Positions 1-64,000 of a DNA stretch of 64,000 nucleotides are shown piece after piece (within the stretch, counting starts at the first letter, position 1; each line of letters starts with the position of its first letter). This DNA comes from Actinoallomurus spadix (GTDB lineage Bacteria; Actinomycetota; Actinomycetes; Streptosporangiales; Streptosporangiaceae): assembly GCF_024055725.1 (NCBI RefSeq), contig NZ_JAMXMX010000022.1, forward strand, positions 1 to 64,000, read 5' to 3'. A program made the position numbers and the translations under genes. Under the pieces are notes generated by a model, which was not told the origin of the DNA, searched no databases, and saw only the letters and a program-made list of their open reading frames with translations.

Positions 1-180
1 CGTGCTGTGCGCCGCGACGCAGGGCGTGCCGCCGCTCGCGTAGATGTCACACGGCAGCGACGCCGCCGACGCGGGACTGGTCACCGCCGACGTGCCGAGG
101 GCGAGCACGGTCGCCGCCACGGCCGTCAGGGACGCGGCGACCGGTCGCGCCCTGCGCAGGCGGATGGGGAATGGGGACAT
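1..180 (-). CDS. GH54 alpha-L-arabinofuranosidase, N-terminal part only
   Basis: Only the first 60 codons lie in the window; the gene runs off the left edge. Reading leftward from ATG at 180, it encodes an Arg-rich N-terminus, an Ala/Val-rich signal peptide ending near SAA, then LPCDIYASGG, TPCVAAHST. This is the same mature start as the two complete GH54 enzymes at 2490-4049 and 4169-5698, so it is a third paralogue. GH54 enzymes release terminal alpha-L-arabinofuranose from arabinan and arabinogalactan outside the cell. It follows the GH29 gene on the same strand with a 93-bp gap and may be cotranscribed. Catalytic residues are outside the window, so activity cannot be judged. Confidence 0.85.
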   Translation of the reverse strand, partial: MSPFPIRLRRARPVAASLTAVAATVLALGTSAVTSPASAASLPCDIYASGGTPCVAAHST

Positions 181-273
181 CGAAAGGACCTCCGTCATCG
201 CGGATGCGGGTGGTGCGGTCAGGAACCGGGTGCGCGGGACCCCGTGTCCCGGCGGGCCGTACGGCCGGGGCGT

Positions 274-2253
274 TCAGACTCCGGTGATGGTCCACTGGTT
301 GTTGGTGCTGGAGTTCGGCGTCCACAGCACGGTTGTCGCGCCGGCCGTCGTGCTGCCCGCGCCGTCCAGGGCGGTGCCGGTGCCGCGGTTGATGATCTGG
401 TATCGGCCGTTGCCGACGTCGTTCAGCCGCCACTGCTGGTTGTTGCCGCCGTTCCAGGCCGCCTGCAGGCAGCTCGCGCCGTTGGCGGTGTTGCCCCAGC
501 TGTCGGCCACCATGCCGTTGGTGCGGTTGACGATGCGGTAGTAGCCGGTGCCCAGGTCGACCAGCTGCCACTGCAGGTTGGTGGATCCGTCGTAGTTCCA
601 CTGCTTGAGCACCGACCCGGATGACACGTTGCCGCCGCTGTCGAGGACGAGCCCGCTGGTCACGTTCGCGATCCTCACCCAGCCGGTGGCGGTGCCCCCG
701 CCGCCCAGAGCGGGGATCTGGCCGGAGAAGGTCAGCTTGACGACATACGCAAGGGCGCTGAAGGGGGCGCCGGACGAGGGCATGGAGATGTGCAGTCCGG
801 CGCCGTCCTGACTGCGGGTCGGCAGGTCGACGTACGAGCCGGCGGTCTGGTCGAGCAGCCGTACCGACGTGAGGGTGCTCAGGTTGATCCGGCCCGAGCT
901 CAGGGTCGTGATGGTCAGCGTGCTCCCGGGCCAGCCGAGCACGGTGGCGTACAGCACCGTGTTGTCCTTGCTGCGGGTGAACCGGATGTCCTGGGCGGTG
1001 CCCTCCCGCGGAGTGGTGAAGGAGCCACCGCCCATCTGCGTCGGGCCCTCGCCGAAGGAGGTCCAGGCGCGGGTGGCGTAGATGGACTCGCCGAACCGCT
1101 TGAGGTAGTCCCCCATCCCCTGCAGGATGGCCTGCTGTCCCGACGGGATGGTGCCGTCGGCCATCGGGGCGATGTTGAGGACCATGGTGCCGTTCTTACT
1201 GACCCGGTCGATCAGCGCGTGCGTCATGGCCTTGGTCGAGTAGTAGCCGATGCCGGCGGTGTAGCACCAGCTGGAGCTGGAGACGCTGTCGTCGGTCTGC
1301 CAGTACGGGGTCTGGATGCCGCCCGGCCCGCCGCGTTCGAAGTCGTAGACCTCGCCCTTGTTGTCGAAGCCGTCCTTGTAGGTGGCCACGACGTCCTTGT
1401 TCCAGGCGACCGCCTGGTTGTAGTAGTACGCGAGGAATTGCAGGCGCAGCGTCTCCTGGACCAGGTGCAGGTCGAAGTCCTGGTAGATGATGTCGGGCTG
1501 GTAACCGTCGATGACCTCCTTGAGCTTGTCGTACCAGAGCTGGTTCTCGGCGGCCGTGCCGAGCTGGCCGTACAGCTTCTTGAGGGTGGTCGTGGACTGC
1601 GCCGGGACGTGGTCGTAGTAGCCGTTGAAGTGGTACGCGTGGTGCAGCGACACGTACAGCTTCAGGCCCTTCGACCGGATCGCGTCGGCGTGCTGCCGCA
1701 GCAGGTCGAGCCGGGGACCGGTGGCGACGGAGTTCCATTCGTTCGCGCCGCTGTTCCACATCGAATAGCCGTCGTGGTGCTCGGCGACCGGCCCCGCGAA
1801 CTTCGCGCCCGCGTCGGCGAACAACTGCGCCCACGCGTTCGGGTCCCAGTTGCCGCCCGCCGACTTCAGCTTCGGCGCGAACTGCACCCAGTTCCCGGCC
1901 TTGTCGCGGGCGCCGTTGATGAAATTGTGGTACGGCCACGCGGACGGGTCGCCGTACACGCTCTTGTGGTGGTTGTTCTCGGCCGAGCCGCCGATGTACA
2001 TGTTCCGCGGGTACCACTCGTTACCGAACGCGGGGACGCTGAACACGCCCCAGTGGTAGTAGATGCCGAACTTGGCGTCCTGGTACCACTCGGGCGCCGG
2101 CGGGTGCTGATCGACCGACGACCAGCTCGCCGTGTAACTGCTCGGACCGGCGGTGGCTCCGGCGGTACGGAAGCCCAGCAGACCGGCGGCGATGGTCGCG
2201 CCGGCCGTGGTGAGCAGATGTCTGCGGCTCATCTGGAACTGGTACGCGGACAT
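274..2253 (-). CDS. Secreted GH29 alpha-L-fucosidase with C-terminal ricin-type lectin domain
   Basis: 659 residues. The start has an SRRHLL twin-arginine motif and a hydrophobic stretch, so Tat export is likely. A GH29 barrel follows (about 50-460): EWYQDAKFGIYYHWG, AEHHDGYSMW and DIIYQDFDL, where Asp259 lies where the GH29 nucleophile is expected. A beta-sandwich follows, then a CBM13/RicinB-like tail (about 525-659) with repeated QWxL/xNxxNG motifs. ATG 2253 is preceded by GGAAGG eight bases upstream. GH29 enzymes remove alpha-linked L-fucose. Among GH54 and GH59 neighbours, this suggests trimming of fucosylated arabinogalactan. GH29 assignment is firm; substrate is inferred. Confidence 0.9.
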   Translation of the reverse strand: MSAYQFQMSRRHLLTTAGATIAAGLLGFRTAGATAGPSSYTASWSSVDQHPPAPEWYQDAKFGIYYHWGVFSVPAFGNEWYPRNMYIGGSAENNHHKSVYGDPSAWPYHNFINGARDKAGNWVQFAPKLKSAGGNWDPNAWAQLFADAGAKFAGPVAEHHDGYSMWNSGANEWNSVATGPRLDLLRQHADAIRSKGLKLYVSLHHAYHFNGYYDHVPAQSTTTLKKLYGQLGTAAENQLWYDKLKEVIDGYQPDIIYQDFDLHLVQETLRLQFLAYYYNQAVAWNKDVVATYKDGFDNKGEVYDFERGGPGGIQTPYWQTDDSVSSSSWCYTAGIGYYSTKAMTHALIDRVSKNGTMVLNIAPMADGTIPSGQQAILQGMGDYLKRFGESIYATRAWTSFGEGPTQMGGGSFTTPREGTAQDIRFTRSKDNTVLYATVLGWPGSTLTITTLSSGRINLSTLTSVRLLDQTAGSYVDLPTRSQDGAGLHISMPSSGAPFSALAYVVKLTFSGQIPALGGGGTATGWVRIANVTSGLVLDSGGNVSSGSVLKQWNYDGSTNLQWQLVDLGTGYYRIVNRTNGMVADSWGNTANGASCLQAAWNGGNNQQWRLNDVGNGRYQIINRGTGTALDGAGSTTAGATTVLWTPNSSTNNQWTITGV

Positions 2254-2280
2254 GGCGGGGGACCTTCCGGTGGGAGAAAT

Positions 2281-2296
2281 GTTCGATATCTCGAAC
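2281..2296. promoter_or_regulatory. Inverted repeat upstream of GH29 fucosidase
   Basis: GTTCGA-TATC-TCGAAC, 6-bp perfect arms, lies 28 bp upstream of the fucosidase start and just downstream of a plausible promoter. Its half-sites differ from the CGAATCGATTCG palindromes near the LacI gene, so it may bind another regulator or be a variant site. Confidence 0.4.
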
Positions 2297-2330
2297 GTGG
2301 TGCGAAATATTGAATTGTTGGGTTCAGCCG

Positions 2331-2360
2331 GGAGTATCCGGGCCGGAGCGGCGGAGTCAA
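2331..2360 (-). promoter_or_regulatory. Candidate promoter for GH29 gene
   Basis: On the minus strand TTGACT (2360-2355), an 18-bp spacer and TACTCC (2336-2331) fit a weak sigma-70-type promoter. The inverted repeat at 2281-2296 would lie in the early transcript. Confidence 0.35.
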
Positions 2361-2383
2361 GGCATCCGGCAAGGCGCGCGCCG

Positions 2384-2414
2384 GCGGGCCGCCGCCGCGC
2401 TGGCAGCGGCCCGC
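2384..2414 (-). terminator. GC hairpin after GH54 gene
   Basis: GCGGGCCGC and GCGGCCCGC form a perfect 9-bp stem around a 13-base loop, downstream of the GH54 stop at 2490. There is no T-run, as is usual in actinomycetes. Confidence 0.45.
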
Positions 2415-2484
2415 GAGCTGAGGGCGCGGATGAAAATCAGTGAAAGCCGACGCGGTGCCGCACGGCCCGCCGGGAACGGGGCGA

Positions 2485-2922
2485 GGTGGTCAGCGGGGGA
2501 TGAAGTCCTGGTTGGTGCCGGCCGCGTTCTTACACGGCCACTGATCCAACTGCTGACCCTGATTACTCCCGGCGCCATAGACGTCCAGGCACAACCCACT
2601 GTTCTGGTTCTGGAACGACCACGAACCATCCGACTGCTGCACCGGCTTCCACATCGTGCTCGCCGCCCCACTACGCGCCTGCTGCACGATGTCCGGACTC
2701 CCCTGCGCCGTCGAACCACCCGAAACCCCGACCACCAGACCAGAGTTCTGCGCCTGCAGCTCCCCATAACCGTTCGACCCCGCCACGAACTGGAACTGCT
2801 GATTCGACTGACCATTACACGACCACTGATCGATCGCCGCCCCCGCAGCACTCGTGTTCCCGAACACATCAAGACACAACCCGTCGTTGCCGACCACCAA
2901 CGAGTGATAACCACCCGGGAAA
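2485..2922 (-). repeat. 438-bp near-identical repeat, copy A (lectin segment)
   Basis: Covers the stop codon and roughly the last 143 codons of the GH54 gene. Compared with 4164-4601 (offset 1679 bp) I count five mismatches: four silent third-position changes and one Ser/Pro change. Flanking sequence diverges abruptly at both ends. The segment is richer in A and T than surrounding coding sequence. Confidence 0.95.
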
Positions 2923-4049
2923 GCGCCGGAATCGCCGGAGGATGTGCCGTAGCCGGCGGCGACGAGGTTCGCCTGGACCGCGTTCTCCGTCGCGTCCGAC
3001 GGATAACCGGCGACCATGGCGCCCTCGTAGAAGGTCCCGGCGCTGAGATTGGCGCCACCGCCCGGCTTGCAGCAGTCACCGCCGCTGCCGAGAACGATGG
3101 CCCCCTGTTTCTTCATGGGGTTGTATCCGCTCGGGAGACCGCCGTCCCAGAGAGTGGTGAGGCCGCCGGACTGCGCGCTGCCGCCTTTGATCGCGAACCG
3201 TGTGGTGCCGTTGTTCTTCAGCATCGCCGTGACGTACCGATTGGTGAAGGCCCGCTGGTTCGGGTTCCAGGACTGGCTCCCTCCGGGGTAGAGCCCCCAT
3301 TCCAGGTCCGCCTGGACCCAGGGGCCGGATCCGGAACAACCGCCGAACCAGCAGGACGTGCTGAAGTTGATCGCGTCCATCGCGCCGGCGGCGTCGGCCT
3401 TCCGCGTGGTCTCGCTGTTGCCGTAGTCGAAGCAGCAGCCGCCGTTGACGTGGGTGCCGCTGGTCACCATGTACATGCCCTCGGGCCCGGTGCCGGTCGG
3501 GACGCCCGTCAGATGGCCGTCCCGCCAATAACTGTTACCGGGGTTGATGTAGAGCGAGTAGGCCTTGTCACCGCCGACCGCGAGCGATTCCGTCGTCGCC
3601 TTCGCGGGGCTGCTCTGGCTCGACCCGGGCACGACGCTCGACCCCTGGTACCACAGGTCGTTGCCGTGCCCGGATTGGTCGTAGACGACGGTGATGACGC
3701 AGGTGGTGCCGGCGCAGAAGGAGTCCTGGGCGGCGGCGTCCGCGTGGCCGCCCGCGCTCAGCATTCCGATGTTCCTGGTCGTGTTGTCGGACGAGCGTCG
3801 TACCTGGTAGAGGCTCCCTTCGTAGGAGCCGTACAGGGCGCGCACCGTGCTGTGCGCGGCGATACAGGGCGTACCGCCCGAGGCGTAGATGTCGCACGGC
3901 CCGGTGCCGGCCGCCGACGCGGGCGCCGACCAGGACGACACGACGGTGATCAGCAGGGCCAGCGCCGCGACCACGCGCGCGGCCGCGGCCATTGGCGACC
4001 GCCGTCGGCGCGCCGCACGGCCGATGCGGAGAAGGGACGAGATCTGCAC
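2490..4049 (-). CDS. Secreted GH54 alpha-L-arabinofuranosidase with C-terminal CBM13-like domain
   Basis: 519 residues from GTG 4049, chosen because AGGAG sits seven bases upstream; an in-frame ATG at 4082 has no such site. A signal peptide ends near PASAA. The catalytic domain (about 50-370) matches fungal AbfB: vicinal cysteines in GGCCFDYGN, nucleophile Glu in VQADLEWG (about residue 250), acid/base Asp in GSGGD (about 325), then FYEGAMVAGYPSDATENAV. The fungal GGDNSN loop is replaced here by GGDCCKPGG, which may alter the +1 subsite or form a disulfide. The lectin tail is almost identical to that of the next gene. In place of the GH54 family's usual arabinose-binding CBM42, both genes carry a ricin-type fold. 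Confidence 0.92.
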   Translation of the reverse strand: MQISSLLRIGRAARRRRSPMAAAARVVAALALLITVVSSWSAPASAAGTGPCDIYASGGTPCIAAHSTVRALYGSYEGSLYQVRRSSDNTTRNIGMLSAGGHADAAAQDSFCAGTTCVITVVYDQSGHGNDLWYQGSSVVPGSSQSSPAKATTESLAVGGDKAYSLYINPGNSYWRDGHLTGVPTGTGPEGMYMVTSGTHVNGGCCFDYGNSETTRKADAAGAMDAINFSTSCWFGGCSGSGPWVQADLEWGLYPGGSQSWNPNQRAFTNRYVTAMLKNNGTTRFAIKGGSAQSGGLTTLWDGGLPSGYNPMKKQGAIVLGSGGDCCKPGGGANLSAGTFYEGAMVAGYPSDATENAVQANLVAAGYGTSSGDSGAFPGGYHSLVVGNDGLCLDVFGNTSAAGAAIDQWSCNGQSNQQFQFVAGSNGYGELQAQNSGLVVGVSGGSTAQGSPDIVQQARSGAASTMWKPVQQSDGSWSFQNQNSGLCLDVYGAGSNQGQQLDQWPCKNAAGTNQDFIPR

Positions 4050-4128
4050 TGTTTCGCTCCTAAGGTGGCCGGCGACGGGCACGCCTCACCTGGCCGTCTC
4101 CCGCCGATGACATCCAGATGAGGGCGGC

Positions 4129-4145
4129 GCCCGCCGCCGGCGGGC
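4129..4145 (-). terminator. Small GC hairpin between two GH54 genes
   Basis: GCCCGCC-GCC-GGCGGGC forms a 7-bp stem with a 3-base loop, 24 bp after the stop of the upstream GH54 gene. It may attenuate rather than stop read-through. Confidence 0.35.
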
Positions 4146-4163
4146 AGGACCCGGATCAGGCCG

Positions 4164-4601
4164 GGTGGTCAGCGGGGGATGAAGTCCTGGTTGGTACCGG
4201 CCGCGTTCTTACACGGCCACTGATCCAACTGCTGACCCTGATTACTCCCGGCGCCATAGACGTCCAGACACAACCCACTGTTCTGATTCTGGAACGACCA
4301 CGAACCATCCGACTGCTGCACCGGCTTCCACATCGTGCTCGCCGCCCCACTACGCGCCTGCTGCACGATGTCCGGACTCCCCTGCGCCGTCGAACCACCC
4401 GAAACCCCGACCACCAGACCAGAATTCTGCGCCTGCAGCTCCCCATAACCGTTCGACCCCGCCACGAACTGGAACTGCTGATTCGACTGACCATTACACG
4501 ACCACTGATCGATCGCCGCCCCCGCAGCACTCGTGTTCCCGAACACATCAAGACACAACCCGTCGTTGCCGACCACCAACGGGTGATAACCACCCGGGAA
4601 A
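4164..4601 (-). repeat. 438-bp near-identical repeat, copy B (lectin segment)
   Basis: Partner of 2485-2922, in direct orientation. It encodes the C-terminal CBM13-like domain of the GH54 gene at 4169-5698. The catalytic halves of the two genes are far more diverged than these tails, which points to recent gene conversion or domain copying. Confidence 0.95.
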
Positions 4602-5698
4602 CCACCACCAGTCCCACCACCCGAGCCGTACCCCGCCGCCGTGATACTCGCCTGCACCGCGTTCTCCGTCGCATCCGACGGATAGCCGCTGGTGATGGCG
4701 CCCTCGAAGAACTCGCCCTGGCCGCTGTTACTGTTGTCGCCGCCGGTGCCCAGCAGCAGCGAACTGTCGGTGCGCATCGGTGAGTAGCCGTTCGGCAGGG
4801 GGCCCGAGTACGGCATCGTCAGGCCGCCGCTGGTGGCGTTTCCGTATTTCAGGGTGAAGTTACTGGTGCCGTTGTTCTTCTCCCACGCGCTGACGAATGG
4901 GAAATGCACCCCGCTGTTGTTCGGATCCTTATTGGACCCGCTGCCGGTGTGGTACATGCCGTTCTCCAGGTCGGCCTCCACCCAGGGGCCACTCCCGGTG
5001 CACCCGCCGAACCAGCACGCGGTTCCCCAGTAGATCGCGTTCATGGTGGCGTTACCGGTGTCGGTGTGGGAGTTCTCGCCGCTGCCGTAGTCGAAGCAGC
5101 ACCACTGGTTCACGTAGTTCGACGACGTCACCATGTAGATGCCCTCCGGCTGCGCCCCGGTGGGCACGCCCTTGGCGTGGTCGACGCGGTAGCCGGTGCC
5201 GGGCGTGGACTTGATCCCGTACGCCGGGTGGCCGGCCACGGTGATCGGGAGTGCCATGGCGTCCGCTCCGATGTCCGCCCCGTTGGGGCCAGGGCCCTTC
5301 CAGAGACCGCCCCAGGAGATCGGCAGGTCGTTGTGGTTCGCGGTCTGGTCATAGATCTTCGTGATCGTGCAGGACGTGCCCGCGCAGAACGACACCTGCG
5401 GCGCCGCGTCCACGTACCCGCCCGCGGAGAGCAGGCCGATGTCGAGATACTTCTGATCGGATTTGCGCTGTATCTGGTACAGCGGCCCGTTGTAGGAGGC
5501 GAGCAGCGCGCGGGTCGTACTGTGCGCGGCGACGCAGGGCGTCCCCCCGGCGGCGTAGATGTCGCACGGGAGCGACGCCGCGGAGGCAGGGTTGACGGCG
5601 GCCTGGGCGCCGAGGGCGAGTACGGCCGCTGCCAGGGCCAGCAGGCAGGCGGCCAGCAGGCGGCCCGCCCGGGGCAGGCGTCTGAGAACTGGGAACAT
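4169..5698 (-). CDS. Secreted GH54 alpha-L-arabinofuranosidase with C-terminal CBM13-like domain
   Basis: 509 residues. ATG 5698 has GGAGG six bases upstream. The signal peptide runs to about residue 41 (PASAA/SLPCDIY). The catalytic domain has WCCFDYG with vicinal cysteines 200-201, nucleophile Glu245 in VEADLENG, and acid/base Asp321 in TGGDNSNSG, all as in the characterised fungal AbfB. The lectin domain (about 370-509) has three repeats with LCLDVFG/LCLDVYG and QQF/QDF motifs. Expected role: extracellular release of alpha-L-arabinofuranosyl side chains. It is divergent from the LacI gene, with a promoter and a perfect palindromic operator upstream, so probably LacI-repressed and arabinose- or oligosaccharide-induced. 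Confidence 0.93.
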   Translation of the reverse strand: MFPVLRRLPRAGRLLAACLLALAAAVLALGAQAAVNPASAASLPCDIYAAGGTPCVAAHSTTRALLASYNGPLYQIQRKSDQKYLDIGLLSAGGYVDAAPQVSFCAGTSCTITKIYDQTANHNDLPISWGGLWKGPGPNGADIGADAMALPITVAGHPAYGIKSTPGTGYRVDHAKGVPTGAQPEGIYMVTSSNYVNQWCCFDYGSGENSHTDTGNATMNAIYWGTACWFGGCTGSGPWVEADLENGMYHTGSGSNKDPNNSGVHFPFVSAWEKNNGTSNFTLKYGNATSGGLTMPYSGPLPNGYSPMRTDSSLLLGTGGDNSNSGQGEFFEGAITSGYPSDATENAVQASITAAGYGSGGGTGGGFPGGYHPLVVGNDGLCLDVFGNTSAAGAAIDQWSCNGQSNQQFQFVAGSNGYGELQAQNSGLVVGVSGGSTAQGSPDIVQQARSGAASTMWKPVQQSDGSWSFQNQNSGLCLDVYGAGSNQGQQLDQWPCKNAAGTNQDFIPR

Positions 5699-5770
5699 GA
5701 CGAACCTCCGTCATCCTGCGACTGCGGGGTCCCGTCAGCCGCCGCGACGCTTCTCAACCGATGGCCCGGA

Positions 5771-5786
5771 GTCGAATCGATTCGAC
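5771..5786. promoter_or_regulatory. LacI-type operator 1, perfect palindrome
   Basis: GTCGAATCGATTCGAC is a perfect 16-bp palindrome with a central CG, typical of LacI-family sites. It lies 13 bp downstream of the -10 of the GH54 promoter (minus strand) and 73 bp before the GH54 start, a classic repression position. Confidence 0.8.
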
Positions 5787-5798
5787 CGAGTCGCCGGG

Positions 5799-5827
5799 AT
5801 GCTAGGACCGGGGTCCGGGGAGGTCAA
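5799..5827 (-). promoter_or_regulatory. Promoter of GH54 gene
   Basis: On the minus strand TTGACC (5827-5822), a 17-bp spacer and TAGCAT (5804-5799) fit a housekeeping promoter. Operator 1 follows immediately downstream. Confidence 0.6.
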
Positions 5828-6056
5828 CGTCCGGCCGCGGGCCGTCGGCGACAGCGTCCCGCGGGTGGAGTTCGCCCTGCTCGGGAGGTCAGGCGGGGCG
5901 AGCGGCACCTGCCGGTCTTTCATGCGCTTTCACCGGCCCGTGCTCTCACGCCCGTGGAATCGTCCCGGCCGCACGGCCGGCGAAGAGCTTCCGGTCGCGG
6001 CCCGGGCGGGCACGATTGCCCGCCCGCGAGCGGGATGACTACACTCCCCGGAATTC

Positions 6057-6072
6057 AGCGAAACGATTCGAC
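6057..6072. promoter_or_regulatory. LacI-type operator 2, upstream of the lacI-family gene
   Basis: AGCGAAACGATTCGAC matches the perfect palindrome at 13 of 16 positions and lies 75 bp upstream of the regulator start. This suggests autoregulation. The rest of 5828-6146 shows no gene. Confidence 0.65.
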
Positions 6073-6146
6073 TGATCACTCTCTCACCCATCGAGAAGCC
6101 GGCCGGGCGGCCCGCGCCGGCCGGGTCGGCGCCGCGAAGGAGCTCG

Positions 6147-7163
6147 ATGAACATCGGCGAGATCGCCCGCCGGTCCGGGGTTTCGCGCAGCACCGTGTCG
6201 TATGCGCTCAGCGGCAAGCGCTCCGTGTCCGAGGCGACGCGGCAGCGCATCCAGGCGGTCATCGACGAGCTGGGCTACCGGCCGAACGCCGCCGCGCGGG
6301 CGCTGAAGGAGGGACGCACGCGAACGCTCGGGCTGGTCGTCCCGCCGCCCCGGCGACGGCTGACGCCGGCACAACTGGAGTTCGTCGCCGGCGTCGTGGA
6401 GGCCACCGACCGCGCGGACCTCGACCTCCTGCTCTCCCCCTCCGGCGACGACCACGACCGTTCCTTCGAGCGGATCGTCGGCGGGCGCCGGGTGGACGGC
6501 GTCATTCTCATGGAGATCCGCCTGGACGACACCCGCGTCAGGCGACTGCAGGGTCTGCGGCTGCCGTTCGTGACCATCGGCCGTACCGCCCGGCCGCAGG
6601 GGATGTCCTGGGTCGACGTGGACTACGCGGCGCTCATCGGCCGGTGCGTGGACCACCTGGCCGATCTCGGGCATCGCCACATCGCCCTGGTCAACCGCTC
6701 GGCCGAGCTCCTCGCCTCCGGTCACGGCCCCGCGCACCGGGCCAAGGAGGGCTTCGCCGACGCCGTCACCCGCCGCGGCGTCGAAGGGGTGGAGGTCGGC
6801 TGCGCCGATGACGTGGCGGCCGGTGAGGCGTGCGTCCAGGGAATCCTGAGCGCCCACCCCGAGGTCACCGCGATCGCGACGATCAACGAGGCGGCGCTGC
6901 CCGGCGTCCAGCGGGCGCTCGAGAGTGCCGGGCTGGACGTCCCGGGGCGGTTCTCCATCGCCGGCGTCACCGCGCGGCACCGGGCCGAGCAGTTCCATCC
7001 TCAGCTCACCGCGGCCGATGTGCCCGCGGTCGACATGGGCGCGACCGCCGTCGACTTCCTCGTCGAGCGCATCACCGAGCCGGACGCACCGCCCAGGCGG
7101 CATCTGTTCGTGCCGCCGATCTCGCTGCGGAACAGCACCGGGCCGGTGCCCGCGCCGCGCTGA
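6147..7163 (+). CDS. LacI-family transcriptional regulator of the polysaccharide locus
   Basis: 338 residues, normal LacI length. The N-terminal helix-turn-helix reads IGEIARRSGVSRSTVSYALS, with hinge YRPNAAARAL at about 45-55, followed by a periplasmic-binding-protein-like sensor domain (about 60-330). GGAG lies six bases before ATG 6147. It sits between leftward GH54 genes and rightward beta-helix and GH59 genes. Palindromes flank all three promoters, so it is very probably their local repressor. The inducer is unknown; arabinose or an arabinogalactan oligosaccharide fits the enzymes. Confidence 0.92.
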   Translation: MNIGEIARRSGVSRSTVSYALSGKRSVSEATRQRIQAVIDELGYRPNAAARALKEGRTRTLGLVVPPPRRRLTPAQLEFVAGVVEATDRADLDLLLSPSGDDHDRSFERIVGGRRVDGVILMEIRLDDTRVRRLQGLRLPFVTIGRTARPQGMSWVDVDYAALIGRCVDHLADLGHRHIALVNRSAELLASGHGPAHRAKEGFADAVTRRGVEGVEVGCADDVAAGEACVQGILSAHPEVTAIATINEAALPGVQRALESAGLDVPGRFSIAGVTARHRAEQFHPQLTAADVPAVDMGATAVDFLVERITEPDAPPRRHLFVPPISLRNSTGPVPAPR

Positions 7164-7264
7164 GCGCCCGGCGCGCGACGCACGGCGCGACCCACGGGGC
7201 ACGGCGCCCCGGGCTCGCGTCCCGCGAGGCCCGCGCTCCGCGTGCCGGGACCATGCCGCATCGG

Positions 7265-7280
7265 TGCGAACCGATTCGAA
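7265..7280. promoter_or_regulatory. LacI-type operator 3
   Basis: TGCGAACCGATTCGAA matches the operator palindrome at 12 of 16 positions. It lies upstream of the promoter at 7298-7326, and its centre is 81 bp from that of operator 4, suitable for DNA looping. Confidence 0.55.
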
Positions 7281-7297
7281 AGCAGCCATGAAAGGCA

Positions 7298-12289
<4,992 letters not shown>

Positions 12290-12351
12290 CGACCGGGGCG
12301 ACGCGGGGACACGCCGGAGAACGAAAAGGGCGGCGGATTTCGCGCTGAGGG

Positions 12352-12392
12352 CCGCGTGGCCGGGGATCGGGGGGATGACCCCGGCCACGCGG
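12352..12392. terminator. Bidirectional terminator hairpin
   Basis: CCGCGTGGCCGGGG pairs perfectly with CCCCGGCCACGCGG (14-bp stem, 13-base loop). It separates the convergent GH59 gene and the 112-residue gene at 12412-12750. Confidence 0.75.
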
Positions 12393-12411
12393 CGGTCCGT
12401 GAGGCGCTTTC

Positions 12412-12750
12412 TCAGCGCGGGTCGGTGACCTTCATGATCTGCCACAGCTCTTCTTGCAGCCGGTCCCGACAGACACGGTACTGCGCCCAGTCGCCACCGA
12501 ATGCCTTCATCACGACAATTTCCTCATCCTCGACGGTCCTGCGTACCGGCCGCGATTCGTGCACGGCGTCGTACATCTCCCGCCAGAGACGGTCCCGCCA
12601 GGCGCGATAAAGCTCCCGGTCGCCACCGAACCTTGTCTCGACCAGCGGTTTCTCGTCACGGATCGCCCAGCCCGCGAGGTCGGGCCGGTGATGACGCGCC
12701 GTGGGCCGTACGGCCGGGCCGGTGGGCTTGCCCGGAGGCCACACCTTCAT
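12412..12750 (-). CDS. Unrecognised small protein with an internal duplication
   Basis: 112 residues from ATG 12750 (an in-frame ATG at 12765 is also possible). I recognise no family. The protein contains two similar helical units: FGGDRELYRAWRDRLWREM and FGGDWAQYRVCRDRLQEEL, each preceded by an acidic/basic segment. No signal peptide or membrane helix is visible, so it is probably cytoplasmic. It is divergent from the TetR gene at 12853 with a 102-bp gap and may be its target. Coding is supported by the terminator, the duplication and codon bias. Confidence 0.6.
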   Translation of the reverse strand: MKVWPPGKPTGPAVRPTARHHRPDLAGWAIRDEKPLVETRFGGDRELYRAWRDRLWREMYDAVHESRPVRRTVEDEEIVVMKAFGGDWAQYRVCRDRLQEELWQIMKVTDPR

Positions 12751-12852
12751 CACGTCTCTTCTCATCGTCACCACGGAAGAAAGGACGCACCGCCCCGCCG
12801 GCCGGATGACACGAATGTTCCCGCACCGCCGTCTCTCTGGGAATCTGGAGGC

Positions 12853-13506
12853 ATGCAGCCACATCGCCGACTCCGCGAAGACCTGCTCGACGCCGCCGCC
12901 GGCCTGATCATCGAACGCGGGTTCCGGCGCGTGCGGATGCAGGACGTCGCGGACGCGGTGGGGGTCAGCCGGCAGACGGTCTACAACGAGTTCGGCGACA
13001 AGTGGGGGCTGGCGCAGGCGCTGAACCTCCGGGAGAACGAGCGCTACCTCGACGGCGTGGACGCGGCGTTGTCCGACCACGCCGACCTGTACTCCGCGGT
13101 GGCGGCCGCCGTGTCGTACACGCTGCGGACCGCCGCGGACGACCCGCTCAAGAAGGCCACGCTGACCGGGGAGGGCAGCGAGGATCTGCTGCCCCTGATG
13201 ACCACGCACGCCGAGCCGGTGCTGTTCGCGGCGCGTGAGCGCATCGTCGACCATGCCGTACGCCAGTGGCCGGAGCTCGACGCGGCCGAGGTGGCCGAGA
13301 TCGCCGACGCGGTCATCCGCCTGACGATGAGCCACGTGATGCTGCCCACGGACCCGGCGGAGGTGGTCGCCGGGCGGCTGGCGCGGCTGGTCGCGCGCTA
13401 TCTGCGCGTGCCCGACGCGGCCTCGGACGCCGCCGGCCCGCCGGCCGCCTCCTCTCCGGCCGCCGCTTCCCCTGCGGACTACTCCCCGCCGCTCTCCTCG
13501 TCGTAG
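12853..13506 (+). CDS. TetR-family transcriptional regulator
   Basis: 217 residues. An N-terminal TetR helix-turn-helix spans about 8-55 (DAAAGLIIERGFRRVRMQDV, VGVSRQTVYNEFGDKWGLAQ). The ligand domain is less conserved, with a Pro/Ala/Ser-rich tail after residue 195. GGAGG lies unusually close to the ATG, so the start is not certain. Its stop nearly touches the convergent enoyl-CoA hydratase gene. Candidate targets are itself and the divergent small gene. Confidence 0.85.
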   Translation: MQPHRRLREDLLDAAAGLIIERGFRRVRMQDVADAVGVSRQTVYNEFGDKWGLAQALNLRENERYLDGVDAALSDHADLYSAVAAAVSYTLRTAADDPLKKATLTGEGSEDLLPLMTTHAEPVLFAARERIVDHAVRQWPELDAAEVAEIADAVIRLTMSHVMLPTDPAEVVAGRLARLVARYLRVPDAASDAAGPPAASSPAAASPADYSPPLSSS

Positions 13507-13507
13507 G

Positions 13508-14293
13508 TCAGAAGCTGGGCGGGCGCTTCTCCCGCAGGGCCTGGACGCCCTCGCGCAGGTCCGGGCCCGCGAAGCCGTAGAACTCCAGGGCCAGTGACGC
13601 GTCGAAGGCGGGACCGGCCGTCCGCAGCCAGTTGTTGAGGGCGTACTTCGTGAACGCGATGGCCTGGGCGGCGCCGTCGGCCAGCCGCCCGGCGATCTCG
13701 AGGGCCTTGTCGTGCACGGCGTCGTCGTCGACGCAGACGCTGACCAGGCCGATGCGCTCGGCCTCCGCGCCGCTGAGCGGCTCGCAGAGCAGGAGGTGAT
13801 ACTTCGCCTTGGCCATGCCGCACAGCAGCGGCCAGACCACGGCGGCGTGGTCGCCGGCGGCGACGCCGAGCCGCGTGTGGCCGTCGATGATCCTGGCGGT
13901 CCGGCCCGCGACCGAGATGTCCGCGAGCAGTGCCACCGCCAGGCCCGCGCCGACGGCCGGCCCCTGGATGGCGCTGACAACCGGCTTGCCGCAGTTGATG
14001 ATGTTGTAGACGATGTCACGCGCCTCGCGCAGGACGCGGGAGCGGACGTCGTAGTCCGCCATCATCTCCTCGATCATCGCGAGGTCGCCGCCGGCGGAGA
14101 ACGCGGTGCCCTCACCGCGGACGAGGACGGCGCGCACCTCGTCGTCGGCGTCGGCGTCCCGCCAGATCTGCGCGAGCTCCCGGTGGCCGGTCGCGTCCAC
14201 CGCGTTGAGCCGCTCGGGGGCACTGATCGTCACGCGGAGGACGCCCTCGCGCGCCCAGTCGATCCGCAGCCGCTCGTACGCTCCGTAGTCCAT
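13508..14293 (-). CDS. Enoyl-CoA hydratase/isomerase family protein
   Basis: 261 residues, normal crotonase length. Crotonase fold with PERLNAVD, the oxyanion-hole segment [13 protein letters not shown], and [20 protein letters not shown]. The helix usually bearing the second catalytic Glu reads [20 protein letters not shown]. The hydratase Glu pair is not obvious there, so isomerase or other crotonase chemistry is possible. GGAG precedes ATG 14293. The role is probably fatty or aromatic acyl-CoA degradation in the cytoplasm. Confidence 0.85.
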
Positions 14294-14360
14294 CGCTCCG
14301 ACCTCCGCTCCGGGTGGCCCGAGCCTATCCAGAAGATCTCCGGCCGCGGCCGGGACCCGC

Positions 14361-15089
14361 TCAGATACGGGCGCCGGAGGCCGCGCGGACCAGCGCCTCG
14401 AACAGGCGCGGGTCCTCGCCCTCTTCGGGATGCCACTGCACGCCGACGCCGAACCGGTGCCCCTGCAACTCCACCGCCTCGACGACCTGGTCCTCGGCCC
14501 AGCCGACCGCGACCAGGCCCTTGCCCAGGCGCTTGACGGCCTGGTGGTGGCGGGTCGGCACCTCCACCTGCTCGCCGAGGATCCGGCCGAGGGCGCTGGA
14601 GGCGCTGAGCTGCACCCGGTGCCGGCCGGTCCAGCCGGAGGCGGGGGCGTGGGCGTCCCCGCCGACGACGTCGGGGAGGTGCTGGATCAGGCTGCCCTCC
14701 CGGAGGAGGTTGAGGGCCTGCATGCCGCGCCCGATGGCCAGGAAGGGCAGGTCCGCGTCGATCGCCGCGCGCAGCAGCGCCAGTTCGAAGCCGTCCCGCT
14801 GCGGCTGCGGCGGGCCGGTCCGTTCGTGCGGCGGCTCGCCGTACAGGCTCGGGTCGAGGTCGGCGCCGCCCGCCACGACCAGACCGTCGATGCGCTCGAC
14901 GTGCACGGCCACGGCGGCGCGCATCGACGGGGGGATGAGCACGGGCACGGCACGGACGCGCTCGATCGCGCGAAGGTAGGAGACGGGGAGCAGGGCCGCC
15001 TCTCGCACCCAGTCGCTCCAGCGGGCGGGCTCCAGGTCGGTGGTGATGCCGATGAGGGCGGGCCCCGCGCCGTACGTCGACCCTGCCAT
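14361..15089 (-). CDS. Class I glutamine-amidotransferase-fold protein (PuuD-like) lacking the catalytic Cys
   Basis: 242 residues from ATG 15089, with GGAGGAGG upstream. The fold matches gamma-glutamyl-GABA hydrolases/peptidase C26: GITTDLE near the start, [14 protein letters not shown], and the C-terminal VGVQWHPEE carrying His and Glu. The nucleophile elbow, normally AICRGMQ, reads [12 protein letters not shown] here, with Gly (codon GGG) in place of Cys near residue 120. Unless an unusual mechanism operates, it should not hydrolyse amides and may be a binding or regulatory relative. Confidence 0.82.
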
Positions 15090-15285
15090 CCAGAGCCTCC
15101 TCCCGAAGTCCTGCGGCCGTGTCCCATGGTCCGGGCCATCATGGCGCATGCCGGACCCGGCGACGCCGCGCGCGGGGTGTCGCGCGCGCCGGGGCTCTTC
15201 GACCCCTGGCGCTCTCGCCCCGTACGCCCCGATGCACCCGGAGTCGCGGGAACATCTTCGCGTACGCGAGGGCGATCCGCAGTAG

Positions 15286-15374
15286 AGGTTCTTTCAAACC
15301 TGTAGATATTTCTTCTACCGTTTCCCGTAAGCGACCAGGCGCACACCAGGACCATTTTGATACCGATCAGTATC
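15286..15374. promoter_or_regulatory. Cluster of inverted repeats in the AT-richer flavohemoprotein upstream region
   Basis: The gap 15090-15533 has no gene but is clearly richer in A and T than its surroundings. Three inverted repeats occur: AGGTT-N6-AACCT (15286-15301), GTAGA-N7-TCTAC (15302-15318) and GATAC-CGATCA-GTATC (15359-15374). The second loosely resembles NsrR-type nitric-oxide sites known upstream of Streptomyces hmpA. The third looks TetR-like. They lie 160-250 bp before the flavohemoprotein start. Confidence 0.4.
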
Positions 15375-15533
15375 CGAGACTCAACGACATTCACTCTCCG
15401 ATCCCGCGAAATTCGCAGTCGACTACTCTTCGTACATCTCAGAATTCGATCCCTCCAACCGGTTGATGGTGTCCCTGGTGAGATGCGAAACTCGCGGTAC
15501 GGGGCAGCACGGAACGAGCGACGGGAATGAACA

Positions 15534-16658
15534 GTGGAAACGGTCGAATCACTGAAACCTGGGGTGATCAAGGAAATCTACGCACTCATCGAGCCACACG
15601 CCGAAAAGAGCATCGCCTATTTCTATGGGCGCCTCTTCGCGGAGAACCCTCGGCTGCGCACCTTCTTCCCCTCCAGCATGGCCGCACAGCGCCGCCGGAT
15701 GTCCGACGCGCTTTCGCAAATCACCGCAAGTTCGGACAACCCAGAGACCTTCACGCGTCTCCTCTCCCGGCTCGGCCGGGAGCACCGCAAGTTCGGGATC
15801 GCTCCGGCCCACTACGACGCGATGGGCCGGGCGACCCTGGCCACCCTCCGCGCGTACGCCGGCGAGTCCTGGACGGCGGAGATGGAGGCGGCCTGGACGA
15901 CGATGTTCGACACCGCCGCCGCGATCATGATCCAGGCCGCCGAAGATGACGCCGCACAGGCGCCGCCCTGGTGGGTCGGCGAGGTCGTCGAGCACGACCG
16001 CCGCACTCCGGACATCGCGGTGCTGACCGTACGGCCGAACGAGCCACTGCCCTACCGCGCCGGGCAGTACGTCTCCGTGCAGACCGCCCGCTGGCCCCGG
16101 GTGTGGCGCACGTACTCGATCGCCAACGCCCCCGCGGAGGACGGGCTGCTGCGCTTCCACGTACGGGCGCTGCCCGCCGGCTGGGTCAGCGGCGCGCTCG
16201 TCCGCCACACCCGCGCCGGCGACGCCCTCCTGCTGGGGCGCGCCTCCGGCGGCATGGTCCTCGACGCCGAGTCCGGCCGTGACGTCCTGTGCGTGGCGGG
16301 CGGCACCGGGCTGGGCCCCCTCAAAGCACTGGCGGAGGAGGCCCTGCGGACCCGGGAGGACCGCGACGTCCACCTGCTGTTCGGGGCTCGCACCCCCGCT
16401 GACCTGTACGACCTGCGGGCGCTCCGCGCGCTCGCGGAGGCCCGGCCACGGTTCCACGTCGTTCCGGTCGTCTCGGAGGGGCCCGCCTTCGGCGGCGTGC
16501 GGGGGCCGGTGTCCGACGTCCTGGACCGGTTCCAAGACTGGACCGGCCATGACGTGTACGTCGCGGGGCCGCCCGGGATGGTCTCCCGGACGGTCATGAA
16601 CCTGCAGGAGCTCGGCGTCCCCACCGAGCGGATCCACTACGACCCCGCCGACCGCTGA
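15534..16658 (+). CDS. Flavohemoprotein (globin plus FAD/NAD reductase), nitric oxide dioxygenase type
   Basis: 374 residues from GTG 15534, with GGGA upstream. The globin domain (1-135) has B10 Tyr29, E7 Gln52 and proximal His84 in REHRKFGI. The ferredoxin-reductase domain has WRTYSIANAP for FAD, then AGGTGLGPLKAL and YVAGPPGMV for NAD(P)H. Such proteins oxidise NO to nitrate, reducing the heme with NAD(P)H. It is slightly shorter than E. coli Hmp (396). It is transcribed alone behind a long regulatory-looking gap. Confidence 0.92.
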   Translation: METVESLKPGVIKEIYALIEPHAEKSIAYFYGRLFAENPRLRTFFPSSMAAQRRRMSDALSQITASSDNPETFTRLLSRLGREHRKFGIAPAHYDAMGRATLATLRAYAGESWTAEMEAAWTTMFDTAAAIMIQAAEDDAAQAPPWWVGEVVEHDRRTPDIAVLTVRPNEPLPYRAGQYVSVQTARWPRVWRTYSIANAPAEDGLLRFHVRALPAGWVSGALVRHTRAGDALLLGRASGGMVLDAESGRDVLCVAGGTGLGPLKALAEEALRTREDRDVHLLFGARTPADLYDLRALRALAEARPRFHVVPVVSEGPAFGGVRGPVSDVLDRFQDWTGHDVYVAGPPGMVSRTVMNLQELGVPTERIHYDPADR

Positions 16659-16791
16659 CGCCACGGCGGCCGGGCGCGGCGGGCAGGCGGGCGGCGCGGC
16701 AGGCGGGTGCGGCGGCGGGCGAGGCCGGTGCGGTGAGTGGGCGCGGCGGAAGGGCGGCCGGGCGCGGCGGAGAGGCCGGTGGGCGCGGCCC
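16659..16791. repeat. G-rich low-complexity spacer
   Basis: Between convergent genes lies an imperfect run of GGGCGCGGC / GGCGGGC / GAGGCCGGTG units, almost free of A and T. I see no gene. It could terminate transcription or form G-quadruplexes; this was judged from base content only. Confidence 0.5.
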
Positions 16792-17595
16792 CTACTCCCC
16801 CGTCTCCGCACGCCGGCGGAGCACGGCGGCCGTCTCGTCGTCGGCGGGGAAGAACGCCTCGACGGCGAGCTCGGCCAGGGTGACGTCCGCGGCCGCGCCG
16901 AACGTCGTCACCGTGCTGAAGAAGCTGAGCACCTCGCCGCCGTACCGCAGGATCGTGGGCAGCGCGATGTCGTGGGCCGCCTGGTGGGCCGCCTCCTCGT
17001 CGACGTCCGGGCCGTACGCCCTGGTCTCCTCGTGCAGCGCGGCCAGCTCGGGGTCTCCGGTGAGCGCGACCTGACGCGCCATCCGGGCGACCAGGTGCGC
17101 CCGCACCTCCGGCAGGTTCACCACGCGGGACGCCAGGCCGTCGGGGTGCAGGGCGAGCCGGTGGACGTTGACCGGCGGGCGGACCAGTTCGTCGGGCACG
17201 CCCTCCAGGAACAGCATGGCGGCGTTGTTGGCCATCACCAGGTTCCAGAACCGGTCGACCACGAGGGCGGGGTATGGCTCATGGCCGTCCAGGACCCGGT
17301 TCAGGGCCTGCCGGGCCGGGCCCATCTCCGGGGCGTCGATCGACCGCTGCGAGTACACCGGCGCGTATCCGGCCGCGATCAGCAGGTCGTTGCGCTCGCG
17401 CAGGGGCACGTCGAGCCGCTCGGCCAGCCGCAGGAGCATCCCGCGGCTCGGCTGGGAACGTCCCGTCTCGACGAAGCTGAGGTGACGGGTGGAGACATCG
17501 GCGTCGAGGGCCAGTTCGAGCTGGCTGAGCCGTCGGCGGCGGCGCCAGTCGCGCAGCAGGTCGCCGACGGGACGGGTGGGTGTTGTGGTGACCAT
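16792..17595 (-). CDS. MmyB-type XRE-family transcriptional regulator
   Basis: 267 residues. N-terminal Cro/C1-type helix-turn-helix (about 10-70: RRRRRLSQLELALDADVS, RHLSFVETGRSQPSR), then the MmyB-like PAS-related ligand domain (about 95-260: PYPALVVDRFWNLVMANNAA, NVHRLALHPDGLASRVVNL). This actinobacterial family commonly represses adjacent SDR or oxidoreductase genes and may sense fatty acids. A CCATTACC-containing site lies 36 bp upstream, and a perfect version occurs at 23446-23466. Confidence 0.9.
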   Translation of the reverse strand: MVTTTPTRPVGDLLRDWRRRRRLSQLELALDADVSTRHLSFVETGRSQPSRGMLLRLAERLDVPLRERNDLLIAAGYAPVYSQRSIDAPEMGPARQALNRVLDGHEPYPALVVDRFWNLVMANNAAMLFLEGVPDELVRPPVNVHRLALHPDGLASRVVNLPEVRAHLVARMARQVALTGDPELAALHEETRAYGPDVDEEAAHQAAHDIALPTILRYGGEVLSFFSTVTTFGAAADVTLAELAVEAFFPADDETAAVLRRRAETGE

Positions 17596-17630
17596 GGTCA
17601 GCAGACGCTATCGGCCGTGCGCGCACGCGG

Positions 17631-17651
17631 CCATTACCTGTGAGGTAGCCG
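17631..17651. promoter_or_regulatory. Candidate autoregulatory site of the MmyB-type regulator
   Basis: CCATTACC-TGTGA-GGTAGCCG is an imperfect inverted repeat whose left arm is identical to the perfect palindrome at 23446-23466. It is centred about 46 bp upstream of the regulator start. Confidence 0.5.
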
Positions 17652-17739
17652 GCACGATGACGCGCCCGCCATCGCCGCGCGGCACGGCCGGACGGCGCCT
17701 CGTGGAAGAATCGGGCCGGAGGGAAGAGGAGGTCGAGGC

Positions 17740-18933
17740 ATGCCGAATGTCAGCGCGCCCTCGGCCGGCCACCTCCTGCAGTTCATCCGGTCCGGCGCGG
17801 CGCGCACCCGCCGCGACCTCATGGAGCTGACCGGATTGTCCCGGTCCACGGTCGCGCAGCGCGTCGACCAGCTGGTCAACGCCGGCTATGTGCGCGAGGG
17901 CGGCCCCGACGCCTCGACCGGAGGCCGCCGCCCCAGTCTCCTGGAGATCGACGAGGGGTCGGCCGTGGTGCTCGCGGCCGACCTCGGGGCGACGCATGGC
18001 CGGGTCGCGGTCACGGACCTCGCCGGCCGCGCGCTGGGCGAGACGACCGGGCGGACGCTCAGCGCCGAGGGCCCGGAGAAGGCCATCGCCTGGGTGACGT
18101 CCCGGTTCAGGGAGCTCCTCGCCGGCTGCGGCCGTTCGGTCGCCGAGGTCTGCGGGGTCGGCGTCGGCCTGCCGACCCCGGTGGACGTTCACACCGGCCG
18201 TACGGTCCAGACGCCGATCGCCCCCGGATGGGAGCGGTACGACATCCCGGCCGCGCTGGCCGCGGAGTTCCCCGGCCCGATCATGCTGGACAACGACGCG
18301 AACGTCATGGCGCTCGGCGAGTACACCGCCGCGGGCCCGGGCGCGCCCCCGGTCCTGCTCGTCAAGGTCGCGACCGGCATCGGCGCCGGGATCGTCGAGG
18401 ACGGCCGGGTGCTGCGCGGTGTCGGCGGGGCGGCGGGCGAGATCGGCCACGTCCGGGTTCCCGGCCGGGAGGACGTGGCCTGCTCCTGCGGATCGCGCGG
18501 CTGCCTCGCGGCCGTGGCGAGCGGCGCGGCGCTCGCCCGCCGGCTCGCCGCCTGCGACCCGTCGGTCCGCGACGCCTCCGACGTCGCCCGTCTCGCGCTG
18601 GCCGGGCACCCGGAGGCGGTTCGCCTCACGAGGGAGGCCGGGCGCACGCTCGGCGAGGTCCTGGCCGTGGTCGTGAGCGTCGTGAATCCCGGCTCGCTCA
18701 TCGTCGCCGGATCGCTCGCGGGAGCGGGTGAGCACCTGGTGGGCGAAATCCGCGAGGTCGTCTTCCGTGGCGTGCAGTACCGCTCGACGCGGGGACTGCA
18801 CATCGGCGAGGGCCGCGTCGGCGGACGCGCCGGCGTGGTCGGGGCCGCCTCGATGGTCGTCGACCGGGTCTTCTCCTCCGAGGCGGTCGACGCCCGGATC
18901 GCCGCGGCCGAGTCGCTGCGCGCCGGGTGCTGA
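17740..18933 (+). CDS. ROK-family transcriptional regulator
   Basis: 397 residues. A winged helix-turn-helix lies at about 8-65 (RRDLMELTGLSRSTVAQRVD), followed by a sugar-kinase-like ROK domain with VLAADLGATHGRVAV, LDNDANVMALGE and the zinc motif CSCGSRGC. The GDxG-type ATP site is atypical, as in ROK repressors such as NagC and XylR. It lies directly upstream of the GH63-like hydrolase and of the GGACTAAG repeats at 19031-19072, its probable operator. Confidence 0.9.
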   Translation: MPNVSAPSAGHLLQFIRSGAARTRRDLMELTGLSRSTVAQRVDQLVNAGYVREGGPDASTGGRRPSLLEIDEGSAVVLAADLGATHGRVAVTDLAGRALGETTGRTLSAEGPEKAIAWVTSRFRELLAGCGRSVAEVCGVGVGLPTPVDVHTGRTVQTPIAPGWERYDIPAALAAEFPGPIMLDNDANVMALGEYTAAGPGAPPVLLVKVATGIGAGIVEDGRVLRGVGGAAGEIGHVRVPGREDVACSCGSRGCLAAVASGAALARRLAACDPSVRDASDVARLALAGHPEAVRLTREAGRTLGEVLAVVVSVVNPGSLIVAGSLAGAGEHLVGEIREVVFRGVQYRSTRGLHIGEGRVGGRAGVVGAASMVVDRVFSSEAVDARIAAAESLRAGC

Positions 18934-18946
18934 GCCGCGTTTCGGC

Positions 18947-18974
18947 GCGGTTACCGAAGTTACACAGCGGTTAC
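18947..18974. repeat. Direct repeat GCGGTTAC, 20-bp period
   Basis: GCGGTTAC occurs at 18947-18954 and 18967-18974 in the gap after the ROK gene, two helical turns apart. It could be an activator or repressor half-site pair. Confidence 0.3.
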
Positions 18975-19030
18975 ACGCGGGCCACTTGTCATGCCCGGAT
19001 GAGGGGCGCAGGATCAGGCTGTGCGACTAT

Positions 19031-19072
19031 GTCCGCGATCGTGGACTAAGTCGCCTTCATCGCGGACTAAGT
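19031..19072. promoter_or_regulatory. Probable ROK operator upstream of GH63-like gene
   Basis: GTCCGCGATCGTGGAC (19031-19046) is a near-perfect palindrome. GGACTAAGT occurs at 19043-19051 and again at 19064-19072, exactly 21 bp apart. It ends 22 bp before the hydrolase start. Confidence 0.55.
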
Positions 19073-19093
19073 TTTGGGTGTGGGGAAGACGAA

Positions 19094-20479
19094 ATGGCCG
19101 ACAGTGACAGACCGGGCCCCGACCACCGCCGGCTCTGGGTGGTCCGCAGACTGAGCCGCGCGGAGATCGCCGCGCAGGCCGCCGAGGTGCTGCGGGCGAA
19201 CGACCGCGGCTCGCTCACGGTGGCCGCGCCCCGGCTCTACCCGCACATGTGGAGCTGGGACGCGGCGTTCATCGCGGTCGGGCTGGCGCGGATCTCACCG
19301 AGCCGGGCGCTGACGGAGCTCGAGACGCTGCTCGCCGCCCAGTGGGGCAACGGCATGGTCCCGCACATCGTCTTCTCCGCGAACGCCCCGCTGTACGAGC
19401 CCGGCCCGGACCGCTGGGCGTCGCAGGAGACCTCCCCGCACGCCCCCGGCCACGCGGCGACCAGCGGCCTGATCCAGCCGCCGGTGCACGCCTCCGCCCT
19501 GCTCCGGATCCTCGAGGCGGCGCGCGGCGCCGGCGCCGCCGAACGACGCGACGTCCTCGCAAGGATCCGCGCCCTGTGGCCGCGGATGCTCGCCTGGCAC
19601 CGCTACCTGGCGGAGCGACGCGACGCCGACGGCCGCGGCCTGCTGATGATCTACCACGGCTGGGAGAGCGGGATGGACAACTCCCCCCGTTGGGACCAGC
19701 CGTACGCCGACGTCGTCCCCGACCCGGACTTCCGGCCGTTCCGCCGGTCCGACCTGGCGGCCCTCGGCGAGCAGGCGCAGCGCCCGACCGACGCGGACTA
19801 CGTCAAGTACCAGTGGCTGATCGAGGAGCTGCGGCAGGCGCGCTACGACGACGAGCTGGCCCGCAAGTCCCTCAGCTTCCGGGTCGCCGACGTCTTCGCC
19901 AGCGCGATCTTCGCGGCCGCGAACGAGGACCTCGCCCGCGTCGGCGAAGCGCTCGGCCTCGGCGCCGGCGACGAGCTGCTCGGCTACGCCGCGCGCTTCC
20001 GCCGCGGCGTCCTCGGCACGACAGACGAGGACGGGTTCGCCGCCGACGTGGACCTGCGCACGGACACGACACTGCGCACGAAGACCCTCGCCGGGTTCGC
20101 GCCGCTCCTGGCCGGCGGTCTGGATGCGGACCGCCGGCGCCGCCTCGTCGCGCTGCTGCACTCCCCGGCCTGGTGCGGCAACCCGGACCTCGCCTATCCC
20201 CTGCCGCCCAGCACCAGCCCACAGGCGTCCGAGTTCGACGTCGCGCGGTATTGGCGGGGCCCCCAGTGGCCGCCGATGAACCTGCTGCTCATCTGGGGCC
20301 TGGAGCGCTCCGGCGAACACGACGCCGCCGACCGGCTGCGCGAGGCCGCGCTGCACCAGCTCACCGACGGCGTGTTCGCCGAGTACTACCAGCCCTTCAC
20401 CGCGCACCCGCTCGGCAGCAGACCCCAGTCCTGGACCGCCGCGGTCGCCCTCGACCTGGCCTGCCACGGGCTCGGGTGA
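19094..20479 (+). CDS. GH63-type glucosylglycerate/mannosylglycerate hydrolase-like enzyme
   Basis: 461 residues from ATG 19094. The (alpha/alpha)6-barrel carries LYPHMWSWDAAFIAVGLAR, the signature WESGMDNSPRWD with likely acid Asp195, and FAEYYQPF with likely base Glu430. These positions fit the Asp/Glu pair of characterised mycobacterial glucosylglycerate hydrolase. Such enzymes recycle the compatible solute glucosylglycerate or mannosylglycerate. No signal peptide, so cytoplasmic. The upstream ROK gene probably controls it. Other GH63/trehalase-like substrates cannot be excluded. Confidence 0.82.
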   Translation: MADSDRPGPDHRRLWVVRRLSRAEIAAQAAEVLRANDRGSLTVAAPRLYPHMWSWDAAFIAVGLARISPSRALTELETLLAAQWGNGMVPHIVFSANAPLYEPGPDRWASQETSPHAPGHAATSGLIQPPVHASALLRILEAARGAGAAERRDVLARIRALWPRMLAWHRYLAERRDADGRGLLMIYHGWESGMDNSPRWDQPYADVVPDPDFRPFRRSDLAALGEQAQRPTDADYVKYQWLIEELRQARYDDELARKSLSFRVADVFASAIFAAANEDLARVGEALGLGAGDELLGYAARFRRGVLGTTDEDGFAADVDLRTDTTLRTKTLAGFAPLLAGGLDADRRRRLVALLHSPAWCGNPDLAYPLPPSTSPQASEFDVARYWRGPQWPPMNLLLIWGLERSGEHDAADRLREAALHQLTDGVFAEYYQPFTAHPLGSRPQSWTAAVALDLACHGLG

Positions 20480-20494
20480 TCGGCCGATGAGACC

Positions 20495-20553
20495 GGCACC
20501 GCCGCCTGCGGGCGAGCGGTGGATCGCTCGCCCGCAGGCGGTGGGGTGGTGCC
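20495..20553. terminator. Very strong bidirectional terminator
   Basis: CCGCCTGCGGGCGAGCG (20502-20518) pairs perfectly over 17 bp with 20525-20541 around a GTGGAT loop. An outer GGCACC/GGTGCC pair extends it. It separates the convergent GH63-like and GNAT genes. Confidence 0.85.
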
Positions 20554-20560
20554 GGCCGTG

Positions 20561-21133
20561 TCAGACGCCGAACGCTGCGGCGTAGCGGATGGTGCCGGTC
20601 GGGATGGGACGGCCAGGATCGAAGGTCAGGGCCATCATGTTCTCATCCGGTACCTCGAAGGGCGGGCGGATGCCGTAACGGACGGCCGGGGTGAAACCGA
20701 ACCTGGGATAGTACGAGGCGTGGCCGAGGACGAGGACGAGATCCTCGCCCGCCGTACGGGCCGCGTCGAGCGCCGCGCGGATCGCCGCCGAGCCCGCGCC
20801 CATGCGCTGACGTTCCGGAGGCACGGCGCACGGCCCGAGCGCGAGGGCCGGAACGTCGTCGACGTGGCAGCGGGTCAGGAGTGCGAAGCCGGCCGCCGTG
20901 CCGTCGGCGGTCGCGGCGATCCAGGAGCCCCAGGACAGCCACGCATCCGGGTCCTCGCGCAGCGCGTCGACGAGGTCGGCCTCCATCGCGGTGGGAAACG
21001 CCGCGAGATTGATCTCTCGGATCGCGGAACGGTCTTGGCGGCCGGTCTCGAGACGGGTGATCCAGGTGGTCATGTCGACGTGAGTTCTCTCATCGGTGTG
21101 CGGATGTATGCCGGGAGATGGGTGAGCGGTCAT
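20561..21133 (-). CDS. GNAT-family N-acetyltransferase
   Basis: 190 residues if started at 21133, whose ATG overlaps the rsgA stop as ATGA; 170 from the alternative ATG at 21073 (MTTWITRLE). The GNAT fold is visible: beta4 LALGPCAVPPERQRMGAGSA with the acetyl-CoA pyrophosphate loop, then VLVLGHASYYPRFGFTPA. It resembles YhbS-type acetyltransferases; substrate unknown. Overlap implies translational coupling with RsgA. Confidence 0.85.
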   Translation of the reverse strand: MTAHPSPGIHPHTDERTHVDMTTWITRLETGRQDRSAIREINLAAFPTAMEADLVDALREDPDAWLSWGSWIAATADGTAAGFALLTRCHVDDVPALALGPCAVPPERQRMGAGSAAIRAALDAARTAGEDLVLVLGHASYYPRFGFTPAVRYGIRPPFEVPDENMMALTFDPGRPIPTGTIRYAAAFGV

Positions 21134-22227
21134 GACTGCCGGTTCCGGAACCGGTAGGTCGCGCGCAGGTGACGACTGATGGCCTTTCGCTGGTTGTCGC
21201 GCTCGGTGCGCAGGCGCGCATCCTCGCGAGAGGCGGCCCAGTCGGACTCACGGAGCAGCTTGCGGTAGCTGTCCAGGCGCCGCTGTGGCAAGTCGCCCGC
21301 GGTGATCGCTGCGCGCACCGCACAGCCGGGTTCACTCACGTGACCACAGTCGGAGAACCGGCAGTCGGCGGCAAGGTCCTCGATCTCGGCGAAGACCTGC
21401 TCGATACCGCTTCGGCTGTCGTGCAGGCCGACGGCGCGCAGGCCCGGGGTGTCGATGAGGACACCACCGCCCGGCAGTCGGATCAGTTCGCGGTGGACCG
21501 TGGTGTGGCGGCCCTTGCCATCGCGCGCCCGGACCTCACCGGTCGCCAGCAGATCGGCACCGAGCAGGGCGTTGCCCAGGGTGGACTTGCCTGCGCCGGA
21601 CGGCCCCAGCAGCACGATCGTGCCCGTGAGGCTCGCCGTGAGAACGTCCATGCCCTCGCCGGTGACGGAGCTGACCGGCAGGGTGTCGACTCCGGGTGCG
21701 AGTGCGGCGACCTCGTCCCGCACCACGGTGATGGGCCGCTCCGGCCGGTCGGCGTTGGTCAGGACGATGACCGGGACGGCGCCGCTCTCCCAGGCCAGGG
21801 CGAGCATGCGCTCGATCCGGCCCGCAGGCGCGGAGGCGGCGAGCGACACGACGACCACGACCGTATCGACGTTCGCGGCGAGGACCTGGGCATGGGAGGT
21901 GCGGGACGCCGAGGACCGCACTATCGCGGTCCGCCGGGGCAGCAACGCCGCCAGTTCCGGTCGTGCGCCGAGCCGCACCGCTGCCCAGTCACCCGTGCAG
22001 GGGGACGCGGCCGGCGGCGCCCCGGCGGGCGCGGACCAGACGGCGCGCACCCAGCCGTTCGCCGTGACGACGGTGACGTGGCCACGGTCGACACGGGCGA
22101 CGCGGCCAGGCGACAGGCCGGCGGAGCGATGAGCGGTGAAGGTGTTCTCATCCGCCTCACCCCACCCGTAGGCGCGCAGGACGTCTTCGGGCGAGGGCGA
22201 GACCGGATCAGGGAATGTTGAAGACAA
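21130..22227 (-). CDS. rsgA: Ribosome small-subunit-dependent GTPase RsgA
   Basis: 365 residues. Circularly permuted GTPase: G4-like TNAD precedes G1 GPSGAGKST, and G3 DTPG follows. The C-terminal zinc site is CRFSDCGHVSEPGCAV, and an OB-fold occupies the first 90 residues. RsgA checks 30S maturation and hydrolyses GTP on the ribosome. The TTG start at 22227 has a weak ribosome-binding site and a CCCTT-ACCGC-AAGGG hairpin just upstream. A 25-codon ORF with a strong site lies further upstream, so expression may be translationally controlled. Confidence 0.88.
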   Translation of the reverse strand: MSSTFPDPVSPSPEDVLRAYGWGEADENTFTAHRSAGLSPGRVARVDRGHVTVVTANGWVRAVWSAPAGAPPAASPCTGDWAAVRLGARPELAALLPRRTAIVRSSASRTSHAQVLAANVDTVVVVVSLAASAPAGRIERMLALAWESGAVPVIVLTNADRPERPITVVRDEVAALAPGVDTLPVSSVTGEGMDVLTASLTGTIVLLGPSGAGKSTLGNALLGADLLATGEVRARDGKGRHTTVHRELIRLPGGGVLIDTPGLRAVGLHDSRSGIEQVFAEIEDLAADCRFSDCGHVSEPGCAVRAAITAGDLPQRRLDSYRKLLRESDWAASREDARLRTERDNQRKAISRHLRATYRFRNRQS

Positions 22228-22311
22228 CGAAGGAGACCCTTGCGGTAAGGGACCCCGGCGGACACGAGAAGGAACCCGCTGAGGGATGAACGATCCCGCA
22301 GGCGGATCGAC

Positions 22312-22389
22312 TCAGCTCAGGCCGGCCGAGATCCGGGAAATGAGGTTGGTTCGAACGCCGCGCACGACGGCGGTCACCTTCGCGGTCAT
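22312..22389 (-). CDS. Candidate 25-residue leader peptide upstream of rsgA
   Basis: ATG 22389 is preceded by a very strong GAGGGAGGTGAGG. The peptide begins MTAKVTAVVRGVRTNL and ends ISRISAGLS; it is basic, with no Cys or Trp. It lies 84 bp before the rsgA start, with a CGATCC/GGATCG hairpin (22291-22309) and a CCCTT/AAGGG hairpin between. Likely roles are a regulatory leader or a small independent peptide. I do not recognise a family. Confidence 0.5.
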   Translation of the reverse strand: MTAKVTAVVRGVRTNLISRISAGLS

Positions 22390-22501
22390 CAACCTCACCT
22401 CCCTCTCATCCTCGATCCGCATCACCTATCGACGTCGTCGATATCGGGGCACCCTACCACCTCGGGCCATGCCACGCCTCCATGCCGGTGGATCCGTCCG
22501 G

Positions 22502-23365
22502 CTACCGGTCCTCACCCAGCCAGGCGGACAGGCGCTCCAGGAAGGTGGCGGCCACCGGAGGCCGCGGGTCCGACAGGATCACGACGTGGAACGCGTGCGG
22601 CATGCCCTCGTAGACGTCCAGCGTGACCTCGACGCCCGCCTCGGCCGCCGCCTCGGCGTAGCGCCGGGAGTCGTCCAGCAGGGCCTCGTCGCCGCCGACG
22701 ACCAGGAGCATGCGCGGCAGACCCGCCAGGTCGCCGTGGATGGGCGACTGCGGCACCCGGTCGTTCGGCCACCCGCCGAGGTACTGGCCGACGATGTATT
22801 CGAGGGCCCCTCTGCCGATGCCGTCCCGGCCCGCCGGGGCGTCGATCGACGGGCTCGTCAACGTGAGGTCCGTGATCGGGGAGACCGGCACGACCGCGCC
22901 GGGGAGCGGCACGCCCTCCGCGCGCAGCGTGAGCAGGACTTCCAGGGCGATCGTCGCGCCCGCCGACTCGCCGAACAGGACCGTCCGCTCGGCCGGCACG
23001 CCCTCCGCCAGCAGCGCCCGGTACGCGGCGACCACCTCGTCGTGCGCGGCCGGGAAGGGATGCTCGGGAGCCAGCGAGTAGTCCACGTTGAACGCCGGGC
23101 GGCCGGACGCCTCCGACAGGCGGTAGGCCAGCGGGTGCTCGAACTCGGGGTTGCTCTGCGCGAACCCGCCGCCGTGCACGTACAGCACGACGCCCGCCTC
23201 CTGCGGCTTCCGGTCCGAGGCGTTCGCCCAGCGGCCCGGCACGGGCAGCTCGAACGGCTCGGCGATGTCGGCGCCCGGGGGCAGCAGCGAGCCCGCGCTG
23301 ATACGGCTCATCGCGGTGAGAACGGTGTCGGAGGTGTCGGGTCCGGTGACGATCGATGTGATCAA
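22502..23365 (-). CDS. HSL-family alpha/beta hydrolase (esterase)
   Basis: 287 residues from TTG 23365, chosen because GGAGGAG lies seven bases upstream. Motifs: oxyanion HGGGFAQ, nucleophile in GESAG, acid in VVGGDEALLDD, His in PHAFH. This is the hormone-sensitive-lipase/family IV pattern. It probably hydrolyses small acyl esters in the cytoplasm. It is divergent from the thioesterase gene at 23498, with a perfect palindrome between. Confidence 0.9.
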   Translation of the reverse strand: MITSIVTGPDTSDTVLTAMSRISAGSLLPPGADIAEPFELPVPGRWANASDRKPQEAGVVLYVHGGGFAQSNPEFEHPLAYRLSEASGRPAFNVDYSLAPEHPFPAAHDEVVAAYRALLAEGVPAERTVLFGESAGATIALEVLLTLRAEGVPLPGAVVPVSPITDLTLTSPSIDAPAGRDGIGRGALEYIVGQYLGGWPNDRVPQSPIHGDLAGLPRMLLVVGGDEALLDDSRRYAEAAAEAGVEVTLDVYEGMPHAFHVVILSDPRPPVAATFLERLSAWLGEDR

Positions 23366-23445
23366 AGGATCTCCTCCCCGGCCCGTATTCAACGCAAGAT
23401 CCGCACCGAGCGTCAAGAGACGCCCGACGGCCGTTCTGCGGCCGT

Positions 23446-23466
23446 CCATTACCCTCCGGGTAATGG
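23446..23466. promoter_or_regulatory. Perfect 9-3-9 palindromic operator
   Basis: CCATTACCC-TCC-GGGTAATGG lies in the 132-bp gap between the divergent esterase and thioesterase genes. Its left arm matches the site upstream of the MmyB-type regulator (17631). Both genes are probably controlled by that regulator or a relative. Confidence 0.7.
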
Positions 23467-23497
23467 AGATCCCTGCGGCCGTCGGCAGACTGTCGGC

Positions 23498-23893
23498 ATG
23501 ATGTCTCCTGACGAGCTCCTGGCCGCCATGCCGTTCGCCAGGACCGCCGGCCTGGTGATCGAGTCGGCGTCCGCCGAGGAGGTGACCGGCCGGCTCTCCT
23601 GGGCGCCGGAGCGCTGCACGGCCGGCGGCGTCATGCACGGCGGCGCGCTCGTCACGCTCGCTGACAGCGTCGGCGCCGCCTGCGCGTTCCTGAACCTGCC
23701 GCCGGGAGCGACCACCACCACGGTCGAGACGAGCACGCGCTTCTTCCGCGGCGTGTGGGACGGCGAGGTACGCGCGGTGGCCCGCCCTCTGCACACGGGC
23801 CGGACCAGCGTCGTCGTCCAGACCGATTTGTACGACGCCGAGGGCCGCCGCGTCGCCCAGACCACCCAGACCCAGGCCGTGCTCCGCCTCTGA
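23498..23893 (+). CDS. PaaI-type hotdog thioesterase
   Basis: 131 residues. Hotdog fold with TAGGVMHGGALVTLADSVGA, where the HGG motif precedes the catalytic Asp, and TVETSTRFFRGVWDGEVRA. Such enzymes hydrolyse aryl- or acyl-CoA thioesters. ATG pairs at 23498 and 23501 leave one residue of doubt. It precedes the SDR gene by 46 bp, a possible operon. Confidence 0.88.
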   Translation: MMSPDELLAAMPFARTAGLVIESASAEEVTGRLSWAPERCTAGGVMHGGALVTLADSVGAACAFLNLPPGATTTTVETSTRFFRGVWDGEVRAVARPLHTGRTSVVVQTDLYDAEGRRVAQTTQTQAVLRL

Positions 23894-23939
23894 AAGCCCT
23901 AAGCTCGCCAGGCGCGACGCAGACGACGGGGAGGCGCTA

Positions 23940-24707
23940 GTGGATCTTGGTCTGTCGGGGAAGGCGGCATTCGTCACCGGTGGCTCGGCGGGGATCGGAT
24001 ACGGGATCGCGCGTTCGCTCATGGCCGAGGGCGCGTCGGTGGCCGTCTGCGCCCGGAATCCCGAACGCCTGGCGAAGGCGGCGGCGGACCTCGGCGCGTA
24101 CGGCGCGGTCGCCGACGTCACCGACCCCGAGCAGCTGCGCCGGGCGATCGACGACGCCGCCGAGCGGCTGGGCGGCCTCGACCTGCTGGTGGCCAACGCC
24201 GGCGGCGCGCAGGGCGGGGACCTGCTCGACTCGACGCCCGAGGACTGGGCGGCGACCTACGCGCTGAACGTCCTGCACGCCGCGCACGCCGTCCGCTGTG
24301 CCGTGCCGCACTTCGAACGGCGCGGCGGCGGCTCCGTGGTGATCGTCTCCTCGATCACCGGATGGAAACCGGGCCCGAAGTCCTCTTACGCGTCCGCCAA
24401 GGCCGCCGAGATCCACCTCGCCGCGACGCTGGCCCAGGAACTGGCGGGCCGCAACGTCCGGGTCAACGCCCTCAGCCCGGGGTCGACCTACTTCGACGGC
24501 GGCGGCTGGGCGGAGTTCGGCGCGGCACACCCGGACCGGCTGGCGGCCTTCGCCCGGGAGGACTTCCCCGCCGGCCGGCTGGTCACGCTGGAGGAGGTGG
24601 CCGACGCCGCCTGCTTCCTGCTGTCCCCGCGGGCGAGCGGCATCAACGGCGCCAACGTCCCCGTCGACGGCGCCCAGGACCACCCCAGCGCCCGCCGCTT
24701 CTTCTGA
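23940..24707 (+). CDS. Short-chain dehydrogenase/reductase
   Basis: 255 residues from GTG 23940 with GGGGAGG upstream. Rossmann motif TGGSAGIG, NAGG, catalytic Ser in VSSITG and YASAK, then ALSPGSTYFDGGGW. The pattern matches 3-oxoacyl-ACP-reductase-like SDRs. Substrate is unknown. It likely shares a transcript with the thioesterase, and a lipid or aromatic acid substrate fits both. Confidence 0.9.
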   Translation: MDLGLSGKAAFVTGGSAGIGYGIARSLMAEGASVAVCARNPERLAKAAADLGAYGAVADVTDPEQLRRAIDDAAERLGGLDLLVANAGGAQGGDLLDSTPEDWAATYALNVLHAAHAVRCAVPHFERRGGGSVVIVSSITGWKPGPKSSYASAKAAEIHLAATLAQELAGRNVRVNALSPGSTYFDGGGWAEFGAAHPDRLAAFAREDFPAGRLVTLEEVADAACFLLSPRASGINGANVPVDGAQDHPSARRFF

Positions 24708-24833
24708 GCTCCGCGGCTGCCCGCTCCTTTCTTTTCGGCCGCCCGGAACTGAGCGTGTTCCCGCAGGTCGACCCATCGATCCCCGTCGGGGCGTACCGTC
24801 CGAGACAGCGAATGTCTCGTCACGGAGGCAACG

Positions 24834-24965
24834 ATGGGTCGGCACAGCGGCAAGGACAGCGACGACAAGGCCGGCGGCGACGGTAACAAGCCGCAGGGCG
24901 GTCGGCGTGGAACCGGCGGTGGTAACAGCGGGAACACGGGAGACGGGAACAACCCGGCGAAATGA
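24834..24965 (+). CDS. Putative RiPP precursor peptide (imiditide-like), 43 residues
   Basis: ATG 24834 has GGAGG six bases upstream; the stop overlaps the methyltransferase start as ATGA. The peptide is very hydrophilic: 14 Gly, 5 Asp, 5 Asn, 5 Lys, 3 Arg, no Cys and no hydrophobic stretch. It starts MGRHSGKDSDDK. It has two related motifs, GGDGNKP (residues 14-20) and TGDGNNP (35-41). Asp-Gly is the dipeptide most prone to succinimide formation and is the site methylated by RiPP-type PIMTs. The size, composition and tight coupling fit a precursor, but no product has been shown. The 126-bp gap before it shows no other gene. Confidence 0.7.
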   Translation: MGRHSGKDSDDKAGGDGNKPQGGRRGTGGGNSGNTGDGNNPAK

Positions 24966-26140
24966 GCGCGCCCGACGATCTCCCGCAGCGGATCGGCGAG
25001 TTGTGTGAAGACCTCGCAGCGGCCGGGTACCTGACTCGCACCGAGTGGCGGGAGGCGCTGCATGCGGTGCCGCGGCATCTGTTCGTCCCAGGGCGTGCGT
25101 GGGCGGAGCCGAACGGACCGGAGCCCGGATTCCTGATCGACCGGAACATCGACGAGGCCGCCTGGTGGGACGCGGTGTACGCCGACAACGCGATCATCAC
25201 GCAGCGGGACGACGGCGCGACGGACGTCGCCGAGGACGGGGTGCCGACGAGTTCGTGTTCGGCACCGGCCACGGTCGTCGAGTTCCTCGAGGCGTTGCAG
25301 CCGGAGGACCGCAACCGGGTGCTGGAGATCGGTACCGGCACCGGCTGGACGGCTGCCCTGCTCGCGCACCGCGTGGGCGCCGGCAACGTCGTCTCGGTCG
25401 AAGTCGACCCGGACGTCTCGGGGCAGGCGGCGAAGAACCTCACTGGGACGGCCCTGACACCGCGGCTGATCGTCGGTGACGGCACGTTCGGGTTCGAGGA
25501 GGGGGCGCCATTCGACCGTGTCCACGTCGCCGTCGGGGTCGCGGAAGTCCCGTTCGCGTGGGTGGAGCAGACCCGTCCCGGTGGTGTGATCGTCGCCCCG
25601 TACATGCCGGGCTACGGCTTCGGATGGCTCGCCCGCCTGCACGTCCTCGGAGACGGTACGGCGGTCGGCCGGTTCCCTGGCATGGCGGGATACATGATGC
25701 TTCGCGGGCAGCGCCCGGTTCGCGGCCCGGCGGGCGAATTCGTGCACGGCGACTTCACCGAGTCCACGACCCGGCTGGATCCGCGGCGTGTCGCCGAGGA
25801 CCACTCAGCCGATCTGGCGATCTCCGCCATGGTCCCGGGCATTCAGCGACGCATCTACTACGGCGAAGGCGAGGAAGCGGACGAGTGCACGGTCTGGATC
25901 CTCGAACGGGACATCCGCGAGGGTTCGTGGGCGTCAGTGGATTACGTCCCCGGTGACGCGGAGTTCGTGGTGCAGCAGCACGGAGAGCGGCGCCTGTGGG
26001 ACGAGGTCGAAACCGCGTATCTGCGGTGGCTGTCGTGGGGCCGGCCAGGCCTGGACCGGTTCGGGCTCACGGTGTCGCCTGGCGGCCGGCGAGTGTGGCT
26101 TGACGCCCCGGAGCGAATCGTCGCCCTGTCGGCGAGATGA
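24962..26140 (+). CDS. PIMT-family O-methyltransferase with long C-terminal extension
   Basis: 392 residues, against about 215 in housekeeping L-isoaspartate methyltransferases. The N-terminal half carries the PIMT core: ALHAVPRHLFVPGRAW, PTSSCSAPATVVEFLEALQP, motif I RVLEIGTGTGWTAALLA, VVSVEVDP and VGDGTFGFEEGAPFDRVHV. About 190 further residues (WILERDIREGSWASVDYV, YLRWLSWGRPGLDRFGL) are typical of PIMT homologues in RiPP clusters rather than of repair enzymes. The start overlaps the peptide gene, so peptide and enzyme are probably made together. Predicted chemistry: methylation of an Asp side chain, then cyclisation to aspartimide. No ATP-grasp, lanthionine or lasso gene is nearby. Confidence 0.85.
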   Translation: MSAPDDLPQRIGELCEDLAAAGYLTRTEWREALHAVPRHLFVPGRAWAEPNGPEPGFLIDRNIDEAAWWDAVYADNAIITQRDDGATDVAEDGVPTSSCSAPATVVEFLEALQPEDRNRVLEIGTGTGWTAALLAHRVGAGNVVSVEVDPDVSGQAAKNLTGTALTPRLIVGDGTFGFEEGAPFDRVHVAVGVAEVPFAWVEQTRPGGVIVAPYMPGYGFGWLARLHVLGDGTAVGRFPGMAGYMMLRGQRPVRGPAGEFVHGDFTESTTRLDPRRVAEDHSADLAISAMVPGIQRRIYYGEGEEADECTVWILERDIREGSWASVDYVPGDAEFVVQQHGERRLWDEVETAYLRWLSWGRPGLDRFGLTVSPGGRRVWLDAPERIVALSAR

Positions 26141-26358
26141 CGAATCCGAGCGATCAGGTCATTCGGGGCTCCCGTGAGGCGCGTGCGGAGGCGATCGCGG
26201 TCACCTCGAGTCCGCGACGCCGGACGGGTCTTCGACGACCTGTCCTCGCCTGGCCGCATGACCGTCAGCCTGAGCCCGGTCACGCGGATCGATGAAGCGA
26301 GGTGATCTATCGCCGGTGGACCGCGCGACGTAATGGGCGTCGGCGGGTGACGCTGATG

Positions 26359-26384
26359 ACAGGTATAACTGAATGAGCACCTGT
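26359..26384. promoter_or_regulatory. Inverted repeat before the molybdoenzyme operon
   Basis: ACAGGT-N14-ACCTGT spans a TATAAC box (26364-26369), so it may be an operator over the promoter or a leader hairpin. The remainder of 26141-26358 shows no gene. Confidence 0.4.
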
Positions 26385-26397
26385 CCCAGGAGGAGCC

Positions 26398-26901
26398 GTG
26401 ACGCAGACGACGATCACCCGGACCGGCGCCCATCGGCCCCGGCCGATCAGCTTCCTCACGCTGCACGAGTCGGCGGGCTGGCGGCTGAAGTTCTACGGCA
26501 TCGCCGCGGACGGCGGGCGCCCGCGGCCGGAGCTCGTCAGGACCGCCGAGCTGCTGGTCCCCACCGCGTTGCCGTACCCCGCGGCGCACAGCGGCGGCGA
26601 GGAGCCGCACGACGTGGACCGGTACGGCGTCGGTTTCGTCATCGTCCACGACGCCCCGGACTACGCCTACGCCCTCTACGACTGGTGGGCCGGGGAGAAC
26701 GAGATCCACCAGCGGATATTCTCGGCCCTGCCGAACCGGCTCGGCGCGATGCGGCCGCATCCGACGCCGGCCATCGGCTGCGTGTGGGAGCTGGCCGTCA
26801 CCGACTTCGAGCGGCGCGCCTGGCTGCGGCACGTCCTTGCCAACGACGAGGGCGCCGACATCGACGCCTACCTGGCCGAGCGGTTCGAGGGAGAGGTTTG
26901 A
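26398..26901 (+). CDS. Unrecognised protein coupled to a molybdopterin oxidoreductase
   Basis: 167 residues from GTG 26398 with AGGAGG upstream. I do not recognise the family. Segments such as SFLTLHESAGWRLKFYGIA, GVGFVIVHDAPDYAYALYDWW and PAIGCVWELAVTDFERRAW look like a globular alpha/beta protein without signal or membrane segments. Its stop overlaps the TTG start of the molybdoenzyme (TTGA), so the two are translated together and may act in one process. Confidence 0.8.
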   Translation: MTQTTITRTGAHRPRPISFLTLHESAGWRLKFYGIAADGGRPRPELVRTAELLVPTALPYPAAHSGGEEPHDVDRYGVGFVIVHDAPDYAYALYDWWAGENEIHQRIFSALPNRLGAMRPHPTPAIGCVWELAVTDFERRAWLRHVLANDEGADIDAYLAERFEGEV

Positions 26902-28922
26902 CCAAGGTCTGGGGCGCGTGCCCGCTGGACTGCCCGGACGGATGCTCCTGGGTGGTGGACGTCGAGGACGGCGCGGCCGTGCGCATGCGCGGCAACCCCG
27001 CCCACCCGGTGACGCGCGGCGCGCTGTGCGTCAAGGTGAACCGCTACCTGGAGCAGACCCGGGCCGCCGACCGGATCCTGCATCCGATGCGCCGCGTGGG
27101 CCGCAAGGGCGAGGGCCGGTTCGAGCGGATCAGCTGGGACGAGGCCCTCGACGAGATCGCCTCGCGGCTCGGCGAGATCCGGGAGACGTACGGCGGGCAG
27201 GCGATCTGGCCGTTCCACGGCACCGGGTCCCTCGGCTACATCCAGGGCCTGGAGGGCTTCGCGGGCCGCCGGTTCTTCAACGTGCTCGGCGCGTCGGTGC
27301 ACGAGCCGACGATCTGCTCGATCGCCGGCAGCACCGGCCTGAAGTACACGCTGGGCACGGCCGGGGGCATGGACCCGGAGGACTTCGCCCGCTCGAAGCT
27401 GATCCTGCTGTGGGGCACCAACCCGCTGACGAGCGGCCACCACGTGTGGAAGTTCATCCAGGACGCCCGGCGCGACGGCGCGTACGTCGTCGCGATCGAC
27501 CCGGTGCTCACGCGCTCGGCCGCGCAGGCCGACGAGCACCTGGCCCCGCTGCCCGGCACGGACGCGGCGCTGGCCCTCGGGCTGATGCACGTGATCGTAC
27601 GACTCGGCGCGCACGACCAGGATTTCATCGACCGGCACACGCTGGGGTGGGAGGAGTTCCGGGCGCGGATCGAGGAGTTCCCGCCCGGCCGCGTCGCGGA
27701 GATCACCGGCCTGCCGGAGGAGCGGATCGTCGCGCTCGGCGAGCGCATCGCCCGGACCCGGCCGACCGCGATCCGCGCCACGCAGGGCATGCAGCGGCAC
27801 GCGGGCGGCGGCATGGCGCTGCGCACGCTCGCCTGCCTGCCGGGCGTGACGGGCGACTGGGCGCTGCCCGGCGGCGGCCTGTGCTACTCGACCAGCGGGC
27901 ATTTCAAGCTGAACCTGCCGAAGCTGGTGCGCATCGACCTGCTGCCGCACCCGGTGCGCAGCCTGTCGATGACGCGGCTCGGCGAGGGGCTGCTCGACGT
28001 GGACGACCCGCCGGTCAAGGCGCTGTTCGTCATCGCCGCGAACCCGGTCGGCAGTAACCCGCACCAGACCAAGGTGCGCCGGGGCCTGGCGCGCGAGGAC
28101 CTGTTCACCGTGGTGCTGGAGCACTTCCCGACGGACACGACGGACTACGCCGATCTCGTGCTGCCCGCGACGATGCAGACCGAGCACCTGGACGTCATCG
28201 CCGGGTACGGCCACCTGTACCTCGTGTGGAACGAACCGGCGGTCGAACCGCCCGGGGAGTGCCTGTCGACCTCGGAGACGTTCCGCCGCCTGGCGCGGCG
28301 GATGGGCATGACCGAGCCGAGCCTGTACGACTCCGACGAGGAGCTGGCGCGGCAGCTCCTCGACTCCCCGCACCCGTCGCTCGCCGGGATCACGGTCGAG
28401 ACGCTGCGCAAGGAGGGGTTCGCCCGGCTGAACGTCGCGCGCCCGTACCTCCCCTTCGCCGACGGCTTCCCCACCACGTCGGGGAGGCTGGAGTTCTACT
28501 CCGTACGGGCGACGCGGGTCGGGCACGACCCGCTGCCCGGCTATACCCCGCCCGCCGATCCCGGCGACGGGCTGGTCCTCATCTCGGCGGCGCAGCACAA
28601 CTTCCTCAACACGACGTTCGGCAACAATCCGGAGCTGCGCCGGCGCGCGGGCGCGCCGACGGTCACCGTGCATCCGGACGACGCCGCCGCGCGCGGCATC
28701 ACCGACGGGGCGCCGATCCGGGTGTCGAACACGCGCGGCGCGTTCGAGGCGGTCGCGCGGGTGTCCGATCGCGTACGGCCCGGGGTGGCGGCGACGTCGA
28801 AGGGACACTGGGCGAAGTTCAACGGCGGCGCGACGGTCAACGCCACCGTGGACGAGCGGGACTCCGACATGGGCGGCGGCGCCGTCTTCCACGACAACCG
28901 CGTCGAGATCGAGCCGCGTTAG
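26898..28922 (+). CDS. Molybdopterin-dependent oxidoreductase (DMSO reductase family)
   Basis: 674 residues from TTG 26898, with GGGAGAGG upstream and TTGA overlap. An N-terminal [4Fe-4S] motif, ACPLDCPDGCS plus a Cys in GALCVK, is followed by WDEALDEIASRL, LLWGTNPLTSGHH and the C-terminal molydopterin-binding domain (about 555-674: LISAAQHNFLNTTFGN, ATSKGHWAKFNGG). No Tat signal is seen, so a cytoplasmic enzyme is likely. The electron partner and substrate cannot be read from the sequence. It ends in a 4-bp convergent overlap with the amidohydrolase gene. Confidence 0.9.
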   Translation: MTKVWGACPLDCPDGCSWVVDVEDGAAVRMRGNPAHPVTRGALCVKVNRYLEQTRAADRILHPMRRVGRKGEGRFERISWDEALDEIASRLGEIRETYGGQAIWPFHGTGSLGYIQGLEGFAGRRFFNVLGASVHEPTICSIAGSTGLKYTLGTAGGMDPEDFARSKLILLWGTNPLTSGHHVWKFIQDARRDGAYVVAIDPVLTRSAAQADEHLAPLPGTDAALALGLMHVIVRLGAHDQDFIDRHTLGWEEFRARIEEFPPGRVAEITGLPEERIVALGERIARTRPTAIRATQGMQRHAGGGMALRTLACLPGVTGDWALPGGGLCYSTSGHFKLNLPKLVRIDLLPHPVRSLSMTRLGEGLLDVDDPPVKALFVIAANPVGSNPHQTKVRRGLAREDLFTVVLEHFPTDTTDYADLVLPATMQTEHLDVIAGYGHLYLVWNEPAVEPPGECLSTSETFRRLARRMGMTEPSLYDSDEELARQLLDSPHPSLAGITVETLRKEGFARLNVARPYLPFADGFPTTSGRLEFYSVRATRVGHDPLPGYTPPADPGDGLVLISAAQHNFLNTTFGNNPELRRRAGAPTVTVHPDDAAARGITDGAPIRVSNTRGAFEAVARVSDRVRPGVAATSKGHWAKFNGGATVNATVDERDSDMGGGAVFHDNRVEIEPR

Positions 28923-30034
28923 AGGGAGTACAGGCGGCGGGCGTTGCCGGCGCCGATCATGTGCGCGACGCGGGCGACGTCGGCCGCCGACCACTCCCCC
29001 GCGCGCTCGGTGAGGACGGCGCCCAGGCCGCGCCGGAAGAAGTGGGCGCCGAGGTGGCACAGCTCCGCGAGGCCGTAGCAGTCGGTGCTGAAGAGGATCT
29101 TGTTGAACGGCGCGATCTCCAGGAACTCGGCGATGACCCGTGCCGACGACGCCGCGGTGTAGGTGACCGTGAGCCCGAGGTCGGCGTGCACGTGCGGGAA
29201 CACCGCGGCCAGGTAGGCGGCCTCCCGGATGTACGGGTAGCAGTGCAGGAGGACGACGGGCGCGGGCACGATCCGGATGAAGTCGGTGAGCAGCGCGGGG
29301 TTGACCCGGTGCAGGATCAGGTCGGTGTCACCGATGCCGGTGTGGACCTGCAGCGGCAGTTCGCGGTCACCGGCGATGTCGGCGCCGGTCCACAGCGCGT
29401 GGCGCAGCAGCACCGGGTCGGTGAGCCGTCTCGGCCCGGCGAGCCAGCGCGCGGCGGCCTCCGTGACCTCCCGTGGGGTGGGCGGGCGCGGGTCGAAGTC
29501 GAAGCCGTACCGGTAGGCGATGGCCGTCTTCAGTCCGACGGCCCGGTCCGCGCGGCGCGCGAGTTCCTCGGCGAGTTCGGCGGCGTACGCCGTCGCCGGA
29601 GGGCAGCGGCCGGCCACGTCCTCGGCGACCTTCTCGATCCGTACGATCTCGTGGCCCCGCGCGTCGCCGAGGCTCCCCATCTCCGCGGGCGTCAGCATGG
29701 TCGCGTCGGCCGGGCCGGTGTCGACGCAGAAGTCGGCGATGCCGGCGGCGCGGAGCAGCCGGCGGTTCACCTCCTCGGCCCCGAGCTCCCGCCGCCGGGC
29801 GAGGTAGGTCTCGGGCTCGGCGTGCGGTTCGAGGTCGAGGACGGGCGCGCACCAGCGGCGGACCGCCAGGCCGACGGGGCTGTCGAAGTGCGTGGTGCCG
29901 GCCGGTGACGGGCCGCCCTCGGTGATGAGGCTCTCGAAGGCGGCCCGGTCGAGGTCGTCGCGGCGCACGCCGTGGCAGTGCTGGTCGACGAGCGGCGCCG
30001 CCAGTGCCTCGTCCAGCGCGTCGCCTGCCGTCAC
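28919..30034 (-). CDS. Amidohydrolase family 2 protein (FluG N-terminal-like)
   Basis: 371 residues from GTG 30034. Motifs of the metal-dependent amidohydrolase barrel: VDQHCHG near the start, LPLQVHTGIGDTD, VVLLHCYPYIREAAYLA and ILFSTDCYGLAEL. Family members include decarboxylases and the amidohydrolase half of FluG/glutamine-synthetase fusions. It starts 29 bp after trpE(G) on the same strand and may be cotranscribed, though a metabolic link to tryptophan is not evident. Confidence 0.85.
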   Translation of the reverse strand: MTAGDALDEALAAPLVDQHCHGVRRDDLDRAAFESLITEGGPSPAGTTHFDSPVGLAVRRWCAPVLDLEPHAEPETYLARRRELGAEEVNRRLLRAAGIADFCVDTGPADATMLTPAEMGSLGDARGHEIVRIEKVAEDVAGRCPPATAYAAELAEELARRADRAVGLKTAIAYRYGFDFDPRPPTPREVTEAAARWLAGPRRLTDPVLLRHALWTGADIAGDRELPLQVHTGIGDTDLILHRVNPALLTDFIRIVPAPVVLLHCYPYIREAAYLAAVFPHVHADLGLTVTYTAASSARVIAEFLEIAPFNKILFSTDCYGLAELCHLGAHFFRRGLGAVLTERAGEWSAADVARVAHMIGAGNARRLYSL

Positions 30035-30063
30035 GCCTGATCAATGCCCGTACGGGCGGCCCC

Positions 30064-32217
30064 TCATGCCACGGGCGCGCGCCGAGCCTCGCGGCACAGG
30101 CGCAGCAGGTTGGCGATGATCCGGTGCCCGGTCTCCCCGGTGGCGGTGAGGATGGACTCCGGGTGGAACTGGACCGCCCAGCGCCGGCGCGCCGGGTCCT
30201 CGATGGCCATGACGACGTCGCCGAGCATCGCGGTGGCCGCGAAGCCGCCGCGGACCTGGCCCGCCTTGGCGTGCAGCGAATGGTAGCGGGCGGCGGTGAA
30301 CTCGCCCGGCAGCCCGGCGAACAGGTCGCCGCCGCCGACGGCCACCCGGCCCGGCTTGCCGTGGGCCGGCTCGGGCAGCAGGGCGAGTTCCCCGCCCTCG
30401 TGCTCGACCATGGCCTGCAGGCCGAGGCAGACGCCGAACACCGGGATCTCCCGGGCGTAGACGGCGTCGAGCAGGCCCGCGGTGTCGAAGTCCGCCGGCC
30501 GCCCGGGACCGGGCGACAGCACGACGAGGTCGGGCCGGATCTCGTCCAGCATCTTGTCGGGGAACCCGAACCGCAGCGTGGTGACGTCCGCGCCCTGCTG
30601 CCGGAAGTAGTCGGCGAGCGTGTTGACGAAGGAGTCCTGGTGGTCGACGAGCAAGACGGTCAGTCCCTCGCCCGCCCCTTCGCGCGCCGGAGCGCCGCCG
30701 GTGGTCTCCTCCTGCCCGGACGGGGACAGCGCCTCGAGGAGCGCCCGTGCCTTCAGGTACGTCTCGCGCTCCTCGGCGTCGGGGTCGGAGTCGTACAGCA
30801 GGGTCGCCCCGGCGCGTACGGCGGCGATGCCGTCGCGGATCTGCGCGGTGCGCAGCGTCAGGCCGGTGTTCATGGAGCCGTCGAAGCCGATGCAGCCGAC
30901 GGCGCCGCCGTACCAGCGGCGCGGCGTCTCCTCGTGGTCCTCGATGAACTGCATCGCCCAGGTCTTGGGCGCGCCGGTCACGGTCACCGCCCACATGTGA
31001 GTGAGGAACGCGTCGAGCGCGTCGTATCCGGGGCGCAGCCGGCCCTCGATGTGGTCGACGGTGTGGATGAGCCGGGAGTACATCTCGATCTGCCGCCGGC
31101 CGATCACCTTGACGCTGCCGGGGACGCAGACCCGGGACTTGTCGTTGCGGTCGACGTCGGTGCACATGGTGAGCTCGGACTCGTCCTTGGCCGAGTTGAG
31201 CAGCTCGCGGATGTTGTCGGCGTCCTCGAGCGGGTCGCCGCCGCGCCGGATCGTCCCGGAGATCGGGCAGGTCTCGACGCGGTCGCCGGTGACGCGCACG
31301 AACATCTCCGGGGACGCTCCGACGAGGTGCTCGCCCTCGCCGAGGTTGAAGAAGAACTCGTACGGGGCCGGGTTCGTGACGCGGAGGCGCTCGAAGAACG
31401 CCGCCGGGGAGTCGCACGGCCCGTACATCACGTGGCCGGGTACGACCTCGAACAGGTCGCCGCGGACGAACTTCTCCTTGGCCTCGCGGACCACCTCGGC
31501 GTAGGCGCCCGGCGTCGGCTGCGGCGGAAGTTCGGAGGCGCGGGGCACGGGCGTGGGCTCGGTCCTCCGGGGCAGGCCGCGGGTGCCGGTGCCGCCGATC
31601 TCGAAGTCGTACGACATGCGGGCCGACGTCTCGCGCTTGCGGTCGACCACGATCATCTCGTCGGCGAGGTGGAGGACGAGGTCGCGCTGGTCGGCGGGCC
31701 GGTCGATGTTCAGCCGGATGGGCTCGAACTGGAAGGCCAGGTCGTAGCCGAACGCGCCGTACAGGCCGAGGTGCGGGTCCGGCCCGCGGAACAGGTCGGT
31801 GACGGCGCGCAGCGCGGTGAAGACGGTGGGGCGGCGGCTGCGCTCCTCCTCGGCGAACACCTCGTCGGTGGACGGGACGAAGACCTCGACGCCGTCGGGG
31901 ATCTCGACGGGCTCGCCGGTGGCGGCGACCGCCGCGGAGACGGCGGGCAGGAGCACGCGACCGCGGTCGTTCAGCGCGCGGACCGCGAGGCGGCGGCCGC
32001 GCGCGACGATCTCCAGGCAGGGGTCGACGTAGGCCATGTGCCACCGGCTGTACCGGCCGGGGTACTCCATGCCGGAGCTGAGCACGCCACCGCGGCGCTG
32101 TCCCACGGCCTCGACGAGCGCGTCGAGCGCGTCGCTGTTGCGTCCCGGATCCACCGGCGTGTCGGTGCGGGTGACGTGGACGCCCCCCGCCGTCACATAC
32201 TCCGTCGTCGTCTCCAC
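30064..32217 (-). CDS. trpE(G): Fused anthranilate synthase, TrpE-TrpG
   Basis: 717 residues from GTG 32217, chosen for GAGGGG seven bases upstream; GTG 32262 is possible but overlaps the attenuator stem. The TrpE part (about 1-510) has GASPEMFVRV, CPISGTIRRG, DVDRNDKSRVC and AVTVTGAPK. The TrpG part (about 530-717) has LVDHQDSF, the catalytic Cys in FGVCLGLQAM and FHPES. It converts chorismate and glutamine to anthranilate. Fused forms occur in Streptomyces and some proteobacteria. A leader peptide with three Trp codons precedes it, so it is attenuator-controlled. Confidence 0.95.
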   Translation of the reverse strand: METTTEYVTAGGVHVTRTDTPVDPGRNSDALDALVEAVGQRRGGVLSSGMEYPGRYSRWHMAYVDPCLEIVARGRRLAVRALNDRGRVLLPAVSAAVAATGEPVEIPDGVEVFVPSTDEVFAEEERSRRPTVFTALRAVTDLFRGPDPHLGLYGAFGYDLAFQFEPIRLNIDRPADQRDLVLHLADEMIVVDRKRETSARMSYDFEIGGTGTRGLPRRTEPTPVPRASELPPQPTPGAYAEVVREAKEKFVRGDLFEVVPGHVMYGPCDSPAAFFERLRVTNPAPYEFFFNLGEGEHLVGASPEMFVRVTGDRVETCPISGTIRRGGDPLEDADNIRELLNSAKDESELTMCTDVDRNDKSRVCVPGSVKVIGRRQIEMYSRLIHTVDHIEGRLRPGYDALDAFLTHMWAVTVTGAPKTWAMQFIEDHEETPRRWYGGAVGCIGFDGSMNTGLTLRTAQIRDGIAAVRAGATLLYDSDPDAEERETYLKARALLEALSPSGQEETTGGAPAREGAGEGLTVLLVDHQDSFVNTLADYFRQQGADVTTLRFGFPDKMLDEIRPDLVVLSPGPGRPADFDTAGLLDAVYAREIPVFGVCLGLQAMVEHEGGELALLPEPAHGKPGRVAVGGGDLFAGLPGEFTAARYHSLHAKAGQVRGGFAATAMLGDVVMAIEDPARRRWAVQFHPESILTATGETGHRIIANLLRLCREARRAPVA

Positions 32218-32261
32218 GATCGGCCCCTCGATGTCGGGCCTTCTCCGGCGGAGAGGTGACA

Positions 32262-32284
32262 CGACCGCCGGACGAAGGCGGTCG
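32262..32284 (-). terminator. trp attenuator hairpin
   Basis: On the minus strand CGACCGCC-TTCGTCC-GGCGGTCG forms an 8-bp perfect stem, with outer GACAC/GTGTC pairing at 32258-32262 and 32290-32294. It lies between the Trp leader peptide and trpE(G), where a transcription attenuator is expected. Confidence 0.65.
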
Positions 32285-32317
32285 CTGCGGTGTCAGAGAA
32301 TGCGTAACCCGCGCCGC

Positions 32318-32356
32318 CTAGCGGCGCCACCACCACTGGGTCGACTGGGTTCGCAT
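32318..32356 (-). CDS. trpL: Tryptophan leader peptide (MRTQSTQWWWRR)
   Basis: Twelve codons, with three consecutive TGG Trp codons followed by two Arg codons and TAG. It lies 100 bp upstream of the trpE(G) start with a terminator-like stem between. Ribosome stalling at the Trp run when charged tRNA-Trp is scarce should favour read-through. The same arrangement is known for Streptomyces venezuelae trpE(G). Confidence 0.88.
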   Translation of the reverse strand: MRTQSTQWWWRR

Positions 32357-32403
32357 AGGCCGAAGGCTACCCGGTCCGCTCCGGCGGCGCCACCGGGACG
32401 CGC

Positions 32404-32877
32404 TCACCGCCGGGGCACGAATCGCACGAACGGGATACGCCGCCCGACCTCGCGGTAGTCCTCCACGCCGCCGTCGACGGCGAAGCCCATGATCTTGCAC
32501 AGACGCCGGGCCGCGGCCGGGTGGCGCGGCGCGTACTCGGCCATGATCCGCGCCCCCTCATCGGCGTCGAGCGGGGTGGCGGTCGCCGGAATGGTCCGCC
32601 CGCCGACCTGGATCGTGACCTCGGGAGTGGCCAGGACGTTGCGGTACCAGTCCGCACGCGTTCCGAACCCGGAGGCAGCCACGTAGCCCTGTTCGCCGTG
32701 CTCGACGACCTCGATGACGGCCTGGCGGCGGCGACCGGAGACGCGGCCGGTGTGGGTGAGCAGCATGACGCGGCGTCCCATCAGCGGTCCGAGCCCCACG
32801 CGGTACAGGCCGATGGGGAGGCGCCACAGCCTGCGGCGGAGTCCGGTCGGCGGAGCGACGTTCCTGACGATCTCCAT
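32404..32877 (-). CDS. F420-dependent nitroreductase/deazaflavin-type oxidoreductase (DDN family)
   Basis: 157 residues. Split beta-barrel protein with LMLLTHTGRxSG-type motif (here VMLLTHTGRVSGRRRQAV), GYVAASGFGTRADWYRNVLA and a C-terminal FVRFVPRR. The family uses F420H2 in actinobacteria and includes mycobacterial Ddn. It starts four bases after the TetR gene, so the two form an operon. Confidence 0.9.
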   Translation of the reverse strand: MEIVRNVAPPTGLRRRLWRLPIGLYRVGLGPLMGRRVMLLTHTGRVSGRRRQAVIEVVEHGEQGYVAASGFGTRADWYRNVLATPEVTIQVGGRTIPATATPLDADEGARIMAEYAPRHPAAARRLCKIMGFAVDGGVEDYREVGRRIPFVRFVPRR

Positions 32878-32881
32878 GCTC

Positions 32882-33490
32882 TCAGTCCTCTCCGAGGTCG
32901 TCTTCGGGTCCCAGTAGCTCCTCCACCGCGGACAGCGCCTCGCGGGCGGGAAGCTCCCGGTCGATCATCTGGTGCAGCATCAGCCCGTCGATCGAGGCCG
33001 TGATCAAGGTGGCCACCCCGGTCAGCCTGGCCGGGGGCCAGGCGGGATGCAGCTCCCGGAGACGGTCCGCGATCAGCGCACGGGCCCGGCGGAGCTCATC
33101 GCGGAGGACCACACCGAGCGCGGGGTCACGCATCGCGCCCATCATCAGCTCCGCGGCGAGCCGGGGCGTCCGCTCGTCCGCCGGGGCCTGGAGCATCGCC
33201 TGCCGCATCATCCCCAGCGCCACCCGTTCGCCCGGGGCCGCCAGGAGCCCGGTGATCAGCGGCTCGATGATGAGGTCCGTCGCCCGACGGAAGATCGCCT
33301 CGTGCAGGCCGGGCAGGCCGCCGAAGTGGTAGTGGATCAGGCCGGGACGGGTGCCGGCGTGTTCGGCCACGGCCCGCGTCGTGACACCGGGCCATCCGTC
33401 GCGCTGCAGCAGCGTGACACCGGCGGCCACCAGCTGCTCACGCCGGCGGTCGCCGCGCGGCGAAGTTGGCCGACCGGCCAAGTTGGTCAT
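32882..33490 (-). CDS. TetR-family transcriptional regulator
   Basis: 202 residues. The helix-turn-helix segment reads LVAAGVTLLQRDGWPGVTTR, then AEHAGTRPGLIHYHFGGLPG. The C-terminal domain (MLHQMIDRELPAREAL) resembles TetR_C groups that bind hydrophobic ligands. It is the first gene of a two-gene operon with the DDN-type reductase and probably represses both. Repeated CCAAGTT elements overlap its start (33479-33501). Confidence 0.9.
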   Translation of the reverse strand: MTNLAGRPTSPRGDRRREQLVAAGVTLLQRDGWPGVTTRAVAEHAGTRPGLIHYHFGGLPGLHEAIFRRATDLIIEPLITGLLAAPGERVALGMMRQAMLQAPADERTPRLAAELMMGAMRDPALGVVLRDELRRARALIADRLRELHPAWPPARLTGVATLITASIDGLMLHQMIDRELPAREALSAVEELLGPEDDLGED

Positions 33491-33582
33491 GCGCCCAAGT
33501 TAACACGAACCTCACCGCCGCCGCAGCGCCGATCACGGGCACTTCCCGCTCGAGTCAGGGCACCACATCCCCTTCGACGGCG

Positions 33583-33650
33583 GAGGCCGGCGGCACGCGG
33601 AGGCCGGCGGCACGCGGAGGCCGGCGGCACGCGAGGGCCGGCGGCACGCG
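33583..33650. repeat. 17-bp tandem repeat, four copies
   Basis: GAGGCCGGCGGCACGCG occurs three times in tandem (33583-33633), followed by a one-base variant copy to 33650 and a partial unit. It lies in the 330-bp gap between the TetR gene and the transporter operon. Confidence 0.9.
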
Positions 33651-33718
33651 AGGGCCGAACGCGGTTCCCGCCCACGTCAGGGGCCTAAGCCGTACTCCCG
33701 TCGAGACCTAACTGAGAC

Positions 33719-33746
33719 TTGGCAATGGTGAAATTTGTGTTAAGAA
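33719..33746 (+). promoter_or_regulatory. Promoter of DUF3311/transporter operon
   Basis: TTGGCA (33719-33724), a 16-bp A/T-rich spacer and TAAGAA (33741-33746) lie 74 bp before the TTG start at 33820. Confidence 0.5.
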
Positions 33747-33819
33747 ATCCGATTACGGCTGCCCGGAATGCCCCATGGACAGCCTTATGGCGTATTTGAC
33801 GCACCAAGGAGGACCCCCC

Positions 33820-34053
33820 TTGGCCGAGAGCACACCCAGGCCCCGCCGCGGCGATCGCAGCCCCTGGAACTGGCTGCTCGTCCTTCCGGTCGTCGTGCCG
33901 CTCCTGACCTTCGTCTTCAACGAGGACAAGCCACGGCTCGCCGGATTCCCCTTCTTCTACTGGGCCCAGCTGGCGTTCATCATCCTCGGCGTCGCGTCGA
34001 CGACCGTCGTGTACCTGATGACGCGGCGCGACACCGGTTCGAAGGGGGACTGA
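33820..34053 (+). CDS. DUF3311 small membrane protein, transporter partner
   Basis: 77 residues from TTG 33820, preceded by AAGGAGG at ideal spacing; an in-frame ATG at 33775 lacks a site. Two membrane helices (WNWLLVLPVVVPLLTFVF; FFYWAQLAFIILGVASTTVV) with the FPFFYW motif typical of DUF3311. It lies three bases before the symporter gene. DUF3311 proteins regularly pair with MctP/SSS permeases and may be accessory subunits. Confidence 0.88.
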   Translation: MAESTPRPRRGDRSPWNWLLVLPVVVPLLTFVFNEDKPRLAGFPFFYWAQLAFIILGVASTTVVYLMTRRDTGSKGD

Positions 34054-34056
34054 GAC

Positions 34057-35676
34057 ATGTCGAGCCGGCACCTCACCGAACTCATCGTCTTCATCATCCT
34101 GTTCGTGCTCGTCAGCGCGCTGGGCTTCGTCGCGGCCCGCTGGCGCCGCCCGGACACCATGCACACCCTCGACGAGTGGGGCCTGGGCGGCCGCAGCTTC
34201 GGCTCGTGGATCACCTGGTTCCTCATCGGCGGTGACCTCTACACCGCCTACACCTTCGTCGCGGTACCCGCGCTGATCTTCGGCGCCGGCGCGGCCGGGT
34301 TCTACGCCGTGCCGTACACGGTCGTCGTCTACCCGCTGGTCTTCCTCGTGCTGATCCGCCTGTGGTCGGTGTCGCACGTGCACGGATTCGTGACCCCCGC
34401 CGACTTCGTCCGCGCCCGTTTCGGCTCGCCGCTGCTCGCGCTGCTGATCGCCATCACCGGGATCGTCGCGACGATGCCGTACATCGCGCTGCAGCTCGTC
34501 GGCATCCAGGCGACCCTGAAGGCGATGGGCGTGACCGGCCACTGGCCGATCGTCATCGCGTTCGCGATCCTCGCGGCCTACACCTACCAGTCGGGGCTGC
34601 GGGCCCCCGCGCTGATCGCGTTCATCAAGGACGCGCTGATCTACCTCATGATCATCGTGGCCGTGCTGTACATCCCGCACAAGCTCGGCGGCTGGCACCA
34701 CATCTTCGGCGCCGCGCAGACGAAGTTCGACAAGACGCCGGCCCCGGCGGACGGCACCCTGCTGAACGCGAACAACCAGCTCAACTACGCGATGCTCGCG
34801 CTCGGCTCGGCGCTGGCGCTGTTCCTCTACCCGCACAGCGTCACCGGCGTGCTGGCCAGCAAGAACCGCAACGTCATCAAGCGGAACATGGCCGCGCTGC
34901 CCGCGTACAGCTTCGTGCTCGGCCTGATCGCGCTGCTCGGCTACATGGCCATCGCGGCCGGCATCAAGCCGCTCACCGCCAATGGCAAGGCCGACGGCAA
35001 CACGGTCGTCCCGCTGCTGTTCGACCACATGTTCCCGAGCTGGTTCGCCGGCGTGGCGTACGCGGCGGTCGGCATCGGCGCGCTCGTCCCCGCCGCGATC
35101 ATGTCGATCGCCGCCGCGAACCTGTTCACCCGCAACATCTACCGGGAGTACTTCCGCAAGGACGCGACCGAGCGCGAGGAGGCGACGGTCAGCAAGCTGG
35201 TGTCGCTGGTCGTCAAGGTCGGCGCGGTCGCGTGCATCCTGCTGCTCGACCCGCAGTTCTCCATCGACCTGCAGCTCATCGGCGGCGTCATCATCCTGCA
35301 GACGCTCCCGTCGGTCGGCCTGGGCCTGCTCACCCGGTGGTTCCACCGGGACGGTCTCATGGCCGGCTGGGTCGCGGGCCTCGCGGCGGGCCTGTGGATG
35401 CTGTACCGCATCCCCAACGCCGCCACCCATAAGGCGCACTTCGGCGGCTCGGCGTACCCGCTCAGCGACCTCGGGTTCGACAGCAAGCTGACGGTCTACG
35501 TCGGCATGCTGGCGCTGCTGGTGAACCTGGTCGTCGCCGTCGTCGCGACGATCGTGCTCAAGGCGGTCAAGGCCGCGGACGGCGTGGACGCCACCCGCAC
35601 CGACGACTACTACGCCGACGAGGGCGACCCCAAGGTCGCCGCGGGCAGCCGTGAGATCGAGGCGGAGCTCGCCTGA
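34057..35676 (+). CDS. Sodium:solute symporter family permease (MctP-like)
   Basis: 539 residues with about 13 membrane helices. SSS hallmarks: the LDEWGLGGRSFGSWITWFLI segment of TM2, GFVTPADFVRARFGS, YPHSVTGVLASKNRNVIKRN and AAVGIGALVPAAIMSIAAAN. Together with the upstream DUF3311 gene this matches MctP-type monocarboxylate (lactate, pyruvate, acetate) or amino-acid uptake systems in the plasma membrane. Substrate is inferred. Confidence 0.9.
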   Translation: MSSRHLTELIVFIILFVLVSALGFVAARWRRPDTMHTLDEWGLGGRSFGSWITWFLIGGDLYTAYTFVAVPALIFGAGAAGFYAVPYTVVVYPLVFLVLIRLWSVSHVHGFVTPADFVRARFGSPLLALLIAITGIVATMPYIALQLVGIQATLKAMGVTGHWPIVIAFAILAAYTYQSGLRAPALIAFIKDALIYLMIIVAVLYIPHKLGGWHHIFGAAQTKFDKTPAPADGTLLNANNQLNYAMLALGSALALFLYPHSVTGVLASKNRNVIKRNMAALPAYSFVLGLIALLGYMAIAAGIKPLTANGKADGNTVVPLLFDHMFPSWFAGVAYAAVGIGALVPAAIMSIAAANLFTRNIYREYFRKDATEREEATVSKLVSLVVKVGAVACILLLDPQFSIDLQLIGGVIILQTLPSVGLGLLTRWFHRDGLMAGWVAGLAAGLWMLYRIPNAATHKAHFGGSAYPLSDLGFDSKLTVYVGMLALLVNLVVAVVATIVLKAVKAADGVDATRTDDYYADEGDPKVAAGSREIEAELA

Positions 35677-35725
35677 CCGTCGAGCCTCCGCGCGGCGGCC
35701 GTCCCCGTCCGGGGGCGGCCGCCGT

Positions 35726-36229
35726 TCAGCGTGAAGGGGGCGAGGCCGCCGCTCGCAGGGACGTGTCGTCGCCGCTGAGGGCCTCGATCGCCGCCGTCGC
35801 CCTGCCGCACAGCTCCGTGAACAGCGCGCGTTCGGCCGGTGTGAACGCCGCGGTCACGGTCCGGGCGTTCTCCCGGCGCTGGTGCGCGACGCGGGCGAGG
35901 AAGGAGCGTCCCTCCTCGGTGAGGAACGTGGTCAGCTCGCGCCGGTCCGCGCCGGCCGTCGCCTGGCCGACCAGCCCGAGGTCCTTGAGGACCCGGAGGG
36001 CCTTGGAGATCGTCTGCCGGGACACACCGAGGGCCGTGCTGAGCGCCGAGGGCATCAGTGGCCCGCGGATGCGCAGCATCTCGAGCACGTCGTACTGCTG
36101 CCAGGTGACGCCTTCGGGGTTGGCCAGCGCCCGCCGGGCCACCAGGACGCACTGGAGATGGGACAGGGCGTTCTCCAGCTCGTCGGGCTCGCCGGGAGGC
36201 ATCTCCGCGGACGCGCCGGGTGTCGTCAA
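35726..36229 (-). CDS. MarR-family transcriptional regulator
   Basis: 167 residues from TTG 36229 (GAAGG upstream); ATG 36202 is an alternative. Winged helix with VTWQQYDVLEMLRIRGPLMP, ALGVSRQTISKALRVLKDLG, and wing ADRRELTTFLTEEG. It is divergent from the UvrA-like gene, with a perfect palindrome in the shared 159-bp gap, so it probably represses that gene in response to a drug or metabolite. Confidence 0.9.
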   Translation of the reverse strand: MTTPGASAEMPPGEPDELENALSHLQCVLVARRALANPEGVTWQQYDVLEMLRIRGPLMPSALSTALGVSRQTISKALRVLKDLGLVGQATAGADRRELTTFLTEEGRSFLARVAHQRRENARTVTAAFTPAERALFTELCGRATAAIEALSGDDTSLRAAASPPSR

Positions 36230-36310
36230 TGCAGGACCTTCGGATGGGAAGACGAGGCTCGTTCCGATTCTAGTGCGGCGGATCACACGACGTTCGACTC
36301 CCGGATATGA

Positions 36311-36324
36311 TTTCCAATTGGAAA
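36311..36324. promoter_or_regulatory. Probable MarR operator
   Basis: TTTCCAATTGGAAA is a perfect 14-bp palindrome, A/T-rich as MarR sites usually are. It lies 64 bp before the UvrA-like start and 81 bp before the MarR start. Confidence 0.7.
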
Positions 36325-36388
36325 CCATTGTGGTGGCCGACCGACCGCCCGGTCCTCCTCGGGGACCGCCGACCTTCGGGAGGAATCC

Positions 36389-38692
36389 ATGACGGCCGAC
36401 GTGGGCGCGCGGACCAGTGACCTGATCGTCCTCGGTGGCGCGCGCCAGAACAACCTCAAGGGCGTGGACCTGCGCATCCCGAAGCACAGGCTGACCGTCT
36501 TCACCGGCGTGTCCGGCTCGGGCAAGTCCTCGGTGGTGTTCGGCACGATCGCCGTCGAGTCGCAACGGCAGCTGAACGAGACCTTCCCCTGGTTCATCCG
36601 GAACCGGCTGCCGAGGTACGAGCGTCCGGACGCCAGGATCATCGAGAACCTGTCCACGGCGGTCGTCATCGACCAGCGGCCCGTCGGCGGCAACGCGCGG
36701 TCGACCGTCGGCACGATGACCGAGATCAACCCGATCCTCCGGGTGCTGTTCTCCCGTCACGGCCGGCCCGGCGCCGGGCACTCCCACGCCTACTCCTTCA
36801 ACGACCCACGCGGGATGTGCGAGGAGTGCCAGGGACTGGGCACGACGGTGCGCCTCGACCTCGGCCGGCTCCTGGACGAGGACAAGAGCCTGAACGAGGG
36901 CGCGATCGGCTTCCCGGCGTTCGCGCCCGGGACGTTCCTGTGGCAGCTGTACGCCGAGTCGGGCCTGTTCGACCCGGACCTGCCGATCCGTGAGTTCAGC
37001 GAGGCCGACCGGGAACTGCTGCTGTACGGCAGTGGGTTCACCGTGGACCGGGCGGGTCGCAACGGCGTCTACAAGAACGCGTACGAGGGGATCGCCCTCC
37101 GGTTCGACCGCCGCTACCTGAAGGACGGCCTGGACGCGCTGAAGGGGAAGGAACGGGCGGCCGTCGAGCGGGTCGTCGTCAAGGGACCGTGCCCGGTCTG
37201 CGGCGGGGCCCGGCTGAACCAGGCGGCGCTGGCCTCCCGCATCGACGGGGACAACATCGCCGACTACGCCGCCCTGGAGATCAGCGAGCTGATCCCCCGG
37301 CTCACGCGGATCGACGCGCCCACCGTCAAGCCCGTCGCCGAGGCCGCGGTGGCGGCCCTGCGCGACGTCGAGGCCGTCGGCCTGGGCTACCTCAGCCTGG
37401 CCCGGGAGACCTCGACCCTCTCCGGCGGCGAGGCGCAGCGACTGAAGGTGGTACGGCACCTGCGCAGCAGCCTGACCGACCTCACCTACATCTTCGACGA
37501 GCCGAGCGTCGGCCTGCACCCGCGCGACGTGCGCCGCATGAGCGACCTGCTGCGCGCCCTCCGCGACAAGGGCAACACCGTCCTGGTCGTCGAACACGAC
37601 CGGACCGTCATCGAGGGCGCCGACCACGTCATCGACATGGGGCCGGGCGCGGGCACCGACGGCGGTGAGGTGATCTACGAAGGCTCCGTCGAGGGCCTGC
37701 GCCGATCCGGGACGCCGACCGGCCGGAGCCTGCTGACGGTGCCCGGGCTGAAGGGGACCTACCGGACCCCGACCGGCACCCTGCCGATCCGGGACGCCGA
37801 CCTGCACAACCTGCGGAACATCTCGGTCGGCGTACCCACGGGGGTGCTGACCTGCGTGACCGGGGTCGCGGGCTCGGGGAAGAGCACCCTGATCTCCCGG
37901 GTCTTCACCGCGCAGCACCCGCAGGCCGTCGTCGTGGACCAGTCCGCGATCGGCGTCTCGACGCGCTCCACCCCGGCGACGTACCTCGACATCATGGACG
38001 CCGTCCGCCGGCTGTTCGCCCGGGCATCCGGCACCGACCCCGGGCTGTTCAGCTTCAACTCGGCCGGCGCGTGCCCCGAGTGCCAGGGGCGCGGGTGCAT
38101 CGAGACGGACCTGGCCTTCCTGGACCCGGTGACGACCGTGTGCGAGCGCTGCGCGGGCCTCCGGTACAACGACGAGGCGCTGCGCCACGCGTTCCACGGC
38201 AGGACGATCGCCGGCGTCCTCGCGATGACGGCCGACGAGGCGCACGGCTTCTTCGACGACGCCCGCATCCGCGCACGGCTGTCCCTGCTCCGCGAGGTCG
38301 GGCTCGGCTACCTCACCCTGGGGCAGCCGCTGTCCACCCTGTCCGGCGGTGAACGGCAGCGGCTCAAACTCGCTCACCGGCTGCGCGAGACCGGCGTCGT
38401 CTACGTCTTCGACGAGCCCACCACCGGGCTGCACATGGCGGACACCCGCCGCCTGCTCGGGCTGTTCGACCGCCTCGTGGACGGCGGGAACACCGTCATC
38501 GTGATCGAGCACGACCTCGACGTCGTCAAGTACGCCGACTGGGTCATCGACCTGGGCCCGGAAGCGGGCCGGCACGGCGGCCGGGTCCTGTACGAGGGCA
38601 CGCCGGACGGCCTCCTCACCGTCGAGGAATCTCACACCGGCCGCTGCCTCGCCGACGACCTCCGCCGGGCCGGGCACGCGACGTCCCGGTGA
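36389..38692 (+). CDS. Short UvrA-like ABC protein (drug-resistance/DrrC type)
   Basis: 767 residues, against about 940-950 in UvrA. Two ABC modules: Walker A GVSGSGKSS and GVAGSGKST, signatures LSGGEAQRLK and LSGGERQRLK, Walker B YIFDEPSVGLHP and YVFDEPTTGLHM. Zinc-type clusters CEECQGLG, CPVCGG, CPECQGRG and CERC are kept. The missing ~180 residues suggest loss of the UvrB-interaction insertion. Size matches DrrC of Streptomyces peucetius (about 764), which protects DNA from bound daunorubicin. The MarR neighbour supports inducible resistance to a DNA-binding compound. Confidence 0.88.
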   Translation: MTADVGARTSDLIVLGGARQNNLKGVDLRIPKHRLTVFTGVSGSGKSSVVFGTIAVESQRQLNETFPWFIRNRLPRYERPDARIIENLSTAVVIDQRPVGGNARSTVGTMTEINPILRVLFSRHGRPGAGHSHAYSFNDPRGMCEECQGLGTTVRLDLGRLLDEDKSLNEGAIGFPAFAPGTFLWQLYAESGLFDPDLPIREFSEADRELLLYGSGFTVDRAGRNGVYKNAYEGIALRFDRRYLKDGLDALKGKERAAVERVVVKGPCPVCGGARLNQAALASRIDGDNIADYAALEISELIPRLTRIDAPTVKPVAEAAVAALRDVEAVGLGYLSLARETSTLSGGEAQRLKVVRHLRSSLTDLTYIFDEPSVGLHPRDVRRMSDLLRALRDKGNTVLVVEHDRTVIEGADHVIDMGPGAGTDGGEVIYEGSVEGLRRSGTPTGRSLLTVPGLKGTYRTPTGTLPIRDADLHNLRNISVGVPTGVLTCVTGVAGSGKSTLISRVFTAQHPQAVVVDQSAIGVSTRSTPATYLDIMDAVRRLFARASGTDPGLFSFNSAGACPECQGRGCIETDLAFLDPVTTVCERCAGLRYNDEALRHAFHGRTIAGVLAMTADEAHGFFDDARIRARLSLLREVGLGYLTLGQPLSTLSGGERQRLKLAHRLRETGVVYVFDEPTTGLHMADTRRLLGLFDRLVDGGNTVIVIEHDLDVVKYADWVIDLGPEAGRHGGRVLYEGTPDGLLTVEESHTGRCLADDLRRAGHATSR

Positions 38693-38713
38693 TCGGCGCC
38701 GTCGGCGGCGGGG

Positions 38714-39271
38714 TCAGCGGCCGGTGCGGATGCGGACGACGGCCGGCAGCTCCGGGGTCTGCAGGCTCTGGCGAAGCCGCCGGAGCGCCGGGTGGAGGAG
38801 GTCGTCGATGCCGGCCGGCGCGGCGCCCGGTTCCAGGGTCATCGTGAGGAGGAGACACGGGCGGGCCGGGGTGCCGGCGAGCCGCACGGCCACGCTCCGC
38901 ACGCCGGGACTGTCGAGGAGGTCGTTCCGGAGGGCGTCGCCGACCACGTGGGCGGGCAGCGCCGTGATCCCCTCCCGGGGGTCGTCCTCGAGCCGGATCG
39001 CCCGCCGAGTGCCGGTGGCGGCCTGGGTGATGAGCCAGTACAGCGCGAGCGTCCCGACCACGACGGCGGCCGCGGCCAGCGGGGCCCAGAACCAGACGTG
39101 ACCGTCGACGAAGGTGCGGGTGGCCCGGTCGGTGATCGGCACGCCGGCGGTTCCGAGCACGCCGGGCCAGAGGCCGAGGCCGCGGACGAACGCCGTGGCC
39201 CCGCCCAGGAACAGGATGAGCCCGACGATCGCCAGGCCGGTCCGGTTCCGGTGCGCGGTACGGCGGAGCAT
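38714..39271 (-). CDS. AmaP-like membrane anchor protein of the Asp23 operon
   Basis: 185 residues from ATG 39271, with GGAGG eight bases upstream. Two N-terminal membrane helices (GLAIVGLILFLGGATAFVRG; WFWAPLAAAAVVVGTLALYW) are followed by a soluble domain (VGDALRNDLLDSPGVRSVAV). The layout matches alkaline-shock membrane anchors that tether Asp23. It is the last gene of the operon. Confidence 0.75.
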   Translation of the reverse strand: MLRRTAHRNRTGLAIVGLILFLGGATAFVRGLGLWPGVLGTAGVPITDRATRTFVDGHVWFWAPLAAAAVVVGTLALYWLITQAATGTRRAIRLEDDPREGITALPAHVVGDALRNDLLDSPGVRSVAVRLAGTPARPCLLLTMTLEPGAAPAGIDDLLHPALRRLRQSLQTPELPAVVRIRTGR

Positions 39272-39273
39272 GG

Positions 39274-39864
39274 TCAGTCCTCCCGGTTCCGGACGGTGAC
39301 GCGCACGTGCGGCGGGCGCAGCGGGGCGAGTTCCCGGAGCCGTCCGGTGACGGCCCGCTCCACCTGCTCGGGCAGCCCGCGGGGATCGCGGAGAGGGCTC
39401 GCCGCCTGGACCCGTACCCCGCCGCGCCGGAGCCGGACACGCGCCCGGGTCACGCCGTCGACGTTCCGGGCGGCCTGGGCGAGCTGCCGCCGGAGCCCCG
39501 CCGCCGTGATGCCCACGACCACGTCGGGGTCGTCGAAGGCCAGCGCGATGACCCGCGGGCGGCCGGGCCACAGCGCGAGCAGGATCAGCAGCAGCCCGAG
39601 CACCGCGAGCAGGCACGCCACGGCCAGTGCCAGCGGATCGGCCCAGCGCGTGGCGCGTCCGAGGCCCGCCAGGTACGGCACCGGCAGCACGCTCCCCGAC
39701 CGGGGGGACAGCAGGGAGGTGATCACCTCGACCGCGATGAGAAAGGCGGCGGCGGCCAGCGCGGCCGCCGCCAGGACGGCCGGGACGGCGCGGCGGGGCC
39801 GGAACACGCGCCGTCCGCCGCGGCGGGACACCGCGGGCGGCCGCTCCCGCTCCGAGGCGGTCAC
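39274..39864 (-). CDS. DUF6286-type membrane protein of the Asp23 operon
   Basis: 196 residues from GTG 39864, which overlaps the preceding stop as GTGA. Arg-rich N-terminus, two membrane helices (VLAAAALAAAAFLIAVEVI; LALAVACLLAVLGLLLILLA) and a C-terminal Asp23-like alpha/beta domain (GITAAGLRRQLAQAARNVDG). Common in actinobacterial Asp23 clusters. Function unknown, probably envelope-associated. Confidence 0.75.
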   Translation of the reverse strand: MTASERERPPAVSRRGGRRVFRPRRAVPAVLAAAALAAAAFLIAVEVITSLLSPRSGSVLPVPYLAGLGRATRWADPLALAVACLLAVLGLLLILLALWPGRPRVIALAFDDPDVVVGITAAGLRRQLAQAARNVDGVTRARVRLRRGGVRVQAASPLRDPRGLPEQVERAVTGRLRELAPLRPPHVRVTVRNRED

Positions 39865-40265
39865 AGCGGACGCTCGCCGGCCGGCCCGGGCGGCGTCAGC
39901 CGGGCGATGTCGATGTCGACCTGGCGCACCCGCAGGCCGGTCAGCTCCCCTACGCGGGCCATGACATGGGCCCGCAGGGTCTGGGTCACCTGCCGCACCG
40001 GCGCCGGGTAGACGACGGAGACGCGCATCCGCAGCGCCGCCAGCCCGCCGTCGACGCGGGCCTTCACGCGGGGCCCGGTGGCCGCCGGACCCCGCGTGAA
40101 GGGCAGGCCCGCGTGCCGCTCGCCGGCCCCGGCGATCCCGCCGACCTCGGTCAGCGCGCGGAACGCTATCTTCTCCACCACCCGGGCGCCGATCACGGTG
40201 CGGCCGCGGGTCTCCTCCGCGGCGACGCGCTCCGCAGCCGCGGGCGCCGGAGGCGCGGAGCTCAC
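39861..40265 (-). CDS. Asp23/Gls24 family protein
   Basis: 134 residues from GTG 40265, overlapping the previous stop. The Asp23 pattern is visible: VIGARVVEKIAFRALTEVGG, VKARVDGGLAALRMRVSVVY, VTQTLRAHVMARVGELTGLR and VRQVDIDIARL. Asp23 proteins lie under the membrane and respond to envelope stress. Confidence 0.85.
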   Translation of the reverse strand: MSSAPPAPAAAERVAAEETRGRTVIGARVVEKIAFRALTEVGGIAGAGERHAGLPFTRGPAATGPRVKARVDGGLAALRMRVSVVYPAPVRQVTQTLRAHVMARVGELTGLRVRQVDIDIARLTPPGPAGERPL

Positions 40266-40471
40266 GGGTGCCTCCGGCCGCCGAGCAGTTCACGCAGGTT
40301 CAGATCGCCGATGAGCGCCCGTCCGGCCAGCAGCCCGACCACTCCGAGCACCAGCACGATCAAGAACGCGGCGACGCCGCCGAACGCACCGGCGAAGCCC
40401 AGCGCCGTTCCGAACGCCAGGCCGACCACCGGCCACCAGCGCAGTTCGTCCATGTCCTCCACACCCCGCAT
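40262..40471 (-). CDS. DUF2273-like small membrane protein
   Basis: 69 residues (or 63 from ATG 40453, which has GGAGG very close). Two hydrophobic helices: VVGLAFGTALGFAGAFGGV and FLIVLVLGVVGLLAGRALI. DUF2273 proteins accompany Asp23 and AmaP in Gram-positive operons. Its stop overlaps the next gene. Confidence 0.75.
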   Translation of the reverse strand: MRGVEDMDELRWWPVVGLAFGTALGFAGAFGGVAAFLIVLVLGVVGLLAGRALIGDLNLRELLGGRRHP

Positions 40472-40474
40472 TCC

Positions 40475-40687
40475 TCACGCCGGGCGCCGTCTCCCCCGGC
40501 GCCCGCGCCGCGCCCAGCGGACGATCGGCCACAGCCCTCGCCGGGAGCGGAACACCGTCACGTTCCCCGCCTCTCCGGCGCCGGCGCGCCAGCGGTCCAG
40601 GCCGGCGGCGAACCGCTCCGGATCACCGCCCACGTCCGGGTGATGGGCCCGCACCCAGACGCTGAACTCGTGCCGGTCCGGTCTCAT
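40475..40687 (-). CDS. Small J-domain-like protein in the Asp23 operon
   Basis: 70 residues from ATG 40687. No family is certain. It contains WVRAHHPDVGGDPERF, which carries the HPD tripeptide (residues 16-18) of DnaJ J-domains in a typical setting, but is too short for a full J-domain. The C-terminus is very Arg-rich. It may couple a chaperone to the Asp23 complex or merely resemble a J-motif. Confidence 0.6.
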   Translation of the reverse strand: MRPDRHEFSVWVRAHHPDVGGDPERFAAGLDRWRAGAGEAGNVTVFRSRRGLWPIVRWARRGRRGRRRPA

Positions 40688-40697
40688 CCGTGCCGCC

Positions 40698-41009
40698 TCA
40701 TCCGTGCCGTCCGGGAATCTCGATGTCGTCGATGGCCACGTCGACCCGCCACTCCGGCACCACGCTCCGCGCGGCTGCGCGCACCTGGTCGGCGACCTCG
40801 GCCAGCGGCCGGCCGTAGCGGGCCACGACCGCGACACGAACCTCGCCGTCTCCGACCGCCACGCCCCGGACGGAACGGCCGGGCAGATAGGTCCCGATCG
40901 GCCCCTCGGCGAGTCGTGCCACCAACGGGCAGGCGGCCACGGCCGCGCTGATCCGGTCGGCCAGGCTCCCGGCCTCGCCGGTGCCGACGGTGCCGCCGGA
41001 GAGCGTCAC
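40698..41009 (-). CDS. Asp23/Gls24-related small protein
   Basis: 103 residues from GTG 41009, overlapping the asp23 stop as GTGA. Shortened Asp23 domain: SLADRISAAVAACPLVARLA, GVAVGDGEVRVAVVARYGRP, ADQVRAAARSVVPEWRVDV and VAIDDIEIPG. It may form mixed oligomers with the larger Asp23 proteins beside it. Confidence 0.75.
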   Translation of the reverse strand: MTLSGGTVGTGEAGSLADRISAAVAACPLVARLAEGPIGTYLPGRSVRGVAVGDGEVRVAVVARYGRPLAEVADQVRAAARSVVPEWRVDVAIDDIEIPGRHG

Positions 41010-41482
41010 TGGACCCGCGGCTCGGCCGGCTCGGCTTCTTCTTCGTCCGGGAGGTGAACGTCGCCGACGGTGATGTTGACCTCGGTGACCTCCAGGCCGC
41101 ACATCTTCTCCACGGCGGTGATGACGTTGCGCCGCACGCCGTTGGCGAGATCGGGGATGGACACCCCGTACTCGACGATCATGTCCAGGTCGATCGCGGT
41201 CTGCCGCTCGCCCACCTCGACCATGACGCCCCGGGTGACGCTCTGGCCGCCGGCCCGGGGAAGGCGTTCGCGGACGGCCCCGACCGCGCGGGACAGGCCC
41301 GAGCCCATCGCGTACACCCCCGGGACCTCGCGGGTCGCCATGCCGGCGACCTTGGCGACGACCGCGTCCGCGATCGACGTCCTGCCGTGCTCGCCGACCA
41401 GCTCACTGCCCGTCCGGGCGCTCACCGCACCCTTCGGCTCGGAGACCGCCGAGGTCGTCTTCCCACTCTCCGCCGCGCTCAT
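41006..41482 (-). CDS. Asp23/Gls24 family envelope stress response protein
   Basis: 158 residues. First gene of the operon, with GGGAGG before ATG 41482. Asp23 core: GRTSIADAVVAKVAGMATRE, VPGVYAMGSG, MVEVGERQTAIDLDMIVEYG, VITAVEKMCGLEVTEVNITV. The N-terminal 30 residues are polar and disordered-looking. A sigma-B-like promoter lies 90 bp upstream, consistent with stress induction of the seven-gene operon. Confidence 0.9.
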   Translation of the reverse strand: MSAAESGKTTSAVSEPKGAVSARTGSELVGEHGRTSIADAVVAKVAGMATREVPGVYAMGSGLSRAVGAVRERLPRAGGQSVTRGVMVEVGERQTAIDLDMIVEYGVSIPDLANGVRRNVITAVEKMCGLEVTEVNITVGDVHLPDEEEAEPAEPRVQ

Positions 41483-41570
41483 GTGGCCTCCCTTCCCGGC
41501 GAGACGTGCGCACAGGTCGCACCGGTCCCGCGACGGCCACTGCCGGGTTCGCCCCCTGTCAGGGCTCGCC

Positions 41571-41595
41571 CTACCCACAGCAATAACGGACAAAC
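41571..41595 (-). promoter_or_regulatory. Sigma-B-like promoter of the Asp23 operon
   Basis: On the minus strand GTTTGT (41595-41590), a 13-bp spacer and GGGTAG (41576-41571) match the GTTT-N13-15-GGGTA pattern of sigma-B-type stress promoters. The same elements and spacing recur at 54680-54704. Confidence 0.55.
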
Positions 41596-41627
41596 CGCCC
41601 AGACGACCGCGACTCGCCCAGGGGTGA

Positions 41628-42299
41628 TCAGTGGCGCGTGACCTCCGGGAGGCCGTCGAGGAGGAGGTCGACGATGCCGTTGGTGACCGTCTCGCGCGGG
41701 ACGTCGGGGTGGTCCAGCCACCACTCCCCCGCCGCCTGGACCATGCCCACCGTGGCATGACTCCAGATGTGGACCCGGACCGGGTCGGGCAGCAGCCCCT
41801 CCCGTAGCAGGATGTCGGCGATCTCGCCGCCGAGGCCGCGGATGACCGTGCCCATCGCGCTGTGCGTGGCCGCGTCCTCGGCGCCGGCCCGGTGCACGAG
41901 GAACCGATAGAGATGCCGGTTGGCGGCGATGGCGGCGAGGTAGGTGTCGATCGCCGCCCGCGACCGCGTGCGGATGTCGCCGGGGCGGGAGAAGGCTGCC
42001 CGCACGTTGTCCATGAGCGCCCGGGTGTGCCGTTCGGCGAGGGCCTGGTAGAGACCGGACTTGTCACCGAAGTGCCGGTAGAGGATGGGCTTGCTGATGC
42101 CCGCCTCGGACGCGATCGCGGCCATCGACGCCTCCGGGCCCTCCCGGAGAATGATCCGGTCGGCGGCCTCGAGCAGGGCCCGGCGGCGGCGCGGGTCACG
42201 GCCCGCACGGCCGCCCGACGCTCTCGCCGTCGCACGTTCACCGGGCGGGTCGTCGTCGCCGCGTGGAACGGTCCCCTCGTCTCGTACGCCGTCGATCAC
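41628..42299 (-). CDS. TetR-family transcriptional regulator
   Basis: 223 residues from GTG 42299. A disordered acidic/basic N-terminus (1-35) is followed by the DNA-binding domain RALLEAADRIILREGPEASM, ASEAGISKPILYRHFGDKSG. The ligand domain has FLVHRAGAEDAATHSAMG and MVQAAGEWWLDHPDVPRETV, resembling the regulator at 51706. The gene is upstream of, and co-oriented with, the Asp23 operon; no direct link is visible. Confidence 0.9.
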   Translation of the reverse strand: MIDGVRDEGTVPRGDDDPPGERATARASGGRAGRDPRRRRALLEAADRIILREGPEASMAAIASEAGISKPILYRHFGDKSGLYQALAERHTRALMDNVRAAFSRPGDIRTRSRAAIDTYLAAIAANRHLYRFLVHRAGAEDAATHSAMGTVIRGLGGEIADILLREGLLPDPVRVHIWSHATVGMVQAAGEWWLDHPDVPRETVTNGIVDLLLDGLPEVTRH

Positions 42300-42401
42300 G
42301 ATCCGAGCCTAGTACCGCGATCGTCGACCGATCCTGGTCAGAGGCTCTGAACCGGATCTTCGTGGCCGGAGGAGGTCGGTTCGTTGCCCCGCCGAAATTA
42401 A

Positions 42402-42418
42402 ACAGGTTAGTTTCCTGT
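42402..42418. promoter_or_regulatory. Inverted repeat upstream of the GH20 gene
   Basis: ACAGG-TTAGTTT-CCTGT lies in an A/T-rich patch about 104 bp before the hexosaminidase start. It is not the DasR-type AGTGGTCTAGACCACT site. It resembles ROK-type half-sites only weakly. Confidence 0.35.
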
Positions 42419-42521
42419 CCGTGTTAGAGCCCTGGCCGCGCGACGGTCCCTGACCATCCCCCTGCCCCGCTGCGCCTTCCACGCCCAGCCATCGGGCGAC
42501 GATGGCCCCTACCGGACTCCC

Positions 42522-45371
42522 ATGAGAGCGGCACCTTCCACGATGAGCATCCCGATCAGATCGGCGGCGCTACGCCTGTTGGCGGCGAGCGCGCTGACCT
42601 CGTCCTTCGTCCTCACGACGGCCCCCGCCCACGCGATGACCGGCGCGTGTCACCCGCGCGGGCGGGACCTGTCCGTCACCTTCCAGCCGATCGACCACAC
42701 CGTCACCGACGCGCAGTACCACCTCGCCCGGCTCACACTGGCCAACGGGGGCGGCCGGTGCTCCCTCGGCGGCGACTGGGCCCTGTACTTCAACTCTGTA
42801 CGCCGGCCGGCCGCCGTGCTGTCCGGCGCGGCCGGGGACACCGCGCGTGCGCAGCTCGCCGCTCAGGGGCTGACGGTCGCCCGGGCCGACGCGGCGCAGA
42901 GCGGCGACCTCTACGTCCTCACGCCCACGGGCGGGTTCGCCCCGCTCAAGCCGGGCGAGCGCCGCGCGATCGACATGAACTTCGAGCTGTGGGCGGTTCA
43001 GAAGACCGACGCGCCCGCGGGCTGGAGCATCTCCTTCGGCGGCGGCCCCGCCCAGTGGGTTCCCGCCAAGGCGCTGCTGGATCCGGCCGACCCGAAGCAG
43101 ACCAAGGCGTTCTCCGGCGACAACCGGCCCGTCCAGACGGCGGCGACGCGGTTCGCCGACGACACCGCGCGGAAGGTGGACCTCACCCTGCGGCAGCGGC
43201 TCGTCCCGCAGCCCCTGTCGGCCACCGCCGCCGAGGGCACGGTGACGCTCGACGGGCGGACCACGATCCGTCACTCGGCCGGGCTGGCCGGTGAGGCCGG
43301 TTACCTGCGGTCGGCGCTCGGCGACGTCGTCAGAGGCGGCGGAGAGGGCCGCGGCGGCGAGGGCGGGACCGTCGTCCGGCTGTCGGTGGACCCGAGGCTG
43401 GACGTCGACCACGACGGCAGGACGGACGCCGAGGGCTACACGCTGCGCGCGACCGCCCACGGCGTTGACATCGTCGGAAGCGACGCGGCCGGCGTGCTGT
43501 ACGGCGTGCAGACGCTGCGCCAGCTCATCCCCGTGCCGGCGTACGAGGCGGCGGCCCGCGGCGCCCGGCAGGCTAAGATCGGCGTGCCGCGCGCGACGAT
43601 CGCCGACGCCCCGCTGTTCGGATACCGCGGCATGGGCATCGACGTCGCGCGGCACTTTGAGACCCGGCAGACGATCGAGAAGTTCCTCGATCTGATGTCG
43701 TACCTGAAGTTGAACCGGCTGCACCTCCACCTCACCGACGACGAGGGCTGGCGGCTGCAGATCCCGGGGCTCCCCGAGCTGACCGGCTTCGGCGCGCACC
43801 GCGGCCTGGACCTCGGTGAGAAGACCCGGCTGCATCAGGTCATGGGCTCGGGCGACGACCTGGGCGGCGGCGACGGGGTCACGGGCAAGGCCCGCACCGC
43901 GACGGAGGCCAACCTGGGACGCACGCCCGCGTACCAGGGGTTCGAGCAGGACACGGTGAACTTCGTCGGCAAGGGCAGCGGCTACTACACGACGGCCGAT
44001 TTCGTCGAGATCCTCAAGTACGCGAACCGGCGGCACGTCCAGGTCGTCCCCGAGTTCGACTTCCCGGCGCACGCGCGGGCCGCGGTGCAGTCGATGGAAC
44101 GCCGCTACCAGCGGACCGGCGACGCGACGTACCGGCTGCTGGACCCGAAGGACACCTCGAACCACGTCAGCGTCCAGGGCTACACCGACAACCTGGCCAA
44201 CCCGTGTCTGCCGGGCACCTACGCGTTCCTCGGCAAGGTCGCGACCGAGGTGAAGAGGCTGTACGCCCGGGCCGGCGCGCCGCTGGAGATCTTCAACCTG
44301 GGCGGTGACGAGCCGCCGGGGCCGGACCGCTGGCAGGGGTCGCCCGCGTGCAAGAGCAATCCGGACACCGCCGGCAAGGACGACGCCGCCCTGATGAACT
44401 ACTTCTTCACGAAGTGGAACCGGATCGCGCTGACGGCCGCGCCGGCGACCGCCGGGTGGGAGGACGTCGTCCGGGACGACCCGCGGACCCTGAACCTCGA
44501 CCACTTCGTCGCGCTGCCCTGGCAGAACGTCTGGGGCTGGGGCCGGGAGGACTGGGCGTACCACTTCGCGAACACGGGCCGCAAGGTGGTCCTGGCGCAC
44601 GCCACGAACCTGTACATGGACCTGGCCTACAACAAGGACCCGGACGAGCCCGGGTACTACTGGGCGAACTACGTGGACGAGAAGAGCACGTTCACGTACC
44701 AGCCGTACGACGTGTACGCGAGCGCGACCGAGGACCGGTGGGGCGACCCGATCCAGCCGAACCCGGGCTGGGAGCGGCTGACGCCGGCGGGCCGCGCGAA
44801 CATCCTCGGCATGGAGGCCAACCTGTGGGCCGAGAACGGCAAGGCGGAGGGGATCCGGGAGTACCAGGCGTTCCCCAAGCTCCTCGGCGTCGCCGAGCGG
44901 GCCTGGAACCGCGACACACCGGACACCGCGCGGATGCCGGCGGCCTGGAACGTCTTCTCGAACACGCTCGGGCAGGTGACCTTCCCGCTGCTGTCCTACT
45001 ACCGGCCGGTGGGGCTGCCGGGCGTCGGCGTGAACTACCGTATTCCGCTGCCGGGCGGGCGGGTGAGCGACGGGACGCTCACCGCGAACGTCCGTGACCC
45101 GGGAATGGCGATCGAGTACTCCACCGACGGCGTCTCCTGGCGACCGTACGCCGGGCCGGTGAAGGCCGGGCCGACCGTGCTGCTGCGCACCCGCGCCGTC
45201 GACGGGCGAGTGAGCCGGATCTCCCCGGTCGGCCTGCCGGTGTGGCGGACGGGCACCGCGTATCCGGCGGGCGCGCTGGTGGACCACCAGGGTGAGATCT
45301 TCCGGGCGACGCGCGCCGGCACGTCGGCCGCGCCGGACACGTCCCCGTCGTCCTGGGCACCGGTCGGGTAG
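42522..45371 (+). CDS. Secreted GH20 beta-N-acetylhexosaminidase (chitobiase architecture) with C-terminal chitin-binding-like module
   Basis: 949 residues; ATG 42543 is an alternative start. The signal peptide ends near APAHA. Order: CHB_HEX carbohydrate-binding domain (about 45-190), GH20b domain (about 230-360), GH20 barrel with FGYRGMGIDVARHFETRQTI, LHLHLTDDEGWRL and catalytic Asp596-Glu597 in FNLGGDEPPG, and CHB_HEX_C (about 840-900). The last 45 residues (YPAGALVDHQGEIFRATRAG, then SSWAPVG) resemble a CBM5/12 chitin-binding module. It would release GlcNAc from chitobiose and chito-oligosaccharides outside the cell. Confidence 0.93.
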   Translation: MRAAPSTMSIPIRSAALRLLAASALTSSFVLTTAPAHAMTGACHPRGRDLSVTFQPIDHTVTDAQYHLARLTLANGGGRCSLGGDWALYFNSVRRPAAVLSGAAGDTARAQLAAQGLTVARADAAQSGDLYVLTPTGGFAPLKPGERRAIDMNFELWAVQKTDAPAGWSISFGGGPAQWVPAKALLDPADPKQTKAFSGDNRPVQTAATRFADDTARKVDLTLRQRLVPQPLSATAAEGTVTLDGRTTIRHSAGLAGEAGYLRSALGDVVRGGGEGRGGEGGTVVRLSVDPRLDVDHDGRTDAEGYTLRATAHGVDIVGSDAAGVLYGVQTLRQLIPVPAYEAAARGARQAKIGVPRATIADAPLFGYRGMGIDVARHFETRQTIEKFLDLMSYLKLNRLHLHLTDDEGWRLQIPGLPELTGFGAHRGLDLGEKTRLHQVMGSGDDLGGGDGVTGKARTATEANLGRTPAYQGFEQDTVNFVGKGSGYYTTADFVEILKYANRRHVQVVPEFDFPAHARAAVQSMERRYQRTGDATYRLLDPKDTSNHVSVQGYTDNLANPCLPGTYAFLGKVATEVKRLYARAGAPLEIFNLGGDEPPGPDRWQGSPACKSNPDTAGKDDAALMNYFFTKWNRIALTAAPATAGWEDVVRDDPRTLNLDHFVALPWQNVWGWGREDWAYHFANTGRKVVLAHATNLYMDLAYNKDPDEPGYYWANYVDEKSTFTYQPYDVYASATEDRWGDPIQPNPGWERLTPAGRANILGMEANLWAENGKAEGIREYQAFPKLLGVAERAWNRDTPDTARMPAAWNVFSNTLGQVTFPLLSYYRPVGLPGVGVNYRIPLPGGRVSDGTLTANVRDPGMAIEYSTDGVSWRPYAGPVKAGPTVLLRTRAVDGRVSRISPVGLPVWRTGTAYPAGALVDHQGEIFRATRAGTSAAPDTSPSSWAPVG

Positions 45372-45621
45372 GACCGGCCCGGGAGCGGCGATGACGCCTG
45401 TCCCGTGAGATCGGCGGGCGGCCGGGCGAACCAACGTCCCCGGCCGCCTATCTCACTCTCCGGCGGCCCGATCACGGCCCGGTCACGATGGGCGTGATCG
45501 GGCCCGTGCACCGGCGCCGCGTGGGGGCTCTCCTCCAGAGCCGGCCGGCGGAGTGCGCGGCCGGCCTCGTCCGGGCCCGGCTCCCGCTGTCGTCGTTCCT
45601 CACCCCTGGAGGGTCCCCCGT

Positions 45622-46602
45622 ATGATCACGCCTCGACTGCCTCGTACCCGTGGGCTCGGCAGGTGCCTGGCGGCCGTCGCGGTCGTGATCGCGATCTGGG
45701 TGACGACCCTCGGCGCGGGGCGCGTCAACCTGTACGCCAAGCCGGAGGCGCTGCCGGCCCTGTCGGTGTCGACCCTCGCCGCCCGCTACAAGGCGAACCG
45801 CCGCGCGATGGGGGCGGCGCTGAAGACGGCGCGGCGGATCCAGGACTTCGCGATGGTCCGGTCGCTGACCCGCCTGATGACGCCCGGCCGGCGGTTCCTG
45901 TTCTTCGACGCGCGGGGCACCGGCCGTGCCGTCGAGGTCCTCGGGGACCTCGCGCACGCGCGGGAGGTGGCGATCCTGGTGCCGGGCGCGGACACGACCC
46001 TGACGACGTTCGACGTCCGGGGGCGCCGGCCGTTCACCACTCCGGGCGGTGGCGCGCGGGCGCTGCTGGACCAGGCCCGCCGGGTCGAGCCGGGTACGGA
46101 CCTGGCCGTGGTCGCCTGGCTGGGCTACAGCCCGCCCAAGGTGACGAGCCCCGGGGTCATCACGGACTTCCGCGCCGACACCGGCGCGGCCCGGCTCCGC
46201 CGGTTCGTGACCGGCGTCCATCGCCTCAACCCCTCCGCCCGAACCACTCTGCTCTGCCACAGCTACGGCTCGGTCGTGTGCGGGGAGGCGGTCAGGGGCC
46301 TGCCCGTCGGCGCCGTGGCGGCGTTCGGGAGCCCGGGGATGTCGGTGTCCAGCGCGGCCGGCCTGGGCACGCGGGCCCGGGTCTGGGCGGGGCGCGGTGC
46401 GAGCGACTGGATCGGGCTGGTCCCGCATGTGCGGATGTTCGGCCTGGGTTTTGGCACCGACCCCGTGGCGCCCGCGTTCGGCGCGCGAGTCTTCGCGGCC
46501 GGGTCCGGCGGTCACGGTGACTACCTGCGGCCGGGATCGGTCTCCCTGCGGAATCTCGCGCTGATCGCGCTGGGCCGTGACTCCCAGGTCGCCCGCGCCT
46601 GA
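45622..46602 (+). CDS. DUF1023 alpha/beta-hydrolase, membrane-anchored or secreted
   Basis: 326 residues from ATG 45622 with GGAGGG upstream. One N-terminal hydrophobic segment (CLAAVAVVIAIWVTTLGAG). The hydrolase core has VAILVPGADTTLTTFD, nucleophile elbow LLCHSYGSVV (Ser in HSYGS) and a late His in GGHGDYLRPGSVSL, the DUF1023 pattern. Substrate unknown. Flanked by unrelated secreted hydrolases; the 250-bp gap before it shows no gene. Confidence 0.85.
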   Translation: MITPRLPRTRGLGRCLAAVAVVIAIWVTTLGAGRVNLYAKPEALPALSVSTLAARYKANRRAMGAALKTARRIQDFAMVRSLTRLMTPGRRFLFFDARGTGRAVEVLGDLAHAREVAILVPGADTTLTTFDVRGRRPFTTPGGGARALLDQARRVEPGTDLAVVAWLGYSPPKVTSPGVITDFRADTGAARLRRFVTGVHRLNPSARTTLLCHSYGSVVCGEAVRGLPVGAVAAFGSPGMSVSSAAGLGTRARVWAGRGASDWIGLVPHVRMFGLGFGTDPVAPAFGARVFAAGSGGHGDYLRPGSVSLRNLALIALGRDSQVARA

Positions 46603-46670
46603 GCGGACCTCGGGCCGCTGACCGCCCGCGCCCATCTTCTGCGCATCCAGGTCCGCCGTTTCCGGCAATA

Positions 46671-46709
46671 GTCAACGAATCTGACATTTGTTCCGTCGGA
46701 TGTCAACGA
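46671..46709. promoter_or_regulatory. Repeats in the SGNH hydrolase upstream region
   Basis: GTCAACGA occurs at 46671 and 46702, and TGACAT-N12-ATGTCA lies between (46682-46705), in an unusually A/T-rich stretch about 100 bp upstream of the secreted hydrolase. It could bind a regulator of lipase expression. Confidence 0.35.
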
Positions 46710-46809
46710 CTGAATCGGTCACGAGATCTGGCCGATTTCGGCTTCTCCTCAACTCGGGATTTCGGTGCTTGAGTAAGTCGAGCCTCCGTCCCCCCATTCA
46801 GGAGAGTCG

Positions 46810-48468
46810 ATGAAACTCCCCCGCCTCGTCGTCTCCGCGGCATGCGCGCTCACCGTCTCGGCCGCCACCGTGGTCGCCGCCGCCGCCTCCGCCTCGGCGG
46901 CGACGACCAATTATGTGGCGCTCGGCGACTCGTACTCGTCGGGCACCGGCACCGGCTCGTACGACCTGGACAGCGCCTGCCAGCGCAGCAGCAAGGCCTA
47001 CCCCGCCAAGTGGGCCGCCTCCCATTCCCCCGCCTCCTTCACGTTCGCGGCCTGTGCCGGCGCCAAGACCGGCGACGTGCTCAACAACCAGCTCGGCTCG
47101 CTCAGTTCGAGCACCTCGCTGGTGAGCATCACGATCGGCGGCAATGACGCGGGATTCAGCAGCGTCATGCAGACCTGCGTCCTGAGCTCCGACTCCTCCT
47201 GCGTCAGCGCGGTCAACACCGCGAAGAACTTCGCCGACACGCAGCTGCCGGGCCTGCTGAACAACGTCTACGCGTCGATCAGGTCGAAGGCCCCGAACGC
47301 GCACGTCGTCGTGCTCGACTACCCGCACCTCTACATCACCAACGACTCCGGGTGCATCGGGATGAGCCACACCAAGCACGTCGCCCTGAACAGCGCGGCC
47401 GACGAACTCGACACCGTGATCGGCAAGGCCGCGGCCAACGCCGGGTTCACCTTCGCCGACGTACGCGGCCAGTTCTCCGGGCACGAGCTGTGCTCCGGCG
47501 ACAACTGGCTCAACTCGGTCACCTTGCCGATCGGGAACTCCTACCACCCGACGGCGACCGGTCACGCCAGCGGCTACCTGCCCGTCTTCAGCGGTAAGAC
47601 GGCGCTAGCGGCGGCCGCACTACGATCTCCGCAGCGCCGGGATCCGCCCGGCGCCGGAGCGACTGCGATGGACTATCACGAACGGCTGCCGCCAGAAGTG
47701 GCTGAACTCTTCCCTGACGGCGGCGCCGGACGGACACTGTCCGTGACGCTCCCATCCGGATACGTGGTCTGGCCTGATCCGGGCTACCCGCAGCATCAGC
47801 CGCCCAAGCGGCCCGCCTTCTGGATCAGCGACGACCCGGTGCCGTGCGCGCTGTGGCCCCGGCTGCGGGCCGAGACCCACGCGTCGGGCCTGTGGCCGGT
47901 GATGCTCGAGGACACCACGCAGCCGTGGTCCACCGGCCAGATCGCGCCGGAGCCGATCGACGAGATCGGCAACTACGACGCGGCCGCGTTCATGGCCGAG
48001 GTCTGGTCGGAGTGGGACGAGCCGGCCGCGGACATCACCCCGTTCGGCCGCTACTCCCCCGGCCTCGCCCCGCCGGGCGAGCGGCGGGAGGATCCCGACA
48101 CCCTCGCCGGGCGGTGCGTGGAGGTCCTCACCGGGCGGCCCCTGGGGCTCGTGCCCGTGACCCGCGGCGCCGACGCGCTGACCGCGATGGGCTGGCAGGG
48201 CGCCCGTCACCACAACCCCTGGACCGCCCCCCTGTCGGCGGTGGTGCGCAGCTGGGAGGACCGGTTCGGGGCGCGCCTCATCGGGATCGGGTTCAACACG
48301 CTGGAGCTCAGCGTCGCCGCGCCGCCGATGACCTTCCGGCACGCACTGCACGTCGCGGCCGAGCACTGGACGTTCTGCCCAGAGATCATCCTGCAGGGCC
48401 CCGGCACCCTGGAAGGGCACGCCGAGCAGATCTGCGGCAGTTCCCTGTGGACGTTCTGGTGGGAATGA
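46810..48468 (+). CDS. Secreted SGNH hydrolase fused in frame to a DUF4253 domain
   Basis: 552 residues with no stop between two normally separate proteins. Residues 1-32 are a signal peptide; 33-270 form an SGNH lipase/phospholipase with block I GDSYSSG (Ser41), GGNDAGF and catalytic His246 in SYHPTATGH, close to Streptomyces lipases. After a short linker (SPQRRDPPGAGATA), residues 287-552 (from ATG 47668, with GGAG upstream) are a DUF4253-type protein ending FCPEIILQGPGTLEGH and SSLWTFWWE. Either it is a genuine exported fusion, or the DUF4253 protein is also made from the internal ATG. DUF4253 proteins are normally free-standing. Confidence 0.82.
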   Translation: MKLPRLVVSAACALTVSAATVVAAAASASAATTNYVALGDSYSSGTGTGSYDLDSACQRSSKAYPAKWAASHSPASFTFAACAGAKTGDVLNNQLGSLSSSTSLVSITIGGNDAGFSSVMQTCVLSSDSSCVSAVNTAKNFADTQLPGLLNNVYASIRSKAPNAHVVVLDYPHLYITNDSGCIGMSHTKHVALNSAADELDTVIGKAAANAGFTFADVRGQFSGHELCSGDNWLNSVTLPIGNSYHPTATGHASGYLPVFSGKTALAAAALRSPQRRDPPGAGATAMDYHERLPPEVAELFPDGGAGRTLSVTLPSGYVVWPDPGYPQHQPPKRPAFWISDDPVPCALWPRLRAETHASGLWPVMLEDTTQPWSTGQIAPEPIDEIGNYDAAAFMAEVWSEWDEPAADITPFGRYSPGLAPPGERREDPDTLAGRCVEVLTGRPLGLVPVTRGADALTAMGWQGARHHNPWTAPLSAVVRSWEDRFGARLIGIGFNTLELSVAAPPMTFRHALHVAAEHWTFCPEIILQGPGTLEGHAEQICGSSLWTFWWE

Positions 48469-48537
48469 CCACGCGGCCCGACCTGCGGAGTTGTTACCTG
48501 GTCGCGGTGACAACAGCGTGGTCGTGGTGGGAGTGAG

Positions 48538-48567
48538 CCGCGGTCCGGCCCTTGGGGCGGACCGCGG
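48538..48567. terminator. Bidirectional terminator hairpin
   Basis: CCGCGGTCC (48538-48546) pairs perfectly with GGACCGCGG (48559-48567), with inner GCCC/GGGC pairing. It separates the convergent DUF4253-fusion and GntR genes. Confidence 0.75.
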
Positions 48568-48849
48568 TCATCCGTCGGCGCCGTCGTCCTTCTTCAGCGC
48601 GCGGATGTAGGTGCCCTTCGCCGGCAGGGTGATGACCAGCCGGCGTTCCCGCAGGTCGCGGACGGCACGCCGGGCGGTGCCGAGCGCCACGCCGTACTCC
48701 ACCGCGAGGTCGCGCTCTCCCGGGAGCCGGGTGGCGGGCCGCAGTTCACCCTTCTCGATGCGCTTCGCGATGTGGTCGGCGACCTGCTTGTAACGGTATT
48801 CCGGGTCAGATCCATCGAAAACCGGCTTCTCGTCGCTCACGGAGATCAC
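48568..48849 (-). CDS. Short GntR-family regulator (winged helix only)
   Basis: 93 residues. The GntR DNA-binding domain fills the protein: YRYKQVADHIAKRIEKGELR, LPGERDLAVEYGVALGTARR and LVITLPAKGTYIRAL. There is no effector domain, as in YtrA-like or KorSA-like small regulators. The upstream gap contains GGTAG/CTACC and GCTACGTAGC palindromes, the likely autoregulatory sites. Confidence 0.9.
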   Translation of the reverse strand: MISVSDEKPVFDGSDPEYRYKQVADHIAKRIEKGELRPATRLPGERDLAVEYGVALGTARRAVRDLRERRLVITLPAKGTYIRALKKDDGADG

Positions 48850-48881
48850 GCTAGAGCACCCCCGAGCTGCAGGTATGCACA

Positions 48882-48917
48882 GGTAGCGGCCTACCGCTAT
48901 ACACCGCGCTACGTAGC
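48882..48917. promoter_or_regulatory. Probable GntR operators
   Basis: GGTAG-CGGC-CTACC (48882-48895) and the perfect palindrome GCTACGTAGC (48908-48917) share the GCTAC/GTAGC core and lie 33-68 bp before the GntR start. Confidence 0.5.
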
Positions 48918-49064
48918 TGCTAGGTTACTCAGCGAGAGGCCGGGTGCTCTCCGGCGGCCGCTTTCTTCGGTGGGTTGGCGGCCTCATCGAGCACCCGGGG
49001 GGCGGTGGCGCGCGGGGACTGGACGGTGGCGCCACCGCCCCAGGGGGACGGAGGGCGGGATCCC

Positions 49065-49253
49065 ATGAGCGACGACGACACCGACCGGGCCCGTCGCATC
49101 CAGGCGGCGCTGGACGACTTCCGCACGACGCTGGCGAGCGTTCCGGTCGTCGGCGTCGCGCACTGGTCCGAGCACGAGCAACTCGCCGAGCTGATCCGGC
49201 GCCATCCGCGGGTCGCCCGCCGGATCCTCGCGGACCTCCCCGAAGAGCGGTAG
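49065..49253 (+). CDS. Unrecognised 62-residue acidic/helical protein
   Basis: Starts at ATG 49065 with GGAGGG upstream. Sequence features: acidic start MSDDDTDRARRIQAALDDFR, then VVGVAHWSEHEQLAELIRR and VARRILADLPEER. Probably a small alpha-helical cytoplasmic protein. It is 80 bp before the NhaA-DsbA gene. No family is recognised. Confidence 0.6.
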   Translation: MSDDDTDRARRIQAALDDFRTTLASVPVVGVAHWSEHEQLAELIRRHPRVARRILADLPEER

Positions 49254-49333
49254 CCCTGACCGGCCGCGTCGGCCGGCCCTCGGCAGGGCGCGGCGTGCGC
49301 AAGCCACCTCCCCACCTGCATGACAATTCCTGT

Positions 49334-51217
49334 ATGACCGAATCTGGGGAGGCCCCGTACTCCGGCCGGACCGCTTGGGCGTGGAACCTCAAGACTCCGC
49401 TGCGAGAGTTCCTGCGGACCGAGACCGGCAGCGCGATGGTGCTGCTGGCCGCGACGATCGTCGCGCTGGTGTGGGCGAACGTCGACCCGTCGTCGTACGA
49501 CCGTCTCTGGCACGAGGCGCTGTCCATCCGCCTCGGCGGCTCGGGGGTGTCGCTGGACCTGCGGACGTGGGTGAACAGCGGCCTGATGACCTTCTTCTTC
49601 TTCGTCGTCGGGCTGGAGGCACGCCGGGAGTTCGACATGGGCGAGCTGCGCGACCGCCGGCGTCTGGTGCTGCCGCTGGTCGCGGGCGTCGGTGGCATGA
49701 TCGTGCCGATCGCCGTCTACCTGGCGGTCAACGGCGGCGGCCCGGCGGCGCACGGCTGGGGCGTCGCGATGTCGACCGACACGGCGTTCGCGCTCGGGAT
49801 GCTGAGCCTGGCCGCGGCCAGGCTGCCCGCGCGCATGCACGCCTTCCTGCTCACGGTGACGGTCGTCGACGACTTCGTCGCCCTGGCCGTCATCGGCGTC
49901 TTCTACAGCGAGGCCGTGCGACTGTCCGCGCTCCTGGCGGCGCTCGTCATCTTCGCCGCCATCCTCTTCGTCCGCGCGACGGGCGTGCGGTACGGATTCG
50001 TCTACCTGATGCTGGGGGCGGCGGGCTGGGTGGCGATGCTGAAGTCCGGCGTCGAGCCCGTCGTCGTCGGCCTGGCGATGGGATTGATCATGTACGCGTC
50101 GCCGGCCGCCCGCACGGACCTGGAGCGCGCCAGCGACCTGTTCCGGGAGTTCCGCGAGCAGCCGACGGCCGAGCTGGCGCGGACGGCGAGCACCGGGCTG
50201 GCCTCGGCGATCTCGCCGAACGAGCGCCTGCAACTGCTGTACCACCCCTGGACGAGTTACCTGATCGTTCCGTTGTTCGCCCTGGCCAACGCGGGCATCA
50301 CGATCAGCGGTGGCCTGTTGTCCCGCGCGTTCACCTCCCCGATCACGCTCGGCATCCTGGTCGCCTATGTGATCGGCAAGCCGCTGGGCATCACCGCGTC
50401 GACGGCGCTGCTCACCCGGCTGACCCGGGGGCGGGTCCGGCCCCCCGTGGGCTGGGCCGCGGTGCTCGGCGGCGGGACGATCGCGGGGATCGGCTTCACC
50501 GTGTCGCTGCTGATCGCGACGCTCGCCTTCAAGGGCACCCGGCTGGAGGAGGCGAAGCTCGGCATCCTCGCGTCCGCGCTGGCCGCGTCGATCCTGACGT
50601 GGGCGCTGTTCCGCGTGACCGCCATGCTCCCGGTGCAGCTCCGGCTGCGGGCGCTGATGGGCACGGCCGAGAGCATCGTCGACCTGGCGGTCCCGGTCGA
50701 TCCCGACCGGGACCACATCCGCGGCCCGGAGGACGCGCTGGTGACGGTGGTCGAGTACGGCGACTTCGAGTGCCCGTTCTGCGGCCAGGCCGAGCCGGTC
50801 GTCCGCGAGCTGCTGGCCGGGTACGGCGACGTGCGGTACGTCTGGCGGCATCTCCCGCTGCAGGACGTGCATCCCAACGCGCAGTTCGCCGCGGAGGCGA
50901 GTGAGGCCGCGGCCGCGCAGGGGGCGTTCTGGGAGATGCACGACATCCTGATGGACCACCAGGGCGACCTGCGGGTCGCCGACCTGATCCGGTACGCCGA
51001 GGAGCTCAAGCTGGACGTGCCACGGTTCCGCCGGGACCTGCGCGAGCAGGCCGGCGCCTCCCGGGTCGCCGAGGACGTGCAGTCGGCCGACCTCAGCGGG
51101 GTCTCCGGCACTCCCACGTTCTTCATCAACGGCCGCCGGCATCACGGCGCGTACGACATCGAGACGCTCACCGCGGCGGTACGGGCGGCGAAGGCCAAGG
51201 CGATGATCAACGTCTGA
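49334..51217 (+). CDS. nhaA: NhaA-type Na+/H+ antiporter fused to a DsbA-like thioredoxin domain
   Basis: 627 residues. The NhaA domain (about 20-435) has twelve membrane helices, GLMTFFFFVVGLEARREF, MSTDTAFALGM and the ion-binding Asp179-Asp180 in TVVDDFVALAV. The C-terminal domain (about 455-627) is a DsbA/FrnE-type thioredoxin fold with active site CPFC (480-483) and the cis-Pro segment VSGTPTFFING. Such fusions occur in actinobacteria. The thioredoxin part follows the last helix, so redox control of antiport is a possibility. The ATG at 49334 has no strong ribosome-binding site. Confidence 0.92.
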   Translation: MTESGEAPYSGRTAWAWNLKTPLREFLRTETGSAMVLLAATIVALVWANVDPSSYDRLWHEALSIRLGGSGVSLDLRTWVNSGLMTFFFFVVGLEARREFDMGELRDRRRLVLPLVAGVGGMIVPIAVYLAVNGGGPAAHGWGVAMSTDTAFALGMLSLAAARLPARMHAFLLTVTVVDDFVALAVIGVFYSEAVRLSALLAALVIFAAILFVRATGVRYGFVYLMLGAAGWVAMLKSGVEPVVVGLAMGLIMYASPAARTDLERASDLFREFREQPTAELARTASTGLASAISPNERLQLLYHPWTSYLIVPLFALANAGITISGGLLSRAFTSPITLGILVAYVIGKPLGITASTALLTRLTRGRVRPPVGWAAVLGGGTIAGIGFTVSLLIATLAFKGTRLEEAKLGILASALAASILTWALFRVTAMLPVQLRLRALMGTAESIVDLAVPVDPDRDHIRGPEDALVTVVEYGDFECPFCGQAEPVVRELLAGYGDVRYVWRHLPLQDVHPNAQFAAEASEAAAAQGAFWEMHDILMDHQGDLRVADLIRYAEELKLDVPRFRRDLREQAGASRVAEDVQSADLSGVSGTPTFFINGRRHHGAYDIETLTAAVRAAKAKAMINV

Positions 51218-51273
51218 CCCCAGGCCAGGCCCGGGATCCCGGGAGGTACGCGGATGCCTCCAGCACTCGAAAA

Positions 51274-51289
51274 TCGAACACCAGTTCGA
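51274..51289. promoter_or_regulatory. LexA (SOS) box
   Basis: TCGAAC-ACCA-GTTCGA matches the actinobacterial LexA consensus TCGAACNNNNGTTCGA exactly. It lies 13 bp before the ATG at 51303, next to a TAGGCT -10-like element (51291-51296). Confidence 0.85.
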
Positions 51290-51302
51290 ATAGGCTGGGG
51301 GC

Positions 51303-51569
51303 ATGAGACGGCGTGTGTACGACGAACCGGTCCAGGTAGAGGTCCTCGCCGATCGCCCCGCCCGCTTCACGTGGGACGGTTGCGGCTATGAAGTGATCAC
51401 CTTCGTCAAGATGCTCGGGCTCCAGCGGCCCCGCGATGACGTCGACACCCAGCTGTGGCAGGTCCGGGCCCGCGCGGCCGGAAGCCAGACCCCGGCGACG
51501 TACGAGCTGCGCCGCGACCACGGCAGCTGGCAACTGGCCGCGGTCTGGGAGCCCGCCGGCCGGCTCTGA
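51303..51569 (+). CDS. DUF6504-like small protein, probable SOS gene
   Basis: 88 residues. Pattern YDEPVQVEV, ADRPARFTWDGCGYEV, DTQLWQVRARA, TYELRRDHGSWQLAAVWEP fits DUF6504-type proteins, which are often linked to the ImuB/DnaE2 translesion mutasome in actinomycetes. The perfect LexA box immediately upstream supports a DNA-damage role. The start is so close to the box that transcription may be nearly leaderless. No polymerase gene is in the window. Confidence 0.78.
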   Translation: MRRRVYDEPVQVEVLADRPARFTWDGCGYEVITFVKMLGLQRPRDDVDTQLWQVRARAAGSQTPATYELRRDHGSWQLAAVWEPAGRL

Positions 51570-51705
51570 CCCGGGACGGACCGGGCGGCCGGAGCACGGC
51601 CCCGGCCGCCCGGTCACGCCGGAGCATGGGGGCCGCTCGCCCGGCGCCGCGGGCCCGCCGTCCGCGTACGCTTGGGCCCCTACCGGAAGCGGAGGGAGAG
51701 GGCAC

Positions 51706-52383
51706 GTGGGGGAACCGGCGGCCACCGGCGACGGCCCGCCCACCGCCAAGCGCCTGCCGCGGGCCCAGCGGCGCGACCAGTTGCTCGCCGCGGCGGAGCG
51801 GGCCATCGCGCGGGACGGCCCTCAGGTCTCCATGGACACCGTCGCCGCCGAGGCCGGTGTCTCCAAACCCATCGTCTACCGTCACTTCGGCGACAAGAAC
51901 GGGCTCGCCCACGCGGTCGGTGAACGCTTCGCCGTCGCGTTGCTGAGCGAGTGGCGCACGACGCTGGCCGCCCACGCCGATCCACGCGAACGCACCCACG
52001 CCGCCATCGAGGTGATCCTGCGGCGGATCGACGAGGCCCCGCAGACGTACCGCTTCCTGACGCGGGGCAGCGCGGAGGGCGTTCCCGCTCTCGGGGACGC
52101 GCTCGATTCCTTTCTCCGCCTGATCGGTGACGACCTCGCCGCTTTCATGTCGTCGGTGAACGAGGACAAGAGTCCCGAGCGGCAGGCGGCGCTGCTGACC
52201 TGGGGGCATGCCATGGTCGGGCTGGTGCGCAGCAGTACGGACCTGTGGCTCGACCGGCGCCACGTCAGCCGGGAGGAGCTCGTCGCCCAGCTGACGGACC
52301 TGCTCTGGAACGGCTTCGGGGACGCCGGCTGGATGACGGGCCGGCCGCCCGGCACGCGCGGTGACGATCCGGGAACCGCTTGA
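51706..52383 (+). CDS. TetR-family transcriptional regulator
   Basis: 225 residues from GTG 51706 with GGAGGGAG upstream. DNA-binding domain QLLAAAERAIARDGPQVSMD, AEAGVSKPIVYRHFGDKNGL; C-terminal TetR domain with LLTWGHAMVGLVRSSTDLWL. It is 135 bp upstream of the acyl-CoA ligase gene in the same direction, with an inverted repeat between, so it likely represses the ligase. Confidence 0.9.
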   Translation: MGEPAATGDGPPTAKRLPRAQRRDQLLAAAERAIARDGPQVSMDTVAAEAGVSKPIVYRHFGDKNGLAHAVGERFAVALLSEWRTTLAAHADPRERTHAAIEVILRRIDEAPQTYRFLTRGSAEGVPALGDALDSFLRLIGDDLAAFMSSVNEDKSPERQAALLTWGHAMVGLVRSSTDLWLDRRHVSREELVAQLTDLLWNGFGDAGWMTGRPPGTRGDDPGTA

Positions 52384-52407
52384 CACGGCACTACGAGAGG
52401 ACCCTAT

Positions 52408-52422
52408 GTTACGTCAAGTAAC
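52408..52422. promoter_or_regulatory. Probable TetR operator
   Basis: GTTAC-GTCAA-GTAAC inverted repeat lies between the TetR gene and the acyl-CoA ligase gene, in a local A/T-rich patch. Confidence 0.55.
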
Positions 52423-52518
52423 TTATTGATCTCGCCGATGTACGGACCCGCGACCGGTCCCCGGCGTGCCGTCCGCCGCGAGGACGCCGCCACGAGCCGC
52501 GAAGGAAGAGAACGTTCC

Positions 52519-53982
52519 ATGTCCGCAGTCACCGGAACCCCGCTCGGCGTCGCAGTGACACGCCTCGCGACGGCGGAGCCCGAGACGCCGGCCCTGACCT
52601 GCGGCGGAGTCACCCTGTCCCGGCGCGAGCTGGACGAACGCGCGAACCGTCTCGCGTGGGAACTGCGCGACCACGGCGTGCGCGTCGGCGACCGCGTCGC
52701 CATCGTCCTGCCCAACGGCGTCGACTTCGTCGTCGCGCTGCTGGCCGTCTGGAAGGCCGGCGGCACCCCGGTGCCCATCTCCGACCGGCTGCCGGCCGCC
52801 GAACGCAAGCCGGTCCTCGATCTGGCCCGGCCCAGGATCGTGATCGCCGCGAGCGGGCCGGGCACCCTCCCGCCGTCGGCCGGAGCGGGCCAGCCGGAGT
52901 CCGCTCCCCCGGGCGTCGTCCCGCAGCCCTGGAAGATCCTCGCCTCCGGCGGCAGCACCGGACGCCCCAAGCTGATCGCCACCGTGGAGCCCGGCATCGC
53001 CGAGCGCGCGGGCCTGTTCGGTCTCGCGGCGCAGCTGCCGGAGGGCGGAGCGGCGCTGGTCACGGCGCCGCTGACGCACAACGGCCCGTTCATGTCCCTC
53101 ACGGCGGCCCTGCTGTTCGGCAAGCACGTGGTCCTGATGGAGCGCTTCGACGCGGCGGAGGCGCTCCGGCTCGCCGAGCGGCACCGCGTCGACTGGATGT
53201 ACGCCGTGCCGACGATGATGCACCGGATCTGGCGGCTTCCGGAGGCCGACCGCGCGGCCGCGGACCTGTCGGCGCTGCGCGTCCTGTTCCACCTCGGCGC
53301 GCCGATCGCGCCGTGGCTCAAGCAGGCGTGGATCGACTGGCTCGGCCCGGAGCGGGTCTGGGAGCTGTACGCCGGGACCGAGGCCCAGGCCGTCACCCGC
53401 ATCAGCGGCACCGAGTGGCTCGCCCACCGCGGCTCGGTCGGCCGCCCGCTGACGGGCGACATCGAGGTCCGGGACGAGTCCGGCCGGCCCCTCGGCCCGG
53501 GACGGGTCGGCCAGGTGTGGATGCGCCCGGACGCCGGGCCGACGTACACCTACATCGGCGCCACGGCCCGCTCCGACGGCCGCTGGGAGTGCCTGGGCGA
53601 CCTCGGCTACATCGACGCCGACGGCTATCTCTACCTCACCGACCGCGACACCGACATGATCCTCGTCGGCGGGTCCAACGTGTATCCGGCCGAGGTCGAG
53701 GGGGTTCTCGAGGAGCACCCGGGAGTGCGCTCGGCCGCCGTGATCGGGCTGCCCGACGAGGATCTCGGATCGGTGCCGCACGCCATCGTCCAGGCCGACG
53801 CGGGCGTCGACGAGACGGCGCTGCTCACCCACCTGCGGGAGCGGCTCGCGGCGTACAAGCTGCCCAGGACGTTCGAGTTCGTCACCGAGCCGCTGCGGGA
53901 CGACGCGGGGAAGATCCGGCGCACCGCCCTCCGCGCCGCCCGTGTCCCCGCCGAGCCCTGCGCCGCCGCGGGGACCACCTGA
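52519..53982 (+). CDS. AMP-dependent acyl-CoA synthetase/ligase
   Basis: 487 residues from ATG 52519. ANL-superfamily motifs: LASGGSTGRPK (P-loop), APLTHNGPFMSL, ELYAGTEAQAVT, CLGDLGYIDADGYLYLTDR and the C-terminal lysine in DDAGKIRRTALR. It is slightly shorter than typical (about 520). The THNGPF motif resembles bile-acid/steroid-type CoA ligases, but substrate cannot be assigned. Probably TetR-controlled. Confidence 0.9.
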   Translation: MSAVTGTPLGVAVTRLATAEPETPALTCGGVTLSRRELDERANRLAWELRDHGVRVGDRVAIVLPNGVDFVVALLAVWKAGGTPVPISDRLPAAERKPVLDLARPRIVIAASGPGTLPPSAGAGQPESAPPGVVPQPWKILASGGSTGRPKLIATVEPGIAERAGLFGLAAQLPEGGAALVTAPLTHNGPFMSLTAALLFGKHVVLMERFDAAEALRLAERHRVDWMYAVPTMMHRIWRLPEADRAAADLSALRVLFHLGAPIAPWLKQAWIDWLGPERVWELYAGTEAQAVTRISGTEWLAHRGSVGRPLTGDIEVRDESGRPLGPGRVGQVWMRPDAGPTYTYIGATARSDGRWECLGDLGYIDADGYLYLTDRDTDMILVGGSNVYPAEVEGVLEEHPGVRSAAVIGLPDEDLGSVPHAIVQADAGVDETALLTHLRERLAAYKLPRTFEFVTEPLRDDAGKIRRTALRAARVPAEPCAAAGTT

Positions 53983-54025
53983 TCGCGGCCCATCACCTGG
54001 ACGCCGGAGATACGAGCCGGTACCG

Positions 54026-54634
54026 TCAGGGCTTTCGCCAGCGGACCGAGTAGCGCCAGTACAGGTGCCGCCGGAAGCGCGCGCCGGGCAGCAGCCGCAG
54101 GGCCTCCCGGCGCACCCGGCCCCAGCTCATCTCCGGTTCCGTCATCGGCATGCCCGCCGGATCCGCCTTACCGCGTACCCGGTCGGCGATCATGATGGCG
54201 GGGAGGACGGCGCCGCTGAACGCCCGGTCCAGGGGCGTGCGGTCGCGGGCCAGGCCGACGACCACGAGTGTCCCGCCCGGGCGGAGCAGGTCCGCCATCC
54301 GGGTCAGCGCGGCCGTGAAGTCCATGTGGTGGATGACCGCCACCGAGCAGACCAGGTCGTACGCGCCCTCGGGGAACGGGTGCCGGAGGAAGTCGGCCGC
54401 CAAGAACTCCAGGCCGCCGGACCCGCCGGCGCGTCCGCGTGCCTGCCGGATCATCTCGGCCGAGCGGTCGACCCCGGTGACCCGGCGCGCCCTGGTCGCG
54501 AGCCGGCGGGCGAGCAGGCCCTCACCGCACCCGACGTCCAGCGCCGCCTCGCACGGGTCGGGCATCGCGTCGAGCACCAACCGGTGGTAGTGGGTGTTGT
54601 GGTTCCAGTAGTCGTGATCGCCGGTGCGGGTCAT
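54026..54634 (-). CDS. Class I SAM-dependent methyltransferase
   Basis: 202 residues from ATG 54634. Motif I ALDVGCGEGLLARRLA, motif II region VTGVDRSAEMI, LVCSVAVIHHMDFTAALTRM and post-motif LLRPGGTLVVVGL. Substrate unknown. It is divergent from the SRPBCC gene; the shared 114-bp gap holds a sigma-B-like promoter for the latter. Confidence 0.88.
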   Translation of the reverse strand: MTRTGDHDYWNHNTHYHRLVLDAMPDPCEAALDVGCGEGLLARRLATRARRVTGVDRSAEMIRQARGRAGGSGGLEFLAADFLRHPFPEGAYDLVCSVAVIHHMDFTAALTRMADLLRPGGTLVVVGLARDRTPLDRAFSGAVLPAIMIADRVRGKADPAGMPMTEPEMSWGRVRREALRLLPGARFRRHLYWRYSVRWRKP

Positions 54635-54679
54635 CGGCCAATGATCTCCGATCGGAGGCCGCGTCCGGTTCGGACCCTC

Positions 54680-54704
54680 GTTTACGTGCCGTTTCACCGG
54701 GTAG
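54680..54704 (+). promoter_or_regulatory. Sigma-B-like promoter of the SRPBCC gene
   Basis: GTTTAC (54680-54685), a 13-bp spacer and GGGTAG (54699-54704) match the sigma-B-type stress consensus, with the same spacing as upstream of the Asp23 operon. The start codon is 45 bp downstream. Confidence 0.6.
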
Positions 54705-54748
54705 CGGAGGCACCTGACCGGAAATCGCGACTGCGAAGGAGATGGACG

Positions 54749-55213
54749 ATGAGCAGCGTCATGGAGAGCATCGACGTCCACGTCCCGGTGCACACGGCGT
54801 ACAACCAGTGGACCCAGTTCGAGGACTTCCCGGAGTTCATGGAGGGCGTGGAGGAGATCAGGCAGGTCAACGACACGCTCACGCACTGGAAGGTGAAGGT
54901 CGCGGGCGCCACCCGCGAGTACGACGCGAAGATCACCGAGCAGCGTCCCGACGAGCGCATCGCCTGGACCTCGGTGGAGGAGCCCAAGAACGCCGGTGTG
55001 GTGACCTTCCACCGGCTCGACGACGACCACACCCGGGTCGCCCTACAGCTCGAGGTGGAGCCGGAGGGCTTCCTCGAGAACGTCGCCGACAAGACCGGAA
55101 TGGTCAAGCACCGGGCGAAGAACGACCTCAAGCGATTCAAGGAGTTCATCGAGGAGCGCGGCGGCGAGACCGGCTCCTGGCGTGGCGAGGTAGGCCGCCC
55201 GGACGAGCGATGA
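54749..55213 (+). CDS. SRPBCC-fold (polyketide-cyclase/dehydrase-like) protein
   Basis: 154 residues, AAGGAG before ATG 54749. START-like fold: SSVMESIDVHVPVHTAYNQW, FPEFMEGVEEI, VTFHRLDDDHTRVALQLEVE and a long C-terminal helix (KNDLKRFKEFIEERGG). This subgroup is widespread as stress-associated proteins rather than true cyclases. The promoter suggests general stress control. Confidence 0.88.
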   Translation: MSSVMESIDVHVPVHTAYNQWTQFEDFPEFMEGVEEIRQVNDTLTHWKVKVAGATREYDAKITEQRPDERIAWTSVEEPKNAGVVTFHRLDDDHTRVALQLEVEPEGFLENVADKTGMVKHRAKNDLKRFKEFIEERGGETGSWRGEVGRPDER

Positions 55214-55267
55214 CACGGGTCTCCGGACGGTCGGCGACCGGCCCGGAGCCGTGACCTCCCGGAACGA

Positions 55268-55300
55268 GGCCGGGTCCGCTCTCACGGCGGGCCCGGCCTT
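55268..55300 (+). terminator. Terminator after the SRPBCC gene
   Basis: GGCCGGG (55268-55274) and CCCGGCC (55292-55298), with inner CCG/CGG pairing and trailing TT, form a strong hairpin 55 bp after the stop. Confidence 0.65.
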
Positions 55301-55416
55301 CTCACGTTCCGGCTAACGCGAGAAAAGCTCATGTCCTCTTCCGGTCAGAGGGCTACTCATCACCCGGCGGTTGGCGGACAGTGATCACCGCGGTCAACTG
55401 ATCGAGGTGGTCCCCC

Positions 55417-58400
55417 ATGAGGCGTCTCCCGGCCGTCGTCGGCGCCGTCGTCCCCGCCTTGCTGATCATGCTCGCCCGGCCGGCGGCTGCGGATACCTTC
55501 CCCGCCGGGCCGCCCAACGACCCGGACTACGCGCCGGTGGAGAACGGCGCGCCGCTGAGCTGCCTCACCACGGCCGCGCCGGGCGGGGAGCAGCACAACC
55601 TCTACTCCTTCATCCCGAAATGCACCCCCCTCGCCAAGGACCCGGAGAAGGCCGCCGGGATGTCGGTCGACGCGGCCTGGCGGGACTACACGACCGGATC
55701 ACCGGACACGGTGATCGCCTACGTCGAGGCCGGCATCAACTGGCACAACGGGGACGTCGCCGACCTCGCGAACAAGGTCTTCCTCAACACCGGCGAGCTG
55801 CCGAAACCCAACGGTTCGGACACCTACGACCGCGACGGGGACGGAGCGGTCACCGCCGCCGACTACGCCGCCGACCCGCGCGTGCGCGACGCGAACGGCA
55901 ACGGCGTCATCGACCCGGAGGACCTCATCGTCGCGTTCTCCGACGGCGAGGACGACGACGGCAACGGCTTCACCGACGACATCTCCGGCTGGGACTTCTA
56001 CGACGACCAGAACGACCCGGCGACGCCCGACTCCACGTACGGCCACGCCAACGACCAGCAGCGGGTCGCGGCCGCACAGGCCGACAACGGGAGATTCGGC
56101 GCCGGGATCTGCCCCAAGTGCCGGCTGCTGCCGATCCGCGCCGGCGACGAGGCGCTGGACCGTACGGACGACCTCGCGGCCGCGTGGCTGTACGCGGGCC
56201 GGGCCGGGGCCAAGGTCATCGTCAGCACGACGGCGGACCTGGGGTACTCCTCCGCCATGCGCCGCGCCGTGGACAGGCTGTGGCACGACGGCGTGGTCAT
56301 GGTCGAGTCCAGCAACGACTTCGATTCCACGGACCACCAGGGAGGTATGTTCTGGCCGCATGTAGTCCCCGGCAACGGCCTCGTGGCCAACGCGGCGGGC
56401 GCGCCGGGCGTGCTCGCCAACACGCTCACGAACACCTACCGCGAGCGCTCGAACCTCACGTCGTTCGGCGCCAAGGCGATGTTCTCGGTCGCCACGCGGG
56501 GCGGCTCGACCTCCGAGTCGACCCCGACCACCGGCGGGCTGTTCGGCCTGCTGCTCTCCTACGGCGCGCAGGCCGCGAAGGAGAAGAAGATCGACCGGCC
56601 GCTGACCAACGCCGAGGCCGTGCAGGTGCTTCGCGCGACCGCGAGCGACGTCGACGACGCGAGCCTGGGCTGGCCCGGACGGCCGGGATGGGACCGGCAG
56701 TACGGCTACGGCCGCCCGAACGCCGCGAAGGCCCTCGCCGCCGTCGCCACGGGCGACATCCCGCCCGCGACCTGGATCGAGAGCCCGGACTGGTATTCGC
56801 TGCATGACCCGGAGACGACCTCCTCCGTACCGGTCACCGGGCACGTGGACGCGTCCCGCGCCACGGGCTTCCACTACCGCCTCGAATTCGCGCCGGGCAT
56901 CGAACCGGCCGACTCGGCGTTCATCGAGGCCGGGACCGGCCAGGGCACCGGTACGTACGACGGCAGAGTGGGCACGCTCGACCTGACCAAGTTGCCGCCG
57001 TCGTTCTGGGACAAGGCGTACGCGATGCCCGGCGACAAGGAGCTGTCGGCGACCGAGCAGTACACCGTCACCCTGCGCCTGCGCGTGTGGGACGACGCGG
57101 GCCGGATGGGCGAGGAGCGCCGCGCGATCGCCGTCCACCACGACGGCACGCTCCGGGCCGGGTTCCCGCGGCGCTTCGGGATCGGCGGGGAGAGCGAGCC
57201 CGCGCTCGCCGACCTGCGGGGCATGGGCCACCAGGCCATCGTGTTCGGCGACGCCGACGGCCGGGTGCACGCTCTCGACGGGGTGAGCGGCGAGGAGCTG
57301 CCCGGCTGGCCCGTGAGGACCGACGCGGAACCGGCCCGGATCCCCGGCTTCGACCCGGGCCACGAGCCGATCATCGCCCCGGTGGCCGTCGGCGACCTGT
57401 TCCACGACGGGCGCCAGGAGGTCGTGGTGACCAGCACGACCGGCCGGACGTACGCATTCGACGCCCAGGGCCGGCGCCTGCCCGGCTGGCCCAAGACCCT
57501 GAACGCCGGCGTGAGCAGGCCCGCGATCCCCCGGCCCGCGCTGCCCTACACCCGGCTCCCCCACCAGGGCGCGACGGCCTGTCCCGTCCTCGTCGACCTG
57601 GACGGCCAGCCCGGCCTGGAGGTCGTGCAGGCCGGCTGGGACGGGCGGCTGCACGCCTGGCACGCGGACGGCTCGGAGGTCTCCGGCTGGCCGGTGACCG
57701 TGGCGGACCCGCCGAAGCCGGCGTCCGGGCTGACCGCGATCGACGACGCCAAGCTCGACGCCACCCCCGCCGTCGCCGACCTCGACGGCGACCACCGGCC
57801 GGAGATCGTGGTGCGCTCCCAGCACTCCGAGAGCCACGGCGCGGGCATCCAGGCGCTCGGCGCGAACTACGTGTACGCGTACCACGCCGACGGCTCGCCG
57901 GTGCAGGGCTGGCCGGTGCGGGTGCCGTCGATCGTCACGTACTACGGCAGCGCGCAGGAGTTCATCACCGAGGCTGCGAACAGCCCGGCGGTCGCCGACG
58001 TGGACGGTGACGGCAAGGACGAGGTCGCCACCGGGCCGTCGTTCTCCGCGACGTTCCTCATCAACGGCAACGGGTCGACCCGGGGCGCGTACGGGCCGCT
58101 CAACAATCCGGCGTCCGCGCTGCTGAGCCACGACGCGGCGGCCGTACGGGCGCTGCTGACCGGTTCGTCGCCGGCCCCGGCGGTGGACCTGCCCGCGTCG
58201 TTCACGACGAGCGGGGCGTTCGGGCGGTTCGGCGACGCCGGGCGGCTCGGGTACGCCGAGTCCGGGTCGGGCGCGGTGTCGCTGATCGCCGCGCTGCTGT
58301 ACCCCGGCAGCGGCACCGCCATCGCCAACTACGAGCGCGGTTACGACGCCGCGACCACGCTGCCGGTCGCGGGGTACCCGCACGCGCGCGCGGGTCTGGA

Positions 58401-58959
58401 CTTCCTCGGCGCGCCGCTGATCACGGACGTCACCGGGGACGGCAGGGCGGAGGTCGTCGACGGCGGGGACACCTCGACGGTGCACGCGTTCACGCCGTCC
58501 GGCCAGGCCGCCGGCTTCCCGAAGTTCACCGGCGGGTGGACGTTGTTCTCCCCGTCCGCCGGCGACCTGGACGGCGACGGCCGCACGGACCTGGTGACGA
58601 CCACGCGCGAGGGCTATCTGTTCGCCTGGAGGACCGAGGGGAGGCCGGACGCCGAGTCGTGGACCTACCACCACGACCAGTGGCGCACCGGGAGGTACGG
58701 GACGGACACCCGCCCGCCCGGCGCACCACGCGACCTGCGGCGTGACGGCACGACGGTGAGCTTCGCCGCGCCGGGCGACGATGGGTACGCCGGCCGCGCC
58801 GCGACCTACCGCGTCGACGCCGACGGCAGGGTCTCGGCCGTCACGGCGACCGCGGACGCGGGCGGCCGGCAGAGTCTCACCGTCCCGGCGGGCGCGCGGA
58901 CGGTCGCGGTGCGAGCCGTCGACGACGCCGGGAACCTCGGCCCGTCGGCGACCCTCTGA
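55417..58959 (+). CDS. Secreted subtilase-fold (S8) protein with EF-hand insertion and VCBS/FG-GAP repeats
   Basis: 1180 residues. Signal peptide to about 25 (PAAA/DTF). The S8-like domain spans about 80-440, with an insertion bearing two EF-hand/dockerin-type loops (DRDGDGAVTAAD, 139-150; DANGNGVIDPED, 158-169) and the DDDGNGFTDDISGWDF segment. Catalytic positions: the usual Asp of the DTG/DSG motif is Glu104 (VEAGINW), His210 (YGHAND) and Ser366 (STSESTP) are present, and Asn300 can serve the oxyanion hole. FG-GAP/VCBS-like beta-propeller repeats follow (about 600-1090: ALADLRGMGHQAIVFGDADG, AVADLDGDHRPEIVV, AVADVDGDGKDEVAT, SAGDLDGDGRTDLVT), then a fibronectin-like tail. Proteolysis is doubtful because of the Asp-to-Glu change. 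Confidence 0.87.
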   Translation: MRRLPAVVGAVVPALLIMLARPAAADTFPAGPPNDPDYAPVENGAPLSCLTTAAPGGEQHNLYSFIPKCTPLAKDPEKAAGMSVDAAWRDYTTGSPDTVIAYVEAGINWHNGDVADLANKVFLNTGELPKPNGSDTYDRDGDGAVTAADYAADPRVRDANGNGVIDPEDLIVAFSDGEDDDGNGFTDDISGWDFYDDQNDPATPDSTYGHANDQQRVAAAQADNGRFGAGICPKCRLLPIRAGDEALDRTDDLAAAWLYAGRAGAKVIVSTTADLGYSSAMRRAVDRLWHDGVVMVESSNDFDSTDHQGGMFWPHVVPGNGLVANAAGAPGVLANTLTNTYRERSNLTSFGAKAMFSVATRGGSTSESTPTTGGLFGLLLSYGAQAAKEKKIDRPLTNAEAVQVLRATASDVDDASLGWPGRPGWDRQYGYGRPNAAKALAAVATGDIPPATWIESPDWYSLHDPETTSSVPVTGHVDASRATGFHYRLEFAPGIEPADSAFIEAGTGQGTGTYDGRVGTLDLTKLPPSFWDKAYAMPGDKELSATEQYTVTLRLRVWDDAGRMGEERRAIAVHHDGTLRAGFPRRFGIGGESEPALADLRGMGHQAIVFGDADGRVHALDGVSGEELPGWPVRTDAEPARIPGFDPGHEPIIAPVAVGDLFHDGRQEVVVTSTTGRTYAFDAQGRRLPGWPKTLNAGVSRPAIPRPALPYTRLPHQGATACPVLVDLDGQPGLEVVQAGWDGRLHAWHADGSEVSGWPVTVADPPKPASGLTAIDDAKLDATPAVADLDGDHRPEIVVRSQHSESHGAGIQALGANYVYAYHADGSPVQGWPVRVPSIVTYYGSAQEFITEAANSPAVADVDGDGKDEVATGPSFSATFLINGNGSTRGAYGPLNNPASALLSHDAAAVRALLTGSSPAPAVDLPASFTTSGAFGRFGDAGRLGYAESGSGAVSLIAALLYPGSGTAIANYERGYDAATTLPVAGYPHARAGLDFLGAPLITDVTGDGRAEVVDGGDTSTVHAFTPSGQAAGFPKFTGGWTLFSPSAGDLDGDGRTDLVTTTREGYLFAWRTEGRPDAESWTYHHDQWRTGRYGTDTRPPGAPRDLRRDGTTVSFAAPGDDGYAGRAATYRVDADGRVSAVTATADAGGRQSLTVPAGARTVAVRAVDDAGNLGPSATL

Positions 58960-58990
58960 GGGACGACTCGCGGGAGGTGGCCCTCGAGAA

Positions 58991-59021
58991 GCGCCGGCGG
59001 TCCCGACCGGGCCGCCGGCGC
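58991..59021. terminator. Bidirectional terminator
   Basis: GCGCCGGCGG (58991-59000) pairs perfectly with CCGCCGGCGC (59012-59021), between the convergent S8-like and Lsr2 genes. Confidence 0.75.
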
Positions 59022-59025
59022 GGGG

Positions 59026-59391
59026 TCACTCCTCCGGCCTGGCGTCCGGGTGGGCGGCGACGAACTTCTCATAGACCTCGTCGGCGATCTTCCCGCGCTC
59101 GCTCACCTCGATGCCCTCGGCGACGGCCCACTCGCGCACGTCGCTGTTGGAGTAGCCGCGCAGGCGCGGCGCCGTGTCCGACGCGCTCTTGCGGGCCCGG
59201 CCCGCCTGGCGGACCTTGGCCGCCTTCTCGATATACGGCGCGAGCTCTCCGAGGAGCTCTTCGAGACGCTTGAAGTTCTCATCGCCGAGATCGATGGTGT
59301 ACGTTACGCCAGAAACCTCGAAATCCCGCTTGGCGACGTCTTCACCGTCATGCCCATCCAAATCATCCACCATTACGACTTTCGTCGCCAC
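59026..59391 (-). CDS. lsr2: Lsr2-family nucleoid-associated protein
   Basis: 121 residues from GTG 59391 with GAGG upstream. The N-terminal dimerisation domain (ATKVVMVDDLDG, VTYTIDLGDENFKRL) and C-terminal DNA-binding domain (YSNSDVREWAVAEGIEVSER) match Lsr2. The AT-hook-like RGR that inserts in the minor groove is RGK here (99-101), and the following Pro is absent. Lsr2 silences A/T-rich, often foreign, genes. Many actinomycetes carry a second, divergent Lsr2; this may be that copy. Confidence 0.92.
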   Translation of the reverse strand: MATKVVMVDDLDGHDGEDVAKRDFEVSGVTYTIDLGDENFKRLEELLGELAPYIEKAAKVRQAGRARKSASDTAPRLRGYSNSDVREWAVAEGIEVSERGKIADEVYEKFVAAHPDARPEE

Positions 59392-59693
59392 GAGGTGTTC
59401 CTCTCTCAGCTTACTTTGTCGGGGGTTAGGATAATACGAGCGTACGACAGTCGGTGACGCGCGCCCGCAGAGCCGACCGTAGGACGGTCATCCTCCCAGG
59501 TCGGCAGGCCTTCCCGGCGGCGAGCCGGAAAGCGGCCCCGGATCCCATTCGGTTCGCGCATTGTTCAGCGCCCGACATTCACCGATTTTCCCCCTTTGAG
59601 ACGTTATCCGATAATAACGCAGGCGACATCCGTACGCGACGTCACCGGCACGGCGTGGCGACATTTCCAGCACCGCGGCCGCCATGCCGGAAA
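59392..59693. promoter_or_regulatory. A/T-richer gap with the lsr2 promoter region
   Basis: A TATTAT element on the minus strand (59436-59431), 40 bp before the lsr2 start, is a good -10 candidate. The stretch 59580-59640 is notably A/T-rich, including TTATCCGATAATAA. I see no gene here, though the phosphatase start may lie within it. Confidence 0.4.
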
Positions 59694-60896
59694 GTGCCGG
59701 AGCCGACCGCTCGGCGGCGCTATTCTCCCTGCGAATGCAACTCGATCGGCTGGGGGTGCGCCATAAGCGAGACACCGCGTTCGAGACCCGGCCCGCTGCT
59801 GCGGAGTCTGCCGTTCGGCATGCTCGCGCTCGTCGCCGTGATCGACTTCTTGGCCAGCCCGGACATCATAATCCGGCCCATGCTCGTCCTCGGCCCCGCC
59901 TTCGCGAGTCTGTGGTGCGGCATCCGGCGCACCGCGCTGGTGGGCCTCACCGCCCTGGCGCTGTCCGCCGCCCTCAGCTACCACCACCACACGCTCGGCC
60001 GCAGGCACAACACCCTCACACTCCTGGCCATGGCCGGCGTCGCGGCGGCGAGCGTCGCGGCCAGCGCCGACCGGAAGAAGCGCGAGCGCATCCTCGCCGA
60101 CGTCCGGTCCGTGGCCGAGGTGGCGCAGCGCGTGCTGCTCCGCCCGGTCCCCCGCCTCGTCGGCCCCATGCACATCGCCGTCGGCTACACCTCCGCCACC
60201 GCGGAGGCCAGCATCGGCGGCGACCTGTACGAGGTCACGCTCACCCCGTACGGCGTCCGGGTCATCGTCGGGGACGTCCAGGGCAAGGGCCTGGAGGCGG
60301 TCGAGACGGCGGCGGACGTCCTCGGCGCCTTCCGCGAGGCCGCCTACGACGAGCCCGACCTGACCGGGGTCGCGGCGCGCATCGAGACCGCGCTGCGCCG
60401 GCGGCTGGACGCCGAGCCCGACGGGCGAACGCCCCAGGAAGGCCACGGCCGTTCGCCCGCGACGGGTCCCGGGCGAACGGCCGAGAGCACCGGCGAGAAG
60501 TTCGTCACGGCCGTCCTGGCCGAGTTCGGCGAAGGTGAGATCGTCACGCTGCTCAACTACGGTCACCCGCCGCCGTTCGTGCTGCGCGGCGGCGAAGGCG
60601 GGTTCGCCGAACCCGACGACGTCGCCCCGCCGTTCGGCCTGTCCGACCTCGGCGCCGCCGCCCCGCGCCCGCACACCGTCAAGTTCGCGCCGGCCGACCA
60701 GATGCTGCTGTACACCGACGGGGTCGTCGAGGCCCGCGACGGCGAGGGCCGCTTCTACCCGCTGGCCGAACGCGCGCACCTGCTCGCGGCCGGAGATCCC
60801 GAACAGGCGCTGAGCGACCTGCGCGCCGACGTCCTGCGGCACGTCGGCGGCCGCATCGCCGACGACGCGGCCATGCTCCTCATCCGGCGCAGGTGA
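59694..60896 (+). CDS. Membrane-anchored PP2C/SpoIIE-type serine phosphatase
   Basis: About 400 residues; the start is uncertain (GTG 59694 or 59655, or ATG 59820, which would cut into conserved PGPLLRSLPFG). Three to four membrane helices (LALVAVIDFLAS; MLVLGPAFASLW; LVGLTALALSAALS; LAMAGVAAASVAAS) precede a linker with VRSVAEVAQRVLLRPVP and the SpoIIE domain: ASIGGDLYEV, VIVGDVQGKGLEAVE, LNYGHPPPFVLR, LLYTDGVVEARD and IADDAAMLLI. It would dephosphorylate anti-sigma antagonists (STAS proteins), and one is encoded at 63505. Its stop overlaps the next gene. Confidence 0.87.
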   Translation: MPEPTARRRYSPCECNSIGWGCAISETPRSRPGPLLRSLPFGMLALVAVIDFLASPDIIIRPMLVLGPAFASLWCGIRRTALVGLTALALSAALSYHHHTLGRRHNTLTLLAMAGVAAASVAASADRKKRERILADVRSVAEVAQRVLLRPVPRLVGPMHIAVGYTSATAEASIGGDLYEVTLTPYGVRVIVGDVQGKGLEAVETAADVLGAFREAAYDEPDLTGVAARIETALRRRLDAEPDGRTPQEGHGRSPATGPGRTAESTGEKFVTAVLAEFGEGEIVTLLNYGHPPPFVLRGGEGGFAEPDDVAPPFGLSDLGAAAPRPHTVKFAPADQMLLYTDGVVEARDGEGRFYPLAERAHLLAAGDPEQALSDLRADVLRHVGGRIADDAAMLLIRRR

Positions 60897-61609
60897 GCCG
60901 GTGCGCGGCCGCGGCCGCACCCATGGCAGGGTGGTCCGCCATGACGGCGACCGGGTCCCGAGCGGCCCTTCCCCCCAGCACCGTCCGGCCCGCGGCCCGG
61001 CTGGCCGACGTACGGATGCGGGGCGTGGAGATCACCATGGCCTACGTTCCCGACGAGGCGGAGCGGCGACGGCGGGCGGCCGCCGGTCTGGCCGGCGTGA
61101 CCCGCGTCGATCTCCTGGACGTCCTGCTGGGGCTCCCGGCCGGGGCGGTCGTCCCCTGGACGACGCTGTCGGCCAGGGAGCGGCGGGCCGTCCGCGAGCT
61201 CCCGCCCGGCTGCGCCGACCTCACGCCGGCGGGCGTCGTACGGCTGCTGCGGCGGCCCCTGCGTCCGGAACTCGCCATCGTACGGGCGTCGTCCTGGCGG
61301 ACCGGCCTCGACCGGGCCGGGCGGTTCGGCGCGTACTGCGCGCGCCTGGTCGTCCTGCCGGGCCCGCCCGCGGACCTCGGCGAGGCGCGGGCGGAGGCCG
61401 CCTACTGGGGGGTCGGACTCGCCGCCGGCAGCGCGGTCATCGTGCCCCCCGAGTCGTTCGGGAACCGCGCGCACACCCCCGCCGGATGGGCGTTCGCCGA
61501 GGAGCTCCACCTGCGCACGCTCAACACCACCCCGTCGTGCGGCGGGGGCCATCGTCCAGGACCGCGCCCTCGTAACGGCCCCGCCGTCCTCCGGCGCCGC
61601 GCCGCCTGA
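60893..61609 (+). CDS. Unrecognised protein coupled to the PP2C phosphatase
   Basis: 238 residues from GTG 60893 (GTGA overlap); ATG 60941 is an alternative. No family is recognised. Middle segments RVDLLDVLLGLPAGAVVPWT, LSARERRAVRELPPGCADLT, ELAIVRASSWRTGLDRAGRF and AYWGVGLAAGSAVIVPPESF look globular; the last 30 residues are Arg/Pro-rich. No signal or membrane segment. Coupling suggests cotranscription with the phosphatase. Confidence 0.65.
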   Translation: MSRCAAAAAPMAGWSAMTATGSRAALPPSTVRPAARLADVRMRGVEITMAYVPDEAERRRRAAAGLAGVTRVDLLDVLLGLPAGAVVPWTTLSARERRAVRELPPGCADLTPAGVVRLLRRPLRPELAIVRASSWRTGLDRAGRFGAYCARLVVLPGPPADLGEARAEAAYWGVGLAAGSAVIVPPESFGNRAHTPAGWAFAEELHLRTLNTTPSCGGGHRPGPRPRNGPAVLRRRAA

Positions 61610-61623
61610 GGCCCATCCGTCGC

Positions 61624-62820
61624 TTAAGGCCGTGCCGGCGTGACGACCCCCGCCGTCGCCGTGGCGGTGTCCTCGCCGGCCCAGACCCACAGCGACTCCG
61701 GCGGCACGAACACCGGTTCCCGCGCCCGTACGGAGGTGTTGTAGCGGGCGTGCGCGGCGATCGCGTCCCGGCAGAGCCGCCGCCAGTAGCGCCGGCGGCC
61801 CTCCGGCGAGTCGGGGTACAGGAGGTTGCGCGCCCACTCGGTCCAGACCGCGACACCGTGCAGGCGCGCGTCCTTCCAGTCCTCCTGCCGGAGGAAGCCC
61901 GCGATGCTCCGGCCGCCGCAGCGGGCGCAGCGGCACGGCGGCGCCGCCCGGTCGCCGAACCGGTCCGCGAGCACGCTGCCCCGCACGTACGTGAGGAGGT
62001 CGGGAACCAGGACGCCGGGCGACCGGTCGCCCCCGTCCGCCGATCCGTACCCCGCCGTTTCGCCCGGCGGCACGAGCCGCCGCAACGCGTCGCTGGTGCC
62101 GATCGAGGCGGCCAGGCAGCCCTGTGCCACCGCGTCGAGCCCCGTCAGGTCCGTACGGAACAGGGCGACGTCCGGCACCTCGGTGACGAGGCGGCGCAGG
62201 CCGAGCACGCCGTCCAGCATCCGCCGCGGCGCGGCGGCCCGGCCACCCGGCATCACCGCCTTCGCGACGGGCGCCCGGGCGAGCACGCCGATCAGCTTGT
62301 CGATCAGGCCGGGCGCCAGCCATCCGGCGTCCAGGGGGAGCGACAGGATGACGTCGTCGCGGGCCAGACCGACCGCGCCCTCGACCGCCGCGTCGAGGGC
62401 GCCGAAGTCCGCCGCCCGCAGGTACCCGGTGGGAGTGAGGGCCGCGTCCGCGCCCGCGTCGATCTGCCCTTGGACGCGTTGTTCCAGGGTGATCTCCAGC
62501 AGGCCGTCGCCGCCCTCGTCGAAGGGCCGTTCGCGGGTCGCGACCCTCGCCTCCGCCGCCGCGGAGTCGAACAGGATCGGGCCCTCGAACGCCTGCTCCT
62601 CCCGGCACCGCCGGGCCGCCCGTACCGGATTGGCGCCGGTCAGCACGAGGCCCCCGCCCGCACCGACGATCGCCGCGACGTGGGAGGCGTCCGACGGGCG
62701 GGCATGCGCGAACACCCGGTCGGCCAGCACCGCGACGGCGCCACCGCAGGCTCTCTCTCCCGCCCTCGTCGCCTCGCCGGACGCTCGGGCTCGCCGGACC
62801 GGCGGGACCGGACGACGCAT
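61624..62820 (-). CDS. Orphan protein with a TGT-like zinc motif
   Basis: 398 residues from ATG 62820 with GAGGTG upstream. I do not recognise it with certainty. It looks like a TIM barrel: GPILFDSAAAEARVATRERP, DAGADAALTPTGYLRAADFG, DVILSLPLDAGWLAPGLIDK, VALFRTDLTGLDAVAQGCLA, AASIGTSDALRRLVPPGE. Near the C-terminus PCRCARCGGRSI is a CxCxxC cluster followed by a His 21 residues later (ARLHGVAVW), the zinc arrangement of tRNA-guanine transglycosylases and DpdA relatives. An RNA- or DNA-base exchange role is possible but unproven; no queuosine or preQ0 genes are nearby. Confidence 0.6.
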   Translation of the reverse strand: MRRPVPPVRRARASGEATRAGERACGGAVAVLADRVFAHARPSDASHVAAIVGAGGGLVLTGANPVRAARRCREEQAFEGPILFDSAAAEARVATRERPFDEGGDGLLEITLEQRVQGQIDAGADAALTPTGYLRAADFGALDAAVEGAVGLARDDVILSLPLDAGWLAPGLIDKLIGVLARAPVAKAVMPGGRAAAPRRMLDGVLGLRRLVTEVPDVALFRTDLTGLDAVAQGCLAASIGTSDALRRLVPPGETAGYGSADGGDRSPGVLVPDLLTYVRGSVLADRFGDRAAPPCRCARCGGRSIAGFLRQEDWKDARLHGVAVWTEWARNLLYPDSPEGRRRYWRRLCRDAIAAHARYNTSVRAREPVFVPPESLWVWAGEDTATATAGVVTPARP

Positions 62821-63023
62821 CGTGCGGATTCACCTCGGGAAGTGACGGCTCAACTCCACTTCCGACGGTGCGCGCAGACAACCGCACAGTCAATGCCCAG
62901 GTCGGCCCGGCTTCGGTAAAGCGACGGCCGGGAACCCTCGGGCCGGACCGGCGCGGTCCGGTCTCCGGGCCGTGGCGTGGGCGCGGGAGCCCGCGTCGGC
63001 GGTCCGAGCGACGAGAGCGGCCC
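62821..63023. other. Gap without recognised features
   Basis: This 203-bp gap between two minus-strand genes shows no gene, strong hairpin or operator. It should carry the promoter of the 61624-62820 gene. Confidence 0.5.
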
Positions 63024-63347
63024 CTACTCCGCGTCCCGGCTCTCCTCCCGGTGCGTGAACAGGGCGAGCAGACCCTCGATACGGTGATCGGCCTCGGCCG
63101 GATGCCGGAAGCGACGGCTCGGATCGATCGTGTAGTGGTTCCGCCGGCCGACGCGGGTCCGGGTGAGGTAACCCGCGGCCTCCAGGTCGGTCACGATCGT
63201 CTGGGCGGCCCGCTCGGTGATGCCCGCGACGGCGGCCATGTCCCGCAGCCTCGCCTGGGGGTTCCGGGCGATCTCTAGGAGGACGCGCGCGTGGTTCGTC
63301 AGAAAGGTCCAGTGCCGGACGGGTTCACCATCCGCGGGCGTGCCCAT
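63024..63347 (-). CDS. Winged-helix (MarR/ArsR-like) transcriptional regulator
   Basis: 107 residues from ATG 63347 with GAGGAG upstream. HWTFLTNHARVLLEIARNPQ, AAVAGITERAAQTIVTDLEA and wing GRRNHYTIDPSRRFRHP form a typical winged helix. The C-terminus is short and acidic. It is divergent from the STAS gene, and the A/T-rich stretch 63395-63425 (GATATATG on the minus strand) probably holds its promoter. Confidence 0.85.
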   Translation of the reverse strand: MGTPADGEPVRHWTFLTNHARVLLEIARNPQARLRDMAAVAGITERAAQTIVTDLEAAGYLTRTRVGRRNHYTIDPSRRFRHPAEADHRIEGLLALFTHREESRDAE

Positions 63348-63504
63348 GGGGCTCCTCATCCGATCTGCGTTCGGGCCGGTCACCGCGCTGCTCGGGCGCA
63401 TATATCATGAAGTCGATTTCTGGTATCGGTTGACGTGGTTCTCTCCTCCAGGCATGCTCGGGACATGCGGATTGATAGGCGGCCCGTACGAGCGCACCCT
63501 CGTG

Positions 63505-63861
63505 ATGTTAGTGGCCGCCATGGCAGAACGTAACGGACACACGGCGCAAGCGATCTTGCCGGACGCGGGCCTGGTCCTCTACGAGGACCGCCAGCTCAGG
63601 ATCATCCAGGCGACCCCACCCGACAAGGTGCTGCTCCGGGGCGACGTCGACATCACCAACAGCCCCGCCCTCGCCGACGCGCTCGCCGGCGTCACGGCCG
63701 AATGGGGCCGGGTCACGGTCGACACCGAGGGTCTCCGCTTCATCGACGTCTCCGGCTGGCGCATCCTCGTCGGCCCCCATCCCCGCCGCGGGCCCCGGCC
63801 CCGGCTGCTGAACATCGCCCCCTGCGTGCACCGCCTGAACCAGCGCATGCACGCCCTCTGA
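63505..63861 (+). CDS. STAS-domain protein (anti-sigma factor antagonist-like)
   Basis: 118 residues from ATG 63505, with ATG 63520 as alternative. The STAS fold is visible: VLLRGDVDITNSPALADALA, WGRVTVDTEGLRFIDVSGWR, with Ser in DVSGW at the usual phosphorylation site. N-terminal residues LVLYEDRQLRIIQATPPD precede it. It may act with the PP2C phosphatase at 59694-60896 in a partner-switching pathway. Confidence 0.8.
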   Translation: MLVAAMAERNGHTAQAILPDAGLVLYEDRQLRIIQATPPDKVLLRGDVDITNSPALADALAGVTAEWGRVTVDTEGLRFIDVSGWRILVGPHPRRGPRPRLLNIAPCVHRLNQRMHAL

Positions 63862-64000
63862 CCGGGCACGATCGAGCCCGCGTTCCGCGTCGCCCGCCCG
63901 ATACGGCGGCCGGCGACCCGCACGGGGGTCACGCCGATGACGGCGGCACCGTACGAAACGCCCTGAGGCGGAGTCCGCCGGGCGAGCGGGAGAGCCACGA
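63862..64000. other. Right end, no gene recognised
   Basis: Contains a GGCGGA-G-TCCGCC inverted repeat (63969-63981) and no convincing start with ribosome-binding site. A gene may begin beyond the edge. Confidence 0.4.

Follow-up and report, generated by a model that had tools for sequence, protein, structure and literature searches.

A probable two-gene imiditide (type I pamtide) locus in Actinoallomurus spadix whose precursor carries two conserved candidate aspartate sites

The original paper on imiditides is said to come from the Link group. Pamtides are defined in PMC10787088 by two-gene clusters in which a small precursor is paired with a PIMT homologue, and the type I class is described as having over 1,400 members (PMC10787088, PMC13001092). 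In the SpaA/SpaM and NmaA/NmaM systems, the aspartimide is formed on linear precursors (PMC10787088, PMC13001092). One modified Asp is described in the imiditide examples of PMC13001092, which also names WxxxGxP, together with a C-terminal extension, as a motif of RiPP PIMTs and states the biological role of imiditides as an open question. According to PMC10787088, type I precursors contain on average 17.3% Gly, 16.8% Pro and 10.2% Asp, and the C-terminally extended PIMT of T. maritima (PDB 1DL5) is the solved member of this extended-PIMT clade.

Here we describe a locus on a 64,000-nucleotide stretch of Actinoallomurus spadix DNA, referred to below as the window, which is very probably a two-gene imiditide or type I pamtide cluster. 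As such, it is a member of an already published class and not a new class. What is possibly new, judging from the sequences compared here, is a precursor subfamily with two fixed candidate Asp sites, subsequently called the PQGG subfamily, and even this may already be among the published type I members. The features of the locus are as follows:

24824 to 24828, + strand: GGAGG, ribosome-binding site of the peptide gene, 5 nt 5' of the ATG (from the sequence)
24834 to 24965, + strand: 43-aa precursor, PQGG subfamily of putative imiditide / type I pamtide precursors (one of 19 full-length members, all of which adjoin a PIMT gene or remnant)
24879 to 24881, + strand: codon of Asp16, first candidate modification site (D-G-N-K-P-Q-G-G-R-R-G; Asp invariant in 19/19, followed by Gly in 18 and Ser in 1)
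24942 to 24944, + strand: codon of Asp37 in the C-terminal extension, second candidate site (N-T-G-D-G-N-N-P; Asp-Gly invariant in 19/19)
24962 to 24965, + strand: ATGA stop/start overlap of the peptide and PIMT genes (from the sequence)
24962 to 26140, + strand: 392-aa PIMT homologue (PAMT), predicted peptide aspartyl O-methyltransferase with a C-terminal domain (from family scores, tree, motif and model)
25331 to 25348, + strand: GTGTGW, residues 124-129, SAM-binding motif (Gly124, Gly126 and Gly128 invariant in 21 aligned sequences)
26027 to 26047, + strand: WLSWGRP, residues 356-362, WxxxGxP motif of RiPP PIMTs (from motif counts across enzyme groups)

The precursor ORF begins with ATG and encodes MGRHSGKDSDDKAGGDGNKPQGGRRGTGGGNSGNTGDGNNPAK, a peptide rich in Gly, Asp, Asn and Lys that contains 14 Gly, 5 Asp and 2 Pro among its 43 residues. 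Its Gly and Asp contents fit the published type I means, but its Pro content does not. Family-model searches gave no match for the peptide. The original prediction had described a 43-residue peptide with a strong ribosome-binding site whose gene overlaps that of a 392-residue PIMT homologue in an ATGA, and the coordinates and the GGAGG bear this out. Purine-rich sites also lie 5' of the 18 other PQGG-subfamily peptide genes. The peptide stop codon falls within ATGA or GTGA in 16 of the 19 members (the start of the relatives' enzymes at that point is inferred), which points to coupled translation; the ATGA overlap in the window is thus probably a translational coupling.

To see how often such a peptide gene accompanies the enzyme, we assembled 96 PIMT rows after duplicate removal and dropped one partial row (L046, minus strand). 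The remaining 95 loci sample the nearest homologues, of which more than 100 matches exist; two loci that seem to carry tandem PIMTs (L090 and L099) were each counted once. As a strict detector we required a length of 28-70 aa, G/D/P/K/N as at least half of the residues, at least two Asp, a ribosome-binding site and few hydrophobic residues. It found a small ORF directly upstream of the PIMT gene in 66/95 loci, versus 4 of 1623 positions drawn at random from the same DNA. Among the 29 strict misses, a relaxed detector recovered five more clear precursors (L098, L108, L120, L032, L019). Those of L063 and L121 look frame-broken, and a candidate at L122 was excluded from the count because it falls inside the PIMT gene. 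The remaining 22 loci have no peptide even with the relaxed detector, and ten of them form one clade. Some precursor-less loci (L110, L058, L125) sit among PQGG-bearing enzymes in the tree, so this branch of enzymes does not strictly depend on an adjacent precursor. Homologues that consistently lack a DG-containing peptide upstream had been named as a refuting outcome; an Asp-containing peptide is instead the usual, though not universal, arrangement.

The ten precursor-less enzymes (L043, L045, L050, L051, L052, L053, L061, L087, L091 and L102) group with an SH-aLRT support of 100 within the pamtide-type enzymes. They come from one genus, three of them being Actinomadura, and no precursor-like ORF was found upstream or downstream of their PIMT genes. 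In eight of the ten, the opposite strand downstream carries a ferritin-like gene of about 155 aa, part of which is also present at the edge of the sequence in L053. These ferritin-like proteins are about 77-90% identical to each other; the Pfam assignment comes from L043 only.

A profile of the peptide was then run against 341 genomes of the same family. It gave 22 matches, of which 19 were full-length (E 1.7e-5 or better) in 18 genomes belonging to 3 of the 68 genera searched. Since the profile had been built from 15 of these 19 peptides, only four of them (L156, L162, L168 and L172) are independent finds. All 19 directly precede a PIMT gene or its remnant; L156 has only a short remnant, and the L162 match is split over two frames. 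The three weak matches (E 0.004-0.007) have no PIMT beside them. In 394 genomes drawn from the class, the profile matched the window's own genome only. Related loci occur in Actinomadura, Microbispora, Streptomyces and others, which makes Streptosporangiaceae the probable family. Four of the loci compared seem to be damaged or mis-assembled: the PIMT is cut down to a short match in L156, its match is split over two frames in L162, and the precursor frame is apparently broken in L063 and L121.

The PQGG peptides are also conserved at the amino-acid level. The eight closest pairs have dN/dS values of 0.11-0.38, and 16 of the 22 closest pairs listed lie below 0.4; the other six range from 0.66 to 3.6, with few silent changes. 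Over all 171 pairs the median pN/pS is 0.67, many of these pairs being saturated. On the strength of the upstream ORF enrichment, the profile matches beside PIMT genes and the dN/dS values, we rejected a chance ORF.

An alignment of the 19 PQGG peptides showed that Asp10, Asp16 and Asp37-Gly38 are invariant. The first site reads D[GS]xxP[QG]GG in 19/19 (Asp-Gly in 18, Asp-Ser in 1), and the second reads NxxDG in 19/19, followed by a Pro at +4 of the Asp in just five. In the window peptide, Asp16 and Asp37 each lie within GDGN-x-P, as the original prediction had noticed. This literal double motif is unique to the window among the 75 precursors collected, so it holds for this peptide but not as a trait of the subfamily, which keeps D[GS]xxP[QG]GG and the C-terminal NxxDG instead. 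Pro makes up 5.5% of the residues in the subfamily, versus 13.8% in the 56 other precursors. The mere number of DG dipeptides is not distinctive: 21 of these 56 have at least two and 19 have none. The hallmark of the PQGG type is rather the fixed placing of its DG sites.

This placing becomes apparent relative to an anchor, GG-x-[RKH], that is found in 24 of the 56 other precursors and is absent in 32. The 24 anchored precursors end a median of 2 residues past the anchor (0-9 residues in 23/24, counted from the last anchor), whereas the PQGG peptides continue for 15-17 residues past the first anchor. At least 12 residues follow the anchor in 19/19 PQGG peptides versus 2/24 others by the first-anchor rule, and in 17/19 versus 1/24 by the last-anchor rule. 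A DG past the anchor is present in 19/19 versus 2/24 (L055 and L095) under either rule; the L095 precursor is close to the PQGG type. Since the other precursors end soon after the anchor, Asp16 appears to stand at the usual place and Asp37 in an extension.

A resemblance to this extension was found in Streptomyces precursors (L025-L030) whose PIMTs form a clade outside the 74-row clade of the window enzyme: they contain GNTNDGQGPA where the window peptide has GNTGDGNNPA. Compared with the PQGG set, the four distinct versions were matched by 0, 0, 0 and 2 of 400 shuffles, with 54 precursors tested. Compared with the window peptide alone, 4-12 of 400 shuffles were as good, and two precursors without such a motif (L117 and L103) also beat all shuffles. 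In the six Streptomyces species concerned, the last 34 precursor residues (GNPQDDSDSGNKHGGGGSDEGGNTNDGQGPADGR) are identical, while the N-termini differ.

We examined the enzyme by family models, motifs and structure prediction. Pfam PF01135 (PCMT) matches the 392-aa protein with 101.5 bits. The best family model is NCBIfam TIGR04188, the methyltransferase of ATP-grasp peptide systems, with 305 bits over residues 14-377, which is below its own cut-off of 380 bits. The housekeeping PIMT models NF001453 (97.9 bits, cut-off 188) and TIGR00080 (86.9 bits, cut-off 159) score far lower than they require, as does the FxLD-type model TIGR04364 (116 bits, cut-off 320). The WxxxGxP motif is conserved in 15/15 PQGG enzymes, 48/51 other precursor-bearing enzymes, 27/29 enzymes with no precursor and 9/11 graspetide PIMTs, but in 0/12 FxLD enzymes.

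An AlphaFold model of the enzyme, for which 20 homologues were supplied, reached a pLDDT of 89.5 and a pTM of 0.90. Among PDB structures, 1DL5 matches it best, over 386 columns of the alignment (TM-score 0.52 by query and 0.63 by target); the rmsd of 7.9 means that the two domains superpose only loosely. Precursor recognition in the class is ascribed to charge-charge contacts with the C-terminal domain, and that domain of the window enzyme contains an acidic stretch, GEGEEADE. The mean net acidity of the aligned C-terminal segment, in what is a loose alignment, is 2.8 for PQGG enzymes, 1.8 for other precursor-bearing enzymes, 1.66 for those with no precursor and 1.36 for graspetide PIMTs. One locus (L037) is absent from one of the alignments (A2).

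In a tree of 118 enzymes, computed by a quick method with SH-aLRT support only, the window enzyme falls into a 74-row clade (support 99) that comprises 48 precursor-bearing enzymes including itself, 25 without a detected precursor and one from a graspetide locus. The FxLD enzymes form one separate clade (support 100). Ten of the 11 graspetide PIMTs branch elsewhere, a twelfth (L128) having been removed for its split alignment. Clustering with housekeeping repair PIMTs had been named as an outcome that would speak against a RiPP enzyme. Instead, in this tree, which covers pamtide-type, graspetide and FxLD enzymes but no canonical repair PIMT, the enzyme groups with pamtide-type PIMTs, and it scores far under the housekeeping cut-offs. 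The PQGG precursor type needs five changes on the enzyme tree and is thus not a single clean lineage. Its scattering would reflect either an old type that was lost in places or an exchange of precursors.

A small clade inside the pamtide-type enzymes (L014, L122 and L138, support 99) joins two enzymes without a detected precursor, L014 and L122, to an ATP-grasp-associated PIMT, L138, that is 46% identical to the window enzyme. It is possible that this clade records a switch between pamtide and graspetide use.

The surroundings of the gene pair are ordinary. Pfam searches with 20 ORFs from 12.4 to 42.3 kb and three nearer ones revealed an ordinary set of metabolic and regulatory genes: TetR and MmyB-like regulators, enoyl-CoA hydratase, globin-oxidoreductase, ROK, MGH1-like hydrolase, GNAT, RsgA, alpha/beta hydrolase, SDR, molybdopterin oxidoreductase, amidohydrolase, anthranilate synthase, SSF transporter and a UvrA-like ATPase. 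No ATP-grasp, YcaO, LanC, radical-SAM or lasso-enzyme match was found among these 23 ORFs, in agreement with the earlier remark that no other RiPP enzyme lies nearby, and none of the 23 looked like a protease or exporter dedicated to the peptide. Three of them have no match at all (26398-26901, 39307-40011 and 41070-41627). The 167-aa ORF at 26398-26901 lies directly downstream of the PIMT gene; Pfam gave nothing for it at E 1 or better, and NCBIfam only a match at chance level (E 0.19). No neighbouring gene is common to all PQGG loci. An Rfam scan of the window gave no matches, and a promoter and terminator scan gave no sites.

The same genome contains two more precursor/PIMT pairs, on C66 (MGRHGTGGDERDG...) and C44 (MGKHSRPDPPP...), and, on contigs C1 and C16, two enzymes of the FxLD type. 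At 18 of the 95 PIMT loci, an HTH regulator with DUF5753 is encoded less than 1.5 kb away (L003, L010, L030, L037, L041, L048, L051, L063, L089, L095, L096, L100, L101, L107, L111, L118, L121 and L126), against a background of 602 copies in 12 genomes, or about one per 170 kb. However, 3 of 24 graspetide/FxLD loci also have such a regulator, so the association is not pamtide-specific, and the related loci are not independent of each other. DUF6879 and a HATPase gene also recur near PIMT loci. None occurs in the window.

We propose a mechanism for this locus by analogy to the characterised relatives SpaM and NmaM, which are our basis for its chemistry, modification site and recognition mode. 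Peptide and enzyme would be translated as one coupled unit. The PIMT homologue would bind the linear peptide, probably via its extra C-terminal domain, and methylate the side chain of an Asp with SAM. The following backbone nitrogen would then expel methanol, leaving an aspartimide (-18 Da) open to hydrolysis to isoaspartate or aspartate. The likeliest site would be Asp16 in the D-x-x-x-P-Q-G-G-x-R-G module, with Asp37-Gly38 in the subfamily-specific C-terminal extension acting as a second site or as part of a recognition tail. The prediction of an imiditide-like, stand-alone precursor/PIMT unit agrees with the gene pair, the RiPP-type C-terminal domain and the grouping in the tree, its chemistry being carried over from those relatives.

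Which Asp would be modified can be weighed from the conservation of the two sites; the weights given here are our judgements, not computed values, and those of the three site readings add up to our confidence in the class assignment. That Asp16 alone is modified, with the C-terminal NxxDG serving as a recognition tail that retains its Asp for binding, is a serious candidate to which we give somewhat under an even chance. This reading draws on the position of Asp16, since 23/24 other anchored precursors end 0-9 residues past the last anchor, and on PMC13001092, where each lanthi-, lassi-, graspi- and cysimiditide PIMT is described as recognising a single Asp. C-terminal residues of SpaA and NmaA are also reported to matter for modification (PMC10787088, PMC13001092). 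However, Asp37-Gly38 is as invariant as Asp16 in the 19 members, and a demand for Asp-Gly would be unexpected of a pure charge tail. The register itself is only partly supported, as 32 of the 56 other precursors have no anchor. A two-site imiditide, in which a single PIMT turns both Asp16 and Asp37 into aspartimide or isoaspartate, we regard as possible but rather doubtful. It seems unlikely that Asp37 is the main site and Asp16 merely part of the recognition region. Gly follows Asp37 in 19/19 members and Asp16 in 18/19, and GNTNDGQGPA of the Streptomyces precursors resembles the surroundings of Asp37, with 0, 0, 0 and 2 of 400 shuffles doing as well against the PQGG set. Yet the D-x-x-x-P-[QG]GG module at Asp16 is equally conserved, and the C-terminal part of other type I precursors looks similar to it; Pro at +4 of Asp37 is limited to 5/19. 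The Streptomyces resemblance also fades when only the window peptide is compared (4-12 of 400 shuffles do as well), and of the 54 precursors tested, L117 and L103 outscored every shuffle too, without having the motif.

Outside the class altogether, the PIMT might act on its own in protein modification or repair, the small ORF then being a regulatory leader or an antitoxin-like peptide. The clade of ten related PIMTs with no peptide up- or downstream would fit this, as would a small peptide without a family match. But the amino acids of the peptide are conserved, as its invariant columns in 19 members show and the 16 pairs with dN/dS below 0.4 among the 22 closest ones listed, and the enzyme carries a RiPP-type C-terminal domain. 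We therefore consider this explanation very improbable and retain the imiditide assignment.

PMC13001092 describes a single Asp for lanthi-, lassi-, graspi- and cysimiditide PIMTs and in its imiditide examples, so a doubly modified product, if true, would be a new variant. A search of full-text literature for double aspartimides did not find 'two aspartimides' in the texts it covered and found 'doubly modified' once, in a paper on a graspetide synthetase. The two-site reading, if true, would bear on whether the enzyme recognises the immediate surroundings of its site (D-G-x-x-P) or how far that site lies from the tail. With a compact two-gene locus, two Asp-Gly sites (one Asp-Ser exception) and 19 members in three genera, the PQGG loci offer a clean test of site choice by RiPP PIMTs and of whether one linear peptide can take two modifications.

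Among known systems, repair PIMTs (E. coli Pcm, PDB 3LBF; T. maritima 1DL5) have the same catalytic fold. The window enzyme is, as predicted, nearly twice the length of a repair enzyme (392 versus about 210 aa for 3LBF). 1DL5, its best solved whole-length match, likewise has a C-terminal extension. A repair PIMT was rejected on account of the length, the scores below both housekeeping cut-offs and the RiPP-type C-terminal domain. An anti-phage system was also rejected, the only match being one of 52.7 bits to mad2 over the methyltransferase region. FxLD lanthipeptide methyltransferases (TIGR04364) have the PIMT catalytic domain in common with the window enzyme, but they form a separate clade without WxxxGxP (0/12); the model scores 116 bits against a required 320, and the FxLD enzymes of this genome are the two on C1 and C16. 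An FxLD lanthipeptide system was accordingly rejected. Graspetide PIMTs (TIGR04188, graspimiditides) are the same two-domain enzyme, but their clusters have an ATP-grasp macrocyclase. None is present among the tested neighbours here, and across the genome the search for a graspetide ATP-grasp gave at best a partial match of 69 bits on another contig, so this assignment was rejected as well. Cysimiditides or type II pamtides (FcaA, TceA*, NalA) follow the same precursor and PIMT logic, but their precursors have two CXXCXGXG motifs around the modified Asp. The window peptide contains no Cys, and this type was rejected. The closest relatives are the imiditides NmaA-NmaM of Nonomuraea maritima and SpaA-SpaM of Streptomyces sparsogenes. 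They are the same two-gene unit, with a G/D/K-rich linear precursor of about 45 aa and the same PIMT with a C-terminal domain and WxxxGxP, and no other RiPP enzyme was found among the tested neighbours here. Compared with NmaA and SpaA by their published descriptions rather than their sequences, the window precursor is Pro-poor and carries a C-terminal extension of 15-17 residues with a second invariant Asp-Gly.
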